A DNA stretch of 64,000 nt from Mycolicibacterium fortuitum subsp. fortuitum. GTDB lineage: Bacteria > Actinomycetota > Actinomycetes > Mycobacteriales > Mycobacteriaceae. Location of the stretch: positions 6,262,001 through 6,326,000 of the forward strand of contig NZ_AP025518.1 of NCBI RefSeq assembly GCF_022179545.1, in the 5' to 3' direction. The position numbers and the translations under genes were made by a program. Position 1 is the first letter of the stretch; every line of letters starts with the position of its first letter. Of the stretch, positions 1-64,000 are shown piece by piece. Under the pieces are notes generated by a model. That model made no database searches. It was not told the DNA's origin and worked only from the letters and a program-made list of their open reading frames with translations.

Positions 1-617
1 GACGCAACTACGCGGCCCACGCCCGGGAGATGGGCAAGGACCCCGACCGAGAGCCGCCGTTCTTCTTCATGAAGCCGGCCGACGCGGTGATCGATGCCGA
101 GGGCATCGTCCCCTACCCGTCGCTGACCTCGTCGTTCCACCACGAGATCGAGCTGGTGGTGGCGCTGGGCTCAGGTGGCCGCGATGTGGCACCGGACGAT
201 GCTCTGAGCCTGGTCTGGGGCTACGGCGTCGGCGTCGATCTGACCCGCCGGGATCTGCAGGACGAGGCCAAGAAGCTCAGCCGCCCGTGGGACTGGGCCA
301 AGGGGTTCGACGCGTCGGCCCCGTGCACGCCGATCCACCCGGTCGCCGCCGTCGGCCACCCGGACAGCGGCGAGATCTGGTTGCGCGTCAACGGCGAGCT
401 CAGGCAGCACGGCGACCTGAAGGACCTGATCTGGTCGGTTCCCGAGGTCATCAGCGCGATCTCGACCGCTGTCGACCTCGCCCCCGGCGACCTGATCTTC
501 AGCGGCACCCCGGCCGGGGTCGGACCGATGCACCCCGGCGATGTGGTCTCCGGTGGCGTCGCAGGTGTCGCGGAGTTCAGCTTCACGATCGGCTCACCCG
601 ATCGGCGGCGCGTCTGA
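1..617 (+). CDS. Fumarylacetoacetate hydrolase family protein (5' partial)
   Basis: The reading frame is open from base 3 at the window edge, so the true start lies upstream. The visible 204 residues match the C-terminal catalytic fold of the fumarylacetoacetate hydrolase (FAH) family: the PFFFMKP segment, the H-E-I-E-L-V metal-binding stretch, the Y-G-V-G-V-D-L-T-R-R-D-L-Q segment, the K-x-F-D motif, and the closing G-D-L-I-F-S-G-T-P-x-G-V-G-P signature. Family members cleave or decarboxylate 2-oxo acid intermediates of aromatic catabolism with a divalent metal, in the cytoplasm. The substrate cannot be told from sequence. It converges on the P450 gene with about 30 bp between the stops. Confidence 0.9.
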   Translation, partial: RNYAAHAREMGKDPDREPPFFFMKPADAVIDAEGIVPYPSLTSSFHHEIELVVALGSGGRDVAPDDALSLVWGYGVGVDLTRRDLQDEAKKLSRPWDWAKGFDASAPCTPIHPVAAVGHPDSGEIWLRVNGELRQHGDLKDLIWSVPEVISAISTAVDLAPGDLIFSGTPAGVGPMHPGDVVSGGVAGVAEFSFTIGSPDRRRV

Positions 618-647
618 CCCGCTGCCCCATGGGCGCCTGACAGTCGT

Positions 648-1829
648 TTACGCCGTGAAGCGGAGGGGAACGGTCAGCGGTCCTCGGATCGCCGGTGTGT
701 CGCGCCAGGTGGGCATGCCCGAAAGTACGGGCCCACGGCACAGAATGTGGCGTAGGGCCAGGCTGGTCTCCAGCCTGGCCAACGGGGCACCCAGGCAGTA
801 GTGCGCTCCGTGACCGAAGGTCAGTGGCGCCGGCCCGGCGCGCCCGGGGCGAAACAGGTGCGGCGCGTCGTAGACGACGGGATCGCGGTTGGCAGCCGCT
901 ATGCAGGCCAGAACCGTTTCACCGCATCGGATATCGACGCCGGCCAGCGTCTGGTCGGCAGTGGCGGTGCGACTGGTCGCCTGGACAGGGCTGTCGAGGC
1001 GCAGCAGTTCGGTGACCACAGCCGGGTCCGCGGGGTCGATCTCATCTGCCGGCCGGGTGCCATCGGCATCGGGCGTAAGCAGTCGGATCAGCCCGGCGCC
1101 CAGCAGGTTCGCCGTCGTTTCGTGCCCGGCGACGGCGACGAGAATTGCGGTGATGACGACCTCGTCCAGTGAAAGAGTCGGGTCGGCGGCGATGTAGCTG
1201 AGCAGATCATCGCGCGGCCTGGCACGCCGGTCCGCGGCCGCGGGCAGTATCTCGGTGAGCAATGCCGCGGCTGCTGCTATTCCGGCTTCGAGTTCTTCCC
1301 GATCGGTGAATCCACCGAGGATGCGGATGATGGACGGTGAGTGTTCACGCAGCGCGGAGCACTGCTCGCAGTCCAGGCCCAACCATGCGCCGATCACCGC
1401 GATCGGCAGCGGGAGGGCGATCTGCGACATCGCATCGAAGGGGAGGTCCGACGGAATCACGGAAACCGTTTCATGGCAGATCGATTCGACGCCATCGGTG
1501 AGCCGGTTGATGAATGCGCGGCCGAACACGTCGCGCACCGCGCCACGCAGCCGGTCATGGGCCGGTCCATCGGTGAACAGCATGCTGGCTTCGACGGGGG
1601 TCGAGTTGAAGAACTCCGCCGCAGCCGCGGCGCCCCTGTTTGCGCGGGGATCGCTGGTCCACTGCGGTCCGGCCAGCACGTCGCGGGCGGCGTGATAGCC
1701 GAGGGCGAGCCAGGCCTGGGCGGCATCGTCCCAAACCACCTCACCGTCACGACGCCGCGCGTCGTAGAACGGGTAGGGGTCGGCGGCGTCCCACGGAAGT
1801 CGTGCGATCGTGCCGTCAGGGCTGGTCAT
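648..1829 (-). CDS. Cytochrome P450
   Basis: A compact class I-type bacterial P450 of about 393 residues. The I-helix oxygen-activation motif (A-G-H-E-T-T), the ExxR pair (E-L-L-R) and the haem-binding loop F-G-H-G-A-H-Y-C-L-G, with the ligand Cys near residue 345, are all present, so it should be a functional soluble monooxygenase. It needs ferredoxin and ferredoxin reductase partners, none of which is adjacent. I chose the ATG at 1829 (MTSPDG), which overlaps the end of the upstream kinase gene by 14 bp. An in-frame ATG at 1856 adds nine residues and is possible. It lies last in an apparent three-gene transcription unit with two ABC1-family kinases. The substrate is unknown. Confidence 0.93.
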   Translation of the reverse strand: MTSPDGTIARLPWDAADPYPFYDARRRDGEVVWDDAAQAWLALGYHAARDVLAGPQWTSDPRANRGAAAAAEFFNSTPVEASMLFTDGPAHDRLRGAVRDVFGRAFINRLTDGVESICHETVSVIPSDLPFDAMSQIALPLPIAVIGAWLGLDCEQCSALREHSPSIIRILGGFTDREELEAGIAAAAALLTEILPAAADRRARPRDDLLSYIAADPTLSLDEVVITAILVAVAGHETTANLLGAGLIRLLTPDADGTRPADEIDPADPAVVTELLRLDSPVQATSRTATADQTLAGVDIRCGETVLACIAAANRDPVVYDAPHLFRPGRAGPAPLTFGHGAHYCLGAPLARLETSLALRHILCRGPVLSGMPTWRDTPAIRGPLTVPLRFTA

Positions 1830-3225
1830 GGTGATCCAATCCGCAGGGCAGTCCACGTTCGCGCACCCAGGCGTGATGCAGCTTCCCGAGTTCTGTGGTC
1901 GGTTCGGCGATTCCCGAGAGGTCTTCGAGGATGGACCGCACCGGGACGGTCGCCCGCAGCCCGGTGGCGATGTGGTCGAAGGCGATCTGGAGGCGGGGAA
2001 GGAACACGAATTCGCGGGTCACCGTCATCTGGCCGGCCGGCAGGAAGTTCTGATCGCCGAACAATGCCCGCAGGCTTCCCGCCGCGGTGTCGGAGGTGTA
2101 GGTGACCGGCTGAGGTGCTGAGGTCGCGCGCGTCATGTCCGAGATGATGCGCCGCAGGTCCTGTTCTTCCAGTGGCTTTTCGGCCGATATCAGCCCCATC
2201 TCGGTCATGTGGTCACGGCAGTCTTGGTAGCGACCCTCCATCCCGGCATGCATCGACGCGAGGAACAGCCAGCGGGCTCGCTCCGGGAAGGTCTGTACGC
2301 AACCGAAGTCCAGACAACCGACGGTGCCGTCGGGATTGAAGCGGAAGTTGCCGGGGTGAGGATCGACCTGGCTGATGTTCCCGTGCCGGGATCCGGTGTT
2401 GATGAACCGGAAGATCACCTCCGCCCAGGTATTCCTCAGGTCCTGATCCGCCTGTTGGGCTGCGGCCCAATCCATCCCCTCGAGATAGGTCATGGTCAAC
2501 ACTCGGCCGGTCGATGCCTCCGGGACCACTTCGGGCACACGGATGAACGGGTGGCCGCGCAGGAGGTCGGCGAATGCGGTGATCATCGCGGCTTCGTGCC
2601 GGTAGTCGACTTCCTCGGTGATCCGCGCGCTGATTTCATCGGCCATCGCCCGGATGTCGATCGTCATCCCGGTCGCGGCGGCTCCCAACCGCATGAAGGT
2701 GATCAACAGTTCGGTATTGGCGAGGTCATCCCGTATCGCCTGCGCCACACCGGGATACTGGATCTTCACCGCCACCACACGCCCGTCGCACAGGACGGCG
2801 CGGTGCACCTGCCCGACCGATGCCGCCGCGATCGGCGCGTCTTCGAACTCGGCGAAACACTCGATACCTGAACCGAGTTCGTCCCTCAGGACCGCACGCA
2901 CCAGATCAGCGGGCATCGGCGGTGCGGCGGTTTGCAACCGAGCCAACGCCTTCTGATACGGGGCGAAGCCAGTGTTGCCGATGGCTTCGGCATCCACCAT
3001 CGACAGGATCTGGCCGGCCTTCATCAGCGCGCCTTTGGAATGGCCCAGCAATTCGGTGTAGCGCTCGGCCGTGCGTTCGTGGAACCGCTCGACGGCTCCG
3101 CTGTCGCCGGCACGTTCGCGCAGTCCCGCCACCAATCGACCACCCGCGGCGCGTGCGGTGAATCCGGCCAGCGGCATCGTCCGGCGGACGCGCCCGCGCG
3201 GCACCACGTTGTCCGATGGTGTCAT
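1816..3225 (-). CDS. ABC1/UbiB (AarF) family atypical kinase, copy 1
   Basis: A 469-residue member of the ABC1/ADCK/UbiB family. It carries the family-specific K-x-G-Q motif (K-A-G-Q, near residue 70), the A-A-A-S-V-G-Q-V-H nucleotide loop, the V-A-V-K-I-Q-Y-P-G lysine strand, the D-P-H-P-G-N catalytic segment near residue 288 and a D-F-G metal motif. Family members are atypical ATPases/kinases tied to lipid or quinone metabolism; the target here is unknown. Its ATG overlaps the stop of the upstream paralogue as ATGA, so the two are translationally coupled. It is clearly a tandem duplicate of that gene: both share the N-terminal R-R-T-M-P-L-A-G-F-T-A-R segment and the C-terminal A-E-P-T-T-E-L-G-K-L-H-H-A-W-V-R segment. 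Confidence 0.9.
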   Translation of the reverse strand: MTPSDNVVPRGRVRRTMPLAGFTARAAGGRLVAGLRERAGDSGAVERFHERTAERYTELLGHSKGALMKAGQILSMVDAEAIGNTGFAPYQKALARLQTAAPPMPADLVRAVLRDELGSGIECFAEFEDAPIAAASVGQVHRAVLCDGRVVAVKIQYPGVAQAIRDDLANTELLITFMRLGAAATGMTIDIRAMADEISARITEEVDYRHEAAMITAFADLLRGHPFIRVPEVVPEASTGRVLTMTYLEGMDWAAAQQADQDLRNTWAEVIFRFINTGSRHGNISQVDPHPGNFRFNPDGTVGCLDFGCVQTFPERARWLFLASMHAGMEGRYQDCRDHMTEMGLISAEKPLEEQDLRRIISDMTRATSAPQPVTYTSDTAAGSLRALFGDQNFLPAGQMTVTREFVFLPRLQIAFDHIATGLRATVPVRSILEDLSGIAEPTTELGKLHHAWVRERGLPCGLDHHDQP

Positions 3226-4649
3226 CCGACTTCCCTTCTGCGCCTTGTTCGGTCGTCGAATGCGCCGGGTAGACCGCGGTCACGCACCCAGGCGTGGTGT
3301 AGCTTTCCCAGTTCGGTTGTGGGTTCGGCGACCCCGTCCATGTCATCGACGATGTTGCGCGCGGGCAGCGTGGCATGCAGTTTGGCGCAGATGTTCGTCA
3401 GCGCCTGGTTCACCCGCGGGGCGAAGGCGTAGTCGTCGGGCACCAGCATGCGAGACAACGGGTTGCCGGAGTCGGGGCTGAACATCCACCGCGTGGTTCG
3501 TGCGATGCTGCTCGGCGTGTAAGTGACCGGCTGCGGTGCGGCGATGATGTCGTAGAACACCTGTGTCCAGAAATCACAAAGCTCCTGGCCGGTGATCGGA
3601 AAGTCCTCCGTGATGAATCCCGCTTCGATCACATCTGCACGCAGATCATCGATGCGCTTGTCGATCGTGTTGCGCACGATGGAGATCCACATTCTGCGCT
3701 TCTGTTCCGCCAGTACCTTGATGCAGCCGAAGTCGACGAATCCGACACTGCCGTCGTCTCCGAACCGGTAATTGCCCGGGTGCGGATCGGCGTGGAGCAG
3801 ATTGCTGTGCCGCAGGTTCGAATAGCTGAAGCGGGTCACCACTTCGGCCCAGCGGTTCTTGAGATCTTGTTCGGCTTGTTGCGCTTGGGCCCAACCGGAC
3901 CCCTGCATGTAGGTCATCGTCAGGATCCGGTCCGTGCAGGCGTGCCGGACGAGGGCGGGAACCCGGAAGAACGGGTGGTCGACATACAGTTCGTGGAACG
4001 CGGCGATCATTTTCGCCTCACGCCCGTAGTCCACTTCCTCGGCGATGCGCGCTGTGTACTCGCGCGCCAGCTTGCGTGGGTCGAAGACGATGCCCGACGC
4101 GGAGGCGACGAATCGCAGGAAGGTGGCGATGAGTTCCGTATTCGCCAGATCCTCGCGGATCGCCTGCGCCACACCGGGATACTGCACCTTGACCGCAACG
4201 TCGCGTCCGTCGGGAAGAACTGCGCGGTGTACCTGGCCGATAGATGCCGAGGCGATCGGCTCGTCGTCGAACTCGGCGAAAGTCCGCACCCCGTCTTCGA
4301 GTTCATCGTTGAGGACGTCGTGAACCAGTGCCGGAGCCATGGGTGGAGCATCCGATTGAAGCCGGGTCAGTGCTTGTTGATAGGGCTGAAATCCGCCGGT
4401 CCCGACGTCAGAAGGGTCGATCAGGGACATCAGCTGCCCGACCTTCATCAGGGCACCTTTGGAGTGGCCGAGCATCTCGACATAGCGGTCGGCGGTGCGC
4501 TCGTGGAACCGCTGCACCGCACGGTCGTCACCGGCTCGCTGCTGCAAGCCCGCGATGAGACGCCCACCAGCGGCACGAGCGGTGAATCCGGCCAGCGGCA
4601 TCGTCCGCCGCAGCCGGCCTTGGGGTACATGGTCGTGATGTTCTGCCAT
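3222..4649 (-). CDS. ABC1/UbiB (AarF) family atypical kinase, copy 2
   Basis: A 475-residue paralogue of the downstream kinase gene. It has K-V-G-Q near residue 80, the A-S-A-S-I-G-Q-V-H loop, V-A-V-K-V-Q-Y-P-G, D-P-H-P-G-N near residue 286 and V-D-F-G. The ATG at 4649 is preferred over longer in-frame starts because it has a GGGAG ribosome site at good spacing and because the extra upstream residues have no family resemblance. The gene heads the unit kinase-kinase-P450 and is divergent from a TetR gene across an 80-bp region holding a perfect palindrome, so this TetR protein probably controls it. Confidence 0.9.
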   Translation of the reverse strand: MAEHHDHVPQGRLRRTMPLAGFTARAAGGRLIAGLQQRAGDDRAVQRFHERTADRYVEMLGHSKGALMKVGQLMSLIDPSDVGTGGFQPYQQALTRLQSDAPPMAPALVHDVLNDELEDGVRTFAEFDDEPIASASIGQVHRAVLPDGRDVAVKVQYPGVAQAIREDLANTELIATFLRFVASASGIVFDPRKLAREYTARIAEEVDYGREAKMIAAFHELYVDHPFFRVPALVRHACTDRILTMTYMQGSGWAQAQQAEQDLKNRWAEVVTRFSYSNLRHSNLLHADPHPGNYRFGDDGSVGFVDFGCIKVLAEQKRRMWISIVRNTIDKRIDDLRADVIEAGFITEDFPITGQELCDFWTQVFYDIIAAPQPVTYTPSSIARTTRWMFSPDSGNPLSRMLVPDDYAFAPRVNQALTNICAKLHATLPARNIVDDMDGVAEPTTELGKLHHAWVRDRGLPGAFDDRTRRRREVG

Positions 4650-4702
4650 CGAACCGCTCCCACAGGGTTGGTCTCGTAGTACAGTGCATTCATACGAAGA
4701 GT

Positions 4703-4714
4703 AAGTGATCACTT
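4703..4714. promoter_or_regulatory. Probable TetR operator (12-bp perfect palindrome)
   Basis: AAGTGATCACTT is a perfect 12-bp palindrome, with one further matching outer pair (G at 4701, C at 4716). It lies between the divergent ABC1-kinase and TetR genes, just before the AGGAGG ribosome site of the TetR gene. Position and symmetry are typical of an autoregulatory TetR operator. The assignment is inferred. Confidence 0.65.
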
Positions 4715-4728
4715 GCAGGAGGTCAACG

Positions 4729-5325
4729 ATGGCGGCCGGATCAACCCGGGAGCGGCTGGTCACCGAAGCGATGAAATTGTTCAGCGACAAGGGATTTGAA
4801 GCCACCAGCGTCTCCCAGATCGAAGCCGCGGCTGGCCTGTCCGCCGGCTCGGGCGCCCTGTACCGCCACTTCAAGTCCAAGGACGCCCTGCTGTCAGCCG
4901 GCATCGACCGCCAACTGGACCGCCGCGCAGCCATGCAGGACATCCGCGCACTCTTCGCCGGCCTCGGAGACCTTCACACCGAACTGACCGTGCTGGGGCG
5001 CTACCTGCTCTCGGTGATCGACCAGGAAAGCGAGCTACTCCAGATCGCCGCCCGCACGCCGGCAGGACTGTCCGACCGTCTGGACACCGCGTACGCCGCG
5101 CTCGTCGACGGGCTGTGCGCCGAACTGAACGGGTGGATCGGCGCATGGGCGCCGAACAAGTCACCCGACGAGACCCGGGCGCTGGCCTCGCTCGGCATCA
5201 ACAGCCTGCTCGGAGAACGCTTCGCGTCCAACCTTTTCCGTCGGCCGACGACCCAATCGGCCGACGACGAGTATCTGCGGGAATGGACCGCGACCCTCGC
5301 CGCACGCGTGGAGTCATTTGGCTGA
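4729..5325 (+). CDS. TetR family transcriptional regulator
   Basis: A 198-residue regulator. The N-terminal helix-turn-helix follows the TetR pattern: T-R-E-R-L-V-T-E-A-M-K-L-F-S-D-K-G-F-E-A-T, then S-V-S-Q-I-E-A-A-A-G-L-S-A-G-S-G-A-L-Y-R-H-F-K-S-K. The C-terminal ligand-binding half is not diagnostic. The ATG at 4729 was chosen because AGGAGG lies seven bases upstream; an ATG at 4705 would overlap the operator. It is divergent from the two ABC1 kinases and the P450 and probably represses them and itself. The effector is unknown. Confidence 0.92.
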   Translation: MAAGSTRERLVTEAMKLFSDKGFEATSVSQIEAAAGLSAGSGALYRHFKSKDALLSAGIDRQLDRRAAMQDIRALFAGLGDLHTELTVLGRYLLSVIDQESELLQIAARTPAGLSDRLDTAYAALVDGLCAELNGWIGAWAPNKSPDETRALASLGINSLLGERFASNLFRRPTTQSADDEYLREWTATLAARVESFG

Positions 5326-5350
5326 GAGTCCCGTCCGCCCGCGAGTGGGC

Positions 5351-7015
5351 CTACGGTCCGCGTACTGCTTTGCCGCTGACGGCGTTGCCGGTGCTTGTGG
5401 GTTGCCATGGGTCGGGAGTGTCGAGCAGTGTCCAGCCGGCCGGGATTTCTGGTTCGATGATTTCCAGGGCGTATGGTTCTGGGTCCCAGAGGTGTTCGAC
5501 GCTGGGTGTGGACGGTGTGGGTGGGTTGAAGTCGTTGTCCCAGTCCGCGTTCCAGTCGATGTCCCACTCTGTGTCGGGCTCGTGTTGCTGGTGTGGCTTG
5601 ATGTCCCAGTCCGGGTCTGGGTCAAGCTCGGGTTGGGGCCGCAGCTCTGGGTGTGGGTGTGGTTCGGGTGGGGTGAGCAGAAGTTCGGGCCGGTGAAGGT
5701 AGTTGATGCGGTGCTGGCCGTGATCCAGCTCGGGCGGCGGGTGCCACTGCACGACACCGTCGGAGGTGATGGTGGTGCTGTACCCGCCGTCGTCATCGAC
5801 CAGACGGTTGTCGGGGCCGCAGGCCAGGGCCATGTCATCGACGTTGGTGTTCCCACCGGCGGCCCAGTCGGCGGTGGCGTGGTGGGCTTGGCAGCCGTAG
5901 GCACCCACCGTGCAGCCCGGTTTGGTGCACCCGCCGTCACGGGCGATCAGCATGATGCGTTGGGCCGGGCTGGCGATACGCCGGGCCCGGAACAGATTCA
6001 ATGCCGATCCGCTGGCCTGATCAAAAACCGCCAAGAAATGGTGGGCGTGGGCGCCCATGCGGATAACGTCGCGGATGGGGATTTTGGTGCCCCCACCGCT
6101 GATCCCGATCCCGGCACGCGATTCGAGGTCTTGCACGGTGGTGCGGATGATCAGCGAGACCGGCAACCCGTTGAGCTGACCGAGATCGGTCATCAACGCG
6201 ATCCGCCCGACGACCAGCAACGCATCGTGCTGACGCTGCGCCAGACTACGGTGATCATTGTCGATCTGAGCCTGAGTCGGCGTGCCAGACGTGCACGGTT
6301 GCTCGTCATCCGGGTTGCACATCCCCGGGGCGGCGAACTTGGCGAACAACACTTCCCACACCGCAGCCGCCTCCGGCGTCAGATTCGCCGTCAACGGGGT
6401 CATGGCGTCACGACCCTGCTTGCCGGTGGACAACCCGCGTTTGCGGGCCCGTTCGGTGTCGTCGGGTTCGGGCCCGTCCTGATCGAGCAGAAACAACCGC
6501 AACTCGGCGGTGTCCTTGAGTTCTTTGGGACCCACCCCGACCGCGACCCGCACCAGATCGGCCTCGAACTGCTCCGCGGTGGCGGCATCGACAAACCCGG
6601 GCAACCGGTGCACCGCATCGCGCAGCACCTTGACGTGCTCACCATTGAGCAACCCCGCCGCCTGCGCGGCAGCCACCGCCGGCAACACCGGGGCCAGGGG
6701 TTCACCACTCAACGCGCGCCGCGGCCCCAACTCGGCGGCCTCACCCAACCGCCGACCGGCTTCAGCAGTGGACAACCGCCACCGCGTCCGCAACACCTCA
6801 TTCCACGACTTGGCACCCAACTCCCCAGGTGTGGCCTCGACCTGCAACTGCGACAACAGCCGATGCCCCACAGCAGGCAACCGACACAGCAGGGTTTCGT
6901 ACTCATCGAGCACCGCCAGCAGCTCAGCCCGCGACAACGCACCGACATCACACGCCGCGAACGCATCGAACGCCGCGCGTAACCCCGCCACCGCGTCGAC
7001 CACACCCACCTGCAT
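5351..7015 (-). CDS. DUF222 and HNH endonuclease domain protein (13E12 repeat family type)
   Basis: A 554-residue protein with an N-terminal DUF222 region (about residues 10-330) and an HNH domain near residues 360-405. The HNH part shows a C-x4-C pair, the Q-A-H-H core, W-A-A-G-G-x-T-x-x-D-D and L-A-C-G-P-D-N-R-L, as in the mycobacterial 13E12 family. The C-terminal tail (about 440-554) is rich in Asp, Pro, Glu and His. The biochemical role of the family is unproven; a DNA endonuclease is the natural guess. I chose the ATG at 7015, next to a LexA box; an ATG at 7030 lies inside the box. A plus-strand open frame of almost equal length over the same bases is a shadow. Confidence 0.85.
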   Translation of the reverse strand: MQVGVVDAVAGLRAAFDAFAACDVGALSRAELLAVLDEYETLLCRLPAVGHRLLSQLQVEATPGELGAKSWNEVLRTRWRLSTAEAGRRLGEAAELGPRRALSGEPLAPVLPAVAAAQAAGLLNGEHVKVLRDAVHRLPGFVDAATAEQFEADLVRVAVGVGPKELKDTAELRLFLLDQDGPEPDDTERARKRGLSTGKQGRDAMTPLTANLTPEAAAVWEVLFAKFAAPGMCNPDDEQPCTSGTPTQAQIDNDHRSLAQRQHDALLVVGRIALMTDLGQLNGLPVSLIIRTTVQDLESRAGIGISGGGTKIPIRDVIRMGAHAHHFLAVFDQASGSALNLFRARRIASPAQRIMLIARDGGCTKPGCTVGAYGCQAHHATADWAAGGNTNVDDMALACGPDNRLVDDDGGYSTTITSDGVVQWHPPPELDHGQHRINYLHRPELLLTPPEPHPHPELRPQPELDPDPDWDIKPHQQHEPDTEWDIDWNADWDNDFNPPTPSTPSVEHLWDPEPYALEIIEPEIPAGWTLLDTPDPWQPTSTGNAVSGKAVRGP

Positions 7016-7018
7016 GAC

Positions 7019-7034
7019 TCGAACATACATTCGA
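7019..7034 (-). promoter_or_regulatory. LexA (SOS) box upstream of the DUF222-HNH gene
   Basis: Read on the minus strand the site is TCGAATGTATGTTCGA. The mycobacterial SOS consensus is TCGAAC-N4-GTTCGA, so 11 of the 12 defined bases match. It ends three bases before the ATG at 7015. Several 13E12-family genes of M. tuberculosis are known LexA targets, which supports DNA-damage induction here. Confidence 0.8.
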
Positions 7035-7068
7035 CCACCGACAAAACCGGTGGCTGCGGCCAGGAAAC

Positions 7069-7962
7069 CTAGCCCTGGTCGGGGGCCCAGTACTCCAGCA
7101 TCTCGGCGAAGGTCTCGAAGGCCGGCTTGGAGACTCCATAGGCCGCTTCGAAGTGGATGCTCAACGGGAAACCGAGCCCGGCCACCCCGTCGATGACCCG
7201 CTTGTAGAGGTCGAGCATCAACTGACGCTTTTCCGCGGGCTCCCGCTGGGCCAGATCGCTGACGAACGCCTGCTCGGCGGCGACTGCCTCGTTGCCGGGA
7301 TCCTGGATCAGCCAGTTGATCAGGCCGACCTTGGTCTCCATCTTCGGTACGAACCCGAACGACAACAGGATCTCGGGCCGGTGGTCGGTGGTCTCGGCGA
7401 ACTCTTTGAGATAGCCGACGATGGCGTCGGAGTACAGCAGCTGAGTCATCCCGTACGTGGCGCCCTGGTCGCACTTGAAGTTGAACCTGCCCTGCTCACC
7501 CTCGCGGGTGGGGATCAGGATGGCGCCACGGTTGGGTACCAGGTCCTCATAGATCGACAGGGCATCGGTGGGGGCGACGCCCTCACCCTCACCGTCTTTC
7601 ATGGTGCGGGGTACGCCGACGAATGCGATGCCCTCGAACCCGGCCGCGCTCAGATCGGTCAGGCGCTTGCCCAGCGCCTCGGAGTCGAGGAACGAAGTGA
7701 CCTGTGTGCACAGACCGCGCATGCCGTCCAGCTCGGGCCGGAGAATGTTCCAGTAGTCCAGGACATCCATCCGCGGCTTCATCTCGATCGGACGGTCGTC
7801 GTCCTCATCGATCATCCCGGGGATCATGACGTGGCGGATCCGGCCTTCGATACCGGTCTCAGCTGCCAAGGCGAGCACTTTTCGCGCCTCGTCGACGGGG
7901 TACTGCACACCGCGTTCAAGGGTGGGCGGGACGAGTTCCAGCGCGATGGTGTTCAGAGGCAC
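7069..7962 (-). CDS. Methylenetetrahydrofolate reductase-like enzyme
   Basis: A roughly 297-residue single-domain (beta-alpha)8-type protein resembling mycobacterial methylenetetrahydrofolate reductases: N-T-I-A-L-E-L-V-P-P at the N-terminus, a central N-F-K-C-D-Q-G-A-T-Y-G-M-T-Q segment typical of the MetF fold, and a C-terminal P-L-S-I-H-F-E-A-A-Y-G-V segment. The likely reaction is NAD(P)H-dependent reduction of 5,10-methylene-THF to 5-methyl-THF for methionine synthesis. Some M. smegmatis MTHFRs are reported to be monomeric and to lack flavin; whether this one does cannot be read from sequence. The GTG at 7962 is chosen because GGAG lies seven bases upstream; an ATG at 8013 would add 17 residues of no resemblance. 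Confidence 0.8.
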   Translation of the reverse strand: MPLNTIALELVPPTLERGVQYPVDEARKVLALAAETGIEGRIRHVMIPGMIDEDDDRPIEMKPRMDVLDYWNILRPELDGMRGLCTQVTSFLDSEALGKRLTDLSAAGFEGIAFVGVPRTMKDGEGEGVAPTDALSIYEDLVPNRGAILIPTREGEQGRFNFKCDQGATYGMTQLLYSDAIVGYLKEFAETTDHRPEILLSFGFVPKMETKVGLINWLIQDPGNEAVAAEQAFVSDLAQREPAEKRQLMLDLYKRVIDGVAGLGFPLSIHFEAAYGVSKPAFETFAEMLEYWAPDQG

Positions 7963-8135
7963 CTGATTGCTCCACACTCTCAATACATTCAGACACGGCG
8001 TCACGGGCGGCATTGACCATGACCGGCCGGTCCACCCACCCTACGGAGCCGGCCTGGCGACCACACAGGTACCTCCGCTCAACGCCCAGCGCGGCCACCG
8101 TCGCCGCTTCGCTCTGGGCGTGGTAAACCTCCGGC

Positions 8136-8897
8136 ATGGCTGAGCGCGTCACCTTTCCCAGTTCGACCGGCCCCACGCTGGCCGGGGTGATCGACCGGCC
8201 CGACGGGCCGGTGCGGGGGTGGGGCGTGTTCTCACACGGCTTCACCCTCGGCAAGGACTCGCCGGCCGCGTCCCGCATCTGCAAACAACTGGCCGCCGAC
8301 GGCATCGGGATGTTGCGCTTCGATGCGCTGGGCCTGGGCGACTCCGAAGGCGACTGGGGCGACGGCTCGTTCACCGTCAAGGTCAACGACGTGGCCGCAG
8401 CCTGCACGTTCATGGCCGAGCGCGGTACCCCGGCCGACCTCTTGATAGGGCACTCGTGGGGCGGCGCGGCGGTGATCGCGGCGGCCCGCCAGTCCCCCGG
8501 CGTGCGGGCCGTGGTGACCGTCGGTGCGCCGTTCGACCCCACCCACGTCGAGCGGCAGTACGACGCGGTGATCGACCAGGTATGCGCCGAGGGCAGCGGC
8601 CAGTGGATGGTCGGCGGCAAGACGCTCACGCTCAAACGGGCTTTCGTCGAAGATGTCCGGGCCACCGAGCTGCTCGACAAGATCAAAGGCCTCAAATTGC
8701 CGTTGCTCATCCTGCACTCCCCGACCGACAACACCGTCGGCATCAAGAACGCCAGCGACATCTTCTGGGCGGCCCGCCATCCGCGCAGCTTCGTCTCGCT
8801 GGAGGGCTCCGAACACTTGCTGACCGGGCCCGGGCAGGCCAAACGCGCCGGCCGGATCATCGGCGCCTGGGCCGACGCCTACCTGGACGTGCGATAG
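8136..8897 (+). CDS. Alpha/beta hydrolase
   Basis: A 253-residue cytoplasmic alpha/beta hydrolase. It has an oxyanion-region S-H-G-F, the nucleophile elbow G-H-S-W-G-G near residue 110, a P-T-D-N acid-loop segment near residue 195, and a late H (S-E-H-L-L) as base. The N-terminus resembles OsmC-associated hydrolases (F-P-S-S-T-G-P-T-L-A-G). The substrate is unknown. It precedes the lumazine synthase gene by 9 bp on the same strand, so the two are probably cotranscribed, although no functional link is evident. Confidence 0.88.
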   Translation: MAERVTFPSSTGPTLAGVIDRPDGPVRGWGVFSHGFTLGKDSPAASRICKQLAADGIGMLRFDALGLGDSEGDWGDGSFTVKVNDVAAACTFMAERGTPADLLIGHSWGGAAVIAAARQSPGVRAVVTVGAPFDPTHVERQYDAVIDQVCAEGSGQWMVGGKTLTLKRAFVEDVRATELLDKIKGLKLPLLILHSPTDNTVGIKNASDIFWAARHPRSFVSLEGSEHLLTGPGQAKRAGRIIGAWADAYLDVR

Positions 8898-8906
8898 CGT
8901 CGCTAC

Positions 8907-9359
8907 ATGTCTGACGCAGCCACTCAGATCGCCTTCGTGCAAGCCACCTGGCATCGCAACATCGTGGACAAGGCCCGCGAGGGATTCACCGAACAGATCG
9001 GCACCCATGGCTTCGACGGCGCCGCCCTCGAGTTCTTCGAGGTGCCGGGCGCTTTCGAAATCCCGCTCACCGCAAAGCGTCTGGCCCTCTCTGGGCGTTA
9101 CCGGGCGATCGTTGCCGCCGGACTCGTGGTCGACGGCGGTATCTACCGCCATGATTTCGTGGCCACCGCGGTGATCGACGGGCTGATGCGCGTGCAGCTC
9201 GACACCGACGTGCCGGTGTTCTCGGTCGTGCTCACCCCGCATCACTTCCACGAGCACGACGAGCACGTCGACTACTTCACCAAGCACTTCGTCAAGAAGG
9301 GCGCGGAGGCTGCCAACGCCGTCGCGGCCACCTTGGCGTTGCACAGCTCGCTGAGTTAG
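8907..9359 (+). CDS. ribH: 6,7-dimethyl-8-ribityllumazine synthase, RibH2 type
   Basis: A 150-residue lumazine synthase. The reaction is condensation of 5-amino-6-ribitylaminouracil with 3,4-dihydroxy-2-butanone 4-phosphate, the penultimate step of riboflavin synthesis. The sequence resembles the RibH2 (Brucella lumazine synthase) branch: an A-F-V-Q-A-T-W-H-R-N-I-V-D start, F-E-V-P-G-A-F-E-I-P-L, D-G-G-I-Y-R-H-D-F-V-A-T-A-V-I-D-G and S-V-V-L-T-P-H-H-F-H-E. It differs from the usual actinobacterial RibH encoded with ribA/ribD. No other riboflavin gene is near, so it is probably a second copy. Its stop overlaps the convergent ferredoxin reductase gene by 4 bp. Confidence 0.9.
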   Translation: MSDAATQIAFVQATWHRNIVDKAREGFTEQIGTHGFDGAALEFFEVPGAFEIPLTAKRLALSGRYRAIVAAGLVVDGGIYRHDFVATAVIDGLMRVQLDTDVPVFSVVLTPHHFHEHDEHVDYFTKHFVKKGAEAANAVAATLALHSSLS

Positions 9360-10717
9360 TCGCGCACCAGGGCATCGCGGCCGGCCCGGATCATGTCCTC
9401 GCGGGCCACCACCTTGACGCGTTCACGCCCCTGGACTTCACCCAGCGACATCTCGTGGGCGTCGAGGCGCTCCCACTCGGCCCATGTGGTGTAGTCGACA
9501 CCGTTGGCCGCCAGATACTCGAATATCGCATCAGGATCGGTGGTTTCGGGCGCCCGCAGTCCCGACAGATCGCTGAGCAAGCTGGCGACCGTTTCCGCTG
9601 CGTCGGACTTGGTGTGCCCGATCAGCCCGATCGGACCGCGCTTGATCCATCCCGTCACATAGGCGGCATCGATCAGCCCGCCGTCGATGTCCAGCACGCG
9701 CCCGGCGTCATTCGGCACCACGCCGGCATGGTGGTCGAACGGCAGATCCGCCAGATGGGTCGACAGATAGCCGACCGCACGGTACACCGCTTCCACCGGC
9801 CAATCGGTGAATTCTCCTGCGCCACGGACATTTCCGTCGCCACACAGTTCGGTGCGCTCAGTACGCAGGCCTTCGACGCGGTCCGTGCCCAGCACCGCCA
9901 CCGGCGATTGGCACAGGTGCAGGTGAATGCGGTGCGGCGCACCGGTCGGTTCCCGCTGCAGGTACTTCATCATGGTGTCCACCACGAGCCTGGTCGACTT
10001 GTTCGTGTTGATGGCGCGCTGGCTGGCCTCGTCGATCTCGAAACCTTCTGGATGCACGATCACGTCGACGCTCGGCGAGTGGGACAGCTCGCGAAACTCC
10101 ATGGGGCTGAACTTGATCTGCGCCGGCCCACGGCGGGCGAACACGTGGACGTCGGTGGCCCGGTTGGCGGCCAGACCCTGGTAGACGTTGCCCGGAATCT
10201 CGGTGCTGAGCTGCTCGTCGGCCGGCTTGGCCAGCATCCGCGCGATGTCGAGCGCCACGTTGCCGGCCCCGAGTACTGCGACGTGCTTCGCGGTCAGCGG
10301 CCAGGTACGCGGCACATCCGGATGACCGTCGTACCAGGACACGAAATCAGCGGCGCCATAGCTTCCGGGCAGGTCGATTCCGGGGATGTCCAGCGCCCGG
10401 TCGGCCCTGGCGCCCGTGGAGAAGATCACCGCGTCGTAGTGCCGCCGCAGATCGGTCAATCGCAGATCCGTGCCGTAGTGCACATTGCCGATGAACCGCA
10501 CGCTGCTCTCGTCCCTGGAGAGCACCCGACGCAGCGCCTTGATGATCTCCTTGATCCGCGGGTGGTCCGGAGCAACGCCGTAGCGAACGAGCCCGTAGGG
10601 CGCAGGCAATCGGTCGAATACGTCGACGCGCGCGTGCTCGTACTCCTTGGTCAGAATGTCGGCAGCGTAGATGCCTGCCGGGCCCGCGCCGATGACTGCT
10701 ACCTGGATCTTCCTCAT
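9356..10717 (-). CDS. FprA-like NADPH-ferredoxin/adrenodoxin-type reductase
   Basis: A 453-residue FAD enzyme of the adrenodoxin-reductase family, to which mycobacterial FprA belongs. It has an N-terminal G-A-G-P-A-G FAD motif (residues 9-14), the A-P-Y-G-L-V-R-Y-G-V-A-P-D-H-P segment, a second nucleotide motif G-A-G-N-V-A-L-D-I-A-R near residue 150, and the C-terminal G-W-I-K-R-G-P-I-G signature. It moves electrons from NADPH to ferredoxins, which feed P450s or Fe-S and iron metabolism. The ATG at 10717 (MRKIQVAVIGAG) starts right at the FAD strand; nine further upstream residues are unlikely. An IdeR box 15 bp upstream implies iron-dependent repression, so this may be the iron-starvation member of the FprA set. 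Confidence 0.92.
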   Translation of the reverse strand: MRKIQVAVIGAGPAGIYAADILTKEYEHARVDVFDRLPAPYGLVRYGVAPDHPRIKEIIKALRRVLSRDESSVRFIGNVHYGTDLRLTDLRRHYDAVIFSTGARADRALDIPGIDLPGSYGAADFVSWYDGHPDVPRTWPLTAKHVAVLGAGNVALDIARMLAKPADEQLSTEIPGNVYQGLAANRATDVHVFARRGPAQIKFSPMEFRELSHSPSVDVIVHPEGFEIDEASQRAINTNKSTRLVVDTMMKYLQREPTGAPHRIHLHLCQSPVAVLGTDRVEGLRTERTELCGDGNVRGAGEFTDWPVEAVYRAVGYLSTHLADLPFDHHAGVVPNDAGRVLDIDGGLIDAAYVTGWIKRGPIGLIGHTKSDAAETVASLLSDLSGLRAPETTDPDAIFEYLAANGVDYTTWAEWERLDAHEMSLGEVQGRERVKVVAREDMIRAGRDALVRD

Positions 10718-10731
10718 GAGCGCCCTTCTAT

Positions 10732-10750
10732 TTAGGTAAGGCAAGCCTAA
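10732..10750. promoter_or_regulatory. IdeR/DtxR-type iron box
   Basis: TTAGGTAAGGCAAGCCTAA matches the mycobacterial IdeR consensus TTAGGTTAGGCTAACCTAA at 16 of 19 positions, including both outer TTAGG/CCTAA arms. It lies 15-33 bp before the ATG of the ferredoxin reductase gene, a position suited to repression when iron is plentiful. Confidence 0.88.
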
Positions 10751-10793
10751 ATAGAGGCGCGCTGGTTGTGAGACCTCCCCTACGAGATCCCCG

Positions 10794-11696
10794 TCACGGT
10801 GCAGTGGCGCGCCGCACGTGCCCGGCGATGTGCTCGTAGACCTTCCGGGTGACGTCGGCGTTGTTGCTCATGATGTTGTAGCCGTGGTCGACGTCGGGCA
10901 CTTCGTAGTACTCGGCCAGGGCGCCGACCGCGTCCAGCTTCTGGGCATACTGCCAGGCCTCGTCCCGTAGTCGGTCGTACTCGGCGGTGACGATCAGCGC
11001 GGGGGCGATGCCTTCGATTCCGTCGGCGTTCGCACCCCAGGCCGGCGACGCCAGTCGATCGGTGCGTCGGGCCCGATCGGGAATGTAGGCGGTGTCGAAC
11101 ACCTCACCCATCCACGGCTTCAACACGGCCTTGGCACCGGAGGGAGAGTGCTTGTCCTTGGTGGCGGTGACCAGGTCCAGCGGTGGGTAGTGCAGAACCT
11201 GGAGCGCGATCGACGGCCCGCCGCCCTCCAGCGCCAGCCGGGCGGCCGCCGCGGACAGGCTGCCGCCCGCGCTCTGCCCCCCGACGCACAGCCTGCTGCC
11301 ATCCCAGCCATGATCAGGCTTGGAGACCCAGCTCAGCACGTCATAGATCTGTTCGGCCGGGGTGGGAAACCGGTGATGCGGAGCCAGCAGGTAATCCACG
11401 TTGACCACGACGACATTCGCGTGCGCGGCAAGAAATCGGCACCACGGATCGTCCTGCTCGCGGTGCCCGACGACGAAACCACCTCCGTGGACGTTCACGT
11501 ACACCGCGGGCCTGTCTTCGCCGGCCGCCGGGTGATAGACCGTGGCCGCGACATCGCCGTGACGAGTAGGAATCTTGATCAGTGTTGTGCGGCCGGGGAT
11601 TTCGGTGAACCGGACGCCGCGCATCGGCCCGGGCCGCACTCCTACGGCGAACAGGCGGGCCAAGGCATCGGCCAGCATCGGGGTGGACAGTATCGA
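10794..11696 (-). CDS. Alpha/beta hydrolase, hormone-sensitive-lipase family esterase
   Basis: A roughly 300-residue HSL-family (Lip-type) esterase. It has the H-G-G-G oxyanion motif, the nucleophile elbow G-Q-S-A-G-G, a Y-D-R-L-R-D-E-A acid segment and a late D-V-D-H-G base segment, so the Ser-Asp-His triad is complete. No signal peptide is visible. The GTG at 11696 is preferred because AAGGA precedes it and it avoids a 29-bp overlap with the AraC gene; an ATG at 11762 is the longer alternative. It lies just downstream of the AraC regulator on the same strand, probably as its target, acting on short-chain esters or lipids. Confidence 0.82.
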   Translation of the reverse strand, partial: SILSTPMLADALARLFAVGVRPGPMRGVRFTEIPGRTTLIKIPTRHGDVAATVYHPAAGEDRPAVYVNVHGGGFVVGHREQDDPWCRFLAAHANVVVVNVDYLLAPHHRFPTPAEQIYDVLSWVSKPDHGWDGSRLCVGGQSAGGSLSAAAARLALEGGGPSIALQVLHYPPLDLVTATKDKHSPSGAKAVLKPWMGEVFDTAYIPDRARRTDRLASPAWGANADGIEGIAPALIVTAEYDRLRDEAWQYAQKLDAVGALAEYYEVPDVDHGYNIMSNNADVTRKVYEHIAGHVRRATAP

Positions 11697-11733
11697 CACG
11701 TTTTCCTTCGAATGAGCGGTCAGTTCAATTGGT

Positions 11734-12684
11734 TCAATTGAGGGTGTCTGACGGATTCTCACCGAAAGTGCGCCGATAGGCAGCCGCGAAACGCCCGGTA
11801 TGGGCGAATCCCCAGCGCGCCGCTACGGCTTGCACCGTTGTCGTCGCGGGATCGGCGTTCAGCAGCTGCTGACGGGCGTGGTTCAGACGCACCTGGCGCA
11901 GATATCCCATCGGCGAGAGCTCGAGATGGCGACGGAACATGTACTGCAGCGCGCGCGGCGTGACGTACACGGCTTCCGCGACGTCAGCGAGGGCGATATC
12001 GCGGTCAGCGTTGGCCTCGATATAGGCGATGGCTCGCCGCAGCAGCGCCGGTTTCGCGTCGCGCCGGTCGGTCGGACCAGGTTCCAGTCCGGCGTTGGTC
12101 GGCATGGTGGAAACCACGGTCGCGGCCAGCATGGACGCCGTCGTCGAGGCCAGCAGCGCCGGAACGGGCCTGCCCTGCACCACCGAGCGCACGTACTCGA
12201 TCGCCACCTTGAGCTGGTAGCCCGCCTGCGGCGATATCGGACGATGGCCGGTCAAGCGCACCGATCTGCCCGCATCGGCGGGGTCTGTCGTGGCGACGCG
12301 CCCCAGCAATTCGGGGTCGAACATGGTCAGGTCGTAGGCGGCCCGGCACACCCGGCCCGAGTAGGGAAGCTCCGGTGGAGACAGCAGTGTGACGTCACCG
12401 GGTCCGAACACATCTTGCGGTTCGCCGATGAAGTTCTCTTCGATCCGGCCCGAGTGCACTCGGACCAGGCAGATCCGGTTCAGCGGATCTGCGTCGTACG
12501 ACATGTGGTAGTCGAGCTCGAGTTCGTCGAAACTGATCGGCCCCAGCCACTTGCGCACGATGCGGGTGGTCGGACGCTCGCCGGGCCCCCGGCCGATGGA
12601 CATCTTCGTATAAGCGCGCGCCAGAAAGTCCTCGGTGGCGCCGAGGTCCGCGCTGGTGAAATCCAGGTCTTCGTTCGCCGTCAT
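11734..12684 (-). CDS. AraC family transcriptional regulator
   Basis: A 316-residue regulator. An N-terminal sensor region of AraC-binding-like type (about 30-200) is followed by the double helix-turn-helix (about 215-316) with A-L-Q-Y-M-F-R-R-H-L, S-P-M-G-Y-L-R-Q-V-R-L-N-H-A-R and W-G-F-A-H-T-G-R-F-A-A-A-Y-R-R-x-F-G-E-x-P-S. The ATG at 12684 is used; the codon before it is TTG. It sits directly upstream of the HSL-type esterase and probably activates it. Confidence 0.92.
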   Translation of the reverse strand: MTANEDLDFTSADLGATEDFLARAYTKMSIGRGPGERPTTRIVRKWLGPISFDELELDYHMSYDADPLNRICLVRVHSGRIEENFIGEPQDVFGPGDVTLLSPPELPYSGRVCRAAYDLTMFDPELLGRVATTDPADAGRSVRLTGHRPISPQAGYQLKVAIEYVRSVVQGRPVPALLASTTASMLAATVVSTMPTNAGLEPGPTDRRDAKPALLRRAIAYIEANADRDIALADVAEAVYVTPRALQYMFRRHLELSPMGYLRQVRLNHARQQLLNADPATTTVQAVAARWGFAHTGRFAAAYRRTFGENPSDTLN

Positions 12685-12792
12685 CAACGTTTCGCTCGAG
12701 GTGGACTCACTGGGGCGCGGTTGCAGCCCCAGAAAGCCATCCTACCTGCACCGCTTACGTTGTATACGGCCCTCCGCCGGTGAGCAGGCGGC

Positions 12793-13191
12793 TCAGCCGG
12801 AACCGGCCGCCGGACCGGACGAGCCGACGACGGGAAGCTGATGGTCGGGGAAGACCCTCAGCAGCGGACGCAGCGCAGTTCCCGCTACCACGTGCCAGCC
12901 CACGTGCGCCTGGTTGCACTCGTCGGCGAAGGCCAACAATTCGCGGAAACCGCTGACCGCCATGAAGTCGACCGCACGCAGATCAAGCACGAACGGGGTC
13001 CCCGGTTGGTTGAGACGGCGGATCGCGGCAACCAGTCGGTCCGCGTTGCACATGTCGATTTCTCCCTCGACCACCAGCACGGTGGCCGGTCCCCGGATAT
13101 GGGCGGAGACGCGCGCTCCTGCACAGTCGATGACTGCGGTATCGGAAGAACAGACCGAGCGCAGCCGATCCGAGTAGTGAACAGCAGTCAT
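12793..13191 (-). CDS. STAS-domain protein (anti-sigma factor antagonist-like)
   Basis: A 132-residue single STAS domain. The core runs V-E-G-E-I-D-M-C-N-A-D-R-L, then L-D-L-R-A-V-D-F-M-A-V-S-G-F-R-E-L-L, where the S-G pair marks the usual phosphorylatable Ser of SpoIIAA/RsfA-type antagonists. Such proteins bind anti-sigma kinases and release an alternative sigma factor such as SigF. No partner kinase is adjacent. A 16-bp inverted repeat lies about 32 bp upstream of the ATG. Confidence 0.85.
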   Translation of the reverse strand: MTAVHYSDRLRSVCSSDTAVIDCAGARVSAHIRGPATVLVVEGEIDMCNADRLVAAIRRLNQPGTPFVLDLRAVDFMAVSGFRELLAFADECNQAHVGWHVVAGTALRPLLRVFPDHQLPVVGSSGPAAGSG

Positions 13192-13597
13192 GATGGCACT
13201 CCATCGCCTAGTTGGGGGGGAGCGAGGGTTGACCCTCGACCAGTGACCGGCTGTGTACTCAACCGGAATTAGGCTATCGCGATCACCGCGGGCCGGAGCC
13301 GATTTGGATTTCCGTGCAGGAACCAGAAGTCGGGCGGATCACGCTGAGCTGCAACAGCTCTCACCGAGATCACAGGCCCGAGCAGCCTCCGAGGATTTCG
13401 TTGTCTGGATCACAGGAAGCCTTCCTACGTTCGTTTATTGACTGTTGCGTAGGCGCGGCCGTGGCGCGGCCCATGTTCGGACCCATATGTGAATCCGGCC
13501 ACCGGCGCGCGGAGGCGGGGCCAGAAACCGCTGGACACGGGCCCAGCGGCGGGAAACATGAACATGGCTCGTGTAAGCGATATGGGACGATTTGGGC
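13192..13597. other. Gene-free stretch upstream of the STAS and TetR genes
   Basis: About 400 bp between divergent genes, with no convincing reading frame. It holds an inverted repeat at 13223-13238 (arms CGAGGGT/ACCCTCG, 2-base centre), a shorter one at 13414-13426 (AGGAAG-C-CTTCCT) and a direct repeat of GATCACAGG (near 13368 and 13408). It presumably contains both promoters; I cannot place them. Confidence 0.5.
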
Positions 13598-14218
13598 GTG
13601 GTCACCCACAAGCCCCTACGGCGTCGCCAACCAGTACAGGAGCGCAGCAGGCGTCGCGTCGAGCGAATCCGGGCTGCAGCACTCGAGCTCCTCGAGACCG
13701 AAGGCGTCGACGCCGTCACCACCCGGGCCATCGCCCAGCGGGCCGAAGTTCCCGTGGCGACGGTCTATCAGTTCTTCCCCAACCGTGACGCGATCCTGCA
13801 GGAGATCGTCACCGACCACCTCGACCGGCGCGACGCCGAAGGCGCGGCGATTCTGGGTGCACTGGCACCGGCCAGCCTGGCCGAGGTCGCTCACGGCATC
13901 TTTGAATTCCACTACCAACACCTGCGCAACCATCCGCATCTGGTCAACCTGCACTACACCAGCCTGGCCAGCGGGCAGCTCGCTGATCCGCGCGCACGCC
14001 GGACCGTGTTCGCCAACGCCCTGCACAGCGCACTTCTGCATTGGGGCCTGCTGCGCGAGGGCACCGATCCACTGGTGACGATGGTCGCCGTCGAGATGGG
14101 TGATCGCCTGCTGGAGATGGCTTTTCACGCCGGCCCCGAGAAGGACCGCGCGATCCTGAGTGAAGGCGCGCAGGCGCTGACCCAATACCTGCAGACCTAC
14201 GCCGCACCCACGGCCTGA
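13598..14218 (+). CDS. TetR family transcriptional regulator
   Basis: A 206-residue regulator with the canonical helix-turn-helix: R-V-E-R-I-R-A-A-A-L-E-L-L-E-T-E-G, then T-T-R-A-I-A-Q-R-A-E-V-P-V-A-T-V-Y-Q-F-F-P-N-R-D. The GTG at 13598 is the most upstream GTG in frame; a TTG at 13592 would add two residues. The C-terminal half has a T-L-like ligand domain without recognisable specificity. No clear target is adjacent. Its 3' end overlaps the convergent hypothetical gene by 22 bp. Confidence 0.9.
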   Translation: MVTHKPLRRRQPVQERSRRRVERIRAAALELLETEGVDAVTTRAIAQRAEVPVATVYQFFPNRDAILQEIVTDHLDRRDAEGAAILGALAPASLAEVAHGIFEFHYQHLRNHPHLVNLHYTSLASGQLADPRARRTVFANALHSALLHWGLLREGTDPLVTMVAVEMGDRLLEMAFHAGPEKDRAILSEGAQALTQYLQTYAAPTA

Positions 14219-14637
14219 TCAAGGCCGCCGGCGCGAAACTGCTTGGCCAGCGCGAAGCGGGTCAGCGTGCCGACGAACCGATCGAGTTCGCTGCGCCGGG
14301 CGCACGTCCCCGGGCCGAAGACCCAACGTCCGCCACGCCGTTCGAGGACGAGTTCTTTCACCGGCTCGTCGAACACCGGGAACGCCACACCGGGAGCGGT
14401 CACATCAGCCCAGTCCTCGACGATGTGTACCTGCAGCCGCCCGCCGTCGGCACGCCGAGCCCTGATTGACTCCGAGGTGACCGTGACAACCAACGTGGCG
14501 GTTTCGAAGTCACCCCCGATGCCGACCTGTACGACATCGTCGACGAGCGGAACAGTGAGGCCGGTCGTTCCCAGCCTGAGCTGGTCGAGAAGCCCCGCCA
14601 GATCGGCCGTCAGCGGGATCGGCGAACACACGCGCAT
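14197..14637 (-). CDS. Hypothetical protein behind a Fur/Zur-like box
   Basis: A 146-residue protein that I do not recognise. It is a mixed alpha/beta soluble protein without signal peptide or membrane segment, with a basic C-terminal third holding a single C-A-R-R-S segment. The ATG at 14637 is chosen because the longer open frame (from 14664) would be coded by the AT-rich palindrome itself. No Shine-Dalgarno sequence precedes 14637, so the message may be leaderless. The palindrome suggests control by a Fur-family metal regulator, so a role in zinc or iron limitation is possible but inferred only from that site. Confidence 0.7.
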   Translation of the reverse strand: MRVCSPIPLTADLAGLLDQLRLGTTGLTVPLVDDVVQVGIGGDFETATLVVTVTSESIRARRADGGRLQVHIVEDWADVTAPGVAFPVFDEPVKELVLERRGGRWVFGPGTCARRSELDRFVGTLTRFALAKQFRAGGLDQAVGAA

Positions 14638-14640
14638 GCC

Positions 14641-14661
14641 GTTAATGATTATCATTTTCAA
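14641..14661 (-). promoter_or_regulatory. Fur/Zur-like AT-rich palindrome
   Basis: On the minus strand the site contains TGAAAATGATAATCATT, with AATGAT-A-ATCATT as a perfect 13-bp inverted repeat (14644-14656). This AT-rich run stands out in a high-GC region and resembles mycobacterial Zur and general Fur-family boxes. It ends 3 bp before the chosen start codon. Confidence 0.65.
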
Positions 14662-14703
14662 CATCCGCCCTCAAGTCGGGCGGACAGTGCGCTGCTCGGC
14701 GGG

Positions 14704-15243
14704 TCAGCGCCGCGAGCTGCTGCCACCGACCTCGGCGGCCAGTGGGGGTGGCAACGGCGTCGTCGGCGTGGGCGACGCGGTCGTCGGCGCCGGGGCAGCA
14801 CCCGGGGATTTCGCCGAGTCCTGGGCGGCGGGGGCCCCCGGGCGGTGGAAGTCGATCATCGCCTCCTCCCGGATCACTTTCTCCCCCACGCTGAGCACCA
14901 GCGACTTCGAGGTCACCAGGTATTCGATCCCCGCGTTCTCCACCCGGAAGGCGCCGTCGTCGTTGCGCTTCGCAGGGACGATCAACTTGGCACCGTCACG
15001 CAGCCGGACGCCGCGGTATTCGTACTTTCCGCCCGGCAGCGAACAGATCGCCACCCGGGAGGCATCGGTGCTGCCGAACAGCACGGTGGCCTCCGTAGTG
15101 GCACACCGGGCTGTGGAGTCGACATACCCACGGCCATCACTGGTCGGGGCCGCCGTGGCCGAGGGCGTTCCCACCGCGAGCAACGTGACACCCGCTGTCA
15201 CCGCAGCGGTGAGACAGCGACGCGGGGACCAGGCACCAGACAT
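14704..15243 (-). CDS. Secreted protein of unknown function
   Basis: A 179-residue protein with a Sec signal peptide (R-R-C-L-T-A-A-V-T-A-G-V-T-L-L-A, likely cleavage after A-T-A-A near residue 32). The mature part has two Cys residues (R-C-A-T-T-E and I-C-S-L-P) that could form a disulphide, followed by a beta-rich segment and a low-complexity Pro/Ala/Thr C-terminus. I do not recognise a domain. It is exported, and it is preceded by the terminator-like hairpin of the neighbouring TetR gene. Confidence 0.75.
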   Translation of the reverse strand: MSGAWSPRRCLTAAVTAGVTLLAVGTPSATAAPTSDGRGYVDSTARCATTEATVLFGSTDASRVAICSLPGGKYEYRGVRLRDGAKLIVPAKRNDDGAFRVENAGIEYLVTSKSLVLSVGEKVIREEAMIDFHRPGAPAAQDSAKSPGAAPAPTTASPTPTTPLPPPLAAEVGGSSSRR

Positions 15244-15372
15244 CGGTTACCACTGAACCACGGCTTTGCTGCTTACAGGGTCGTCAAACCCGAGGCGGCA
15301 CCGAATCGTTAGGTCCTCGAAATACAACTGGGTCCGCGGGCACCACACTCGACTGACCACAGTCACGCCGGC

Positions 15373-15393
15373 CGACGGGACAGGGACCCGTCG
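15373..15393 (-). terminator. Possible terminator hairpin after the TetR gene
   Basis: Arms CGACGGG and CCCGTCG pair over 7 bp around a 7-base loop, three bases past the stop codon of the minus-strand TetR gene. No U-run follows, as is common in mycobacteria. Confidence 0.4.
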
Positions 15394-15396
15394 AGT

Positions 15397-15996
15397 CTAG
15401 GGAGCCAGGCTCCGCATCGTTCTGACCACGTAGTCGTCCAGGAGGGCGTCACGGGTGGGCCAGTCGTTGGTGGTGATCAGCAGTGCATAGAACCCGAGCA
15501 GGAAGAACACCGCGCTGTTCCACGGCAAGACGTCGGCCGCCACCTCGCCCTGTTTTTGAGCGAGCTCGATCTCATGAGCCACACCGGAGATCACCGGATG
15601 CTCCTGACTGTCGGGCGCAGGCGGCCGGGTCTGCGAGAAGTGCAGCGCCAGAAAGTCTTTGAACAGCACACTGCCCAGCCGGCGCTCCAGTCCGACCACC
15701 AGCCGCATGGCCTCGCGCAGCCCGTCCTCCAGGCTGTGCGGCTTCTTGAGGAACTGGGTGTACTGCTTGGCGATCCGCTCTTCTTCGCGCTGCTCGAGTT
15801 CTAAGAGCACGTGCTCCTTGGTGGGGAAATGAAAGAAGAACGTCCCGTGCGCAACGCCTGCCGCGGTGACGATCGCTCCCACGTCCGCTTCGGCCATGCC
15901 GGCGCGCTTGAACTCTGAGATCGCCGCACCCATCAACCGCTCACGCGTCTGCAGGCGCTTGGCCTCACGCGCGGACAACCCCTCTGCCACCGCCAT
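15397..15996 (-). CDS. TetR family transcriptional regulator
   Basis: A 199-residue regulator. The helix-turn-helix runs T-R-E-R-L-M-G-A-A-I-S-E-F-K-R-A-G, then D-V-G-A-I-V-T-A-A-G-V-A-H-G-T-F-F-F-H-F-P-T-K-E. The ATG at 15996 has a strong GGGAGGAG site five bases upstream; an ATG at 16041 adds 15 residues of no resemblance. No adjacent target is obvious: the MoxR operon ends behind it on the same strand, with a 59-bp gap. Confidence 0.9.
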   Translation of the reverse strand: MAVAEGLSAREAKRLQTRERLMGAAISEFKRAGMAEADVGAIVTAAGVAHGTFFFHFPTKEHVLLELEQREEERIAKQYTQFLKKPHSLEDGLREAMRLVVGLERRLGSVLFKDFLALHFSQTRPPAPDSQEHPVISGVAHEIELAQKQGEVAADVLPWNSAVFFLLGFYALLITTNDWPTRDALLDDYVVRTMRSLAP

Positions 15997-16055
15997 TCCA
16001 CTCCTCCCGCTCGGGCCCCGAGGACAGCCGACTCGACGCACTCACTGACTCGAAT

Positions 16056-16703
16056 CTATCCGCTGGCCGCATCCCGCAGAATCTGTTGCAGCCGGTCCAG
16101 CGGGTCGCCGGCGGTGGGGTCGAGCCGGTTCGGCGACCGTGTAGGCGCCGCACCGGCAGGGCCCGGCGGTGGAGCCTGCGCTGCCGGGGGTGGGGGCGGC
16201 GGGTTCGGGGCCACGACGGCGCCGGCCGCACCGATCTTGCGGTTCAGCCGCGCCGGCGCGTCGTCGCCGGCAAAGCATCCATCGGGTGCCCGGTCGACCA
16301 CGTCTCTTGCGGCGAGATAGTGGCTCAGCGCCGCCCTGTTGTCGGACGTCGCAGCGGCACGGTCACCGAGTGTCTCCCGCACCAGCTCCAGATTGACCCT
16401 GGCCGAACAGGATTCAGCCCCATTCAGGCGGGCCGCCGCGTCAGCGAAGTTCTGATCGGCTTCTGCGAGCCGGTCCTCGAGCACAGCCAGCGCTCCGGCG
16501 GCGAAGCTTGCCTTGCCCGGCTCGACCACGTCGAGCACCTGAAGCCGCCTGACATCACTCGCCAGTGCCTCGGTGTCACGGTCGGTGAACCCGGCAACTG
16601 CCGAGTTGCCGATCACCACAACCGAAAACAGTTTGACGATCGCGATCACCAGCAGCAGTGCCACCGGGGCCGAGTACACCAGAAGGCGACGACGCACGCT
16701 CAT
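16056..16703 (-). CDS. Membrane-anchored protein of the MoxR operon
   Basis: A 215-residue protein with one N-terminal membrane segment (about residues 8-33), a helical central region resembling a tetratricopeptide-like fold (L-A-E-A-D-Q-N-F-A-D-A-A-A-R-L and D-N-R-A-A-L-S-H-Y-L-A-A-R-D), and a proline-rich C-terminal third. Bat-type operons with MoxR often end in a TPR protein, and this is the likely counterpart. Its ATG overlaps the stop of the upstream vWA gene by 4 bp. Function is inferred from context only. Confidence 0.75.
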   Translation of the reverse strand: MSVRRRLLVYSAPVALLLVIAIVKLFSVVVIGNSAVAGFTDRDTEALASDVRRLQVLDVVEPGKASFAAGALAVLEDRLAEADQNFADAAARLNGAESCSARVNLELVRETLGDRAAATSDNRAALSHYLAARDVVDRAPDGCFAGDDAPARLNRKIGAAGAVVAPNPPPPPPAAQAPPPGPAGAAPTRSPNRLDPTAGDPLDRLQQILRDAASG

Positions 16704-17608
16704 GGCCGCAGCCCCATATCGATCGGCTGAGTGCGCCGGAACTCGCGAAGCACCAGATAGAGCTCGACCAGGACCAGCAGCGCGGCCACTGCGGCAAAGA
16801 TCCAGTACAGCTCGACGGCGGTGGATACCGGTTCAGCCGAGGGAGCCTGTTCTCGGGTTTCGTCAGCCGGAAGGGCCTCGCCCAACGGTGTCGCATCGGT
16901 GCGCGACACGAACTGCACTCCGATCTGCGCGGCGACCGCCCGAAGCGCCTGCGCCCCGGCATCGTCGTACCCCAGTACCGCGCCACCGTCCACAGCGTGC
17001 TCGGGCAGCTGGAACCCGCGTTGCGGTGCTTGCGATTCCGGGGCGCCGGCGCCGAGATAGAACACGAGGTTCCGAGCCCTCGGGAACTGCTGCACGGCGC
17101 TGATCATCTGGTAGCGCAGGATGTTGGCGGCGGCGCCGACGTTGGCATCCGGGGTGTCCGGTGCGTCCGGTGCGGCATTGGTCGCGGCCACCACCGGGCG
17201 CAGGCTCCAGGTGTCGGCGGACAGCGGCCAGTCCACCGACGGGCGGTCGGCGAAGCTGATCAGCGCGAAGCGGGCGCGCGGATACCGTTCGATGAGGGCC
17301 GCGACGTCGTCACGGGCCGCTGCGATCTGCGGCCCCGACATATCCGCGGAACGGTCCAGCAGCACAAAGATGTTGGGTTCGGTGTCGCCGGCCGGCCGGG
17401 GCACGGTGTCGTGGGTTCGACCCGCGACGGGGCCGAGCGCGGCCACGAGCAGTAGCAACCCCGCCGTGGTCAGTGCCGACCAACGCGACACCGCCGCCCA
17501 ACCGTCACCCTCGGCGCGGACCTTTCCGAAGGTGATGGCGCGAGCCGCGAGCAGCGCCACCGCCAGCACCGCGATCAGCAGCGGCGGCAGGAGCGGTTCA
17601 AACCTCAT
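16700..17608 (-). CDS. von Willebrand factor A domain membrane protein (Bat-like)
   Basis: A 302-residue protein with two N-terminal membrane segments (about 8-24 and 45-65), a vWA domain (about 85-265) and a C-terminal membrane helix (about 272-292). The metal-ion-dependent adhesion motif reads D-R-S-A-D rather than D-x-S-x-S, so metal binding may be altered. The ATG at 17608 overlaps the upstream stop by 4 bp (ATGA); the longer open frame upstream belongs to another gene. Bat-type vWA proteins work with MoxR ATPases in the envelope. Confidence 0.82.
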   Translation of the reverse strand: MRFEPLLPPLLIAVLAVALLAARAITFGKVRAEGDGWAAVSRWSALTTAGLLLLVAALGPVAGRTHDTVPRPAGDTEPNIFVLLDRSADMSGPQIAAARDDVAALIERYPRARFALISFADRPSVDWPLSADTWSLRPVVAATNAAPDAPDTPDANVGAAANILRYQMISAVQQFPRARNLVFYLGAGAPESQAPQRGFQLPEHAVDGGAVLGYDDAGAQALRAVAAQIGVQFVSRTDATPLGEALPADETREQAPSAEPVSTAVELYWIFAAVAALLVLVELYLVLREFRRTQPIDMGLRP

Positions 17609-18567
17609 CGCCGCATCACCGCCGGCCACCACCACAACACCGCCATCGCCAGCAAGGCGACCAACACCGGGATCCCGGGCGTTTCGGCGGATCGAACATC
17701 CGCGGACTCGCCGGTCGACCCGGCCCTCGGCGGGTGGTCCCGGATCTCGGTCAGGTGCGCATCCACATCGGCGGCATCGGAAAACCACCGGCCGCCGGTG
17801 CCGCGGGCCAGATCGGCCGCAACCCCGTCCCCGGATCCCGGAGTGATCGCGTTGACCTGCACGTCTGCCGTCACCGCCAGGTCGCGGAGTCGGTCGGTAC
17901 CGAACAAAGGTGCCACCTCGCCGGGACGGGGCAGGGATTCGGGACCGACGTAGATGATCGAGCGTCGCTGCGCGGACGGTTCTGAAAAGGACGGGAAGCC
18001 GGTCAGACACATCGCCAGCACGTCCTCGACACTGGCCGCGTAGTCGATGTAGGACACCGGTACGACGAACGGCCGCGAACCTTCCCGCTGAGCGAATGCG
18101 GCGAATTGTGCTGCGGCGTACTGGTAGTCCCGGGTGAGCGGGATGACGCGCCGATTCGCCGAGGTCAAGCCCACCCGCTCGGTGCCGAAGGAGCCGACCC
18201 GATCGGCGAAGTACCGCAGCGTGGCACCGACGGCCGGATCGGTGAGCGGGCCACCGACACAGACCATGATGTCCTCGGGAGTCGCGACCTGATTGGCACG
18301 GCTCCATGACGGCAGGCCGGTGGGGCGGGCCGCGATCAACGCCGAAGCAGCGAAAGCGATCGGCAGCGTCACCATGGCGACGACGGCCGACACGGTTCGC
18401 CGGCGCGCTGCCCGCACGTACTCGGGCAACCGGGTCAGCCGCCGGGTGTTGGCCAGCGGCACGAATTCATCCGGGCCGACCGACTCCTTCGGCAGCAATG
18501 CCAGGCCCACGCACCCGGCAAGTGCCAGGCAACCCGCGGCCGCGACCGCCCACCAGATCAGGTCCAT
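17605..18567 (-). CDS. von Willebrand A-like membrane protein
   Basis: A 320-residue protein with a first membrane segment at about residues 5-26, a second at about 60-80 and a third near 295-312. The region between resembles a vWA fold (I-M-V-C-V-G-G-P-L-T-D, then R-S-I-I-Y-V-G-P-E-S-L), but the D-x-S-x-S metal site is missing. It overlaps the preceding gene by 10 bp and the next by 4 bp, so it is clearly within the operon. I assign the vWA fold with moderate certainty. Confidence 0.75.
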   Translation of the reverse strand: MDLIWWAVAAAGCLALAGCVGLALLPKESVGPDEFVPLANTRRLTRLPEYVRAARRRTVSAVVAMVTLPIAFAASALIAARPTGLPSWSRANQVATPEDIMVCVGGPLTDPAVGATLRYFADRVGSFGTERVGLTSANRRVIPLTRDYQYAAAQFAAFAQREGSRPFVVPVSYIDYAASVEDVLAMCLTGFPSFSEPSAQRRSIIYVGPESLPRPGEVAPLFGTDRLRDLAVTADVQVNAITPGSGDGVAADLARGTGGRWFSDAADVDAHLTEIRDHPPRAGSTGESADVRSAETPGIPVLVALLAMAVLWWWPAVMRR

Positions 18568-19031
18568 CCGCGGATCAACTCCTCGGTGGTGGCGCTGGCC
18601 GTGCCGGCATCGAGCGTCGAACGGTGGTTGAACTGAATGTCGGTGAGCTCCTGCAAGATCGGTGCGGCAGGGGCAGCGACACTGTCCGCGATCGCGTCGA
18701 CCTGCATGTACTGCGCCTGCACCCCGGTCGCGGCATGCAGGAATCCACGCAACTCGGCACTGAGCGCGGCACCGGCTCGGGCAGCAGTGAGATCGCCTGC
18801 GCGATAACGGTTTCCGATGTGCCGGACAGCGCGGGCCGACCGTCGGCGCAGAAGTTCGGCGCGGGCCGCGCCGAGGACGGGCAGCTCACGCACGGGGCGG
18901 CGCTGTGACGTCAGTACGAAGACGGCCGCATACCATCCGCCCAGCAGCAGGGTCAGGCCGATGGCGATCCACAGCCACACCGACGAGTACGGCGTGGGAC
19001 CGATCACGTGCTCCAGCAGGTCATCCGGCAC
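18558..19031 (-). CDS. Single-pass membrane protein of the MoxR operon
   Basis: A 157-residue protein with one membrane segment (about residues 18-40, W-L-W-I-A-I-G-L-T-L-L-L-G-G-W-Y-A-A-V-F) and a cytoplasmic helical region. It occupies the slot taken by DUF4381-type proteins between the DUF58 and vWA genes of Bat-like operons. It overlaps the DUF58 gene by 11 bp and the vWA-like gene by 10 bp. Function is not known. Confidence 0.75.
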   Translation of the reverse strand: MPDDLLEHVIGPTPYSSVWLWIAIGLTLLLGGWYAAVFVLTSQRRPVRELPVLGAARAELLRRRSARAVRHIGNRYRAGDLTAARAGAALSAELRGFLHAATGVQAQYMQVDAIADSVAAPAAPILQELTDIQFNHRSTLDAGTASATTEELIRGWT

Positions 19032-19887
19032 GGGCGTACACCCCGGTCATCGCGGTCAACGCCGCCCTGATCCGCAGGCTGCCGGTCACCCGGGCGTGCG
19101 GAACCCGCTGCTGGGTCAGGAACTCGGAAAGTTGCTCGCGGCGTTGCACTTCGGCCTGCCGGTAGGCCTCGACGACCTGCTGGTCCAGACCGGCCAGGAT
19201 GGGTCGGCCGTCGGCGACCTCGTAGCTACGACCGGCGTCGCGGTGTGCACTCACCGCCGGCATGTCGCTGACCAGCGCCCACAGCACGTCGTGGCGGGCG
19301 GTCAACGAACCAAGCACCTCGGCCAGCCGGTCGCTGACCTCCGGTTCGTCGGAAACGACGAAGATCAACAGCCGGTGGCGGTAGTGGCGTGCCACCCACT
19401 CGAGCTGCACCAGGATGTCGCTCGGACCGGGATGGTCTGTGGCGTGGTGGTGAAACCGGTGCAGCATGCTCTCGATGTGGGTCTCGCCTCGGCGCAGCCG
19501 GATGTCCACATTGCCGCGATGGTCACCGAGAACCATGGCGATCTCGTCGGACCGGGGCAGCGTCATCAACCCGATCGCACCGATGAGGTGTAGGGCCACA
19601 CTCCTTTTCACCTCACCCGACGGTGCCAGCGCGCAGCTGTTGCGCCCGGCGTCCGCGACCACCAGGACCTTGTGGTGCTTCTCGGAGACGAACCGCTTGA
19701 TCAGGGTGTGCCCAGAGCGTGCGGTGGCCTTCCAGTCGATGTCGCGGACATCGTCACCCGGGACGTAGGGGCGCAGCTCGTCGAATTCCAGGCTGCGGGT
19801 GTGGATCAGCGCGTACCGGCCGCCTTCGAGCAGCCCGCCGATGTCGCGGCCGGCGTACGCCTTGGCGGAGTCCAGATATCTGCCCAT
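19021..19887 (-). CDS. DUF58 domain protein
   Basis: A 288-residue protein with the DUF58 signature: G-R-Y-A-L-I-H-T-R-S-L-E-F-D-E-L-R-P-Y-V-P-G-D-D-V-R-D-I-D-W-K-A-T-A-R near residues 25-60, followed by a vWA-like core. No membrane segment is visible. DUF58 proteins accompany MoxR ATPases and are thought to act with them in envelope or stress functions. It starts 7 bp after the MoxR stop. Confidence 0.9.
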   Translation of the reverse strand: MGRYLDSAKAYAGRDIGGLLEGGRYALIHTRSLEFDELRPYVPGDDVRDIDWKATARSGHTLIKRFVSEKHHKVLVVADAGRNSCALAPSGEVKRSVALHLIGAIGLMTLPRSDEIAMVLGDHRGNVDIRLRRGETHIESMLHRFHHHATDHPGPSDILVQLEWVARHYRHRLLIFVVSDEPEVSDRLAEVLGSLTARHDVLWALVSDMPAVSAHRDAGRSYEVADGRPILAGLDQQVVEAYRQAEVQRREQLSEFLTQQRVPHARVTGSLRIRAALTAMTGVYARAG

Positions 19888-19894
19888 CGAGGCC

Positions 19895-20896
19895 TCACGG
19901 GACCTGGACCGCGCGCAGCACCGCGTCGACGACGATGTCGGGGGTGATGCGGGCGGTGGCGGCCTCGAAGCCGAGGATCAGCCGGTGTCGCAGCACCCGG
20001 TGGGCCAACCGGGCGATGTCGTCGGGCACCACATGGTCGCGCCCGCGCAGCACGGCCAGAGCGCGCGCAGTCCGGCAGAACGCCAGGGTGGCTCGCGGGC
20101 TGGCCCCGTACTCGATCACCCGCGCCAGGTTGGCAGGCAGGTGCTGTCCGGGCTCCCTGGTGACGGCGACGAGTCGGCCGGCGTATTCGACCAGTGCGCG
20201 GTCCAGATACACCGACCGCACGATGTCCTGCACGCGACGCACGTCATCGATGCTGACGACCGGTGCGGCCCGGTGGCTGCGGTCGTAGAGGCCTGCATCC
20301 ATCCGGGCGGCGATCTCCACCTCGTCCTCGATCGAGGGATAGCCGACGATCTCCTTGAGCATGAAGCGGTCGGTCTGCGCCTCCGACAGCGGATAGGTGC
20401 CCTCCTGGTCGACCGGGTTCTGGGTGGCGATGACGAGAAACGGGTCGGGGATGGGATATTCGACGCCGGCGATCGTGGTCTGGCGTTCCTCCATCGCCTC
20501 CAGCATCGCGCTCTGGGTCTTGGCGCTGGATCGGTTGATCTCGTCGAGCAGCACGATGTTGGCGTGTACCGGGCCCAGTTGGGTCGCGAACGAGTTGCTG
20601 GTCGCGTCGTAGATCTGGGTGCCGATGATGTCGCTGGGCAACAGGTCGGGTGTGCACTGGATACGGCGGAAGCTGCCGTCGACGGACTCGGCCACCACCC
20701 GAGCGGCGGTGGTCTTGGCCAGCCCCGGCACACTTTCGAGCAGCAGGTGTCCACCGGCGAGCAGCGCGACCAGCATCGATTCACGCAAATGGTCCTGGCC
20801 CACCACCCGCGCGGAGAACGCCGAGGTCACCGCGCCCACGATGCGCTGAGCTTCGGCGGCATCGCGCTGGTCAGCCTGCAATCGCGGTGCGGTCAT
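19895..20896 (-). CDS. moxR: MoxR family AAA+ ATPase
   Basis: A 333-residue AAA+ ATPase. Walker A is G-L-A-K-T-T within L-L-L-E-S-V-P-G-L-A-K-T-T near residue 60, Walker B is V-L-L-D-E-I-N-R near residue 120, with S-A-M-L-E-A-M-E-E and sensor T-Q-N-P-V-D-Q-E-G-T-Y-P-L-S-E-A-Q. The ATG at 20896 (MTAPRLQ) has GGAGAGGATCC just upstream; the larger open frame upstream is not protein-like. It heads a six-gene unit (MoxR, DUF58, membrane protein, two vWA proteins, membrane-anchored protein) and probably acts as a chaperone-like activator of the vWA proteins. Confidence 0.93.
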   Translation of the reverse strand: MTAPRLQADQRDAAEAQRIVGAVTSAFSARVVGQDHLRESMLVALLAGGHLLLESVPGLAKTTAARVVAESVDGSFRRIQCTPDLLPSDIIGTQIYDATSNSFATQLGPVHANIVLLDEINRSSAKTQSAMLEAMEERQTTIAGVEYPIPDPFLVIATQNPVDQEGTYPLSEAQTDRFMLKEIVGYPSIEDEVEIAARMDAGLYDRSHRAAPVVSIDDVRRVQDIVRSVYLDRALVEYAGRLVAVTREPGQHLPANLARVIEYGASPRATLAFCRTARALAVLRGRDHVVPDDIARLAHRVLRHRLILGFEAATARITPDIVVDAVLRAVQVP

Positions 20897-21031
20897 GGAT
20901 CCTCTCCGGTTCGGTCGTCCCCCTTCCCAGACCCAGTCGATGTACCCAGACTTTGCCTTTCTCATGCCCCGGCGCTGAATGCCTGCGGCGACTACCGTCG
21001 GGAGACAGCCGAGGTGAGAGGGTGCCCGAGA

Positions 21032-21925
21032 ATGACCGACTATGGCCGCCCGTTGCAGTTCGGGCTGTTCGTCACACCCCGTGCCGACATGCTCGACAAC
21101 ACGCTGGCGCTCGCCGCACTCGCTGACCAGCACCTGGATTTCATTGCCGTCCAAGACCATCCCTACCAGGCCAAGTTCCTGGACTCATGGGCGCTGATGG
21201 CTACCGTGCTGGCCCGGACGCAACGGGTGAAGGTGATTCCCGACGTCGCCAGCCTGCCACTGCGCCCACCGGCGGTACTCGCCAAGACGGCAGCCAGCCT
21301 CGACGTCATATCGGGTGGCCGCTTCGAACTCGCCCTCGGGGCGGGCGCGTTCTGGCAAGCCATCGCGGCGATGGGTGGGCCGAACCGCACTCCGGGTGAG
21401 GCCGCACAAGCTCTGGAAGAAGCAGTCGAGGTCATCCGCCTGATGTGGTCGGATCAGCGGTCGGTTCGATTCCAGGGCGAGCATTACCGCTTGTCCGGAG
21501 TGCACCCTGGTCCGGCTCCCGCCCACGACATCCAGATCTGGCTCGGTGTCGGCGGGCCGCGCATGTTGCGTTTCCTGGGCACCAAGGCCGATGGGTGGGT
21601 GCCGTCGAACAGCTACTTTCCACCGGACAAACTACCTGCCATGCAGCGTCAGATCGACGATGCGGCACTCGCCGCCGGACGGGACCCCTCGGCAATCGTG
21701 CGGGCCTACAACATCTTCGGTGCGGTAACCCGCGCAGGCGACGCCGAGGCCTTCAGAGGGTCTGTGGCCCAGTGGACGGATGAACTGACCGCCCTGTCCG
21801 TGGAAACGGGAATGGACACGTTCCTGCTCGGCACTGCCGACGACGACGCGGCACAGGCGGCGGTGTTCGCCGACGAGATCGTTCCCGCGGTACGTGAGGC
21901 CGTGGCACGTCATCGCGGAGATTAG
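21032..21925 (+). CDS. LLM-class flavin-dependent oxidoreductase
   Basis: A 297-residue luciferase-like monooxygenase-fold protein: Q-F-G-L-F-V-T-P near the N-terminus, V-Q-D-H-P-Y-Q near residue 45, L-D-V-I-S-G-G-R-F-E-L-A-L-G-A-G near residue 95 and the late W-L-G-V-G-G-P-R-M-L-R segment. In mycobacteria many such proteins use coenzyme F420 rather than FMN, but the cofactor cannot be read here. The ATG at 21032 follows a GAGAGGG site; the large open frame upstream is the shadow of the MoxR gene. The substrate is unknown. Confidence 0.9.
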   Translation: MTDYGRPLQFGLFVTPRADMLDNTLALAALADQHLDFIAVQDHPYQAKFLDSWALMATVLARTQRVKVIPDVASLPLRPPAVLAKTAASLDVISGGRFELALGAGAFWQAIAAMGGPNRTPGEAAQALEEAVEVIRLMWSDQRSVRFQGEHYRLSGVHPGPAPAHDIQIWLGVGGPRMLRFLGTKADGWVPSNSYFPPDKLPAMQRQIDDAALAAGRDPSAIVRAYNIFGAVTRAGDAEAFRGSVAQWTDELTALSVETGMDTFLLGTADDDAAQAAVFADEIVPAVREAVARHRGD

Positions 21926-21993
21926 CCACCGCGGCCGCGCGGGTATCTGAGCCATACGCCACAAAGCCGAATACCGAGCGGAGAGGAACTCCG

Positions 21994-22443
21994 ATGGAAA
22001 GCCAGGACCTCCCGGCCCCCGCGACCGGGTTGTTGTTGACCCACTTCCTCACCGTCGCGGATGTGGCCCGATCACGGGCTTTCTACAGCGATGTGCTCGG
22101 TGGTGAGGTGGTGATCGCCGAGGACCCGTGCATCGTCAAGCTCGCCAACGGCTGGCTGATCATGAACCCCGGCGGCGGGCCCACGCCCGACAAACCGGAC
22201 GTGACGCTGCACCCGCCGACCGATCCGCACACCGCGACCAGCTTTTTGAACATCCGGGTGGCCGACATCGACGCGTGTTACCGCGAATGGAGTGCCAAGG
22301 GTGCGGAGTTCCTGACCCCGCCCATCGACCGGAAGGCCGAAGTGCGTTGCTACATGCGGGATCCGGATGGCTACCTCATCGAGGTGGGACAGATGACCGG
22401 TCTGCTGACCGGTGTTCACGCCGGCACCGGCTCGGCGACCTGA
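21994..22443 (+). CDS. VOC family (glyoxalase/dioxygenase-like) protein
   Basis: A 149-residue single vicinal-oxygen-chelate domain. It begins L-L-L-T-H-F-L-T-V-A-D-V-A-R-S-R-A-F-Y-S-D-V-L-G-G and ends with R-D-P-D-G-Y-L-I-E-V-G-Q. The candidate metal ligands are the early His (T-H-F) and the late Glu (L-I-E-V). It follows the LLM oxidoreductase by 68 bp and overlaps the convergent MmpL gene by 28 bp at the 3' ends. Substrate unknown. Confidence 0.88.
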   Translation: MESQDLPAPATGLLLTHFLTVADVARSRAFYSDVLGGEVVIAEDPCIVKLANGWLIMNPGGGPTPDKPDVTLHPPTDPHTATSFLNIRVADIDACYREWSAKGAEFLTPPIDRKAEVRCYMRDPDGYLIEVGQMTGLLTGVHAGTGSAT

Positions 22444-25244
22444 CCTCGCCCGACGAGCCGGACGGTGCGCCGCGGCCACCAGAACCACCGGCCCAACAGC
22501 ACGGCGATGGGCGGGACCACGAAGGTCCGCACCACCAGGGTGTCGATCATCAGGCCGATGCCGATCGTGGAACCCACCTGGGCGATCGTCACCACACTGG
22601 CGCCGAGCATGGCGAACATGGTCAATCCGAACACGATTCCCGCGATGGTGACGACGCTGCCGGTTCCGGCGAAGGCCCGGATGGTCGCCGTCCGCACTCC
22701 GGCGGCGGCCTCGTCGCGCAGCCGCATGGCCAACAGCAGGTTGTAATCGGCGCCGACGGCGACCAGGGCGATGAACGCGAGCGCCGGTACCGCCCAGTGC
22801 AGCGGTTGGCCGATGCCGAACTGCCAGATGGCGACGCTGGCTCCCAACGCCGACGCGTAGGAGATCGTGACGGTGGCCAGTACCACGATCCCGGCGACGG
22901 GGCTGCGCAGCATGCCCGCCACGATCACGAAGATGAGCACGAGCGTGGCGAGGACGAGCAGGGCGAAATCGTGCTGCACGTAGTCGATGAGTTCCGCGGT
23001 GGCGGTGCCCACCCCGGTGAGGTCGACGACTCCGCCGGCCGCCAGCGGAGTGTCCTTGAGTGCCTCGGCCGCGGCGACGCGGATCTCGGCAGAACGGTCC
23101 GCGCCGTCCTGTCCCCAGGACTCGCCGTCGCCGTAGACGAGCAGCCGGGTGGCATGGCCGTCCGGGGAGAACATCATGTCCATCACCCGCTGGTATTCGG
23201 GGTCTTCGAAAGTCCTTGGCGGCAGGTAGAACCCACCCTCCGGACTGCCGGCGAAGTCCGAGCTGAGCTGGGACAGGTAGCCGGTCATCTGCTGCATCTG
23301 CGGGCCGACGGTGTCCAGGCTGGAGCGCAAGGTCGTGGTGAGGCCGCGCAACTGGGTCAGCGCACCGCGCATGGTCGCCACCGCACTGGCCGCACCGTCG
23401 AGTGAGTTGGTGGCGCTGGTGGCGCCGTCTTTGAGCGCTCCTGCTCCGCCGGCCAGGGTGCCCGTCGCGCTGACCGCGTCATCGAGGGGTTTGACGATTT
23501 TCTGCACCGCGGCGCAGATGGGATTGGCGGCACAGTCGGGGTTGGCGCTGACGAACTGGCGCAACGGGTCGGCGTATCCGGACACCTGCTGCAGGTTGCC
23601 CTGTAGTCCGGACATCCCCGCCCCGATGTCCTGGGAACCGGCCCCCACCCGGTTCAGTCCGTCTACGGCACCGGTCAACCCTCGTTGCATACCGTCGAGC
23701 GCGGTGTCGAGTCGACCGATGGTGGCCGTCACGGTATCGACAGAGGACATCCCGTCGAGCGCGGATTGTGCTGTGCCGTCGAGCTGTTCGCCGATCTGGC
23801 CGGCCTGATAAGCCAGCGTACCCTGGCGCACCGGGGTTCCGGCGGGCCGACTGGCCGATTGCACCGTTCGTATTCCGCGCACCTCCAGCACCTTTCGGGT
23901 GACCCGCTCGATGGTGATCAGCCCGGCCGGGGTCCGCAGATCGCGGTCGGCCTGGATCGACACGATCTCGGGCAGCAACCGGTTGTCCGGGAAACGGCCG
24001 TGCACCGCTTGGTATCCGCGGCTGGAATCGGTGGTGGCCGGCTGCGCGGACAACTCGGCGAAACTGATCTTGGCGCCGAGCAGTGGGACCGTGCAGACGA
24101 TGAGAACGGCTGCGGCGGTCACAAGCACCGGCCCCGGCCACCGGGCGACGGCGGTGCCGACCCTGCGCCAGCGCCGGTTGATTCGCGTGGCTCGCGGCTC
24201 GACCCACCCGCGCCGGCTGAACCAGCCGATCATGGCCGGGGCCAACGTCAGCGCCCCGAGCATGGCTGCGAGAATGCCTATCCCACTGGGTATCCCGGCG
24301 CTGCGCAGAAAGCTCACCTTGGCGAAGGTGAGGCAGAACAGCGCGGTGGCGATGGTGGCGGACGACCCGGCGATGACCGGCGCGACCCGGCGATAAGCCT
24401 CGGCAAGCGCCTCCGGTGCCGCCAGACCCGCGCGCCGGTTCTCGTGGTAGCGGCCCAGCAGGAAGATGCCGTAGTCGGTCCCGGCACCCAGCACCATCGC
24501 CGACATCAACGCCACCGAGAACACGGACACCTCGATCACGCCGTGCTCACCGAGCAGTGCGACCACGGGACGCGCGACCGCCAGCGACAGCCCCACCGAT
24601 GCCAGTGGTACGGCCGCGGTGATCGGCGACCGGTAGACGAACAACAGCAGCGCGGCGATCATCCCGACTGTCAGCACCGTGATCCGCGCCAATTGCGCGT
24701 CCAGAGCGGCGAATTCGTCGACCAGGCTGGCGCCCGGCCCGGTGACATGGGTGCGCAGGCCCTCTGGCCGGCCGGTCAGGTCGACGGCCCCGCGCAGGGC
24801 GGCGACCGCATCGGTGGCCGTGCTGCTGCCCAGTTGGCCGGACAGCCTGGCCATCAGGTAGGCCGCCTTGCGGTCCCGGCTTTCGAAGACGGCTGAGGCA
24901 GCCGGGTCGTCCCACAGATCCATCACCGACTCGACGCCGGGAGTCTGCGTGCGAAGCCGCTCGGCCAGGGCGCGGTAGTACGAGCGGTCGGACTCCCCCA
25001 GCGGCCGATCAGCTTCGAGGACGACGTAGGCGATGTTGTTGCTGTCGGAATCCCCGAACAGCGTCCCCATCCGTTGCGCAGCCCGGGTCGCACCCGAATC
25101 GGTCGGGAAGAACGCCCGGGACTGCTCCTTCACGACGTGTTCGAGTTGCGGCACCGCGATGTTGCCGACGCCGGCCAGTAACACCCACACCGCCATGACC
25201 AGCAGCGCACATCTGCTTGCCGCCCGCGCGATCGTCGTCAACAT
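22416..25244 (-). CDS. MmpL-type RND transporter
   Basis: A 942-residue integral membrane transporter of the MMPL branch of the RND superfamily, with the two-fold architecture of five to six helices around two large periplasmic loops. Recognisable are the first helix (residues 10-30), G-A-G-T-D-Y-G-I-F-L-L-G-R-Y-H-E near residue 250, and G-A-D-Y-N-L-L-L-A-M-R-L near 840. The second loop carries a repeated coiled, Gly/Ser/Thr-rich region (about 470-680). MmpL proteins export lipids or siderophores, or drugs. There is no adjacent MmpS gene. It is divergent from a TetR gene across a double operator and is probably derepressed by an inducer. Confidence 0.93.
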   Translation of the reverse strand: MLTTIARAASRCALLVMAVWVLLAGVGNIAVPQLEHVVKEQSRAFFPTDSGATRAAQRMGTLFGDSDSNNIAYVVLEADRPLGESDRSYYRALAERLRTQTPGVESVMDLWDDPAASAVFESRDRKAAYLMARLSGQLGSSTATDAVAALRGAVDLTGRPEGLRTHVTGPGASLVDEFAALDAQLARITVLTVGMIAALLLFVYRSPITAAVPLASVGLSLAVARPVVALLGEHGVIEVSVFSVALMSAMVLGAGTDYGIFLLGRYHENRRAGLAAPEALAEAYRRVAPVIAGSSATIATALFCLTFAKVSFLRSAGIPSGIGILAAMLGALTLAPAMIGWFSRRGWVEPRATRINRRWRRVGTAVARWPGPVLVTAAAVLIVCTVPLLGAKISFAELSAQPATTDSSRGYQAVHGRFPDNRLLPEIVSIQADRDLRTPAGLITIERVTRKVLEVRGIRTVQSASRPAGTPVRQGTLAYQAGQIGEQLDGTAQSALDGMSSVDTVTATIGRLDTALDGMQRGLTGAVDGLNRVGAGSQDIGAGMSGLQGNLQQVSGYADPLRQFVSANPDCAANPICAAVQKIVKPLDDAVSATGTLAGGAGALKDGATSATNSLDGAASAVATMRGALTQLRGLTTTLRSSLDTVGPQMQQMTGYLSQLSSDFAGSPEGGFYLPPRTFEDPEYQRVMDMMFSPDGHATRLLVYGDGESWGQDGADRSAEIRVAAAEALKDTPLAAGGVVDLTGVGTATAELIDYVQHDFALLVLATLVLIFVIVAGMLRSPVAGIVVLATVTISYASALGASVAIWQFGIGQPLHWAVPALAFIALVAVGADYNLLLAMRLRDEAAAGVRTATIRAFAGTGSVVTIAGIVFGLTMFAMLGASVVTIAQVGSTIGIGLMIDTLVVRTFVVPPIAVLLGRWFWWPRRTVRLVGRGQVAEPVPA

Positions 25245-25259
25245 CGCTCCCCACCCTCC

Positions 25260-25293
25260 ATAACAATGTTATTGGCAGGTATAACATTGTTAT
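25260..25293. promoter_or_regulatory. Double TetR operator between the mmpL and tetR genes
   Basis: Two 13-bp palindromes with arms ATAACA/TGTTAT, at 25260-25272 and 25281-25293, are spaced 21 bp centre to centre, two turns of the helix. They differ only in the central base. They lie between the divergent MmpL and TetR start codons, so TetR dimers on the same face could repress both. Confidence 0.85.
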
Positions 25294-25299
25294 GGCAGC

Positions 25300-26034
25300 A
25301 TGTCCAGGACGATGTCGACCATGGGAATTCGCGAAAGCCTGATCGAGGAAAGCCTGCAGGTTCTCGAGGAGAGCGGGCCTGAGGCACTCAACGCGCGCAT
25401 GCTGGCCAAGCGGATCGGCGCCTCCACCATGGCCGTCTACACCCACTTCGACGGCATGCCCGGCCTCTACGAGGCCCTGGTGCGGGAGTCCTTCATCCGC
25501 TTCGGCGAACATCTGAGCCGGCGCCCCGACACCGACGATCCAGTGGCCGACCTGCTCGCCTCCGGACTGGCCTACCGCGAGTACGCGCTGACCTACCCGC
25601 AGCGCTACCGGCTGATGTTCGGCATCACGTCTCCGTCCATCGCACTGCCCGTCGGCCGTGACGTCACCGTCGACGGCAATCCGGCGGAGCTGTCCGAGAT
25701 CAACTCGGTATACGCCCAGATCCCGGCGTTCGTGCAGCGCTGCATGGACACCGGGGCCATCGACGAGGGCGATCCGGTGGCTGTCGCCGCCCAGATCTGG
25801 ACCATGATGCACGGCTACGTGCTGGCCGAGATCATCGGCGTCTTCGGCACCGAGGGCGCCGGGGTCTCACGGGTACTCGCCCCGCACGTCACCAACCTTC
25901 TGGTCGGCCTCGGCGGCGATCGCGATCGGATCCAGCAATCTTTTCAGCGACTGAAGCCGCCTGAGACGCCACCACGTCCGGTATCGCCGGTGGCCCCCAC
26001 CGTCCGCCGTGGCCGCCGGACCCGCAGCCCTTAG
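25300..26034 (+). CDS. TetR family regulator with WHG-type C-terminal domain
   Basis: A 244-residue regulator. The helix-turn-helix runs I-E-E-S-L-Q-V-L-E-E-S-G, then N-A-R-M-L-A-K-R-I-G-A-S-T-M-A-V-Y-T-H-F-D-G-M-P. The C-terminal half has the W-T-M-M-H-G-Y-V-L-A-E segment of the WHG domain. Three nearby ATGs (25300, 25312, 25321) are possible starts; I kept the first. It is divergent from the MmpL gene and probably controls it and itself through the double operator. It overlaps the convergent DsbA-like gene by 4 bp at the 3' end. Confidence 0.9.
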   Translation: MSRTMSTMGIRESLIEESLQVLEESGPEALNARMLAKRIGASTMAVYTHFDGMPGLYEALVRESFIRFGEHLSRRPDTDDPVADLLASGLAYREYALTYPQRYRLMFGITSPSIALPVGRDVTVDGNPAELSEINSVYAQIPAFVQRCMDTGAIDEGDPVAVAAQIWTMMHGYVLAEIIGVFGTEGAGVSRVLAPHVTNLLVGLGGDRDRIQQSFQRLKPPETPPRPVSPVAPTVRRGRRTRSP

Positions 26035-26708
26035 CCTGCGGCGCGCTTCACGAGTTCGTCCATCGCCGCCGGATCGTCGGAATCGACGACGGGGAAACCG
26101 GCGCCCGGTTCGCCCACCCAGTGCAGCTCGATGCCCGGGTTGTGCACATCGGACCCGTCGGGCAGGAAGAAGTGCGGACTTCCTTGGACTTCGTCGCGGT
26201 GACCGCGATAGCCCCGCATCATCTCCGCCCTGGCCGTTCCCTGCTCAAGGTCACGGCGCAAGGCTCCGGCATCGACACCTGAGCACCGCTGCGCCACCCC
26301 GATGATCTCGTGCAACAACGAGACCGGCCTGCTGTCGGTGAAGAACGCGTGCCGCAACGCCATGTCGAGCCGCTCGGCCGCCGGCAAAGACTGCCGCTTG
26401 GCCGCGTGTACCGCCTCGTTGGTGAGCAACGAGGTGATGGGCCAGGTCGACGCGTCACCCTGCCACGGCTTCCAGCCGAACTCGGGTGCCAGTGCGCCCA
26501 CCACCGGAATCTCGCTGTCGAGGTAGCGCTTCGGGATCGGAAACTCGTTGACGTCCTCGAGCAGGAACAGTTGATGGTCCACCCGGACTGCTTCGGTCAG
26601 ACCGGCTTTCTCCCGCGCCGCGTAGAAGCGGTGCAGCGCCACGGTCGACCACCCGCACACCACGTCGGTGAATACCACGACAGTTCCCGGCTGCACATCA
26701 ATCTTCAT
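26031..26708 (-). CDS. DsbA family (FrnE-like) thioredoxin-fold protein
   Basis: A 225-residue cytoplasmic thioredoxin-fold protein of the DsbA/FrnE type. The segment F-T-D-V-V-C-G-W-S at residues 13-21 occupies the active-site place, but the motif is C-x-x-S rather than C-x-x-C. The C-terminal part holds the conserved G-S-P-H-F-F-L-P-D-G-S segment with the cis-Pro. No signal peptide is present. It may act as a monothiol or glutathione/mycothiol-linked isomerase; the substrate is unknown. Confidence 0.82.
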   Translation of the reverse strand: MKIDVQPGTVVVFTDVVCGWSTVALHRFYAAREKAGLTEAVRVDHQLFLLEDVNEFPIPKRYLDSEIPVVGALAPEFGWKPWQGDASTWPITSLLTNEAVHAAKRQSLPAAERLDMALRHAFFTDSRPVSLLHEIIGVAQRCSGVDAGALRRDLEQGTARAEMMRGYRGHRDEVQGSPHFFLPDGSDVHNPGIELHWVGEPGAGFPVVDSDDPAAMDELVKRAAG

Positions 26709-26744
26709 GACGTCCGGGTTCCCACCGCGCGGGCCGCGAAACGC

Positions 26745-27926
26745 CTACGGCCTGAGGATGATCTTGACGGCGCCGTCCTCCTTCTTCTGGAAGATGTCGT
26801 AGCCGTGCGGCGCTTCGTCGAGCGGCAGCACGTGGGTGGCGAACCCGTCGACGCCCAAGGGGTCGTCGTCGCCCAGCAACGGCAGGATGTCGCCCACCCA
26901 CTTCTTGACGTTGGCCTGGCCCATCCGCAGCTGGACCTGCTTGTCGAACAACGTCAGCATCGGCAGTGGATCGGCCATGCCGCCGTAGACGCCGATCAGA
27001 GAAATGGTGCCGCCGCGGCGCACCGTGTCGATCGCGGTGTAGAACGCGTCGAGCCGATCCACCCCGGCTGTCTGCATCAGCGGTTTGGCAATGGCATCGG
27101 GCATCAGTGCCGTCATCTTCTGCAGCGTGGAGGCCACCGGTGAGCCGTGCGCCTCCATGCCCACGGCGTCGATCACCGAATCCGTCCCTCGGCCGTCGGT
27201 CATCGACCGCACCGCATCGCCCACCGATTCGTCCAGTGAGCTCAAGTCGATGGTGGTGATGCCGCGCTCCTCGGCCCGGGCCAGCCGCTCGCGGATCCGG
27301 TCCACGGCGATCACCCGATAGCCCAGATGCGCTGCGATGCGGGCGGCCATGTCGCCGATCGGCCCGAGCCCGAGAACCGTCACCGAGCCGCCATCGGGGA
27401 TGTCCGCGTACGCGACGGCCTGCCACGCCGTGGGCAGCACGTCCGAAAGGTAGACGAACCGCGAATCCGGCGGTCCCTCAGGCACTTTGATATGGGTGAA
27501 CTGGGCCTGGGGCACCCGCAGGTACTCGGCTTGGCCACCGGGCACCTGACCGTAGAGCTCCGAGTAACCGAACAGTGCCGCACCCATGCCCTGGTCTCGG
27601 ACCTGGGTGGTTTCGCACTGGGTGTAGAGCTGCTGGTCGCACATGAAGCAGTGCCCACACGAGATCTGGAAGGGGATGACCACCCGCTCACCCACCGTCA
27701 GACTGCCGACGGCGGAACCCACCTCTCGAACGATGCCCATCGGCTCGTGGCCCAGGATGTCGCCCGGATGCATGAAGGCACCGAGCACCTCGTAAAGGTG
27801 TAGATCGGAGCCGCAGATGTTGGTCGAGGTGACCTCGATGATCGCGTCGGTCGGCTCTTGGATCTCGGGGTCGGGCACGGTGTCGACCCGCACGTCCCGC
27901 CGGCCATGCCAGGTAACGGCTTTCAA
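26745..27926 (-). CDS. Zinc-dependent alcohol dehydrogenase (MDR family)
   Basis: A 393-residue medium-chain dehydrogenase. The catalytic zinc ligands are in N-I-C-G-S-D-L-H and G-H-E-P near residues 36-70; structural Cys lie in S-C-G-H-C-F-M-C-D-Q-Q-L-Y-T-Q-C near 95-110. The NAD-binding G-L-G-P-I-G lies near 180. The layout resembles glutathione-independent formaldehyde dehydrogenase-like enzymes. An ATG at 27926 starts at the family N-terminus (MKAVTWHG). The substrate is not determined. Confidence 0.92.
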   Translation of the reverse strand: MKAVTWHGRRDVRVDTVPDPEIQEPTDAIIEVTSTNICGSDLHLYEVLGAFMHPGDILGHEPMGIVREVGSAVGSLTVGERVVIPFQISCGHCFMCDQQLYTQCETTQVRDQGMGAALFGYSELYGQVPGGQAEYLRVPQAQFTHIKVPEGPPDSRFVYLSDVLPTAWQAVAYADIPDGGSVTVLGLGPIGDMAARIAAHLGYRVIAVDRIRERLARAEERGITTIDLSSLDESVGDAVRSMTDGRGTDSVIDAVGMEAHGSPVASTLQKMTALMPDAIAKPLMQTAGVDRLDAFYTAIDTVRRGGTISLIGVYGGMADPLPMLTLFDKQVQLRMGQANVKKWVGDILPLLGDDDPLGVDGFATHVLPLDEAPHGYDIFQKKEDGAVKIILRP

Positions 27927-28011
27927 GATCTGCTCCCATCGCTCGCGGTGTCGCAGGTGGGGCTACCCCGCCAGGCCCGCGCCAAACCGGCGCCGCTGTG
28001 GTGACAATGGT

Positions 28012-28509
28012 GTGGTGGCGCAAAGTTGGGAAGGTTTCGACGGATTCGCAGGACTGCTCGATTACCCGATGTTCGTCGTGACGGCACAAGGTCAGGACGG
28101 GCCGGCGGGTTGTCTGGTCGGTTTCACCACACAGGCCAGCATCGATCCGCCCCGGTTCCTGGTCGGCATCTCGAAGCAGAACCACACCTTCGCCGCCGCG
28201 GAATCAGCCACCCACCTGGGAGTGCACCTGTTGGCCCGTGGCGACCTGGAGCTGGCCCGGTGGTTCGGCGGGCAGACGGGTGACGAGGTCGACAAATTCG
28301 CCGATTGCCGCTGGCATCCCGGCCCGACCGGGACCCCGATCCTCGATGCCTCGCCGGCCTGGTTCGTCGGCGCCAAACTCGACCGTTTCGACCTCGGTGA
28401 CCACGTGGGATATCTCCTGAATCCGGTGGCCGGTCAGGCGCCCGACGAGCCGCAGCCGTGGGTCGACCTCACCGACGTGGCCGACCTCAAGCCAGGCCAC
28501 GACGCCTGA
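28012..28509 (+). CDS. Flavin reductase family protein (FMN-binding split barrel)
   Basis: A roughly 165-residue FMN-binding split-barrel domain. It has V-V-T-A-Q-G, G-C-L-V-G-F-T-T-Q-A-S-I-D-P-P-R-F-L-V-G-I-S-K-Q-N-H-T and the late G-D-H-V-G-Y-L-L segment. Such proteins reduce FMN or FAD for a partner monooxygenase or act as deazaflavin-linked reductases. Start is GTG at 28012 or the next GTG at 28015; no strong ribosome site decides between them. It is divergent from the zinc dehydrogenase gene. Confidence 0.86.
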   Translation: MVAQSWEGFDGFAGLLDYPMFVVTAQGQDGPAGCLVGFTTQASIDPPRFLVGISKQNHTFAAAESATHLGVHLLARGDLELARWFGGQTGDEVDKFADCRWHPGPTGTPILDASPAWFVGAKLDRFDLGDHVGYLLNPVAGQAPDEPQPWVDLTDVADLKPGHDA

Positions 28510-28512
28510 GCA

Positions 28513-29232
28513 TCACTTCCAGGCGAAGACCGGCTGTTCGAGTTCGTCGACCGGATCGGTACGGCCTTCCAGAGCCAACCAGCGCAACTGCAGCAACACC
28601 GCACCGGTCGGTGCGTGGATCAGATCGTTGCCCAACGGAATCTGCACCACCGGGCGCGGGCTCTCCGGGATCGTGATGAACCGCGGGGAATCCTCGCGCT
28701 GCAACTGGTGCAGCCCCACCCGGTAGGCCGCCACCACCTCGTCAGGGGACGGACGCAGATCCAGCCGCCCGCCGCCCCAGATCACCACCGGAGTGATGAC
28801 GTATCCCGACCGGGTCGGATAGTCATCGAGCAGGCCGAGTACCGCCGAATCGGGAAGGCTGACCCCGACCTCTTCATCGAGTTCCCGCAGCGCGGCCTCG
28901 ATCGCATTCTCGCCCGGATCCAGCCGGCCGCCTGGCAGCGCCCACTGCGCGGCGTGAGACGAAAGCCGGGATGTCCTGCGGCACAACAGAAACGCCGCCC
29001 CGCCGGACACGTCGACCATGCGGCCGTCGAGCCCGGGCTCCGGCATGGGCCGCCCGCCGATCCACTCGTCGACCGGAGCCGGGTCCACCCGGTCCTCTCC
29101 GAGTTCGGAATCCACCAGGACCACCGCGACGGCCGCGTGCCGCTTCGTCGGATCGGTCACGGCGCGGCGCTCGTGCCCCGCCAGATGTGCCCCGATGCGT
29201 TTCCGCAGGGCTTCGTCGTAGGCGATCGTCAC
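28513..29232 (-). CDS. Nudix hydrolase (CoA-diphosphatase-like)
   Basis: A 239-residue Nudix protein. The Nudix box reads G-G-R-L-D-P-G-E-N-A-I-E-A-A-L-R-E-L-D-E-E-V-G-V near residues 100-123, matching the G-x5-E-x7-R-E-U-x-E-E-x-G-U pattern. The context resembles NUDT7/CoA pyrophosphatase-type members, which hydrolyse CoA-like diphosphates, but substrate assignment is tentative. It converges on the flavin reductase gene with 3 bp between the stops. Confidence 0.88.
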   Translation of the reverse strand: MTIAYDEALRKRIGAHLAGHERRAVTDPTKRHAAVAVVLVDSELGEDRVDPAPVDEWIGGRPMPEPGLDGRMVDVSGGAAFLLCRRTSRLSSHAAQWALPGGRLDPGENAIEAALRELDEEVGVSLPDSAVLGLLDDYPTRSGYVITPVVIWGGGRLDLRPSPDEVVAAYRVGLHQLQREDSPRFITIPESPRPVVQIPLGNDLIHAPTGAVLLQLRWLALEGRTDPVDELEQPVFAWK

Positions 29233-29280
29233 CGCTCGACCATATGCGCAGCGCGGCAGGCCGGGCCGCCGAGGTAACGC

Positions 29281-29658
29281 CTACTGGTCCGGCTTGCGGG
29301 TCTGCTGATACAGCGCCAGCTTCCAGGCGCCGTCGACCCGGTGATAGACGCTGGACATGGCGCCGACGAACGCGGGCTCCTCCTCGTCGCGGTAGGCCGT
29401 GCCCGTGTAGACCAGGACGGCGTTGTCGTCGTCGAGGACGATCACGTGCACGCCACTGAGCTCGTAGGCACGCCACGGCGGTGATTCGGACAATGCGGCC
29501 ACCACGGTGTTGCGGTCCATCACCGTGCCGTTGGCGAGCACCATGACGGCCTCGGGCAACATCAGCTCGCCGTAGAAATCCGCGCCGGTCGACTCGCACA
29601 ACGAATCCCACCCGGCACGCTCGATGTGCAGGAGTTCGTCGAGAACTTGGCTGGTCAC
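29281..29658 (-). CDS. NTF2-like (SnoaL/DUF4440) protein
   Basis: A 125-residue protein of the nuclear-transport-factor-2 fold, similar to SnoaL/DUF4440 proteins: the helical start L-D-E-L-L-H-I-E-R-A-G-W-D-S-L, then V-M-V-L-A-N-G-T-V-M-D-R, and the terminal S-S-V-Y-H-R-V-D-G-A-W-K-L-A-L-Y-Q-Q-T. A function cannot be assigned. The gene lies 48 bp downstream of the Nudix gene start and is divergent from the cutinase gene. Confidence 0.82.
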   Translation of the reverse strand: MTSQVLDELLHIERAGWDSLCESTGADFYGELMLPEAVMVLANGTVMDRNTVVAALSESPPWRAYELSGVHVIVLDDDNAVLVYTGTAYRDEEEPAFVGAMSSVYHRVDGAWKLALYQQTRKPDQ

Positions 29659-29702
29659 CGCTACGTGATACCCGTTACCCAGAGCTGGTATGCCTGGGCA
29701 TT

Positions 29703-29716
29703 ACTGTTAAAACAGT
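29703..29716. promoter_or_regulatory. Inverted repeat upstream of the cutinase gene
   Basis: ACTGTT-AA-AACAGT is a perfect 6-bp-arm inverted repeat, lying between the divergent NTF2-like and cutinase genes. It ends 14 bp before the cutinase GTG and may be an operator. No cognate regulator is adjacent. Confidence 0.4.
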
Positions 29717-29730
29717 GGTAGAAGTGATTT

Positions 29731-30423
29731 GTGGGTGTCCGTAAGGTATCGGCCCTCGCGGGCATCGCAGCAGTGACTGCGGCCGCCGCGCTGGGCACGG
29801 TATGGACTCCCCTCGCTACGCCCGTTGCGTCAGCTGCCCCGGACTGTCCGGACATCGAGGTGGTCTTCGCCCGCGGCACCGACGAGCCGGCCGGCATCGG
29901 CAATGTCGGCAAGGCATTCGTCGACACGCTGCGCCCCATGGTCAAAGGTTCGACGGTCGGCACCTACGCGGTGAAATACCCGGCGTCGTGGGACTTCATG
30001 AAGGCCGCCGCCGGAGCCACCGACATGAGCAAGCGGGTGCAGGCCACCGCCGCCCGCTGCCCCAAGACCAAGATCGTGATGGGCGGCTACTCACAGGGCG
30101 CGGCGGTGGTCGACGTGGTGGCAACCTCACCGATTGCCGGCCTGGGCTACACCGCCCCGCTACCCGCTGCGGTGGTGCCGCGCGTCGCGTCAGTCGTGGT
30201 CTTCGGCAACCCGTCGGCCCGCCTCGGTCAGCCGCTCACCCGCATGAGCCCGGACTTCGGCGCCAGGACAGCGGACCTGTGCAACACCAACGACCCCATC
30301 TGCTCGCTCGGCCGGGACTGGAACGCCCACATCACCTATCCGAAGTCGGGCCTGATCAAGCTCGCCGCACAATGGGTCACCCGTCATGTCCAGCCGGCTC
30401 CAACGCCCGCTGCTCGGCGCTGA
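29731..30423 (+). CDS. Secreted cutinase family serine esterase
   Basis: A 230-residue secreted esterase. The signal peptide (about residues 1-35) ends V-A-S-A-A-P-D-C-P. The mature part shows the cutinase pattern: [10 protein letters not shown], the nucleophile elbow G-Y-S-Q-G-A near residue 119, the C-N-T-N-D-P-I-C segment with the catalytic Asp, and the final W-N-A-H-I-T-Y with the His. Mycobacterial cutinase-like proteins hydrolyse esters and lipids outside the cell. Start is GTG. The 3' end overlaps the convergent cyclase by 47 bp. Confidence 0.93.
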
Positions 30424-31231
30424 CGACGGGATAGAGCCGATGGCTTCCGGGTAGGCCCTTCAACTCCACTTCTCGCGGAGCACCTAGTTCGAGGTCATCG
30501 AGGTGCTTGACCGCCTCCGCGACCGGCTCGCTGACCAGGATCTCGCCGCCGTCGGCCTGCCCGGCCACCCGGGCCGCCAGCGCGACGTCGAGGCCGAACA
30601 GGTCGTCACCCCGGCGCACCGACGTGCCCATGTGCACCCCGATCCGGACGCGGATGGCCTGCCACCGACCAGGATTCACCGCGAGCGCGCACTGAACGTC
30701 GGTGGCGAAGCGCACCGCGTTCTCCGGATCGGCGAACGCGATCATGAACCCGTCGCCCTGCGTCTTGACCACGTGACCGCCATGCTTGCCGACGCGAGCC
30801 TGAACGAGCTTGTTGTGCTTCTCCAACAGCTTCACCCAGGCCCGGTCACCCATGGCGGCGTTGTATTGGGTTGAGCCCTCGATGTCGGAGAAGACGATGA
30901 CGACCCGCCCGTCGGCGGTCAACCGGGCCAGGTCGGGACGCTCCACCTGGGCCCACCCGGCAAGGTCCTCGATCGAGTTGCGCACCGTGGCGCCGAGTCC
31001 CTTGTTGATCAGCATGTCCGCGGTCTGAAACACCGTCTTGATGGCCAATGGCGCCACACCGCGACGACGCTTCCTCCGGCGGTCCTCGTCTTCGAGCTTC
31101 ATGCGCTCGATCTCGCGGCGGGCATTCGCCAGCTGCCGGCGGCTCACGATGAACAACACCAGGAACGTCACGAACGCCGCGAACAGCACGACGACAACCA
31201 CCAGCAGTACGACCTCGACAGTGGACGGCAT
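30377..31231 (-). CDS. Class III adenylate/guanylate cyclase with N-terminal membrane helix
   Basis: A 284-residue protein with one membrane helix (about residues 5-30), a basic linker (R-R-K-R-R-R) and a class III cyclase domain (about 105-280). The first metal Asp is in F-S-D-I-E-G-S-T near residue 112, the second in G-D-G-F-M-I-A-F; the substrate Lys precedes it (V-K-T-Q-G-D-G). In the transition-state motif the usual V-N-x-A-A-R reads V-A-L-A-A-R, so the Asn is replaced by Ala while the Arg is kept. Activity may be weak or partner-dependent. The ATG at 31231 is preferred; an upstream start at 31261 adds ten residues. Confidence 0.86.
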
Positions 31232-31317
31232 CGGCACCCGATGATTATCGCCGCATGTCACATTTCGCCGAGTCGCGGTGTCTTGAGGGGGTAAGCACCA
31301 ACAACATAGGAGTGACC

Positions 31318-31791
31318 ATGGATGCTCGTCTGAACCTGTTCGAGAACCGGACCGCCGCCAAGATGCTCAAATACGTCACGTCGGCGGGCAAGGTGATCAC
31401 GGACTCGTCACTCCCGGAGGCCACTCAGCAATTGGTGGCGCTGCGCGCCAGCCAGATCAACGGCTGCGCGTTCTGTACCGATATGCACACCAAGGACGCG
31501 GTTGCCGCCGGGGAGACCCAGCAGCGCCTGCACCTGGTGGCGGCCTGGCGGGAGGCAACGGTGTTCACCGAGGCCGAACGCGCCGCACTGGAGTTGACCG
31601 AGCAAGGCACCCGGATCGCCGACGCCGCAGGCGGGGTCAGCGACGAGGTGTGGGCAAACGCGGTCAAACACTACGACGAGGATCAGCTGGCGGCGCTGGT
31701 GTGCCTGATCGCGTTCATGAACACCGTCAACCGCCTGAACGTGATCGTTCAGATGCCCGCCGGCGACTACCAGCCGGGACAGTTCGGGTAA
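31318..31791 (+). CDS. AhpD-like carboxymuconolactone decarboxylase family protein
   Basis: A 157-residue helical protein with the CMD/AhpD fold. The redox motif is C-A-F-C-T-D-M-H near residue 52, a C-x-x-C followed by H, as in alkylhydroperoxidase AhpD-type proteins that act in peroxide defence. The ATG at 31318 has GGAG six bases upstream; the longer open frame does not look coding. It is divergent from the cyclase gene. Confidence 0.88.
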
Positions 31792-31843
31792 GCGCGACCG
31801 GGACGATCGTCGGCAGGGGTGAACTGGCACGCTGGTCATCAAT

Positions 31844-34378
31844 ATGACCACTCCCCTGCTCGACGATCCGAACGACCTCTCGGCACTGCAAGCCAAGGGC
31901 GGCGACGCCGACGCGCTGTTCACCGACTTCGCCGGCTGGGCCGAGGCCAACGGCACCACGCTGTACCCGGCGCAGGAGGAGGCGCTGATCGAACTGGTCA
32001 GCGGGGCGAACGTGATCCTCGCGACGCCGACAGGATCGGGTAAGTCTCTGGTGGCCACCGGGGCGATCTATGCGGCACTGGCCGGGGACCGCGTCAGTTT
32101 CTACACCGCCCCGATCAAGGCGTTGGTCAGCGAGAAGTTCTTCGCGCTGTGCGACGTGTTCGGGGCAGACAACGTCGGCATGCTCACCGGGGACGCATCG
32201 GTCAACGCCGACGCTCCGATCATCGCCTGCACCGCCGAGATCCTGGCCAACCTCGCGTTGCGCGAAGGGGCCGATGCCGATATCGGCCTGGTGGTGATGG
32301 ACGAGTTCCACTTCTACGGCGACCCCGACCGCGGCTGGGCCTGGCAGGTGCCGCTGCTGGAGCTTCCCAAGGCCCAGTTCCTCTTGATGTCGGCGACCCT
32401 GGGCGACGTGACGTTCCTGCGCAAGGATCTGACCCGGCGCACCGGCCGGGAGACGGCGTTGGTCACCGGCGCGCAGCGCCCGGTTCCGTTGTTCTACTCG
32501 TACGCCACCACCCCGATGCACGAGACCATCGCCGATCTGCTCGAGACCAAGCAGGCACCGATCTACGTCGTGCACTTCACCCAGGCGTCGGCGCTGGAAC
32601 GAGCCCAGGCGTTGATGAGCGTCAACGTGTGCACCAAGGAAGAGAAGGCCGCGATCGCCGAACACATCGGCAGCTTTCGTTTCTCGACGACATTCGGGTC
32701 CACGCTGTCGCGGCTGGTGCGGCACGGCATCGGCGTCCACCACGCCGGAATGCTGCCCAAATACCGTCGCCTGGTGGAACAGCTGGCCCAGGCCGGGCTG
32801 CTCAAGGTGATCTGCGGCACCGACACCCTCGGCGTCGGCATCAACGTGCCGATCCGCACCGTGGTGTTCTCTGCCCTGTCCAAATACGACGGCACCCGGA
32901 TGCGGCTGCTCAATGCCCGCGAGTTCCATCAGATCGCCGGGCGGGCGGGCCGGGCCGGGTACGACACCGTGGGCACCGTCGTGGTGCAGGCACCCGACCA
33001 CGAGGTCGAGAACATCAAACAGTTCGCCAAGGTGGCCGACGACCCGAAGAAGCGTCGGAAACTGGTGCGGCGCAAGGCGCCCGAGGGCATGGTGCCGTGG
33101 GGTGAGAACACCATGAACCGGCTGATCGATGCCGCACCCGAAGCATTGACCAGCAACATGCGGGTCTCGACGGCCATGATTCTCGACGTCGTGGACCGTC
33201 CCGGCGACCCGTTCGAGGCGATGCGCCGACTGCTCACCGACAACCACGAACCGCGCAAGCGTCAGCTGAAGCACATCCGGGAGGCCGTCGGCATCGCCCG
33301 ATCACTGCTGCAGGCCGGCGTCGTGGAACGACTCGACGAACCCGAGGCCGATGGTCGCCGCTACCGGCTGACCGTCGACCTGCCGCCGGACTTCGCCCTC
33401 AACCAGCCCCTGTCCACCTTCGCCCTGGCCGCCGTCAACGTCCTCGATCCGGATTCGGAAAGCTATGCGCTGGACGTGGTTTCGGTGATCGAGGCCACCC
33501 TTGAAGATCCCCGCCAGATCCTGGCCGCCCAGCTGAACAAGGCCAGGGGCGAGGCAGTGGCCCAGATGAAGGCCGACGGGATCGAGTACGACGAACGCAT
33601 CGAGCTGCTCGACGAGGTCACCTACCCCAAACCTCTACGAGAACTGCTCGAGCACACCTACGAGGTGTACCGCCAGACCAATCCGTGGGCGGCCGACGGG
33701 CATCTGTCCCCCAAGTCGGTGGTCCGCGAAATGTGGGAGCGGGCCCTGACCTTCCGCGAATACATCAGCCTCTACGGGCTGACCCGCTCCGAAGGGGCGG
33801 TGCTGCGCTACCTGTCCGATGCGTTCAAGGCGCTGCGATCGGGAGTGCCCGCCACCGCCCGCACCGAGGAGCTCGCCGACATCGTCGAGTGGCTGGGCGA
33901 ATTGGTGCGGCAGGTGGATTCGAGCCTGCTCGATGAATGGGAGCAGCTGACGAGCCCCGACCAGCCGCACGATGTGCCGGTGGCGGTGCCGGCCCGGCCG
34001 CGCCCGCTCACCGGCAACGATCGGGCATTCACCGCGATGGTGCGCAACGCGTTGTTCCGGCGGGTGGAGTTGTTCGCCCGGGCCCGCTGGGACGAGCTCG
34101 GCACGCTGGATGCCGCGTCAGGTTGGACCGCCGATCGGTGGGCCGAAATCGGTGAGGAGTACTTCGACGAGCACGCCGAGGTGAGGACCGGCGCCGACGC
34201 CCGCGGGCCGGCGTTGCTGATCTTCGACAAGCAGCCGCAGGTGTGGCGAGTTCGACAAATCCTCGACGATCCTGCCGGAGATCACGATTGGGGCTTCGAC
34301 GTGGAAGTGGACCTCACCGCCAGCGACGAGGAAGGCGCTGCGGTGCTGCGTATCGTCGATGTCGGCCGGATGGGATAG
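31844..34378 (+). CDS. DEAD/DEAH-box helicase, SKI2-like (DUF3516 C-terminus)
   Basis: An 844-residue superfamily 2 helicase. Motif I is A-T-P-T-G-S-G-K-S near residue 63, motif II is D-E-F-H near 153, motif III is S-A-T near 183, and the C-terminal RecA domain has H-H-A-G-M-L, G-T-D-T-L-G-V-G-I-N and H-Q-I-A-G-R-A-G-R. The C-terminal third fits the actinobacterial DUF3516-type extension. It resembles SKI2/Mtr4-like RNA helicases more than DNA-repair helicases. It lies on the same strand as the HelD gene, separated by the RAE-like element, so it is probably not part of that operon. Confidence 0.92.
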   Translation: MTTPLLDDPNDLSALQAKGGDADALFTDFAGWAEANGTTLYPAQEEALIELVSGANVILATPTGSGKSLVATGAIYAALAGDRVSFYTAPIKALVSEKFFALCDVFGADNVGMLTGDASVNADAPIIACTAEILANLALREGADADIGLVVMDEFHFYGDPDRGWAWQVPLLELPKAQFLLMSATLGDVTFLRKDLTRRTGRETALVTGAQRPVPLFYSYATTPMHETIADLLETKQAPIYVVHFTQASALERAQALMSVNVCTKEEKAAIAEHIGSFRFSTTFGSTLSRLVRHGIGVHHAGMLPKYRRLVEQLAQAGLLKVICGTDTLGVGINVPIRTVVFSALSKYDGTRMRLLNAREFHQIAGRAGRAGYDTVGTVVVQAPDHEVENIKQFAKVADDPKKRRKLVRRKAPEGMVPWGENTMNRLIDAAPEALTSNMRVSTAMILDVVDRPGDPFEAMRRLLTDNHEPRKRQLKHIREAVGIARSLLQAGVVERLDEPEADGRRYRLTVDLPPDFALNQPLSTFALAAVNVLDPDSESYALDVVSVIEATLEDPRQILAAQLNKARGEAVAQMKADGIEYDERIELLDEVTYPKPLRELLEHTYEVYRQTNPWAADGHLSPKSVVREMWERALTFREYISLYGLTRSEGAVLRYLSDAFKALRSGVPATARTEELADIVEWLGELVRQVDSSLLDEWEQLTSPDQPHDVPVAVPARPRPLTGNDRAFTAMVRNALFRRVELFARARWDELGTLDAASGWTADRWAEIGEEYFDEHAEVRTGADARGPALLIFDKQPQVWRVRQILDDPAGDHDWGFDVEVDLTASDEEGAAVLRIVDVGRMG

Positions 34379-34406
34379 GTGATTGCTGGCTCCCATTTTA
34401 TCGCGA

Positions 34407-34433
34407 CCCCGGGGCCTTGCGGCAAGGCCGGGG
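34407..34433 (+). promoter_or_regulatory. Rifamycin-associated-element-like inverted repeat
   Basis: The core GGCCTTGCGGCAAGGCC (34413-34429) is a perfect inverted repeat with a single-base centre, flanked by CCCC/GGGG. It matches what I recall of the rifamycin-associated element that precedes rifamycin-inducible genes such as rph and helR in Actinobacteria. It lies 32 bp before the start of the HelD gene. TTGCGG (34417-34422) and CACAAT (34442-34447) could be -35/-10 elements, but the 19-bp spacer is long. Alternatively, it could be the terminator of the helicase gene. The identity should be checked against the published motif. Confidence 0.7.
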
Positions 34434-34460
34434 TGATGGCGCACAATCGCTGGCCTGAAC

Positions 34461-36659
34461 ATGCCGAGGATGAACGAGGAGCACGTGCCAGCAGACGACC
34501 ACGACGCCGAAGTACAGAGCGAACAGACCTATGTCGACGGGCTGTACGCCCGCTTGGACGCCGAGCGCGCCCGGGTGCGTGACCGGTACCGCACCGCACT
34601 GCGCGAGCACGGCGGTACCGCGGTGGAACGCGACGCCGAGGTGCGCGCATTGGCCAAGGAAGCCAACCGGCTCGACGTGGCCGACAACGGCCTGTGCTTC
34701 GGGCGGTTGGAAACCGTTGCCGGAGAACATCTCTACGTCGGACGCCTGGGCCTGTTCGATCGCGAGAACGACTACGAACCGTTGCTGTTGGACTGGCGGG
34801 CACCGTTGGCGCGGCCGTTCTACACCGCGACCGGAGCCCATCCGGAGAACATGCGCCGGCGGCGCCAGTTCCGAACCCTCGGCCGCCGTGTTCTCGATTT
34901 CACGGACGAGGTGCTGGGCCGGCCCACCGAGGGCGACGGAGGTGATGAAGACGCCGCCCTGCTGGCCGCGGTGAACGCGCCGCGCGGTGAGGGCATGCGC
35001 GACATCGTGGCGACCATCCAGGCCGAACAGGACGAGGTGATCCGCAACGGGCACACCGGCGTGCTCGTGGTCGAGGGCGGGCCCGGTACCGGTAAGACCG
35101 TGGTCGCGCTGCACCGGGTGGCCTATCTGCTCTACACCCACCGTGAGCGGATCGAGCGGCACGGCGTGCTGGTGGTCGGCCCCAACGAGGCGTTCCTGAA
35201 CCACATCGGCCGGGTGCTGCCGTCCCTGGGTGAGTCGGACGCGGTGTTCATGACGCCGGGCGACCTGGTGCCCGGGCTGCACGTCACCGCCGAGGAGGAC
35301 GTGCCCGAGGTTGCCGCGCTCAAGGGGTCGCTGCGGATTCTCGACGTGCTGGCCGCCGCGGTGGCCGACCGTCAGGAGGTGCCGGACGAGCCGATCTACA
35401 TCGACCTGCCCGACGTCACGGTGCGCATCGACGCCGAGACCGCGCAGTGGGCCATCGAGGAGGCCCGAGAGACCGGACTCCCGCACAACGAGGCGCGAGC
35501 GACGTTCCGCGACATCGTCACCTACGTCCTCACCGAACGCGCCGTCGCCCGCATCGGCAAGGCCTGGCTGACCCGTGCGGACAAGGCGGCCTGGGAGGAA
35601 CTGCGGGCCAGCGTGGTCAGCGAACTCGACGACAATGTCGCGTTCGCCGCGGCACTCGACCGGCTGTGGCCGATCCTCACCCCGGAAAGCCTGCTCTCCA
35701 CGCTGTATTCGTCCCCAGACCGGTTGCAGGCGGCCGGGGCGGACGCCCGTTTCCTCCGCGCCGACGGCGACGCCTGGACCGTCTCGGACGTGCCGCTGCT
35801 CGACGAACTGGTCGACCTGCTGGGGCGCGACAAGGCGGCCGACGAAGCCGCCGAACGCGAGCGCCGGGAAGAAGCCGCCTACGCCGCAGGGGTGCTCGAC
35901 CTGATGGTCGCCCGCGAGGATCTGATGGACGACGAAGACCACCTGCTGGCCGCCGACCTGATCGACGCGGAGGACCTGGCCGACCGCTTCCTCGAGCGCG
36001 ACACCCGCGAGCTCGCCGAACGTGCTGCGGCCGACCGGGACTGGACCTACGGTCATGTTGTGGTCGACGAAGCCCAGGAGCTGTCCGAGATGGACTGGCG
36101 GATCCTGATGCGTCGCTGCCCACGACGGTCCTTCACGGTGGTCGGGGATCTGGCGCAGCGCCGCTCGGCGGCCGGGGCCAGATCCTGGGCCGCCATGCTC
36201 GAGCCGTATGTGCCGGGCCGGTGGATCTACCGGACGCTGTCGGTCAACTACCGGACCCCGGCCGAGATCATGGCGGTGGCCGGAGCGGTGCTGGCGGAGT
36301 TCGCCCCCGGCGTCCAGCCGCCCGAGTCGGTGCGGTCCTGTGGTGTTCAGCCCTGGTCGCGGCGGTTGACCGCAGCTGAAATCCCTGGCGCTGTAGAGGA
36401 ATTCGTGCGGGATGAAGCCGGTAGAGAGGGCACCAGCGTGGTGATCGGTCCGCCCGAGGTGCCCGGCGCGGTGGCGCCGTCGGAAACCAAGGGCCTCGAG
36501 TTCGACGCGGTGCTCGTCGTGGAGCCCGCACGCATTCTGGCCGACGGTGACCGCGGCGCCGCCGAGTTGTACGTCGCCCTCACCCGCGCGACACAACGCC
36601 TCGGGGTGCTGCACACCGAACCGCTGCCCGCAGCACTGAACGGACTGGTCGATGTCTGA
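34461..36659 (+). CDS. helD: HelD/HelR-type RNA polymerase-recycling ATPase
   Basis: A 732-residue UvrD/Rep-type superfamily 1 ATPase of the HelD family. It has an N-terminal coiled-coil region (about 20-75) expected to enter RNA polymerase, the D-W-R-A-P-L-A-R-P-F-Y segment near residue 112, Walker A G-G-P-G-T-G-K-T near 206, Walker B V-D-E-A-Q-E near 535, the T-K-G-L-E-F-D-A-V motif near 676 and V-A-L-T-R-A-T near 705. HelD proteins pull stalled or blocked RNA polymerase off DNA; HelR members protect polymerase from rifamycins. The element upstream supports the HelR type. ATG at 34461 or 34470 are both possible. The stop overlaps the next gene by 8 bp. Confidence 0.92.
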   Translation: MPRMNEEHVPADDHDAEVQSEQTYVDGLYARLDAERARVRDRYRTALREHGGTAVERDAEVRALAKEANRLDVADNGLCFGRLETVAGEHLYVGRLGLFDRENDYEPLLLDWRAPLARPFYTATGAHPENMRRRRQFRTLGRRVLDFTDEVLGRPTEGDGGDEDAALLAAVNAPRGEGMRDIVATIQAEQDEVIRNGHTGVLVVEGGPGTGKTVVALHRVAYLLYTHRERIERHGVLVVGPNEAFLNHIGRVLPSLGESDAVFMTPGDLVPGLHVTAEEDVPEVAALKGSLRILDVLAAAVADRQEVPDEPIYIDLPDVTVRIDAETAQWAIEEARETGLPHNEARATFRDIVTYVLTERAVARIGKAWLTRADKAAWEELRASVVSELDDNVAFAAALDRLWPILTPESLLSTLYSSPDRLQAAGADARFLRADGDAWTVSDVPLLDELVDLLGRDKAADEAAERERREEAAYAAGVLDLMVAREDLMDDEDHLLAADLIDAEDLADRFLERDTRELAERAAADRDWTYGHVVVDEAQELSEMDWRILMRRCPRRSFTVVGDLAQRRSAAGARSWAAMLEPYVPGRWIYRTLSVNYRTPAEIMAVAGAVLAEFAPGVQPPESVRSCGVQPWSRRLTAAEIPGAVEEFVRDEAGREGTSVVIGPPEVPGAVAPSETKGLEFDAVLVVEPARILADGDRGAAELYVALTRATQRLGVLHTEPLPAALNGLVDV

Positions 36660-37857
36660 CACCACCTGCGCGATCGTCGGCGGCGGCCCCGCCGGGATGA
36701 TGCTCGGGCTGATCCTGGCCCGCTGCGGGGTGGCGGTCACCGTCATGGAGAAGCACGCCGATTTCCTGCGCGACTTCCGCGGCGACACCGTGCATCCGAG
36801 CACCATGCGGATGCTCGACGAGCTGGGATTGTTCGGCAAATTCGACAAGATCGGCTACAGCTTGGTGGAGAAGGCGGAGTTCCCGGTCGACGGCCGACCC
36901 GTGACATTGGTCGACTTCCGTCGGCTGCGCCAGCCCCATCCGTACGTGGCGATGGTGCCGCAGTGGGACTTCCTCGACCTGCTGGCCGACGCCGGACGCG
37001 ACGAACCGAATTTCACCCTGCGGATGCAGACCGAGGTGACCGGCCTGCTGCGAGAAGGTGAGCGCATCACCGGAGTGCGCTACACCAGCCCCGACGGCGC
37101 CGGTGAACTGCACGCCGAGCTCACCGTGGCGTGCGACGGGCGCACCTCGCTGGTCAGGCGGGAGGCCGATCTGAGTACGCGCGACTATCCGGTGCCCTTC
37201 GACGTGTGGTGGTTCCGCCTGCCGCGCACCGAAGATGGCCAGTACTCGCTGATCCCGCGCACCGCCCCCGGGCGCGCGCTGATCATGATTCCCCGCACCG
37301 GCTACTTCCAGGTGGCCTACCTGATCCCGAAGGGCAGCGACAGGCAGCTGCGGGCGCGCGGCCTCGACGCCTTCCACGCCGAACTCGCCGAGCTCATCCC
37401 CGAGGCCGATACGGCGACGCTGACCTCCTGGGACGATGTCAAGCATCTCGACGTGCAACTCAACCACCTGCGACGGTGGCACCGAGAGGGGCTGCTGTGC
37501 ATCGGCGATGCCGCGCACGCCATGTCGCCGGTGGGTGGTGTGGGGATCAATGTCGCGATCCAGGACGCAGCGGCCGCCGCGCGCCTGCTGTACCAGCCGC
37601 TGCGTGAGCACCGGGTCGGCGAATCCGATCTCGCCGCAGTGCAACGGCGTCGCCGTCTGCCCACCGCGATCACCCAAGGGCTCCAACGCATCCTGCACCG
37701 TCAGGTGATGGCGCCCGTGATGGCCGGGGCCGACATCGCTCCACCCGGGACGCTGGTGCGCATCGTCCGCCGGTTTCCTCAGCTCACCGCGATCCCGGCG
37801 TATCTGGTCGGTACCGGGGTACGTCCCGAACACGTCGCCGTGCCGGCCCGGCGATAG
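36652..37857 (+). CDS. FAD-dependent monooxygenase
   Basis: A 401-residue group A flavoprotein monooxygenase. It has the N-terminal G-G-G-P-A-G motif (residues 9-14), R-G-D-T-V-H-P-S-T at about 43, the C-D-G-R-T-S-L-V-R segment near 162 and the FAD-ribityl motif G-D-A-A-H-A-M-S-P-V-G-G-V-G-I-N near 285. It is shorter than rifampicin monooxygenase Rox and is not obviously an orthologue. Its ATG overlaps the HelD stop by 8 bp, so both are read from one message, and a role in modifying the antibiotic that induces HelD is an attractive inference. Confidence 0.92.
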   Translation: MSDTTCAIVGGGPAGMMLGLILARCGVAVTVMEKHADFLRDFRGDTVHPSTMRMLDELGLFGKFDKIGYSLVEKAEFPVDGRPVTLVDFRRLRQPHPYVAMVPQWDFLDLLADAGRDEPNFTLRMQTEVTGLLREGERITGVRYTSPDGAGELHAELTVACDGRTSLVRREADLSTRDYPVPFDVWWFRLPRTEDGQYSLIPRTAPGRALIMIPRTGYFQVAYLIPKGSDRQLRARGLDAFHAELAELIPEADTATLTSWDDVKHLDVQLNHLRRWHREGLLCIGDAAHAMSPVGGVGINVAIQDAAAAARLLYQPLREHRVGESDLAAVQRRRRLPTAITQGLQRILHRQVMAPVMAGADIAPPGTLVRIVRRFPQLTAIPAYLVGTGVRPEHVAVPARR

Positions 37858-37864
37858 GAGCGGC

Positions 37865-38488
37865 GTGGCAGGCAAGCAGAACCCCGAACAGCGGAGGCGC
37901 GAATTGTGCGACGCCGCAATCACTCTGCTGGCTCGGGAGGGCATCAAGGGTGTCACCCACCTGAAGGTGGACCGCAAGGCCGGCGTGCCGGACGGAACCA
38001 CGTCGTTCTACTTCCGCACCAGTGCGGCACTGATGCGGGCGACGGCCAACCGCATCGCCGATCTCGACCTGGCCGATCTGACCGCGGCCACCGGCTCCGG
38101 TGCGCACGGTGACGTACGGGGTCTGGCCCGGCTGGTCATCCGCTCGGGAACGGGTGCGCGTCTGGTCCGGAGCAAGGCCCGCTATGAGCTGGTGATGCCG
38201 TCGAGCCGGGACGCCAACCTGGCCGAGGCGTTCAGCCGCAACCAGGAACGCTTTCTCGAACTGCACCGCAATGTCGTGGCCGGGCTGTGCCCCGCCGACA
38301 CCGACCCCGCCCTGATCGACGAAAAGGCTTATGTGCTGCTGACTTTCATCAGCGGATTGATGCTGGCCCTGGCCCGCGGCGACCGCACGATCAGCTCCGA
38401 CGAGCAGCTCTACGGCATCATCACCGCCATCGTCGCGGCGGCCCCGGCCGTCTCACATCGCGAAGGAATAGCCGCCGTTGACCGGTAA
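37865..38488 (+). CDS. TetR family transcriptional regulator
   Basis: A 207-residue regulator. The helix-turn-helix runs R-R-E-L-C-D-A-A-I-T-L-L-A-R-E-G, then T-H-L-K-V-D-R-K-A-G-V-P-D-G-T-T-S-F-Y-F-R-T. The GTG at 37865 has GGAG five bases upstream and lies 7 bp after the monooxygenase stop, so it is the third gene of the HelD unit. It may respond to a product or substrate of the monooxygenase. Its 3' end overlaps the convergent SDR gene by 36 bp. Confidence 0.9.
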   Translation: MAGKQNPEQRRRELCDAAITLLAREGIKGVTHLKVDRKAGVPDGTTSFYFRTSAALMRATANRIADLDLADLTAATGSGAHGDVRGLARLVIRSGTGARLVRSKARYELVMPSSRDANLAEAFSRNQERFLELHRNVVAGLCPADTDPALIDEKAYVLLTFISGLMLALARGDRTISSDEQLYGIITAIVAAAPAVSHREGIAAVDR

Positions 38489-39232
38489 GGTCTGGCCGGT
38501 GATCCAGGAACCGTGCTCACTGGCCAACAGCACCGCGAGATAAGCCACGTCCTCGGGCAGACCGGGTCTGCGGATCGGGTACCGCGACAGGATCGCCTTG
38601 GCCTGCGGCGAATCCGCCATCTCACCCCACAGCGGTTCGGTGAGCGGTGTGCGCATGGTGCCCAAGGCGATGTTGTTGGCCGTGATGCCGTAGCGACCGT
38701 TCTCCAACGCGATCGACCGGGTCAGACCCGCCGCACCGGCTTTGGCGGCCGCGTACACAGCGCCGCTGGCGTCCCCGGTTCGTCCGGCATCCGAGACGAT
38801 CGTCACGACCCGGCCCCACTGCCGTTCCACCATCGCCGGCAGTACCGCCCGGGTGCAGTGCAGTACCCCATACAAATTCACCTGCAGGAAGGGATCCCAA
38901 TCCGCGGGCGTGCTCTCGGCGAACGGCATCCGGGCGGCGAAGCCCTCGGCCCCGGCGTTGCCCGCATTGTTGACCAGGATGTCGACCGGTCCGGCGGCGT
39001 CCACCGCATCGGTGACGGCCCGATAGTCGGTGACGTCGAACGGCACCGCCAGCGCGTCACCGCCGGCGTCTCTCAACTCTGCGGCCACCGCCTCGGCCCG
39101 CTCGACTCGCAGGTCGTTGACCAACACCGTGGCCCCGGCGGCCGCGAAGGCATCCGCCAAGCCCCGGCCAACTCCCTGCCCGGCACCGGTGATCAACACC
39201 CGGCGGTGTGACAGATCGAATTGCAGCGTCAT
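38453..39232 (-). CDS. Short-chain dehydrogenase/reductase
   Basis: A 259-residue SDR. It has the cofactor motif T-G-A-G-Q-G-V-G near residue 15, N-N-A-G near 88, the catalytic Y-A-A-A-K (Tyr and Lys) near 158 and the closing I-T-G-Q-T-L-P-V-N-G-G segment of classical members. The ATG at 39232 (MTLQFDLS) is preferred over a start at 39271. The substrate is unknown. It is convergent with the TetR gene and not part of the HelD unit. Confidence 0.92.
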   Translation of the reverse strand: MTLQFDLSHRRVLITGAGQGVGRGLADAFAAAGATVLVNDLRVERAEAVAAELRDAGGDALAVPFDVTDYRAVTDAVDAAGPVDILVNNAGNAGAEGFAARMPFAESTPADWDPFLQVNLYGVLHCTRAVLPAMVERQWGRVVTIVSDAGRTGDASGAVYAAAKAGAAGLTRSIALENGRYGITANNIALGTMRTPLTEPLWGEMADSPQAKAILSRYPIRRPGLPEDVAYLAVLLASEHGSWITGQTLPVNGGYSFAM

Positions 39233-39905
39233 GTCGGGTGGCCCTTCCTCGCGGTCCGCGTTTGGGGACAACCTAGCCCAGCTCTCTACGCCAGTAGAGA
39301 CTCGAGGTCGAGTAACCGCCTGTTGTCACGGCCGGCTGGCCCGCGCATGCCGCTGCTGTTCGCGCTTTCCGTACGTGGCGCTGCGTACCGCGTAGTCGCT
39401 TTCGAAGCTCGAGCCCAGCGCGCCCGCGAAGGTGACCGTTCGTCGGCGTCGTCGCTGACCCTGGCCCGGCAGGCGCTTGCCAGCCCACAGCGTTGTCTCT
39501 CTCCTAGAGGACCGAGGTCATTGAGATCTTGCCTCGTGCGGGTCGACGGCTTGCCCCGGGGGCGGAGGGGCTTGGCACAGGGCCATCGGTGCGCTTGTTG
39601 TTTCGCCCGGCGGGTCAGGTACGCCGCCTACTCGGTGACGATGTCTTATGCCCATCCACCGTAGGCGAATCATGCCACTCCATAACGGCAAACGATCGAT
39701 GGCCAGTAGGGCGCTAACACACCTAGCAGATCAAACCCAAGTACATGAGGTTTGCTGTAACGCAAACGCGCCTCCGCTATACCACTCCGATTGATTATCA
39801 ACGCCCCAGGTAGTTGGCAATTACTGGCGGCATCCTCTACAGTCCGTGCCATCGCACAATAGGTAGCTGTCTACTGCTGAGTGTGGGCTATTGATCGGGG
39901 GAACC
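39233..39905. other. Gene-poor stretch before the toxin island
   Basis: About 670 bp without a convincing gene. The first 400 bp are high-GC; the last 250 bp become AT-richer than the surroundings. A short minus-strand open frame (39670-39852, 60 codons) and a plus-strand one (39221-39664) exist but have no recognisable motif. It probably contains the toxin gene promoter and may mark the edge of an acquired segment. Confidence 0.5.
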
Positions 39906-42137
39906 ATGCGTGGACATCAAGCCTTGCCGGCAAGTGCAGACAACTTTCTTCGCTCACATGAGCAAAGTGCGTGGTTGGGGTGGCCGGCGCGGTGGATGGC
40001 GGTGCTGTGTGCGGTGGCGGTCACCATTGGTGGGCTGCACCTGGTCGCACCGGCACCGGGGCACCGCGCCGATCGGTTGCAGCCGAGCGTGTCGGCGGCG
40101 CAGGGGTTCGCCGACGCCGCGGTGGCTGCGTTCACCGATTCGGGGGTCGGTTCTGACCCCGCCATGACTGCTGAGCAGCGCCGCGCCGGATTGCCTGATC
40201 AGCCGGTGGTCGGCTTGACCTCACAGACCCCGGCCGGTCCGGTGCAGGTGGTGTTACCCGGCGGTTTAGGCGCTGGCCAGAACACCCCGGGCGGGCAGGT
40301 CGTGTATCCCAATGCCGGTGCGGGCTTTGACATGCTGGCCGAAAACACCGCTTCGGGCACCCGCACCGTGGCCCGTATCCAGGACCCTGCCGGGCCCCGG
40401 ATGGTCACCACCTTCGTGCGGACACCTGCCGACACCGTGATGCTGGCCCACGCCAACGGATACCTGACCATCAACAAAGCCACCCCGGCCGCCGAAACCA
40501 TCGGCATGTTCTCCCCGGCCGAAACCCGCGACGCCACCGGCAAGTTGGTGCCCAGCTCGTATGTAGTGAAGCAGCTCGCCCCGCAGCTGTATGTGTTGGC
40601 CGAAGTCATCGACCCCCGCCCCGACACCGCCTGGCCGATCTATGTCGATCCACCCCTGCATGTCGGCGGACCCGGTTATCCGCTGCCGGCGGGGTTGTTC
40701 GATTCGGTCACCAGCGCGGTCAGCTCCGTCGCCGATACCGTTACCTCAGCGGCCTCCACCGCCATGTCGGCCACCGTCTCCGGGGCCAAAACCGTCGGGA
40801 CGTTCGTCAAAGAGAACCCGCTGGAGTCGGCCATGCTCGTCGGCGGGGTCGCCCTGGCGTTGACCGGGGTTGGCGGGCCGGCCAGCGCGGCGATGATCGC
40901 CTCGGCCACGGTGAATCTGGCCAGCGCAAGTGTGGACATCGCTGCCGCGGCCATGCCGGATAACCAAGCTTTGGGCATCGCTTCGGACGTGCTCGGCGCC
41001 GCCTCCATGGTCACCCCGCAAGGCGCGGCCAAAAAGGCGGTCAGAGAAGGCGCTGAGCTGGCCGTCGAGCAACTGGCCAAACATGCCGACGATGTCGTGG
41101 ACGTCGCCAAAGCCGCGCCCTCCCCGCCCGCGCAGTTAGCCGACGAAGTAGCAGCTGCCGGTGCCGCGAAAACGCCAGTGACACCGGGAACTTCACCAAA
41201 AGCACCGAACGCACCGCCCGCGGCCGCGAAGCCCGCTGAGGTTCCGTGTGCAGGACAATCGTTCACCCCCGACACGTTGGTCCTGCTCGCTGACGGCACC
41301 AACCGACCCATCAGCCAGCTGCGTGTCGGAGACCAGGTGTGGTCCGCCAACCCGGCCTCGGGCCAGTCTGGGCCGCAGACCGTGCAGGCGGTGCTGGTCA
41401 ACCACGACGCCGACCTGCTTGACCTGACCATCACCAATGCAGCCGGTGTGTCCTCGGTCATCAACACCACTAGCGGACATCCCTTCTACAGCCCCGTCCG
41501 AGCGGACAGCACCACGATCGCGCTGGCGGCGAGCACCACGCCCACCCAGGACTACGGGCCCGGCTGGACCGAGGCCAAAGATCTGCGTTCCGGCGACGCC
41601 CTGTACACGCCCAATGGTGTTGCCGCGCAGGTCAAATCGACCACCCCGGTGCCCGGTGACGCCGACATGTGGGACCTCACCATCGAGACCACCCACACCT
41701 TCTACATCACCACCCCAACCGCATCGGTACTGGTCCACAACTGCCCAGTCGCCGGCCCTGACCTGCCGGTCCCGACGCCGCTAAGCCGAAACCAGCCACC
41801 GACGGCAAGGACATCACACCGAAGGTCAAGGATCACGTCACCGCGGACCGGGTATCGAAGAGCCCTGACGGCAATCTGCGCTGCGAAAACCCCCACTGCG
41901 CCCAACGCGTCTACCGCCAGGAAGGAAGAACGCGTAAAGGCGACAAGATTCCACCCAACCGTGCCCAGTTCGACCACGACGCCCAACCGAAATCACGCGG
42001 CGGCACCGGTGGCACCAACGGTGAAGACGTCAAGATTCTATGTGCACGATGCAACGGACCCGCCGGCAAAAGCGACAAAACACCCGAGGAATGGGCGGAG
42101 GTCCAAAAATATGTCGGACAGGACTCCCGAAGGATAA
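39906..42137 (+). CDS. Polymorphic toxin with pretoxin Hint domain, frameshifted before its nuclease
   Basis: A secreted toxin-type protein. It has an N-terminal membrane or signal segment (about residues 25-50), a long Ala/Pro-rich passenger region, and a pretoxin Hint (self-cleaving) domain at about residues 448-613. The Hint Cys opens C-A-G-Q-S-F-T-P-D-T-L-V, T-S-G-H-P-F-Y is the block-B His segment, and the domain closes with V-L-V-H-N-C. The frame then continues as Thr/Arg/Pro-rich residues that do not look like a domain, to a stop at 42137. An HNH nuclease lies in the -1 frame directly beyond, so this reading frame appears broken by a one-base deletion near 41771. The ATG at 39906 follows GGGGGAA. 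Confidence 0.82.
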   Translation: MRGHQALPASADNFLRSHEQSAWLGWPARWMAVLCAVAVTIGGLHLVAPAPGHRADRLQPSVSAAQGFADAAVAAFTDSGVGSDPAMTAEQRRAGLPDQPVVGLTSQTPAGPVQVVLPGGLGAGQNTPGGQVVYPNAGAGFDMLAENTASGTRTVARIQDPAGPRMVTTFVRTPADTVMLAHANGYLTINKATPAAETIGMFSPAETRDATGKLVPSSYVVKQLAPQLYVLAEVIDPRPDTAWPIYVDPPLHVGGPGYPLPAGLFDSVTSAVSSVADTVTSAASTAMSATVSGAKTVGTFVKENPLESAMLVGGVALALTGVGGPASAAMIASATVNLASASVDIAAAAMPDNQALGIASDVLGAASMVTPQGAAKKAVREGAELAVEQLAKHADDVVDVAKAAPSPPAQLADEVAAAGAAKTPVTPGTSPKAPNAPPAAAKPAEVPCAGQSFTPDTLVLLADGTNRPISQLRVGDQVWSANPASGQSGPQTVQAVLVNHDADLLDLTITNAAGVSSVINTTSGHPFYSPVRADSTTIALAASTTPTQDYGPGWTEAKDLRSGDALYTPNGVAAQVKSTTPVPGDADMWDLTIETTHTFYITTPTASVLVHNCPVAGPDLPVPTPLSRNQPPTARTSHRRSRITSPRTGYRRALTAICAAKTPTAPNASTARKEERVKATRFHPTVPSSTTTPNRNHAAAPVAPTVKTSRFYVHDATDPPAKATKHPRNGRRSKNMSDRTPEG

Positions 42138-42463
42138 TCCAGGAACACGTTCGTGTTCATGGTGAGCCGCCGGACGGGGTAATTCGGACCCCCAATCTGC
42201 GCCCGCAAGCCGCTGAGCGCAACGATCAGGCCCAGTCGCACACCCAGGCCACCGCGTCCCAGCATCGTGACACCGCCGTCAGCCGGACGCGTGAAGCCAA
42301 CAAGGCACCCTCGCAGGACAACACATCCTCGGGCACCGCGAAATCTCAGGATGGCGGAAAAAAGAAGGGCGACAAGAAAAAATCTGACAAGAAAAACAGG
42401 AAAAGCGATAAGAACAAAAAGAAGAACAAGAAGAGCAAGCAAAACCACAAAAAACCCAAATAG
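41762..42463 (+). pseudogene. HNH nuclease toxin tip, out of frame with the Hint gene
   Basis: An open frame with no ATG, GTG or TTG start suitable. It encodes a real-looking HNH nuclease: C-E-N-P-H-C near 41882, F-D-H-D-A-Q-P-K-S-R-G-G near 41966, then T-N-G-E-D-V-K-I-L-C-A-R-C-N. The two Cys pairs fit the structural zinc and D-H-D the catalytic His. A tail very rich in Lys (K-K-K-G-D-K-K-K) follows to the stop. Adding one C in the CCC run at 41771-41773 joins it to the Hint frame as L-P-V-P-D-A-A-K-P-K, so it is the C-terminal toxin domain of the same gene. Confidence 0.75.
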
Positions 42464-42571
42464 TCGACCAGGTTTGAAACCCGTTGTGGAATGTCTCGCT
42501 ATCCTCGACCTTTCACAACCCGCTGCAACTGACCGCGATCCGCGCTTGTGATGAAAAAGGGAGGGATGCTG

Positions 42572-43480
42572 GTGACCAGCGCCACTTCAGACAGCATCGA
42601 AGGCTACCGAGACGTCGCCTCGCCGCTGACCGCTCAGATGTTGGCACCATTGCCGCCGCACTGCCCTGGAGTGTCGATCATCGAACCGCTCAACGACGGT
42701 GACTACCAGAAGGTGGCCGAGCTTCTTAGCGAAAGCCCAGACAAAGAACTCTATATTTCACAGCTCGAAACGCCGGAGTGGAGTTCCCGTTCGTTCGTCG
42801 AACATCCGATCACTGATCTGAAGTTTCTGCGTTTTTTCCCGAGCCTGCAACGATTCGCTTGCAATCTGTTCTATCTGGAATCTCTTGACGGCCTGCAACA
42901 TTTGAGCGCCTGCGTACGGTTGCGGATCTTCAAAAGCCCGGCGCGGCTGTCGGCTGCGCCGATCGGGGAGCTCACCGGACTCGACTACCTGATGCTCGAC
43001 GGCCAGATCCGCGACCTCGACACCGTCAAAACGCTGCCCAACCTGACCACCTTGAGCCTGGGATACGCACGCAAACTCCCAGGCCTGGGCTTCCTGCCGG
43101 CCAGCCTGCGCACCTTCTACATGAACCGCGGCAGCATCACCGACATCAGCGCCCTAGCCGACACGCACCTGGAGAAACTGTCATTCTTCAAAGTCGCCGC
43201 ACTATCCGACCTCAGCCCGATCTCCCAGGTCACCAGCCTGCACCACCTACAGCTCTACCACCTACGCGAGGTCACCGACCTACCCGACATGAGCGCACTA
43301 GGCAACCTCACCGACCTCATCATCGACGACCTCAAAAACCTCTCCGACACCCGTCCGGTGCTCACCGCACCCCACCTGACCAACCTCACCGTCACCAACC
43401 TGCCCAGCATCGACCCCCAAGCCTGGGAACAAACCTGGAAAACCTGGCTCCAACAAGGCCGCCCACCCTTCTGGGAATAG
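42572..43480 (+). CDS. Leucine-rich-repeat protein, candidate immunity protein
   Basis: A roughly 302-residue cytoplasmic protein. From about residue 120 it is built from leucine-rich repeats, for example I-G-E-L-T-G-L-D-Y-L-M-L-D-G and L-P-N-L-T-T-L-S-L-G-Y-A-R-K-L, with no signal peptide. The GTG at 42572 is preferred because GGGAGGG lies six bases before it; ATGs at 42551 and 42566 are possible. It starts about 108 bp after the HNH frame and uses more AT-rich codons than its neighbours. Position behind the toxin suggests an immunity or regulatory partner, but this is inferred. Confidence 0.78.
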   Translation: MTSATSDSIEGYRDVASPLTAQMLAPLPPHCPGVSIIEPLNDGDYQKVAELLSESPDKELYISQLETPEWSSRSFVEHPITDLKFLRFFPSLQRFACNLFYLESLDGLQHLSACVRLRIFKSPARLSAAPIGELTGLDYLMLDGQIRDLDTVKTLPNLTTLSLGYARKLPGLGFLPASLRTFYMNRGSITDISALADTHLEKLSFFKVAALSDLSPISQVTSLHHLQLYHLREVTDLPDMSALGNLTDLIIDDLKNLSDTRPVLTAPHLTNLTVTNLPSIDPQAWEQTWKTWLQQGRPPFWE

Positions 43481-43674
43481 TCGCCAAGAAATCGCAGGCG
43501 TCGCGCTGTGTGCCAACGCCGTTGGGATTTCAACTCGTCGCCGTGCTTCCACACCGCGACGTCCTCCCGCCTCCGTGGCCAGTCCCGGATCGGCGACCAG
43601 ACCTACGGTGACCTTCTGCACCGTGGCTGGGTACCCACATTTAAGCTGAAAACCCGGCCTTCAGGAGGTACTCC

Positions 43675-44028
43675 ATGAGCGACCACGACGTGCGGATGAT
43701 CATTCTTTCGACCGACGATCTGGATGAGTCCATCCGCTTCTACAGCGAGACGCTGGGAATGCCGCTGAAGTTCCGCGACGGCGCCCACTTCGCCGCGCTC
43801 GACGCCGGATCGCTCACGCTCGCCCTGGCCACTTCCGTGGATCACCCGATCCCCGGCCAAGTGGTGGTCGGCATCAAGACCGCCGACGTGGACGCCGCGG
43901 CCAAGGCCATCGAGGCCAGCGGTGGCGGAATCATCAAGCATCCCTACGACGACGCTCACGAGCGCCGCGCCGTCGTCTACGACAACAAGGGCAACGGCCT
44001 GGTGTTCTACAGCCCGCTGGCCCGCTAG
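43675..44028 (+). CDS. VOC family protein
   Basis: A 117-residue single VOC domain: M-I-I-L-S-T-D-D-L-D-E-S-I-R-F-Y-S-E-T-L-G-M-P-L and the closing V-Y-D-N-K-G-N-G-L-V-F-Y-S-P. The first strand lacks the usual His, so metal chelation is uncertain. The ATG at 43675 has an AGGAGG site. The 3' end overlaps the convergent LysR gene by 4 bp. Substrate unknown. Confidence 0.86.
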   Translation: MSDHDVRMIILSTDDLDESIRFYSETLGMPLKFRDGAHFAALDAGSLTLALATSVDHPIPGQVVVGIKTADVDAAAKAIEASGGGIIKHPYDDAHERRAVVYDNKGNGLVFYSPLAR

Positions 44029-44921
44029 CCTGCGGCAGAAGCCGCAGCGGCCAGCAGGGTTTCGGCCAGCCGCGCCGCCGCCGGAGTCATCCGCTGCGCC
44101 GGAGGTGCGGCGAGATAGACCTGCCACACCGCGGGGTCCCGTAGCGCCACTGCCCGCAGATCGCCGAAGCGCCGGGCCTCAGATGCCGGCATGAACGACG
44201 TGCCCAGTCCGTTGCGCACCAGATCGGCGATGGCGGCGAACCCGGCCGGCACCTCGTACTGCGTCTGCGCTTGCACACCGGCACGGTGAAACGCCTCGTC
44301 CATCAGGCGGCGCAGCCCGAATCCGGGTGGGAAGCCGACGAGATCCTCGCCGGCCAGGTCCCCCAGATCGAGACGACGACGCCGGGCCTGCTCATGGTCC
44401 TCCCGGCAGACGAACACCATGGGCTCCTCGAACAGCAGCCTCATGTCCAGCTGCGCCGGGAACCGGTTGGGCAGCGATACCAGGGCCAGATCCAGTGAGC
44501 CCTCGAGCAGGGCGGCCAGATAGGCCGACGCCCCGGACTGACTGAGCCGCAACCGCAGCCGCACGAACGGATGGGCCCGGTGAAAGTCACCGAGGGCACG
44601 CGCGACATCGACCGGGCCGTAGGAGATCAACGCACCCAATTCGACAGTGCCCATGAGGGATCCCCGGAACTGGCCGGCGGACTCGGCTGCCGCCCTGGCC
44701 GCGTGGAGCACTTCGTGGGCATGCGGCCGGAAGGCCTCGCCCGCGGCGGTGAGGCTGATCCGTTGCCGCGATCGGTCGAACAGTTCCACCCCGAGCTCAC
44801 GTTCCAGTTTCGCGATCGACGTCGACAACGCCGATTGGACGACATGCGCCCGCTCTGCCGCCCGCGTGAAACTCATCTCGCCGGCCACCGCGATGAAGTG
44901 TTCGATCTGGCGTAACTCCAC
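44025..44921 (-). CDS. LysR family transcriptional regulator
   Basis: A 298-residue LysR-type regulator. The winged helix-turn-helix occupies residues 1-60 (M-E-L-R-Q-I-E-H-F-I-A-V-A, then F-T-R-A-A-E-R-A-H-V-V-Q-S-A-L-S-T-S-I-A-K-L-E). The effector domain shows L-G-A-L-I-S-Y-G-P-V and L-V-G-F-P-P-G-F-G-L. It is divergent from the hydrolase gene at 45032 and is likely its regulator. Confidence 0.93.
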   Translation of the reverse strand: MELRQIEHFIAVAGEMSFTRAAERAHVVQSALSTSIAKLERELGVELFDRSRQRISLTAAGEAFRPHAHEVLHAARAAAESAGQFRGSLMGTVELGALISYGPVDVARALGDFHRAHPFVRLRLRLSQSGASAYLAALLEGSLDLALVSLPNRFPAQLDMRLLFEEPMVFVCREDHEQARRRRLDLGDLAGEDLVGFPPGFGLRRLMDEAFHRAGVQAQTQYEVPAGFAAIADLVRNGLGTSFMPASEARRFGDLRAVALRDPAVWQVYLAAPPAQRMTPAAARLAETLLAAAASAAG

Positions 44922-45031
44922 GGCGACAGCCTATCTACCTGATCGATAACCCTCATCGCATTCAATCGTTGGACTTGATGACGATGTGCAGCTGAGATGG
45001 ATACCGACAAGCCGGCGAGAAGGAGCAGCAC

Positions 45032-46075
45032 GTGAACGCTTTGAGCAGAAGGAATTTCGGCTTCCTCACGGCCGCTGCAGCCGGTGCGGCGACCCTGGCG
45101 GCATGCGGTACGTCGCCTGCTCCTGACTCGAATGCCCCCGCCGCGGCTGCGGGAATCCCATCGAAGCCGTCGCACACCATGAATCCGGTCAAGCAGATCG
45201 ACGCCGGCGATCTCAACGTGGGCTACACCGAGGCCGGCCCGGCCGACGGACGGCCGGTGATCCTGTTGCACGGCTGGCCTTACGACATCCACAGCTACGC
45301 CGACGCCTCGGCGCTGCTGGCCGAGCAGGGCTTCCGGGTGATCGTGCCCTACCTACGCGGCTTCGGCTCGACCCGGTTCCGCTCGGCCGGCACGGTGCGC
45401 AACGGCCAGCAGGCCGCGCTGGCTCAGGACGTCATCGCACTGATGGACGCACTGAACATCGACCAGGCCGTCCTCGGCGGATACGACTGGGGCGGACGCA
45501 CCGCCAACAACGTTGCCGCCCTGTGGCCGCAGCGCTGCGCCGGCCTGGTCGCCGTCAGCGGCTACATCACCGTCAACCTGGCCGCCAACCTCAAGCCGCT
45601 GGCACCCGAGGCCGAGTTGGGCTGGTGGTACCAGTACTACTTCGCCACCGCTCGCGGTGAGATCGGCTACCGCGAGAACACCAAGGAGTTCAACCGGCTG
45701 ATCTGGACCAAGGCCTCACCGCTGTGGCACTTCGACGACACCACCTACGACCTGTCCGCCGCCGCCTTCGACAATCCCGATCACGTCGACATCGTGGTGC
45801 ACAACTACCGGTGGCGGCTCAGCCTGGCTCCGGGTGAGCCCCGCTATGACGCCGACGAGGCGCGACTGGCCGGCAAGCCGGCGATCACCGTGCCGACCAT
45901 CACCATCGGCTCCGACTTCGACGGTGCGGCCAAGGACGGCGCCGGCTACCGCGCGCTCTACACCGGGCCCTACGAGCATCGCGTCCTGAACGGCATCGGG
46001 CACAACGTTCCCCAGGAAGCCCCGGATCAGTTCGTCGCCGCCGTGGCCGATGTCAGCCGCATGGGCGGCCGCTGA
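45032..46075 (+). CDS. Tat-exported alpha/beta hydrolase lipoprotein
   Basis: A 347-residue exported alpha/beta hydrolase. The N-terminus has a twin-arginine motif S-R-R-N-F-G-F-L and a lipobox T-L-A-A-C with Cys at residue 25, so it is probably a lipid-anchored envelope enzyme. The hydrolase part has H-G-W-P at the oxyanion region, G-Y-D-W-G-G as nucleophile elbow with Asp, and late G-H-N-V-P as base, as in epoxide hydrolase/haloalkane dehalogenase-like members. The GTG at 45032 follows AAGGAG. It is divergent from the LysR gene, probably its regulator. Confidence 0.88.
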   Translation: MNALSRRNFGFLTAAAAGAATLAACGTSPAPDSNAPAAAAGIPSKPSHTMNPVKQIDAGDLNVGYTEAGPADGRPVILLHGWPYDIHSYADASALLAEQGFRVIVPYLRGFGSTRFRSAGTVRNGQQAALAQDVIALMDALNIDQAVLGGYDWGGRTANNVAALWPQRCAGLVAVSGYITVNLAANLKPLAPEAELGWWYQYYFATARGEIGYRENTKEFNRLIWTKASPLWHFDDTTYDLSAAAFDNPDHVDIVVHNYRWRLSLAPGEPRYDADEARLAGKPAITVPTITIGSDFDGAAKDGAGYRALYTGPYEHRVLNGIGHNVPQEAPDQFVAAVADVSRMGGR

Positions 46076-46093
46076 TCCGCTCAGCGCGACCGC

Positions 46094-46549
46094 TCACGTG
46101 GTGAAGATCGACAGATGTACGTACACCTCGTCGGGTGAGCGCTCATCGACGATGACATCGCGGTACACCGTCGGCCCGGCCTTGGTGGTCACGCGGTCCT
46201 GGGCGTAGCGGGGATCGGGCGCGTCGGACAACTGCGGACCGGCGAGCACCGCGGTGGTCCGGGCGATCTCCGAAGAGCGCGGTTGTTGTTCGAACTGCGA
46301 CAGGAACTCCCTCAACTGTGCGGCGTTCATCCGCAATGCCAGCCGGTAGCGAGTGTCGATGCCCGAGTCCGAATCCGTACCCAATACCTCGACTCCTGCG
46401 GGAATCACCACATCGCCGAACCCGGCGGCCGTCTCCGCGGAGACCGGTCCGCTCGGTGACCTACCCCCGGGCGAGGTGGAACACGCGGAGAACAGCAGCA
46501 CCATGGCCAACAACCACAGCGCGAGCGGGGAGCGTTTGCCACCCGTCAT
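46094..46549 (-). CDS. Lipoprotein of unknown function
   Basis: A 151-residue lipoprotein: an N-terminal hydrophobic segment (residues 8-20) and lipobox F-S-A-C with Cys at 23. No recognised domain follows; the mature part is a small mixed fold with D-S-D-S-G-I-D-T-R-Y-R-L-A-L-R. It lies 14 bp after the glycosidase gene on the same strand and is likely cotranscribed. Confidence 0.82.
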   Translation of the reverse strand: MTGGKRSPLALWLLAMVLLFSACSTSPGGRSPSGPVSAETAAGFGDVVIPAGVEVLGTDSDSGIDTRYRLALRMNAAQLREFLSQFEQQPRSSEIARTTAVLAGPQLSDAPDPRYAQDRVTTKAGPTVYRDVIVDERSPDEVYVHLSIFTT

Positions 46550-46563
46550 GAGCAGTCCCGTCG

Positions 46564-47757
46564 TCAGGGATACGGTCGCCCGGTCAGCTTCCGGATCGTG
46601 CGGATCTCACCGTCCCGATAGGGCCGGCCGTCAGCATGGAACAAGTCATGGAACCACACCGGTGGCGGCGACTTGTACGGCCGGTCCCAGGAATCCCATG
46701 GCAGGTAGGTCTGCGTCTTGCCCGCGACCAGGCCCCAGTTGTATGCACCCACGTTGTGCCGTTTGGCGATCGGCAGTACGCCCTCGATGGTGCTGCCCTC
46801 GCCGCGGGCCAGGTATTCGGTGCACAGGATCGGACGTCCCATCGGGGCCAGCTCACCGATCCGTGCCTCGAACCCCTCCGGGTGGTCATAGCTGTGGAAG
46901 GTCAGCACATCGGAGAGATCGAGCTGCAGCGTCGCCATGCGGCTGCGCGCGGCAGGGTCAGCCCACGGGCCGTCCCACACGCCGCTGGTCATCGGTTGCA
47001 CCGGATTGACCGAGCGGGCCCAGCCGAAGACCTGCGGCAGCAACTCTTCGACCAGGGCCACCTTGTCCTGTCGCTCCACCTCGCGGTAGTTGGCGGCCGG
47101 ATTGTCCGGCTCATTCCACAGATCCCACCCCAGCACCCGCTCGTCGCGACGGAACTGGCTGATCACGCCGACGACGTACTCACGCAACATCCGCCGGTAC
47201 CGGTGATCATCGAGACGCTGCGCACCCGGGCCCTGCACCCACACCGAGTTGTGTATCCCCGGGCGCGGTCGGCGTTGACGCCCCAATCGGGGAAACGGAT
47301 CCCAGCACGAATCGAACAGCACGAACAGCGGTTTGATGCCGTGACTGGAGGCCAGAGCAACGAATTGGGCGAGCCGGTTCTGAAAGCCGGAACGGTCCTG
47401 TGCCCACAGCTGGTCATGCAGGAACACCCGCACCGTGTTGAACCCCGCCAACCGGGCGATCCGCAATTCGTTGTCGATCTGCTGCGGGTCGTAGGTTTCG
47501 GGCTGGAACATCTCCAGCTGGTTGCCAGCGTTCGACGGAATGAAGTTGGCACCGACCAGCCACCCCTGTTCGGCATACCAGCGGTGCGCCCGCTCCGGTG
47601 ACCAGCGGGCCCCGTGGCCGTCGATCTGCGCATCCGCCCGCGGCGCCCTCCCCAGCGCGGCGGCCACCGTCATGACCAACGGGATCTTGAACGCCGCCCG
47701 ACGGGCCACCCCGCCATGGCCACCCTGCCTGATGTGCTGCATCGAACTACCAATCAA
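46564..47757 (-). CDS. Secreted GH5-like glycoside hydrolase
   Basis: A 397-residue exported (beta/alpha)8 glycosidase of the GH5/mannanase type. A twin-arginine-like A-R-R-A-A-F-K and signal peptide (about residues 17-44, cleavage after A-D-A) precede it. The acid/base Glu lies in D-L-W-N-E-P near residue 216, the nucleophile Glu in C-T-E-Y near 314. It is expected to hydrolyse a beta-1,4-linked polysaccharide outside the cell. The TTG at 47757 is preferred because AAGGA lies seven bases before it; an ATG at 47742 is also possible. Confidence 0.85.
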   Translation of the reverse strand: MIGSSMQHIRQGGHGGVARRAAFKIPLVMTVAAALGRAPRADAQIDGHGARWSPERAHRWYAEQGWLVGANFIPSNAGNQLEMFQPETYDPQQIDNELRIARLAGFNTVRVFLHDQLWAQDRSGFQNRLAQFVALASSHGIKPLFVLFDSCWDPFPRLGRQRRPRPGIHNSVWVQGPGAQRLDDHRYRRMLREYVVGVISQFRRDERVLGWDLWNEPDNPAANYREVERQDKVALVEELLPQVFGWARSVNPVQPMTSGVWDGPWADPAARSRMATLQLDLSDVLTFHSYDHPEGFEARIGELAPMGRPILCTEYLARGEGSTIEGVLPIAKRHNVGAYNWGLVAGKTQTYLPWDSWDRPYKSPPPVWFHDLFHADGRPYRDGEIRTIRKLTGRPYP

Positions 47758-47932
47758 CCTGGCTTCCTTAGCATTTCGTTTCCGACATCGGCGCTGTCGG
47801 CTTCACGGGTCGTCCACCTGCCCCCCACTCGAGGTGTACCCGACGGCGACTCGCGCTGCACACCACGGCGCTGTGGTCTGGGCCGACCGACGGCGGGTAC
47901 CTGTTCACGGTGATCGACCGCATCGCCGATCC

Positions 47933-50314
47933 ATGGGCCCCAGGACACCCTACGGGCGCGGGCAGTCATGGCCTGAACGCGAGGACAGCTACCTCGACGA
48001 GGGGCTGACCGCCGAGCAGGTGGACCACTGGGTTCAATCGGCCGCGGTGCTGCACTCCAACGGTGACGGGCTGGACATCGCCGTGAAGGACGGCCGGATC
48101 GTGGGAGTACGTGGGCGCAGCGTGGACCGGGTCAACCGCGGGCGGGTAGACCCCAAAGATCTCTTCGGCTGGCAGGCCAACGCCTCACCCGACCGGTTGA
48201 CCACTCCGCTGATCCGCCGCGACGGCAGGCTGGTCGAAGCCGACTGGGACACTGCGATGGACCGAATCGTGGCGCACACCAAGGCCCTGCTGAACGACCA
48301 TGGGCCCAGCTCGATCGGCTTCTACACGTCCGGTCAGCTGTTCATCGAGGAGTACTACACCCAGGCCGTGATCGCGCACGGGGCGATCGGAACCAATCAC
48401 GTCGACGGAAACACCCGGTTGTGCACCGCAACCGCCGCCGAGGCGCTCAAGGAATCATTCGGCTGCGACGGCCAGCCCGGCTCGTATACCGATGTCGACC
48501 ACTGCGACGCCGTCGCGCTGTACGGCCACAACGTCGCCGAGACGCAGACCGTGCTGTGGATGCGGATGCTCGACCGCCTGGCCGGGACCGATCCGCCCGC
48601 GATCGTCTGCGTGGACCCCCGGCCGACCCGCGTCGCACAGCACGCCACAGTGCACCTCGCGCCGCTGCCCGGCACCAATGTGGCACTGATGAACGGGTTG
48701 CTGCACCAGATCCTTGCCCACGACTGGGTGGATCACGCCTATGTCGACGCGCACACCGTCGGATATGACGAACTGGCCAAGCGGGTCGCCGAGTTCCCTC
48801 CGGAACGGGTCGCCCGCATCTGTGACATCGCACCGAAGCAGCTGTGCGCGGCCGCCGAGATCCTCGGCACCGCCGACCGTCTGCTCTCGACCGTCCTGCA
48901 GGGCTTCTACCAGTCACATCAGGCCACCGCAGCGGCGGTTCAGGTCAACAACGTGCACCTGGTGCGCGGCATGCTCGGCAAGCCGGGTTGCGGGATCCTG
49001 CAGATGAACGGCCAGCCCACCGCCGAGAACACGCGCGAGTGCGGAGCCGACGGTGATCTGGCCGGATTCCGCAACTGGGCCAACGACTCTCACATCGAAG
49101 ATCTGGCGCGGCTGTGGAACCTGGATCCGATGCAGATTCCGCACTATGCGCCTCCCACACACTGCATGCAGATGCTGCGCTACGCCGAAGAAGGCAGCCT
49201 CCGGATGTTGTGGGTCACCGCGACCAATCCGGCGGTATCGCTGCCCGAGCTGGAACGGATCCGTCGCATCTTGTCCCAGGACCGGCTGTTCCTGGTAGTT
49301 CAGGACATCTTCCTGACCGAGTCCGCCGCGCTGGCCGACGTGGTGCTGCCCGCCGCGGCATGGGCCGAGAAGACCGGGACCTTCACCAACGCCGATCGCA
49401 CCGTGCACATCTCGGAGAAAGCGGTCGATCCGCCCGGACAGGCGCGCTCAGATCTGGACATTTTCCTCGACTTCGCCCAACGTATGGGATTCCGGGACGC
49501 CGACGGGCAACCACTGCCGCCCTGGCGCACCCCCGAGGCCGCCTTCGAAGCCTGGAAGCAGTGCAGTGCGGGACGGCCGTGCGACTACACAGGCCTGAGC
49601 TACGACAAGCTCCGCGGTGGCAGTGGCATCCAGTGGCCCTGCAATTCGGAGAACCCCGACGGCACCGAGCGCCTCTACGCCGACGGAAACTTCTGGGCGC
49701 AACCCGACTACTGCGAGGCCTACGGGAAGGATCTCATCACCGGGGCTCCACTGGAGCCCACCGAGTACCGCGCGATGAACCCCGCCGGGCGCGCGATCAT
49801 CAAGGCCGCCGAATACGTGCCGCCCCATGAACCACCGTCACCTGACTACCCGTACGTGCTGATCACCGGGCGCACCGTCTACCACTTCCACACCCGCACC
49901 AAAACCGGTCGGGCACCGCAACTCAACGCCGCGGCGCCCCAGGTGTGGCTCGAGATATCCGAAACCGATTCCCGCAGAGCCGGAATCGAGGAGGGCGACT
50001 TCGTCGAGGTGAGCACCCCACGAGGTTGCGTCATGGCGGCCGCGCGAATCACCGGAATCCGGCCAGGCGTGGTATTCCTTCCGTTCCATTACGGGTACTG
50101 GGACACCCCGCCGAATCCCGCATCGGGTGCACACCACCGCGCCGCCAACGAGCTGACCCTCACCGATTGGGATCCGGTGTCCAAGCAGCCGATCTTCAAG
50201 ACCGCCGCCGCGACCCTGCGGCGCGTCGGCGGTGGCCGCAGACCGGCTCCGGCTCCGACGAATACGGCCTCGGCGCCTGTGGCGGTGGCAGCAGGGACGG
50301 CAGGCTCGCCGTGA
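47933..50314 (+). CDS. Molybdopterin-dependent oxidoreductase (N-terminal frameshift likely)
   Basis: A 793-residue enzyme of the DMSO reductase family (NapA/FdhF-type). The probable molybdenum-ligand Cys is in N-T-R-L-C-T-A-T-A-A near residue 163. Other landmarks are A-L-Y-G-H-N-V-A-E-T-Q-T, C-V-D-P-R-P-T, G-C-G-I-L-Q-M-N-G-Q-P-T-A-E-N and the C-terminal molydopterin-binding I-T-G-R-T-V-Y-H-F-H-T-R-T-K-T. No N-terminal C-x2-C-x3-C iron-sulphur motif is seen. The ATG at 47933 is the best in-frame start, but codons for D-R-I-A-D-P-W lie just upstream in another frame (from GTG 47910); one missing G in GGG at 47935-47937 would join them. The substrate is unknown. Confidence 0.85.
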   Translation: MGPRTPYGRGQSWPEREDSYLDEGLTAEQVDHWVQSAAVLHSNGDGLDIAVKDGRIVGVRGRSVDRVNRGRVDPKDLFGWQANASPDRLTTPLIRRDGRLVEADWDTAMDRIVAHTKALLNDHGPSSIGFYTSGQLFIEEYYTQAVIAHGAIGTNHVDGNTRLCTATAAEALKESFGCDGQPGSYTDVDHCDAVALYGHNVAETQTVLWMRMLDRLAGTDPPAIVCVDPRPTRVAQHATVHLAPLPGTNVALMNGLLHQILAHDWVDHAYVDAHTVGYDELAKRVAEFPPERVARICDIAPKQLCAAAEILGTADRLLSTVLQGFYQSHQATAAAVQVNNVHLVRGMLGKPGCGILQMNGQPTAENTRECGADGDLAGFRNWANDSHIEDLARLWNLDPMQIPHYAPPTHCMQMLRYAEEGSLRMLWVTATNPAVSLPELERIRRILSQDRLFLVVQDIFLTESAALADVVLPAAAWAEKTGTFTNADRTVHISEKAVDPPGQARSDLDIFLDFAQRMGFRDADGQPLPPWRTPEAAFEAWKQCSAGRPCDYTGLSYDKLRGGSGIQWPCNSENPDGTERLYADGNFWAQPDYCEAYGKDLITGAPLEPTEYRAMNPAGRAIIKAAEYVPPHEPPSPDYPYVLITGRTVYHFHTRTKTGRAPQLNAAAPQVWLEISETDSRRAGIEEGDFVEVSTPRGCVMAAARITGIRPGVVFLPFHYGYWDTPPNPASGAHHRAANELTLTDWDPVSKQPIFKTAAATLRRVGGGRRPAPAPTNTASAPVAVAAGTAGSP

Positions 50315-50793
50315 GCAAGGTCGCACTGGCCCTGGCCGAACTGCACCGCAGCGAGCAGTCGCTGGCCCGTGACCTGCGAGCCATCGCCGCCCGTCATCAC
50401 ACCGATCAGGACATCGCACACCTTGCCGATGACCTGGCCCACTGGTCGGAGGAGCACGTCGAAGCTCTCGCCGAGCACGGCCGCCACTACGGCCTGCACC
50501 TGGCGAGCGATTGCCGGCAGCATCCGGTAACCCGCCGCCTCCAGCAGGGACTCAGTATCGCGCTGCGCCGGCATCCGGAGCCGGCCCTCGTACTGCTGGC
50601 CGACCTGCGCAAGGTGCACCGCGCCGCGGCGGGTGTTTCGCTGGACTGGGAGTTGCTCGCGCAAGGTGCCCAGGCCACCAAGGACGACGAACTGCTGGAG
50701 CTGACCAAACGTTGTCACCCGCAGACCCTGCGTCAGATGCGTTGGGCCAACGCCATGCTCAAAGAGCTGTCACCGCAAGTGCTGAGTGCATAG
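50311..50793 (+). CDS. Small helical protein coupled to the molybdenum enzyme
   Basis: A 160-residue all-helical protein resembling a ferritin-like or four-helix bundle: L-A-E-L-H-R-S-E-Q-S-L-A-R-D-L and H-H-T-D-Q-D-I-A-H-L-A-D-D-L. No iron-ligand pattern can be assigned with certainty. Its GTG overlaps the molybdenum-enzyme stop (GTGA), so they are coupled and it is probably a maturation or partner protein. Confidence 0.75.
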   Translation: MSKVALALAELHRSEQSLARDLRAIAARHHTDQDIAHLADDLAHWSEEHVEALAEHGRHYGLHLASDCRQHPVTRRLQQGLSIALRRHPEPALVLLADLRKVHRAAAGVSLDWELLAQGAQATKDDELLELTKRCHPQTLRQMRWANAMLKELSPQVLSA

Positions 50794-50810
50794 CCCCGGG
50801 TAGCGTTACT

Positions 50811-51653
50811 GTGGTGGAGGTCCCAGACGACGGCAGAGTCGACGCCGGCGCGCTGACCGGGGTTTCGGAAACCGCGCTGCTGACCCTCAACGGCCGGGCC
50901 CACCAGGCTCGCCATCCCCAGGCCATCATCGACGATCCTCTGGCCGTCGAGCTCGCGGACTCGATCGACTTCGACTTCGACAAATTCGGCAGGCGCAAGG
51001 GCCAGGAGATGGCACTGCGCTCGCTGGCCTTCGACCGGGCCGCCCGCGATTACCTGGGTACGCACCCGACGGCTACCGTGGTGGCACTCGCGGAAGGGCT
51101 GCAGACGAGTTTCTGGCGACTGGATGCTGCGCTTCCCGATGCGCGATTCCGTTGGCTCACCGTGGATTTGCCGCCCATCATCGAACTTCGCGAACGGCTG
51201 TTGCCCGCATCCGACCGCATCACGGTGCGGGCGCAGTCGGCGCTGGACTACAGCTGGATGGACGCCGTGGATACCACCGGCGGCGTCTTCATCACGGCCG
51301 AGGGCTTGCTGATGTACCTGCAGCCCGAAGAAGCCCTCGACCTGATCGCCGAGAGCGCCGGCCGGTTTCCGGGCGGACAGATGATCTTCGACCTTCCGCC
51401 CGTGCTGGTGAAGAAGTTCGCCCCCAAAGGCATGCGGTCCTCGAGGCACTACCGGGTGCCACCGATGCCGTTCAGTCTGTCCCCTGCCCAGTTGGCAGCC
51501 CTGGCCCACACCATCCCCGGCATCGAGGCCGTACACGATCTGCCGATGCCACGTGGGCGGGGCTGGTTCTTCCACTCCGCATTTCCGGCCTTCTGGCAGT
51601 TCAAACCCACCCGGCAGATTCGCGGGGCCTATACCTTGCTGGAGTTCGGCTGA
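50811..51653 (+). CDS. Class I SAM-dependent methyltransferase (leucine carboxyl methyltransferase-like)
   Basis: A roughly 280-residue methyltransferase of the mycobacterial S-adenosylmethionine-dependent (Ppm1/LCMT-like) type: E-T-A-L-L-T-L-N-G-R-A-H-Q-A-R-H-P at the N-terminus, V-V-A-L-A-E-G-L-Q-T-S-F-W-R-L in the SAM-binding region, V-D-L-P-P-I-I-E-L-R-E-R-L-L, and E-G-L-L-M-Y-L. The GTG at 50811 or the next at 50814 is the start. It follows the helical protein by 17 bp; its stop touches the convergent SDR stop with no gap. The substrate is unknown. Confidence 0.85.
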   Translation: MVEVPDDGRVDAGALTGVSETALLTLNGRAHQARHPQAIIDDPLAVELADSIDFDFDKFGRRKGQEMALRSLAFDRAARDYLGTHPTATVVALAEGLQTSFWRLDAALPDARFRWLTVDLPPIIELRERLLPASDRITVRAQSALDYSWMDAVDTTGGVFITAEGLLMYLQPEEALDLIAESAGRFPGGQMIFDLPPVLVKKFAPKGMRSSRHYRVPPMPFSLSPAQLAALAHTIPGIEAVHDLPMPRGRGWFFHSAFPAFWQFKPTRQIRGAYTLLEFG

Positions 51654-52493
51654 CTACCCGCCGGCAGCGGCAAGCCGGGCGCGTTCACGCATCGAGGCCA
51701 CGACACCGCCGTCGTTGAGGATGTCCGTGCCGGTGAGATACCCCGCCCGCTCGCTGGCGCAGTAAGCCAGCAGATCGGCCATCTCCTCGGGTTTACCCCA
51801 CCGCGGCACGGCGGCATCGGCCACCATCGCACCCGCACCCGCCTGCTCCTCCAAGCGGCCCATCTCGGTGTCGATGGAGCCCGGCGACACGGAGACGATC
51901 CGAAGACCACGCCCGTTGAACCGCTCGGCCTGCGACGAGCTGTACCACTTCACGAAGGCCTTGCTGATGGCGTAGGAGAAGCCTGACCTCATGTCTTCGG
52001 GAGCCAGGTCGCACGCCGCGAGCATCTCGGTGAGGAACCGGTCCTGATCTTCCAGCGCCAGCGGAAAGTGCTGAGCCGGAATGACTTCCTCGGGCAGCAG
52101 GTGCGCCGCCATCGACGCGACGTTGACGATGGCCGCACCGTCCGGCGCGGTGGCGAAGAAGGCCTCGTTCACGTGCAGGGTGCCCAACGCATTGGTCCCC
52201 ATCACGTACTCGGCATCGCCCATGCTGGGGCTGACCCCGGCCGCGTGAATGACGGCGCTGACGGTGCCGAGCCCGGCCGCGGTCTCGAGCAGCCGACTCA
52301 CCGCGTTGCGATCGGTGACGTCGGCGTTGACGATCGTGGCGGCGACGCCCAGATCTGCCAGGGCGGTGGCCGCACCGTCGAGACGGTCCTGCCGCACATC
52401 GCACAACACCACCGTCTGCTCACGGCCGACGACCTTGGCCGTAGCCAGTCCCATACCGCCCGCGCCGCCTGTGATCACCGTCACCCGTGTCAT
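51654..52493 (-). CDS. Short-chain dehydrogenase/reductase
   Basis: A 279-residue SDR. It has T-G-G-A-G-G-M-G at residue 9, H-A-A-G in place of N-N-A-G, and the catalytic S-Y-A-I-S-K with Tyr and Lys. The C-terminus has Y-L-T-G-T-D-I-L-N-D-G-G. The ATG at 52493 (MTRVTVITGG) is chosen; a longer open frame upstream is not protein-like. The substrate is unknown. Confidence 0.9.
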   Translation of the reverse strand: MTRVTVITGGAGGMGLATAKVVGREQTVVLCDVRQDRLDGAATALADLGVAATIVNADVTDRNAVSRLLETAAGLGTVSAVIHAAGVSPSMGDAEYVMGTNALGTLHVNEAFFATAPDGAAIVNVASMAAHLLPEEVIPAQHFPLALEDQDRFLTEMLAACDLAPEDMRSGFSYAISKAFVKWYSSSQAERFNGRGLRIVSVSPGSIDTEMGRLEEQAGAGAMVADAAVPRWGKPEEMADLLAYCASERAGYLTGTDILNDGGVVASMRERARLAAAGG

Positions 52494-52692
52494 GGCTAGC
52501 ACGCTATACAGGCGGATCCGTGGCTCTGCGGTGGGGGTCGTGCAGGTGCTCAGCAACAACAGGACTGTTATCCGAATGTGCCTCGGCTCGCTGTGCAAAT
52601 CCACCGACCGGCATATAACGGGTAGTGATGACAGATGGCCCGACGATGACGCTGACGAACCGTTGTCGCACGCCGGTGGCGGATCGCCAGCT

Positions 52693-53556
52693 ATGACGTG
52701 CCCGTACTGCGGATCACCGCTCGGCGACTCCGACACCTGTAGCCGCTGCGGGCAGGTCAACTCCAGATCCACCGGCTGGCGGCCGGACCCGACGGCCCGC
52801 CACGAGGGCCGCTATTTCGTCACCGGCCATCCGACCAACCGGGTACGCGACGGCAGAACCGCCTCGAACGACCCGGACGGTGGGCGGATGCTGCCCGACT
52901 ACCTCGAGCTGAAGACGTCAGGAATTCGTGCCACCTGGCTGGGGACCACAGCCGCGGCAGCCATCATCGTGATGGCTGCCGCAGTGGTCTGGGTCCTGCT
53001 GGTCGCAGGCCGTCGACCGCCACCTCCGCCCGAAGCCGGATACCTTGCCGCGCTGAAGGATGCGGGGCTCAGCGATCAGTTCAATTCCGAGGCCAACGCC
53101 GTCGCGCATGGCCGGCAGGTGTGCCGCCATCTGGAGGACGGCGAACCCCAGCAGGGCCTGCTCGCCGACAAGCTCGCCGTCGACGCCTTCTGCCCGAATT
53201 TCTCCCAAGGCTTCCACATCCTCGAAAAGGCCAAGGTGACAGGAACTTTCGTTCTCACGGACAATTCCGGGGCGGAGGGAATCGTCTCCGACGGAACAAA
53301 GTGCCAGGGTGCAAACGGGTATGCCGACGTCAATGCCGGCACACCCGTCACCGTCAAGAACGGCAAGGGAGAGGTCCTGGCGGCCACCACCCTGGGTCCG
53401 GGCAAGAGCGGCAACGCCAACTGCACGTTCACCTTCACCGTGGCGCTCACAGAAGGGCAGGATCGCTATGTGCTCTCGGTGGGACGGCGTGGTGAGTTCA
53501 GCTACAGCTTCGAACAGCTTGTCGCCAAAGGGATTCTGATGCAGCTCGGTCAGTGA
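52693..53556 (+). CDS. Zinc-ribbon membrane protein with DUF732 domain
   Basis: A 287-residue protein. An N-terminal zinc ribbon (C-P-Y-C-G and C-S-R-C-G, residues 3-20) faces the cytoplasm, a membrane helix lies at about 80-105, and the outer part carries a DUF732 region (A-G-Y-L-A-A-L-K-D-A-G-L-S, then H-G-R-Q-V-C-R-H-L). DUF732 domains are usual in secreted mycobacterial proteins; the link with a zinc ribbon is uncommon. The ATG at 52693 is chosen; upstream sequence in frame has no start. Function unknown. Confidence 0.82.
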   Translation: MTCPYCGSPLGDSDTCSRCGQVNSRSTGWRPDPTARHEGRYFVTGHPTNRVRDGRTASNDPDGGRMLPDYLELKTSGIRATWLGTTAAAAIIVMAAAVVWVLLVAGRRPPPPPEAGYLAALKDAGLSDQFNSEANAVAHGRQVCRHLEDGEPQQGLLADKLAVDAFCPNFSQGFHILEKAKVTGTFVLTDNSGAEGIVSDGTKCQGANGYADVNAGTPVTVKNGKGEVLAATTLGPGKSGNANCTFTFTVALTEGQDRYVLSVGRRGEFSYSFEQLVAKGILMQLGQ

Positions 53557-53803
53557 TGTTTGCGTAATCAAGTTTGCCGGAATTGCGCTCCGCCGCGCAG
53601 TTCTGGCCACCGACGCCGGTTCCATATCATGGTGGGCGCCGTCGATCGGAAACGATGCGGTCACGAGTACGGCTCACTCATGTGTCAACCCCGCAACCAT
53701 CTGAGTACTTGTGTAGACGCCGATTTCGGGTAGCTCTACGGTTGCGCTCGACACAATTTTCATCGATGTAATTTTCCGAACCACAAAAGGGAGTCGCGTC
53801 GGG

Positions 53804-54274
53804 ATGACCACCTTTGCCAACATCACCGCCAAAGCTGCTGTCGGCGCTGGACTTTGCCTGACAGCAGCGGCAGCCGTGATTGCCCTGAGCCCACACGCGG
53901 CAGCGCTGCCGCTCAAGACCGGCGGATACAAGTGCGTCGACGGGGCCGCGGCACCCGGTATGCCGTGCGCCGCTCCCGCAGTGGAAGCCGCCGGGATTGC
54001 TCCCGTAGCTGCGCCCGCGGCCGTTCCCCCGGTGCCGCTGGCACCGCCACCGGTTCCACTGGCACCGCCACCGATCGTTCCGCCCGTACCCCTGGCGCCC
54101 CCACCGGTACCGGTGGTACCCGCGGCCGCGCCGGTCCCTGCAGCACCAGCACCCATCGCTGCGCCGGTGGCGGTAGCGGCAGGCGCCCCGTCCGGCAAGG
54201 GTGTGCCGACCGTCTCCCCGGGAGGTGGCCCGGTGGCCGGCACGCCGACACTGCCCGGTCCGGCCGACGGCTGA
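53804..54274 (+). CDS. Secreted Pro/Ala-rich protein
   Basis: A 156-residue secreted protein. A Sec signal peptide (residues 1-35, ending P-H-A-A-A) is followed by a short segment with two Cys (Y-K-C-V-D and M-P-C-A-A) and a long Pro/Ala/Val-rich tail with repeats of V-P-L-A-P-P-P. It resembles other cell-wall or surface proteins of mycobacteria but has no recognised domain. A strong terminator follows. Confidence 0.8.
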   Translation: MTTFANITAKAAVGAGLCLTAAAAVIALSPHAAALPLKTGGYKCVDGAAAPGMPCAAPAVEAAGIAPVAAPAAVPPVPLAPPPVPLAPPPIVPPVPLAPPPVPVVPAAAPVPAAPAPIAAPVAVAAGAPSGKGVPTVSPGGGPVAGTPTLPGPADG

Positions 54275-54291
54275 TCCATCCCTCTGGCCCC

Positions 54292-54333
54292 ACAAAAGAG
54301 GCGCCTGGCCCGCTGGCCAGGCGCCTCTCTTGT
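54292..54333. terminator. Strong bidirectional stem-loop terminator
   Basis: A perfect 14-bp stem (54297-54310 with 54315-54328; arms AGAGGCGCCTGGCC and its complement) and a 4-base loop lies between the Pro/Ala-rich gene and the convergent L,D-transpeptidase gene, with A-rich and T-containing flanks. It would serve both genes. Confidence 0.85.
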
Positions 54334-54395
54334 GCGTCTGCTCGTGCGTGGTCGAGCGCGCAGTTGGTTGTTGCCCTGCCGGACAGCAGGATTGG

Positions 54396-55205
54396 CTACT
54401 CCTGAACGATCACCGGATCGCCGACGCGGACGGTGTTGAAGTACCACTCGGCGGCAGCCGGGATCAGGCTGATACAGCCGTGGCTGGTGTTGTCCAGACC
54501 CATCGACGGCACAGCCCACGGCGCTGAATGCACGAACAGACCGCGATGGGTGAAGCGGACGGCGTAGTCGACGTCGAGCAGGTAGCCGTCAGGCGCATCG
54601 ACGGGTATGCCGACACTGCTCGAATCCATCTTCACGGTGCGGTCTTTCCCCAGAACGGTGTAGGTGCCGACCGGGGTCGGGTATTCCGGACGCCCGAGGG
54701 AGGCCAGCAGCACACCCGCTTCACCGGCGTGCGGCAGATGATGCGGAGCCGGCAGAGGGACCGGCGGCTCTTCACCGATTCCGTCGATCGTCACGGTGAA
54801 CGTATGCTCAGAGATGTCCGCGACCCCGATAACCGCTGGGCCGGTTTGGAATTCGGTTCGCATCCCGCCGACCGACAGCATCACGGTGCTGTGTGCCGGC
54901 CAGAACTCATCCGGCTTCCAGGACACCACGTTGGCCTCGAGCCACTCATAGGTGCCCGTGCGCGCCGGTGTCGACTTGAGCCCCAGGGCACGTTCGACAG
55001 CCGGCCGGTTGGTGATCGCGTTCTTGAACGTGACCACCACCGGATGCCCGACACCCACGACGGCACCCTCGGCGGGCGCGATCGATTCGATGGTCGACGT
55101 CAGCGGAAGACTCACCGCCGCCGTGTCGATGCTGTTGGTACCGCCGGAGAAGTAGGTCATGGCGACCACGACCGACACGAGAACACCCTGAACAACCGCG
55201 CGCAT
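54396..55205 (-). CDS. ldtA: L,D-transpeptidase, LdtMt1 type
   Basis: A 269-residue exported transpeptidase. An N-terminal membrane/signal segment (about residues 5-25) precedes an Ig-like domain (P-A-E-G-A-V-V-G-V-G-H-P-V-V-V-T-F near residue 45) and the YkuD catalytic domain (about 125-268). The active Cys is in S-H-G-C near residue 244, with the H-S-A-P-W segment before it. It resembles M. tuberculosis LdtMt1 (Rv0116c) closely, as I recall it. It forms 3-3 peptidoglycan cross-links and is inhibited by carbapenems. The ATG at 55205 is used. Confidence 0.93.
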   Translation of the reverse strand: MRAVVQGVLVSVVVAMTYFSGGTNSIDTAAVSLPLTSTIESIAPAEGAVVGVGHPVVVTFKNAITNRPAVERALGLKSTPARTGTYEWLEANVVSWKPDEFWPAHSTVMLSVGGMRTEFQTGPAVIGVADISEHTFTVTIDGIGEEPPVPLPAPHHLPHAGEAGVLLASLGRPEYPTPVGTYTVLGKDRTVKMDSSSVGIPVDAPDGYLLDVDYAVRFTHRGLFVHSAPWAVPSMGLDNTSHGCISLIPAAAEWYFNTVRVGDPVIVQE

Positions 55206-55364
55206 CAAACCGATCTCTCTGCGATGCCCCCATGATCTTGAACGATGTCATGGTATTGGTCCGCGGCGGTCCGAATGTGTAGGCACACGTAGACAATTCG
55301 GTCAAGCGTTCGTCACGTTTCGGCCACGGCGCCCGGATGCTCGGACGCGTCCTACGCTGGAGTC

Positions 55365-56102
55365 GTGGACCTGGGATTGTCCGGCAAGGCCTTCGTGGTC
55401 ACCGGCGGCAGCGACGGCCTCGGTTATGCATCTGCACGCGAACTGCTTCGCGAAGGTGCCGCCGTCACCGTGTCATCACGCTCGCAGACCAAGGTCGCCG
55501 ACGCGGTGCATCGCCTGGGGGCCGAATGGCCCGGCGCGGCCGAGGGCGTGGCCGCCGACAACGGCGACCCGGCAGCGGCCGAGCAGATCGTGGCATCGGC
55601 GCTCACGCGGTGGGGCAAGCTGGACGGACTGGTGATCAGCGTCGGCGGACCACCGACCTCGACGGCACTGGGCGCATCCGACGACGACTGGGAGAGTTCG
55701 TTCAAATCGGTTTTTCTCGGAGCGATCCGGTTGATCCGCGCTGCGGCGCCTGTGCTGCCGGAGGGCGGCGCGGTGATCCTTGTGCTGTCGACGTCCGCGA
55801 AATCCCCGCTGACCGGATTGGGCCTCTCCAACGGGTTGCGGCCGGGACTGGCCATGGCGGCCAAAGACATCGCCGACGAACTGGGCCCGCGGGGCGTGCG
55901 CGTGGTCAGTCTGATGCCGGGTCTGTTCAACACCGCACGAGGAGCCGGTGCCGCCGACCGGGAGCTCGGCAACATCCCGCTGCGGCGGATCGGTGAGCCG
56001 GCCGAATTCGGCCGGGCCGTGGCATTCCTGGCGTCGCCCGCGGCGTCTTACATCACCGGCTGCGCCATCGCGATCGATGGTGGGGCACTGCGCGCGCTGT
56101 GA
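55365..56102 (+). CDS. Short-chain dehydrogenase/reductase
   Basis: A 245-residue SDR with T-G-G-S-D-G-L-G near residue 13 and a V-G-G-P-P segment where classical members have N-N-A-G. The catalytic Tyr region reads S-N-G-L-R-P-G-L-A, so the usual Y-x-x-x-K is not seen and activity may differ. The C-terminus is I-T-G-C-A-I-A-I-D-G-G. The GTG at 55365 is the start. It is divergent from the transpeptidase gene. Confidence 0.85.
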   Translation: MDLGLSGKAFVVTGGSDGLGYASARELLREGAAVTVSSRSQTKVADAVHRLGAEWPGAAEGVAADNGDPAAAEQIVASALTRWGKLDGLVISVGGPPTSTALGASDDDWESSFKSVFLGAIRLIRAAAPVLPEGGAVILVLSTSAKSPLTGLGLSNGLRPGLAMAAKDIADELGPRGVRVVSLMPGLFNTARGAGAADRELGNIPLRRIGEPAEFGRAVAFLASPAASYITGCAIAIDGGALRAL

Positions 56103-56123
56103 CCTGCGCGGAGCGAGTCGGCG

Positions 56124-56390
56124 TCAGTCGCCGATGACCTCGCCGCGGGCCGCGTTCAACGTGAGGACGCGGGCGCAGGACAACGGTGTCACCAACGAGT
56201 TGGTCCTCAGCCCGGAGTGCGACGGACGCTGGGATTCCAGATCGAGCGCGTCGGCCTCTTCATCGAGCCGATAAGATGACGGATGCCTGCGCTTGGCCGC
56301 GGCGAGCTCACGGGAGTACCGCTGCGACGAACACCAGAGCGGGTGCGTCGCCAGCTCGATGACAGTCGAGCCGGCAGCATTTGTCGCCAT
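56124..56390 (-). CDS. Small hypothetical protein
   Basis: An 88-residue reading frame whose ATG at 56390 has GGAGGT eight bases upstream. The sequence has no recognised domain, signal or membrane segment, and is moderately basic. It converges on the SDR gene. It may be a real small gene, but only the ribosome site supports it. Confidence 0.5.
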   Translation of the reverse strand: MATNAAGSTVIELATHPLWCSSQRYSRELAAAKRRHPSSYRLDEEADALDLESQRPSHSGLRTNSLVTPLSCARVLTLNAARGEVIGD

Positions 56391-57169
56391 GTTCAATGAC
56401 CTCCAGCAGAGCTTCACGACACTTCTGTCAGTGCCAAGCGTGCTCGGCCAAGCTGAGACAGTGCATCGAGTTGGCCGTGGACTCCTTAAGGATCCCTCTT
56501 AAACGTCTTTTACACATCCAAAGAGCTTGAACAGAGACGTAATTCACATTCCTGAATTTGACATTGTTTGCTGTGGCTGTTCCCGCAAGTCAAAGTGCGT
56601 CACGGTGACGCAATGACCCCGCGTGGAGGCACGACCGCCCGGACATCACATGGCGCCGCCGGCGGCCACGGACCGCTCCCGTCGACCGATTCTGACCTCG
56701 AACCACCTTCGAGTGCAGCAGAATCCACCTATTGCCACAGTCGTCGTCGCGCCCGAGCGGGCGCCGACCGGGAGCGCTGCGCCGGCGCGTTGCGACAGCC
56801 GGCCGGTAACCGGCGTGCGGTTTGCCGTATATACAGCGGCCCGTCGAGTACCGCCGACGACCAGTCCGCCGACCGGCGGCACCACCGCTCTGATCGTTTT
56901 CTCAGGAGTTTCGTCGTCGCCCTCGCGGGACCCAGCTACCGGATTCATCCGGTGTCGCCAACCGCTCGCCGGGACCGTCGGGGAGAATCAACCCACTTTC
57001 TTACTTTCGCAAGAAACCGCATGTAGGGCGGCGCACAAATTAAGGAAGTGCGCCAGCGAACGCGCCGCGGTTAGCCCCGTCGATGCAGAATCGTTACCTA
57101 TCCTTTAACCTGCCCCGTGGCCGAGCCCCTTCTAGAACGTCAATAAGCTCGGTGAAGGGTGGTACGGCT
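56391..57169. other. Gene-free leader of the sensor-GTPase operon
   Basis: About 780 bp with only weak open frames. It begins with an AT-rich patch (56490-56580). A perfect 17-bp palindrome TGCGTCAC-G-GTGACGCA lies at 56596-56612. It presumably carries the promoter of the sensor operon; no tRNA or small RNA can be recognised by eye. Confidence 0.55.
56596..56612. promoter_or_regulatory. 17-bp perfect palindrome
   Basis: TGCGTCACGGTGACGCA has 8-bp arms around a single G. It is the most symmetrical site in the leader upstream of the sensor kinase gene, 558 bp before its GTG. The binding protein is unknown. Confidence 0.45.
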
Positions 57170-59782
57170 GTGGATGCACATGATCCGGGCGTCGGAGAAC
57201 ATGCGCGTCCGACCGTGAATCGGGTATCCCGCGCGTCGATCGAGAGCTGGCCGCTGCGGTGGAAGGTCGCCGCGACGCTGGTGCTGCCGATCATGCTCGC
57301 GGCGACGTTCGGCGCGGTCCGTATCTACAACGAACTGTCGGCGGCTTCACGGCTGAACCTCGCTTCCGACAACGCCGTGATCGTGGTGCCCGCGGTGGAG
57401 CTGGTCGACCGTGTAGATGCGCTGGCCTACGCCGCCGCCACGGGATCGCCCATCGACGAACCGCTCGCCCGATTCGACGAGAGCGCCAAGGCCCTGAACT
57501 CGCTGGTCAAATCCGCCGAGTTCGACTCGAGCGTCGCTGCCGGGCTGACGACGGCCTCCTCCACCGCCAAGACGCTGCGCGACGACATCACAGCGGGACC
57601 GTTACCCCAGCGGGTGATCGCCGACCGGGCCCAGAACGTGGCCTCCGGTGTCGTGTCCGCCATCGCGGCCACCACCGCGACCGTGGACGACCGCACCGTG
57701 CGCCCACTGGCCGACCAGCTTGTGGACGCTCTGGCCGGGCAACGCGCATTGACGACGCAGCGGATACTGATCGCCGCGCCCGATTTCGCCGATTCCGATG
57801 AGCTGCGCACCGAGGTCGCAGACGCGGCTGGCGCAGAAGCAGCCGCGATCGATCGGCTCAACCGGCTGACGACCACCGACGAGGCCACGGCGCTGTCCAA
57901 GGAATCCGACGTTCGTCGCGCCACCTACACCCGGCCGTCCGACGACAGTGTGCGCGCGCCCGCGTTCACCGACGCGATGCGGGCCAGTGTCGAGGGCTAC
58001 CGCGCGATGACCCAGGACCTGTCCACCGACCTCGACGGCACGTTGCACCATCGCGCCAACGCCCTGCGGTCCGATGCCCTGCGTGACACCGCGATCATCC
58101 TCGGTGCGGTGCTGGCCGCTCTCGTCTTCGCGCTCGCCGTCGGCCGCTCGCTCATCCGGTCGATCGGCCGCCTGCGCGAAGACGCGCTGCAGGTCGCGCA
58201 AGTCGAGCTGCCCGAGGAGATCGAACGCCTCAGCAAGGGCGGCGGCATCCCGGAGATCGAGCCTCTGCCGTTCCGCACCAATGAAGAGGTCGGTCAGCTT
58301 GCCCGCGCGATCGACGACATCCACTCCCAGGCTGTCCGTCTGGCCGGCGAGCACGGTGTCCGCCTGCAGATCGGCGACATGTTCGAAACGCTGTCCCGGC
58401 GCAGCCGCTCACTGGTCGAAGAGCAGCTGGCCCTCATCGAGACACTGGAGCTCGACGAGGAGGACCCGGTCCGGCTCGATCACCTCTTCCGCCTGGATCA
58501 CCTCGCGACGCGCATGCGCCGCAACGGTGACAATCTCCTCGTTCTGGCCGACACCGTGGAACGGCACCGGGTCACCGCACCCGTCGCGCTCCCCGACATG
58601 CTGCGGGCCGCCATGTCAGAGGTGGAGGAATACCGGCGGGTGCAGGTCGGGCACCTGGCCGACGTCTCGATCGCCGGCTCCGCCGCAGGCGACATCGGCC
58701 ACCTGATCGCCGAACTGCTCGACAACGCGCTGCGCTACTCGCCGCCCGACTCGCCGGTGCTGATCACCGTGGGACGCGCGGTAGACGCCGGTCTGCTGGT
58801 CGAGGTGGCCGACCGGGGGCTCGGCATGTCCAAGGACGATCTGACAGCGGCCAACGAACGGCTCGCGCTCGGTGGCGAGGTGACCTCCGAGACCGCCAAG
58901 CGCATGGGACTCTTCGTGGTCGGCCGCTTGGCGCGCCGCCATGAGGCCACGGTGCGGTTGCGCACCACTTCAGCATTGACCGACCGGCCCGGCGTCACAG
59001 CGAGTGTGCACCTGCCCGGCACTCTGGTCGCGCCCATCGGCATGGGCGAGACACTCGACGATCTGCGCAACGGGTCGTATGCCGAATCACGGCCGCGGAC
59101 CACCGAGAACGGCCGGGATGCACTCACCTCTGCTGCCCACGCGGCCCCCGCCTCGCCGGCCCGAGCGACCTCGTGGACGGCCGAGCGCGGATCCGGTACC
59201 CCGGCCCAGACCACCGTCAACGGGCTGCCGAAACGCTCACCCGGTGCCAGTGGTGTCAACGGCTCCCCGGCTCCGGTGACCGCACCGACCGCACCGACGG
59301 CCGACACCGAATCCGACCGGCCGCAACGCGGAAATCCGCTTTCGTATTTCACTTCCGCGGCCACCACACCGGCAGAGACAGAACCTCCCGCCGCGCCGAC
59401 ACGGGCACAAGAATCGACGTGGCTGGACATCGAGTCCGAAAGCGCCCCGATCTTCGAGCGGATGACCTCGGAGTGGCTGATGGATCCGACGGCGCCCGAA
59501 TCGCGCAACCGGGAATGGTCCAGCGCCGCGGACGCCGGTTGGGCTGCCGCCGCCAAGGCTGTCGAGCAGGAACCGAAGCGGCACACCGCATCCGGCCTGC
59601 CCATTCGCGAACGCGGAGCACGCCTGGTACCCGATGAGGCAAGATCGGGGGCCCAGGCCAAGGCCAACGGGGGCAACGATCCCGCGGCCATCCGGGACAT
59701 CCTCAGCCGACAACTGGCCGGCGTACGCAGGGGCCGAGCCGAAACCGACGCAGCACACCGCCGAATCGAAGGAGATCGATGA
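57170..59782 (+). CDS. Sensor histidine kinase-like protein (Rv3365c type, conservon CvnA-like)
   Basis: An 870-residue membrane sensor. Two membrane helices (about 30-52 and 330-352) flank an extracytoplasmic sensor domain of nitrate/sulfonate-sensing type. A HAMP-like linker precedes a histidine-kinase-type ATPase domain: [15 protein letters not shown] near residue 511 and D-R-G-L-G-M-S near 548. A long disordered Pro/Ala/Thr tail (about 640-870) ends the protein. It matches M. tuberculosis Rv3365c in order and size. The GTG at 57170 is the start. It heads the operon with roadblock, DUF742 and GTPase genes. Confidence 0.92.
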
Positions 59783-60225
59783 ACACCGGCACGCAACCAC
59801 AGGATCGGTCGGCTGCGACACCGTCAGGGACCTCCGGCACCCTGGACTGGTTCGTGTCGAACTTCGTCCGCGACGTGCCCGGCGTCTCACACGCGATCCT
59901 GGTGTCGGCCGACGGGCTGCTGATGGCCTCGAACTCCCATCTTCCGGCCGACCGTGCCGAGCAGTTGGCGGCCGTGACCTCAGGCTTGGCGAGCCTTTCG
60001 ACCGGCGCCGCGCGGTTGTTCGAGGCCGGCAACGTGCGCCAGTCGATCGTCGAGATGGACGACGGCTTCCTGCTGCTGATGGGCGTCGGCAACGGCTCCT
60101 ATCTCGCCACCCTGGCATCGATCTCGTGCGACATCGGCCAGGTCGGATACGAGATGGCACTGCTCGTCGACCGGGTCGGCAAGACCGTGGAGGCGACCCC
60201 GCGCGCCACCCATGGAGCTCGATGA
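59779..60225 (+). CDS. Roadblock/LC7 domain protein (Rv3364c-like)
   Basis: A 148-residue roadblock/LC7 protein: [30 protein letters not shown], then [11 protein letters not shown]. These proteins act as GTPase-activating or scaffold partners of the GTPase in such operons. The M. tuberculosis counterpart Rv3364c is reported to bind host cathepsin G. Its ATG overlaps the kinase stop (ATGA). Confidence 0.93.
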
Positions 60226-60599
60226 CGCTCAGCATGGACAGACCCGAGCAGAAGCAGACCGCCAGCCGCGCCCGGCCGTACACACTCACCGGCGGACGCA
60301 CCCGGGCCCGGGTCGAGATTCCGATCGAAGCGCCGGTGGAGGCCCTGTTGAGCGCCGGTGAACTCGACTGTGCGCCAGGCGATATACCGGCTGTCATCGT
60401 CCGGCTCTGCGGCAGCCGGCCCTCGATCGCAGAGATCTCGGCCCACGCCGGCCTGCCCATCGGGGTGGCCCGCGTGCTGGTGAGCGATCTGGTGGACAGC
60501 GGCCACCTCCGCGTTCACTCCACCCTGACCGACCGCTCGACCGTTGCAGAACGGCGCCTACTGATCGAAAGGACCCTCAGTGGATTACGCGCACTCTGA
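60222..60599 (+). CDS. DUF742 protein (Rv3363c-like)
   Basis: A 125-residue DUF742 protein: [12 protein letters not shown] near residue 18, then [36 protein letters not shown], a winged-helix-like part. It is the third component of this conserved signalling set. ATGA overlap with the previous gene; the longer open frame is not coding. Confidence 0.92.
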
Positions 60600-61164
60600 C
60601 TCCGGCGCCACGGTGTCGTCGACGAAGATCGTGATTGCCGGCGGCTTCGGCGTCGGCAAGACCACGTTCGTCGGCGCCGTGTCGGAGATCGTGCCGTTGC
60701 GCACCGAGGCCCTCGTCACGAACGCCTCGCAGGGCCACGACGACCTCGAAGCCATCCCCGGCAAGGAAACCACCACGGTCGCCATGGATTTCGGCCGGAT
60801 CACCATCGCCGAGGACCTCGTGCTGTACCTGTTCGGCACTCCGGGGCAGCGGCGGTTCTGGTTCATGTGGGACGACCTCGTGCACGGCGCGATCGGCGCG
60901 GTGGTGCTCGTCGACACCCGCAGGCTCGAGGACAGCTTCGCCGCCGTCGACTTCTTCGAAGCGCGCAGCCTGCCGTTCCTCATCGCCGTCAACGAATTCG
61001 ACGACTCCCCGACCTACAGCACCGATGAGTTACGGGAGGCGCTGTCCGTGTCGCCGAACGTACCGATCATCAACGTCGATGCCCGGGAGCGTGATTCGGC
61101 CAAGAACGCGTCGATCGCGATCACCTCGTTTGCGCTGGAACGCCTTCCGACCACGACGCCCTAG
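60580..61164 (+). CDS. Small Ras-like GTPase (Rv3362c-like, MglA/CvnD type)
   Basis: A 194-residue GTPase. G1 is G-G-F-G-V-G-K-T-T at residues 21-29; G3 reads G-T-P-G-Q; G4 is N-E-F-D. It is the effector GTPase of the sensor-roadblock-DUF742-GTPase set. The GTG at 60580 overlaps the DUF742 gene by 20 bp. No lipid-anchor motif is seen. Confidence 0.93.
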   Translation: MDYAHSDSGATVSSTKIVIAGGFGVGKTTFVGAVSEIVPLRTEALVTNASQGHDDLEAIPGKETTTVAMDFGRITIAEDLVLYLFGTPGQRRFWFMWDDLVHGAIGAVVLVDTRRLEDSFAAVDFFEARSLPFLIAVNEFDDSPTYSTDELREALSVSPNVPIINVDARERDSAKNASIAITSFALERLPTTTP

Positions 61165-61205
61165 ACCCACCGCCCGCCAGCACCACAGTCTCGAGGAACC
61201 CATCA

Positions 61206-61991
61206 ATGAACCACCAAGTACATCACTTCGACATGGGCCTCTGGCTGCTGTTCCTGGCCTACATCGTCTCGGTGACCGGCTCGGTCGTCGGCCTGGCCTG
61301 CACCCGTTGCGGTGCGACGGCAACCAACGGACGCGACCGCCTCCGCTGGCTGCTGATGGCCTCGATCGCCATCGGCGGGGTGGGCATCTGGCTGATGCAC
61401 TTCATCGCCATGCTGGGCTTCGCGATCCCCAACAGCATGGTGCGCTATCACCTCGGCTGGACGGTCGCCTCGGCCGTGATCGCGATCGCCGCGGTGTTCG
61501 TCGGTCTGATCACCATCGGCCGTACCTTCGATCTGCGGCGACTGCTCGCCGGCGGTGTCATCACCGGCCTCGCCGTCGCCACGATGCACTACACCGGGAT
61601 GTGGGCGGTCCAGATGCAGGGCACGATGACCTACGACACCACCCTTGTCGTCCTGTCTTTCGTGATCGCAGTGGTCGCCGCTACGGCCGCGCTGTGGTTC
61701 ACCCTCGTGCTCGAGTCGCGCGTCCTCCGGCTCGCCGCCGGCCTGGTCATGGGGGTTGCCGTGGTCGGAATGCACTACACCGGGATGGCGGCCGTGCGGG
61801 TCAGTGTCGATCACACGATGCCGGTTCCCGGTGGGCCCGAAGTGTTCTCGTTCCTGTTCCCGGTCTTCGTGATCGGCCTGCTCGCGCTCGTCGTGCCGAT
61901 CACCGCCGTGATGCTGGCACCTGATCGCAACGCCGAGCAGAGCGAGACCGAGGTTCGCCCGGTAGCTGCGACGGCTGGGCGGCACCGCTAG
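61206..61991 (+). CDS. MHYT-domain membrane sensor
   Basis: A 261-residue integral membrane protein with about seven helices. Two M-H-Y-T-G-M motifs and a diverged L-M-H-F-I-A-M segment are visible, as in MHYT sensor domains, which are predicted to bind copper and sense gases such as oxygen or NO. No output domain is fused. The ATG has GAGGAA upstream and lies 41 bp after the GTPase stop, so it probably belongs to the sensor operon. Confidence 0.9.
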   Translation: MNHQVHHFDMGLWLLFLAYIVSVTGSVVGLACTRCGATATNGRDRLRWLLMASIAIGGVGIWLMHFIAMLGFAIPNSMVRYHLGWTVASAVIAIAAVFVGLITIGRTFDLRRLLAGGVITGLAVATMHYTGMWAVQMQGTMTYDTTLVVLSFVIAVVAATAALWFTLVLESRVLRLAAGLVMGVAVVGMHYTGMAAVRVSVDHTMPVPGGPEVFSFLFPVFVIGLLALVVPITAVMLAPDRNAEQSETEVRPVAATAGRHR

Positions 61992-61996
61992 ACCGG

Positions 61997-62482
61997 TCAG
62001 GCCGCCAGTAGTCCGTCGATCTGGTTGATCGCCAGGGAGGCACCCTCGACCACGCCCATGTCCAGGACCTGTTGGAGCGCTTCGGCGGAGGCGTAGGTAC
62101 TCACGTAGACCGCGCGGGTGCCACCGTCATGTTCGGTGAACGTGTAGACGTTCTTCGACACCGGCATCTCGGGGTTCGGGTTGAAGTCCTCGTCGGCGAA
62201 ACCGTCGTCGAACGAGAAGCCGGCCGGTTCGTCGACAGCGGTGACCGCCCAGTACCCCGCGTACTTCTCACCCTCAGGGCCTGTCATGAAATAGGTGACG
62301 CGGCCGCCTGGGGTGAGGCTGTGGTCGACGACGGTCGCCGGGTGCGTCGGCGGTCCCCATACCTTCTCCAGCTGACGTGGGTCGGCATAGATCTGCCAGA
62401 CGCGCTGTACCGGCGCCGCGAACTCCGCGGTGATCGTCAGCGTCAGTTCGTCGAGGTCGTGTTTGACATCGGTCACGGGCAT
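61997..62482 (-). CDS. SRPBCC (AHSA1-like) protein
   Basis: A 161-residue START-like protein: V-Q-R-V-W-Q-I-Y-A-D-P-R-Q-L-E-K-V-W-G-P-P, G-G-R-V-T-Y-F-M-T-G-P-E-G-E-K and a C-terminal helix M-G-V-V-E-G-A-S-L-A-I-N-Q. The fold usually binds hydrophobic ligands. It follows the ArsR gene by 3 bp, the common ArsR-SRPBCC arrangement. Confidence 0.9.
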   Translation of the reverse strand: MPVTDVKHDLDELTLTITAEFAAPVQRVWQIYADPRQLEKVWGPPTHPATVVDHSLTPGGRVTYFMTGPEGEKYAGYWAVTAVDEPAGFSFDDGFADEDFNPNPEMPVSKNVYTFTEHDGGTRAVYVSTYASAEALQQVLDMGVVEGASLAINQIDGLLAA

Positions 62483-62485
62483 GGG

Positions 62486-62818
62486 TCAGTCCTCCTCGGG
62501 ATCGGATGCGATCAGTTCATCGATACGGGCGATGCGGCCACGCCAAACCTGTTCCAGCTCGGTCAACATGGACGCCACCGACCGCACTGCTTCCACGTCG
62601 CCGCTGGCCAGCTGCTCACGACCGTTGCGCCGCTTGATGATCAGCCCGGCTTTCTCCAGCACGGCGACGTGCTTCTGTACTGCCGCGAAGCTCATGTCGT
62701 ACTTCGCCGCCAGCACCGAGACCGAGTGCTCGCCGGCCAGGACCCGGCGCATGATGTCGCGCCTGGTCCGATCGGCGAGCGCGTGGAACAGGGCGTCTGC
62801 CCGGTCCTCATCACTCAC
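62486..62818 (-). CDS. ArsR family transcriptional regulator
   Basis: A roughly 110-residue winged-helix repressor: A-L-F-H-A-L-A-D-R-T-R-R-D-I-M-R-R-V-L, then S-V-S-V-L-A-A-K-Y-D-M-S-F-A-A-V-Q-K-H-V-A-V-L-E. No metal-binding Cys pair is seen, so it senses something other than arsenic-type metals. The GTG at 62818 is chosen; a GTG at 62824 is possible and a TTG at 62839 lies inside the operator. It is autoregulated with the SRPBCC gene. Confidence 0.88.
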   Translation of the reverse strand: MSDEDRADALFHALADRTRRDIMRRVLAGEHSVSVLAAKYDMSFAAVQKHVAVLEKAGLIIKRRNGREQLASGDVEAVRSVASMLTELEQVWRGRIARIDELIASDPEED

Positions 62819-62829
62819 GGTCACCCCAT

Positions 62830-62857
62830 CAACATACAACCAATCGGTTGTATGTTG
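62830..62857. promoter_or_regulatory. ArsR operator, 28-bp palindrome
   Basis: Perfect 12-bp arms (CAACATACAACC and GGTTGTATGTTG) around a 4-base centre (AATC) lie 6 bp upstream of the ArsR gene's GTG at 62824 and 12 bp before that at 62818. Placement over the promoter suggests autorepression. Confidence 0.8.
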
Positions 62858-62873
62858 TCAAGCGGCCGCGGCG

Positions 62874-63320
62874 TCAACCCCAATAGGAAAAGTTGCACAC
62901 CGGGTTCACCTCGGTCTTGTACGACACCAGCTTGTCGCCGTCCATGGTGATGGTGCAGGTGAGTTCGGCGCTGCCGCCGTCAGCGGCCACCTCCGACTCC
63001 AGTTCTTCGTAAACGGAGTACTGCTTCTCCCACGGCAGTGTCACATTCGACTCGGTCTGCTCGTCACCGCCGTTGACCCGGTAGCGAATCGTCACCGGGG
63101 CAGTGCCGCCGATGACCTTCATGACCGCCGTACCGACGGGTGTGCCCGTCGGCTCCGCCGCCTTGGGCGACTCACTCGTGGTGCGAGTCGGCTCGGTCGT
63201 GTCGCGCGCGGAGGACGTGGCGGCGGTGGTTTGCGCCACGGGTGTTCCCGTAGTCGTGCCACATCCCACGGCCAACGCGGCGCTGACGGTTATCGCGGCA
63301 AGGCCCTTGAGCGATCGCAT
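62874..63320 (-). CDS. MmpS-like lipoprotein
   Basis: A 148-residue lipoprotein. The lipobox is L-A-V-G-C with Cys at 20. A Thr/Ser/Pro linker precedes a domain that resembles MmpS: V-M-K-V-I-G-G-T-A-P-V-T-I-R-Y-R-V-N-G-G, N-V-T-L-P-W-E-K, and E-L-T-C-T-I-T-M-D-G-D-K-L-V. MmpS proteins partner MmpL transporters; none is adjacent here. The ATG at 63320 is preferred over a start at 63407. Confidence 0.8.
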   Translation of the reverse strand: MRSLKGLAAITVSAALAVGCGTTTGTPVAQTTAATSSARDTTEPTRTTSESPKAAEPTGTPVGTAVMKVIGGTAPVTIRYRVNGGDEQTESNVTLPWEKQYSVYEELESEVAADGGSAELTCTITMDGDKLVSYKTEVNPVCNFSYWG

Positions 63321-63508
63321 ACCTGACCCTACGACGGTCACAGGCGGTCCAGGAGCGGAAACTTCGCACCGGTCACCGACCCGCGCAAAACGCCTGACTG
63401 ACATCATCCGATGTCATATATTGACCCGGCATGTGTTCGCTGCGGCCGGCGTTCCCGCCATCAGCCGACATGGACACCGTCGGGGAATGTCAAGGGGGAC
63501 AATCGATA

Positions 63509-64000
63509 ATGGCGCACGGTTCACGCTGCCCGGAGAACACCAGACGTCTACCGCTGCGCTACGGTTTGTCCGTCGTCGCCATCGGTATCGGGATCGCCGG
63601 TGCCAGCGCGCATCCGGTCGCCTGGGCAGACCCCGGCACGTCCGGTACAGGTGCATCGAGTTCGTCCGGCCAGTCGTCGAGCCACTCGAGTGCGGGTACC
63701 AACCGCGGCCCCAAGAAGCCCGGCGACCGTCGGGCTACCCGTCCGGGACGGAAGTCGCCGTTGTCTCTCAAGGCACCCGACCGGGGCGCTACCGGCACAA
63801 CCGCCGACGATCCGGCCACCGGCCTGCCATCGAACGACGACCGCACGCCGGCCGTCGGGTCTCCCGCGGCGCCGCCGAGTTCGCCTGCTGCGCAGCAAGA
63901 GTCGATCGCCGACTTCGTCCGCGGGAAACTACGCGACTTCAAGCCGGCCGCCCCACTCCGCAACGACAGCACGCGGCCTGCCAGATCCGACTTCGCACCA
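63509..64000 (+). CDS. Secreted Ser/Pro-rich surface protein (3' partial)
   Basis: The reading frame runs off the end of the window. An ATG at 63509 follows GGGGGA. The N-terminus has a signal peptide (about residues 18-40, cleavage after W-A-D) and then a Ser/Thr/Pro/Arg-rich, low-complexity region (G-A-S-S-S-S-G-Q-S-S-S-H-S-S). Such starts are typical of long mycobacterial surface proteins. The C-terminal domain lies outside the window. Confidence 0.75.
   Translation, partial: MAHGSRCPENTRRLPLRYGLSVVAIGIGIAGASAHPVAWADPGTSGTGASSSSGQSSSHSSAGTNRGPKKPGDRRATRPGRKSPLSLKAPDRGATGTTADDPATGLPSNDDRTPAVGSPAAPPSSPAAQQESIADFVRGKLRDFKPAAPLRNDSTRPARSDFAP

What the first reader, a model, noticed from the sequence alone, without database searches (positions are those of the whole stretch)
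34407..38488. RAE-like element drives a HelD-monooxygenase-TetR operon
An inverted repeat with core GGCCTTGCGGCAAGGCC lies 32 bp before a HelD-family ATPase, whose stop overlaps an FAD monooxygenase, followed 7 bp later by a TetR regulator. HelR-type HelD proteins clear RNA polymerase from rifamycins, and the rifamycin-associated element marks rifamycin-inducible genes in Actinobacteria. The layout suggests one inducible unit that both protects polymerase and may modify the drug. The monooxygenase in this unit is, to my knowledge, not described.
Basis: partly seen in the sequence, partly recalled or inferred. Interest (0 to 1): 0.88.

Follow-up and report, generated by a model that had tools for sequence, protein, structure and literature searches.

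The report
Rifamycin-defence operon with unexplained monooxygenase
A mycobacterium carries a probably rifamycin-inducible operon that couples a known polymerase-rescue protein to an uncharacterised oxygenase, and its switch looks like a mirror-image promoter, which suggests a testable answer to how actinobacteria may sense this antibiotic.

Summary
A perfect palindrome (34413-34429) lies before a HelR-type HelD gene that overlaps a flavin monooxygenase (FMO) by 8 bp; a TetR gene follows 7 bp on. HelD's conserved start is GTG 34485, so the gap is 55 bp, not 32. The palindrome is a genuine RAE: its exact 14-mer occurs three times in this genome, before arr, rox and this operon. RAE plus HelD is already known. 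HelD-FMO-TetR is a single-lineage arrangement (9 of 148 genus genomes). The FMO is not Rox: its family is widespread and elsewhere pairs with TetR without HelD or RAE nearby, and the genome has a true RAE-linked rox. Co-induction is likely; rifamycin modification by the FMO is unproven. Three of 10 operon genomes have lost the RAE. The most novel result is the switch: in 75 of 77 mycobacterial RAE promoters and 30 of 30 class-wide loci the RAE has a sense -10 and a reverse-strand TANNNT, each 15 nt from the core. I read the RAE as the shared -35 zone of a mirror-image two-way promoter. Transcription was not measured.

The parts
34395..34400 (-). Reverse-strand -10-like hexamer TAAAAT, exactly 15 nt from the RAE core (mirror of the sense -10); 34394-34399 also reads CATTTT in the sense direction
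   Evidence: TANNNT at this place in 75 of 77 mycobacterial RAE promoters and 30 of 30 class-wide loci
34412..34430 (.). RAE: 19-bp stretch holding the 17-bp palindrome 34413-34429 and the 11-mer core CTTGCGGCAAG 34416-34426
   Evidence: 45 of 45 fetched genus RAE loci lie beside helD, arr, rox or an Rgt-like gene
34442..34447 (+). Sense promoter -10 CACAAT, exactly 15 nt after the RAE core
   Evidence: YANAAT at exactly this distance in 67 of 77 RAE promoters, control 0; kept in the operon loci that keep the RAE
34485..36659 (+). HelD/HelR, RNA polymerase recycling ATPase; conserved GTG start (ATG 34461 is the longer, non-conserved start)
   Evidence: NF041465 1441.7 bits (cut-off 1051) and NF041258 HelR_2 1349.5 (cut-off 1100); solved relative 6yxu 1242 bits; start; PCh tip and Walker A
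36652..37857 (+). FAD monooxygenase (PRK06185 subfamily), overlapping helD by 8 bp
   Evidence: NF004833 651.9 bits (cut-off 488); overlap of 8 bp in 9 of 9 operon genomes; AlphaFold2 model pLDDT 91.5
37865..38488 (+). TetR-family regulator, third gene of the unit
   Evidence: a homologue lies downstream of this FMO family in 23 non-operon genomes (my reading of the places)
31844..34378 (+). Upstream DEAD/DUF3516 helicase; its stop lies 33 bp before the 19-bp RAE
   Evidence: PF12029 696 bits; upstream neighbour in 8 of 9 genus operon loci

Best explanation
This is a rifamycin-response operon: an RAE promoter drives helR, and a flavin monooxygenase with its old TetR partner has come under the same promoter once, in one mycobacterial lineage. 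Rifamycin raises transcription from the sense promoter whose -35 zone is the RAE; HelR then clears RNA polymerase of the drug; the FMO is made at the same time by translational coupling (8-bp overlap) and probably acts as an accessory oxidoreductase on an aromatic compound, possibly but not necessarily a rifamycin; TetR is probably a carry-over regulator of the FMO module rather than the RAE-binding factor. Shown here by sequence: gene identities, order, RAE identity, promoter geometry, history of the gene order. Inferred: induction, co-transcription, and any action of the FMO on the drug.
For: HelD and HelR family cut-offs met. The exact RAE 14-mer occurs three times in the genome, at arr, rox and this operon. 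45 of 45 fetched genus RAE loci (44 distinct sites) lie beside helD, arr, rox or Rgt-like genes, and 30 of 30 class-wide loci beside HelD, Rox, Rgt-like or Rph genes. The sense -10 lies at a fixed 15 nt (67 of 77). The 8-bp overlap is kept in 9 of 9. FMO and HelD trees agree that both genes are inherited within the genus: operon FMOs support 98, sister G063/G087/G109, in which HelD and FMO lie apart; operon HelDs support 100, joined with these three and G077 at 95. FMO with a TetR homologue downstream occurs in 23 non-operon genomes. In another group an Rgt-like glycosyltransferase sits between the RAE and helD in 4 of 86 HelD loci, so joining HelD to a possible drug-modifying enzyme has happened at least twice. 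Literature: loss of half of the RAE abolished rifampicin induction of helD (PMC10719064, passages).
Against: No expression data for this organism. The RAE is missing in 3 of 10 operon genomes (G135, G020, M. setense), so rifamycin induction is not needed to keep the gene order. HelD loci without an RAE core within 250 bp are common (38 of 86, plus 3 with two mismatches; in 4 of these the RAE lies further up before an Rgt-like gene). The sigma-70 consensus scan found no promoter at 34250-34600 (it allows spacers of 16-18, here 19). The FMO's nearest solved structures are Bacillus niacini FMO entries, one with bound 2,6-DHP (TM 0.84), with Rox lower (TM 0.70), which points to catabolism as much as to drug modification.
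Confidence: 0.72

Rival explanations
1. The FMO is a dedicated rifamycin-modifying enzyme that forms a second line beside HelR, so the operon both protects polymerase and destroys the drug.
For: It is tied to helR by an 8-bp overlap in 9 of 9 operon genomes and to an RAE promoter in 7 of 10; the genes directly behind the other fetched RAE sites are rifamycin resistance genes or their homologues; the parallel RAE-Rgt-like-HelD operon pairs HelD with a probable rifamycin-modifying enzyme; group A flavin monooxygenases include Rox.
Against: Rox model 73 bits against 800. The lineage already has RAE-linked rox (G000, G128, G119) and arr (G000, G141, G021, G049, G135, G128). FMO relatives at 61-76% identity occur in many genus genomes, and none of the 77 other HelD loci has one within the 1.5-2.5 kb of flank held (shorter at contig ends). 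RAE lost in 3 of 10.
Confidence: 0.25
2. Bystander: helD landed upstream of an existing FMO-TetR pair and the FMO is merely carried along; its substrate has nothing to do with rifamycins and TetR still controls catabolic genes.
For: In the six loci looked at (L275-L280) FMO and TetR lie among sulfatase, P450, SDR or enoyl-CoA hydratase genes (families checked for part of them); 23 non-operon genomes have a TetR homologue 0.2-6.2 kb downstream of the FMO; RAE lost in 3 of 10 without loss of gene order.
Against: The overlap of exactly 8 bp is kept in 9 of 9 genomes; FMOs of the operon clade stay 86-90% identical to the window's.
Confidence: 0.45
3. The RAE is the operator of an unknown rifamycin-binding transcription factor that acts on the sense promoter (the published guess).
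For: At HelD genes the palindromic core is mostly exact or absent (41 exact, 7 with one or two mismatches, 38 none, of 86), as for a protein site; the first flanking pair is complementary in only 12 of 67, which does not favour an RNA hairpin; stated as possible in PMC10719064 (passages) and PMC12802891 (Discussion).
Against: The palindrome is centred about 33 bp before the expected start, on the -35 zone itself, which fits a competitor of sigma better than a usual activator (inference); this reading does not explain why a reverse-strand -10 is kept at the mirror distance in 75 of 77.
Confidence: 0.45
4. The inverted repeat is only a transcription terminator of the upstream helicase.
For: It lies 33 bp after the helicase stop.
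Against: No T run; no terminator found at 34250-34600; fixed distance to a -10; the same element precedes arr, rox, rgt-like and rph genes in other contexts.
Confidence: 0.02

Closest known systems
RAE-controlled HelR/HelD of Mycobacterium abscessus (MAB_3189c), M. smegmatis (MSMEG_2174) and Streptomyces venezuelae
   Same: Class II HelD with the PCh-loop tip, an RAE upstream, and the RAE on the -35 zone of the downstream promoter (PMC10719064, passages)
   Different: Here helD is the first gene of a unit with an FMO and a TetR; in the other 77 of 86 genus HelD loci a different gene is next
Rifampin monooxygenase Rox/Iri
   Same: FAD_binding_3 flavin monooxygenase linked to an RAE
   Different: The window FMO fails the Rox model (73 of 800 bits), is shorter (401 against 479 aa), and the genome has a true Rox with its own RAE (L063, 888 bits)
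Tetracycline monooxygenase MabTetX with its TetR regulator in M. abscessus
   Same: A flavin monooxygenase with a TetR regulator in a rapidly growing mycobacterium (PMC13001253, passages)
   Different: Sequence not compared here; no Tet(X) model among the 25 best of 69 families of the window FMO; not described with HelD or an RAE in the passages I saw
Two-promoter rifampicin alarm of Bacillus subtilis helD and pps
   Same: A sense and an antisense promoter upstream of helD; 19-bp spacer, described there for the antisense promoters (PMC12802891, abstract, Discussion and model sections)
   Different: There the promoters are convergent and 39 bp apart, and moving them 17 bp closer abolished induction; here the two -10 hexamers face outward from one palindrome and polymerase could bind only one at a time. 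Its authors set the RAE apart as unexplained
RAE-rgt (rifamycin glycosyltransferase)
   Same: RAE promoter before a drug-modifying gene (published for rgt, PMC10719064 passages); in 4 of 86 HelD loci an Rgt-like gene lies between RAE and helD
   Different: The three Rgt-like proteins tested (L105, L113, L255) score 461-513 bits, below the family cut-off of 800

Membership tests
Rifamycin-associated element (RAE) | 19-bp palindrome with core TTGCGGCAA (core letters recalled; they also occur in an arr-upstream oligo in PMC7882622, passage) | tested here: met
   Exact core and 17-bp palindrome
Rifamycin-associated element (RAE) | Lies before rifamycin resistance genes | tested here: met
   Before helD here; own genome's other two exact cores at arr and rox
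Rifamycin-associated element (RAE) | Overlaps the -35 zone of the downstream promoter | tested here: met
   CACAAT 15 nt after the core, as YANAAT in 67 of 77
Rifamycin-associated element (RAE) | Needed for induction by rifamycin | not testable with these tools
   No expression data
HelR (class II HelD) | Family model | tested here: met
   NF041465 and NF041258 above cut-off
HelR (class II HelD) | PCh loop tip with adjacent Glu-Asp | tested here: met
   LMDDEDHLLA present, identical to M. smegmatis around Glu484-Asp485
HelR (class II HelD) | Removes rifamycin from polymerase | not testable with these tools
   -
Rox, rifampin monooxygenase | Passes the curated family model NF033145 | tested here: not met
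   73.3 bits against 800; the genome's true Rox scores 887.9
Rox, rifampin monooxygenase | Oxidises rifampicin | not testable with these tools
   -
PRK06185 FAD monooxygenase subfamily | Passes NF004833 | tested here: met
   651.9 bits against 488
MabTetX-type tetracycline monooxygenase | Sequence kinship with MAB_1496c | not tested
   Sequence not at hand
B. subtilis-type two-promoter rifampicin alarm | Convergent sense and antisense promoters about 39 bp apart | tested here: not met
   Hexamers face outward from one palindrome

The most novel reading that the evidence does not exclude
The RAE is not a plain operator but the centre of a two-way promoter. One palindrome serves as the -35 zone for a sense promoter (CANAAT) and for a reverse promoter (TANNNT), each with a 19-bp spacer, so that polymerase can sit in only one direction at a time; in a subset the reverse transcript meets an intrinsic terminator at once. 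Polymerase itself, sorted between the two directions according to whether it carries rifamycin, would be the sensor, a solution different in geometry from the convergent promoters of Bacillus. In this lineage the same switch would drive an operon joining target protection to an accessory oxidoreductase.
Probability: 0.3. Interest if true: 0.85.

Novelty: new variant of a known kind. Interest (0 to 1): 0.58.

Why it matters
How actinobacteria sense rifamycins through the RAE is an open question stated in print (PMC12802891 Discussion; PMC13001253 passage: a mechanism 'yet to be known'). The fixed mirror geometry found here in 105 of 107 RAE promoters (75 of 77; 30 of 30) gives a concrete, cheap test with existing start-site tables and in vitro transcription. 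For the operon, it shows that HelR can be built into units with other enzymes (FMO in one group, Rgt-like in another), so a search for RAE operons may find further rifamycin-response enzymes, but it also warns that linkage alone does not make this FMO a drug-modifying enzyme.

Tried and rejected
Terminator reading of the palindrome: rejected (no T run; fixed promoter geometry). RNA hairpin reading: not favoured, as the first flanking pair is complementary in only 12 of 67; the core itself was fixed by the search pattern, so its sameness in that set says nothing. Transfer of the whole operon from outside the genus: not supported, as FMO and HelD trees place both genes within the genus (the HelD tree holds genus rows only). 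TetR as general RAE factor: rejected, since close TetR copies (81-91%) occur only in the nine operon genomes of the 148 while RAE 17-mers occur in 103 of 148. A TetR operator: a palindrome before TetR in three other genomes (GTCTCGGTCCGAGA type) was not found in the window above chance (3 matches, 6.25 expected); the only palindrome found at 34300-34500 at that setting is the RAE. Structure search with the FMO model gave only the general fold class. Mirror symmetry of conservation beyond the -10s is weak: correlation 0.44 for mycobacteria, best of 11 shifts, and 0.33 class-wide, tied with another shift. The left hexamer also reads as a sense YANNNT in 73 of 77, so a sense upstream promoter at that place is not excluded. 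Report check: one search repeated the class-wide orientation test (sense -10 on the gene side in 30 of 30; for L306, L310 and L316 I set the gene direction) and named the exceptions.
Full report
What is there. Window 34407-38488 holds a palindrome, a HelD gene, a flavin monooxygenase gene and a TetR gene on one strand. HelD passes the curated models for mycobacterial HelD and HelR_2, matches solved M. [quoted passage not shown] The FMO (401 aa) passes NF004833 but not the rifampin monooxygenase model (73 of 800 bits). TetR has weak general matches only. The FMO start overlaps the HelD stop by 8 bp, and this is so in 9 of 9 operon genomes. The conserved HelD start is GTG 34485; hence the palindrome ends 55 bp, not 32 bp, before it.

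The palindrome is an RAE. Loose matching is useless in this GC-rich genome (53 hits at up to two mismatches against 124 for the reversed control), but the exact core is specific: 3 hits of the 14-mer in the genome (control 1), and 155 against 8 for the 17-mer in 148 genus genomes (my sum). The other two hits in this genome lie before arr (NF000318 270 bits, cut-off 250) and rox (NF033145 888 bits, cut-off 800). Of 45 fetched genus RAE loci (44 distinct sites; L265 repeats L127), all 45 lie beside helD, arr, rox or an Rgt-like gene. Of 30 fetched class-wide loci, 27 match HelD, Rox or Rgt at E up to 1e-6 and the other three are rph by best family, as partial proteins. That helD has an RAE in M. 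smegmatis, M. abscessus and Streptomyces is published (PMC10719064 and PMC8655204, passages); of the two primary papers on HelR one was asked for and not held and neither was read; they are cited through these.

How widespread is the operon? In 148 genus genomes, 86 have HelD; the exact RAE core lies within 250 bp of 41 of them, 4 have one mismatch (two of these being the core with C at its centre), 3 have two, 38 none (one of these had only 152 bp of upstream sequence). HelD is followed by the FMO in 9 of 86, and no other HelD locus has a relative of it within the flank held. Named carriers are M. setense, Mycobacterium sp. URHD0025 and sp. NS-7484; that M. setense belongs to the M. fortuitum group is recalled. 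By identity I take the last two to be G128 and G135, and M. setense to be G389. Counting nine genus genomes plus M. setense, 7 of 10 keep the RAE (6 exact, 1 with C at the centre) and 3 have lost it through deletions: G135, G020 and M. setense. G020 also has a stop in tetR.

History. The nine operon FMOs form one clade (support 98), with FMOs of G063, G087 and G109 as sisters (107 FMO rows kept of 111 loci tried, plus window and Rox). Those three have HelD and FMO at separate places. Operon HelDs form one clade (support 100), joined at 95 with G077, G063, G087 and G109 (82 of 86 rows). So two inherited genes were most likely brought together once. The FMO-TetR link looks older: by my reading of the places, a TetR homologue lies on the same strand 0.2 to 6.2 kb downstream of an FMO in 23 non-operon genomes (a lower bound, as the FMO list was cut). 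In the six such loci looked at (L275-L280) the surroundings hold sulfatase, P450, SDR or enoyl-CoA hydratase genes (families checked for part). This suggests a catabolic past for the FMO. Its AlphaFold2 model (pLDDT 91.5; 72 sequences, 71 of the 107 relatives plus the window) is nearest to Bacillus niacini FMO entries (TM 0.84), with Rox at TM 0.70, rank 35.

A parallel case. In 4 of 86 HelD loci (G034, G096, G121, G070) an Rgt-like glycosyltransferase gene lies between the RAE and helD; Rgt is the best family of the two of these tested, below its cut-off. So HelD has been combined with a possible drug-modifying enzyme at least twice. This raises, but does not settle, the chance that the FMO acts on rifamycins.

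The switch. In 77 distinct mycobacterial RAE promoters (43 helD, 18 arr, 11 rox, 5 rgt-like; chosen by the exact core beside one of these genes) a YANAAT hexamer lies exactly 15 nt after the 11-mer core in 67, and in none at a control place 30 nt on. Less strictly, NANNNT is there in 76 of 77, and TANNNT lies on the reverse strand at the mirror place in 75 of 77, against a mean of 0.3% (largest 3.9%) at other places (the exceptions are L049 and L059). In 67 de-duplicated promoters the three key bases of that reverse hexamer are 97-100% conserved while the bases between them vary. Class-wide, 30 of 30 loci show both hexamers, in exactly one of the two orientations, and the sense -10 is on the side of the gene in 30 of 30. 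Terminator-like hairpins follow the reverse hexamer in 17 of 77 (20 plain shuffles: mean 4.35, largest 7; none after the sense hexamer), with perfect stems and a run of six T in 4 of 5 Rgt-like loci. The window has CACAAT at 34442-34447 and reverse TAAAAT at 34395-34400, no terminator there, and a reverse transcript would run antisense into the helicase gene. Limits: these promoters are related by descent, so the counts are not independent; the same left box reads as a sense YANNNT in 73 of 77; the FEMS 2022 review places a sense start about 20 bp before the RAE in M. smegmatis; one promoter of the 77, L040, whose HelD begins like the solved M. smegmatis protein, has a TACCCT that could serve it, a box absent from the other 76; mirror symmetry of conservation elsewhere is weak; and in B. 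subtilis bringing its two promoters closer abolished induction (PMC12802891, model section). Hence I give the two-way promoter a probability of 0.3.

Literature on this unit. No paper with rifampicin, HelD, FAD-dependent, TetR and Mycolicibacterium together was found, and the other searches listed none whose title or abstract start is about a HelD-FMO operon or a two-way RAE promoter; the library is partial and most hits were seen as listings only.

Noticed in passing
L105, L092, L113, L115 (G034, G096, G121, G070): A second kind of HelD operon: RAE, then an Rgt-like glycosyltransferase, then helD; seen in 4 of 86 HelD loci (family of L105 and L113).
   Followed up: partly
L061 and L063 (own genome, C1:5310113 and C1:2276694): The genome's other two exact RAE cores lie before arr and a true rox, so the strain has three RAE-linked rifamycin defences.
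   Followed up: yes
L275-L280 and one search places: The FMO family forms an older pair with a TetR in other mycobacterial genomes, near sulfatase, sugar-isomerase-like, P450, SDR and enoyl-CoA hydratase genes, possibly a catabolic cluster.
   Followed up: partly
L105, L255, L092, L113 (left flank of the RAE, reverse strand): Hairpin and T-run (intrinsic terminator) directly after the mirror -10, as if a very short reverse RNA were made and ended.
   Followed up: partly
L038/L228 (G020): This operon genome has both lost the RAE and a stop codon inside tetR.
   Followed up: no
L286 (G090): HelD lies near the same DUF3516 helicase and a NUDIX gene as in the window's lineage but in another order, with an unusually long open frame of 869 aa for HelD.
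   Followed up: no
window 39891-42137: A 748-aa frame looks like a polymorphic-toxin type protein with a Hint-like domain and an odd low-complexity C-terminus (from the translation; domain by eye only).
   Followed up: no
window 38453-39271 (-): A short-chain dehydrogenase gene runs convergently and overlaps the 3' end of tetR by 36 bp.
   Followed up: no
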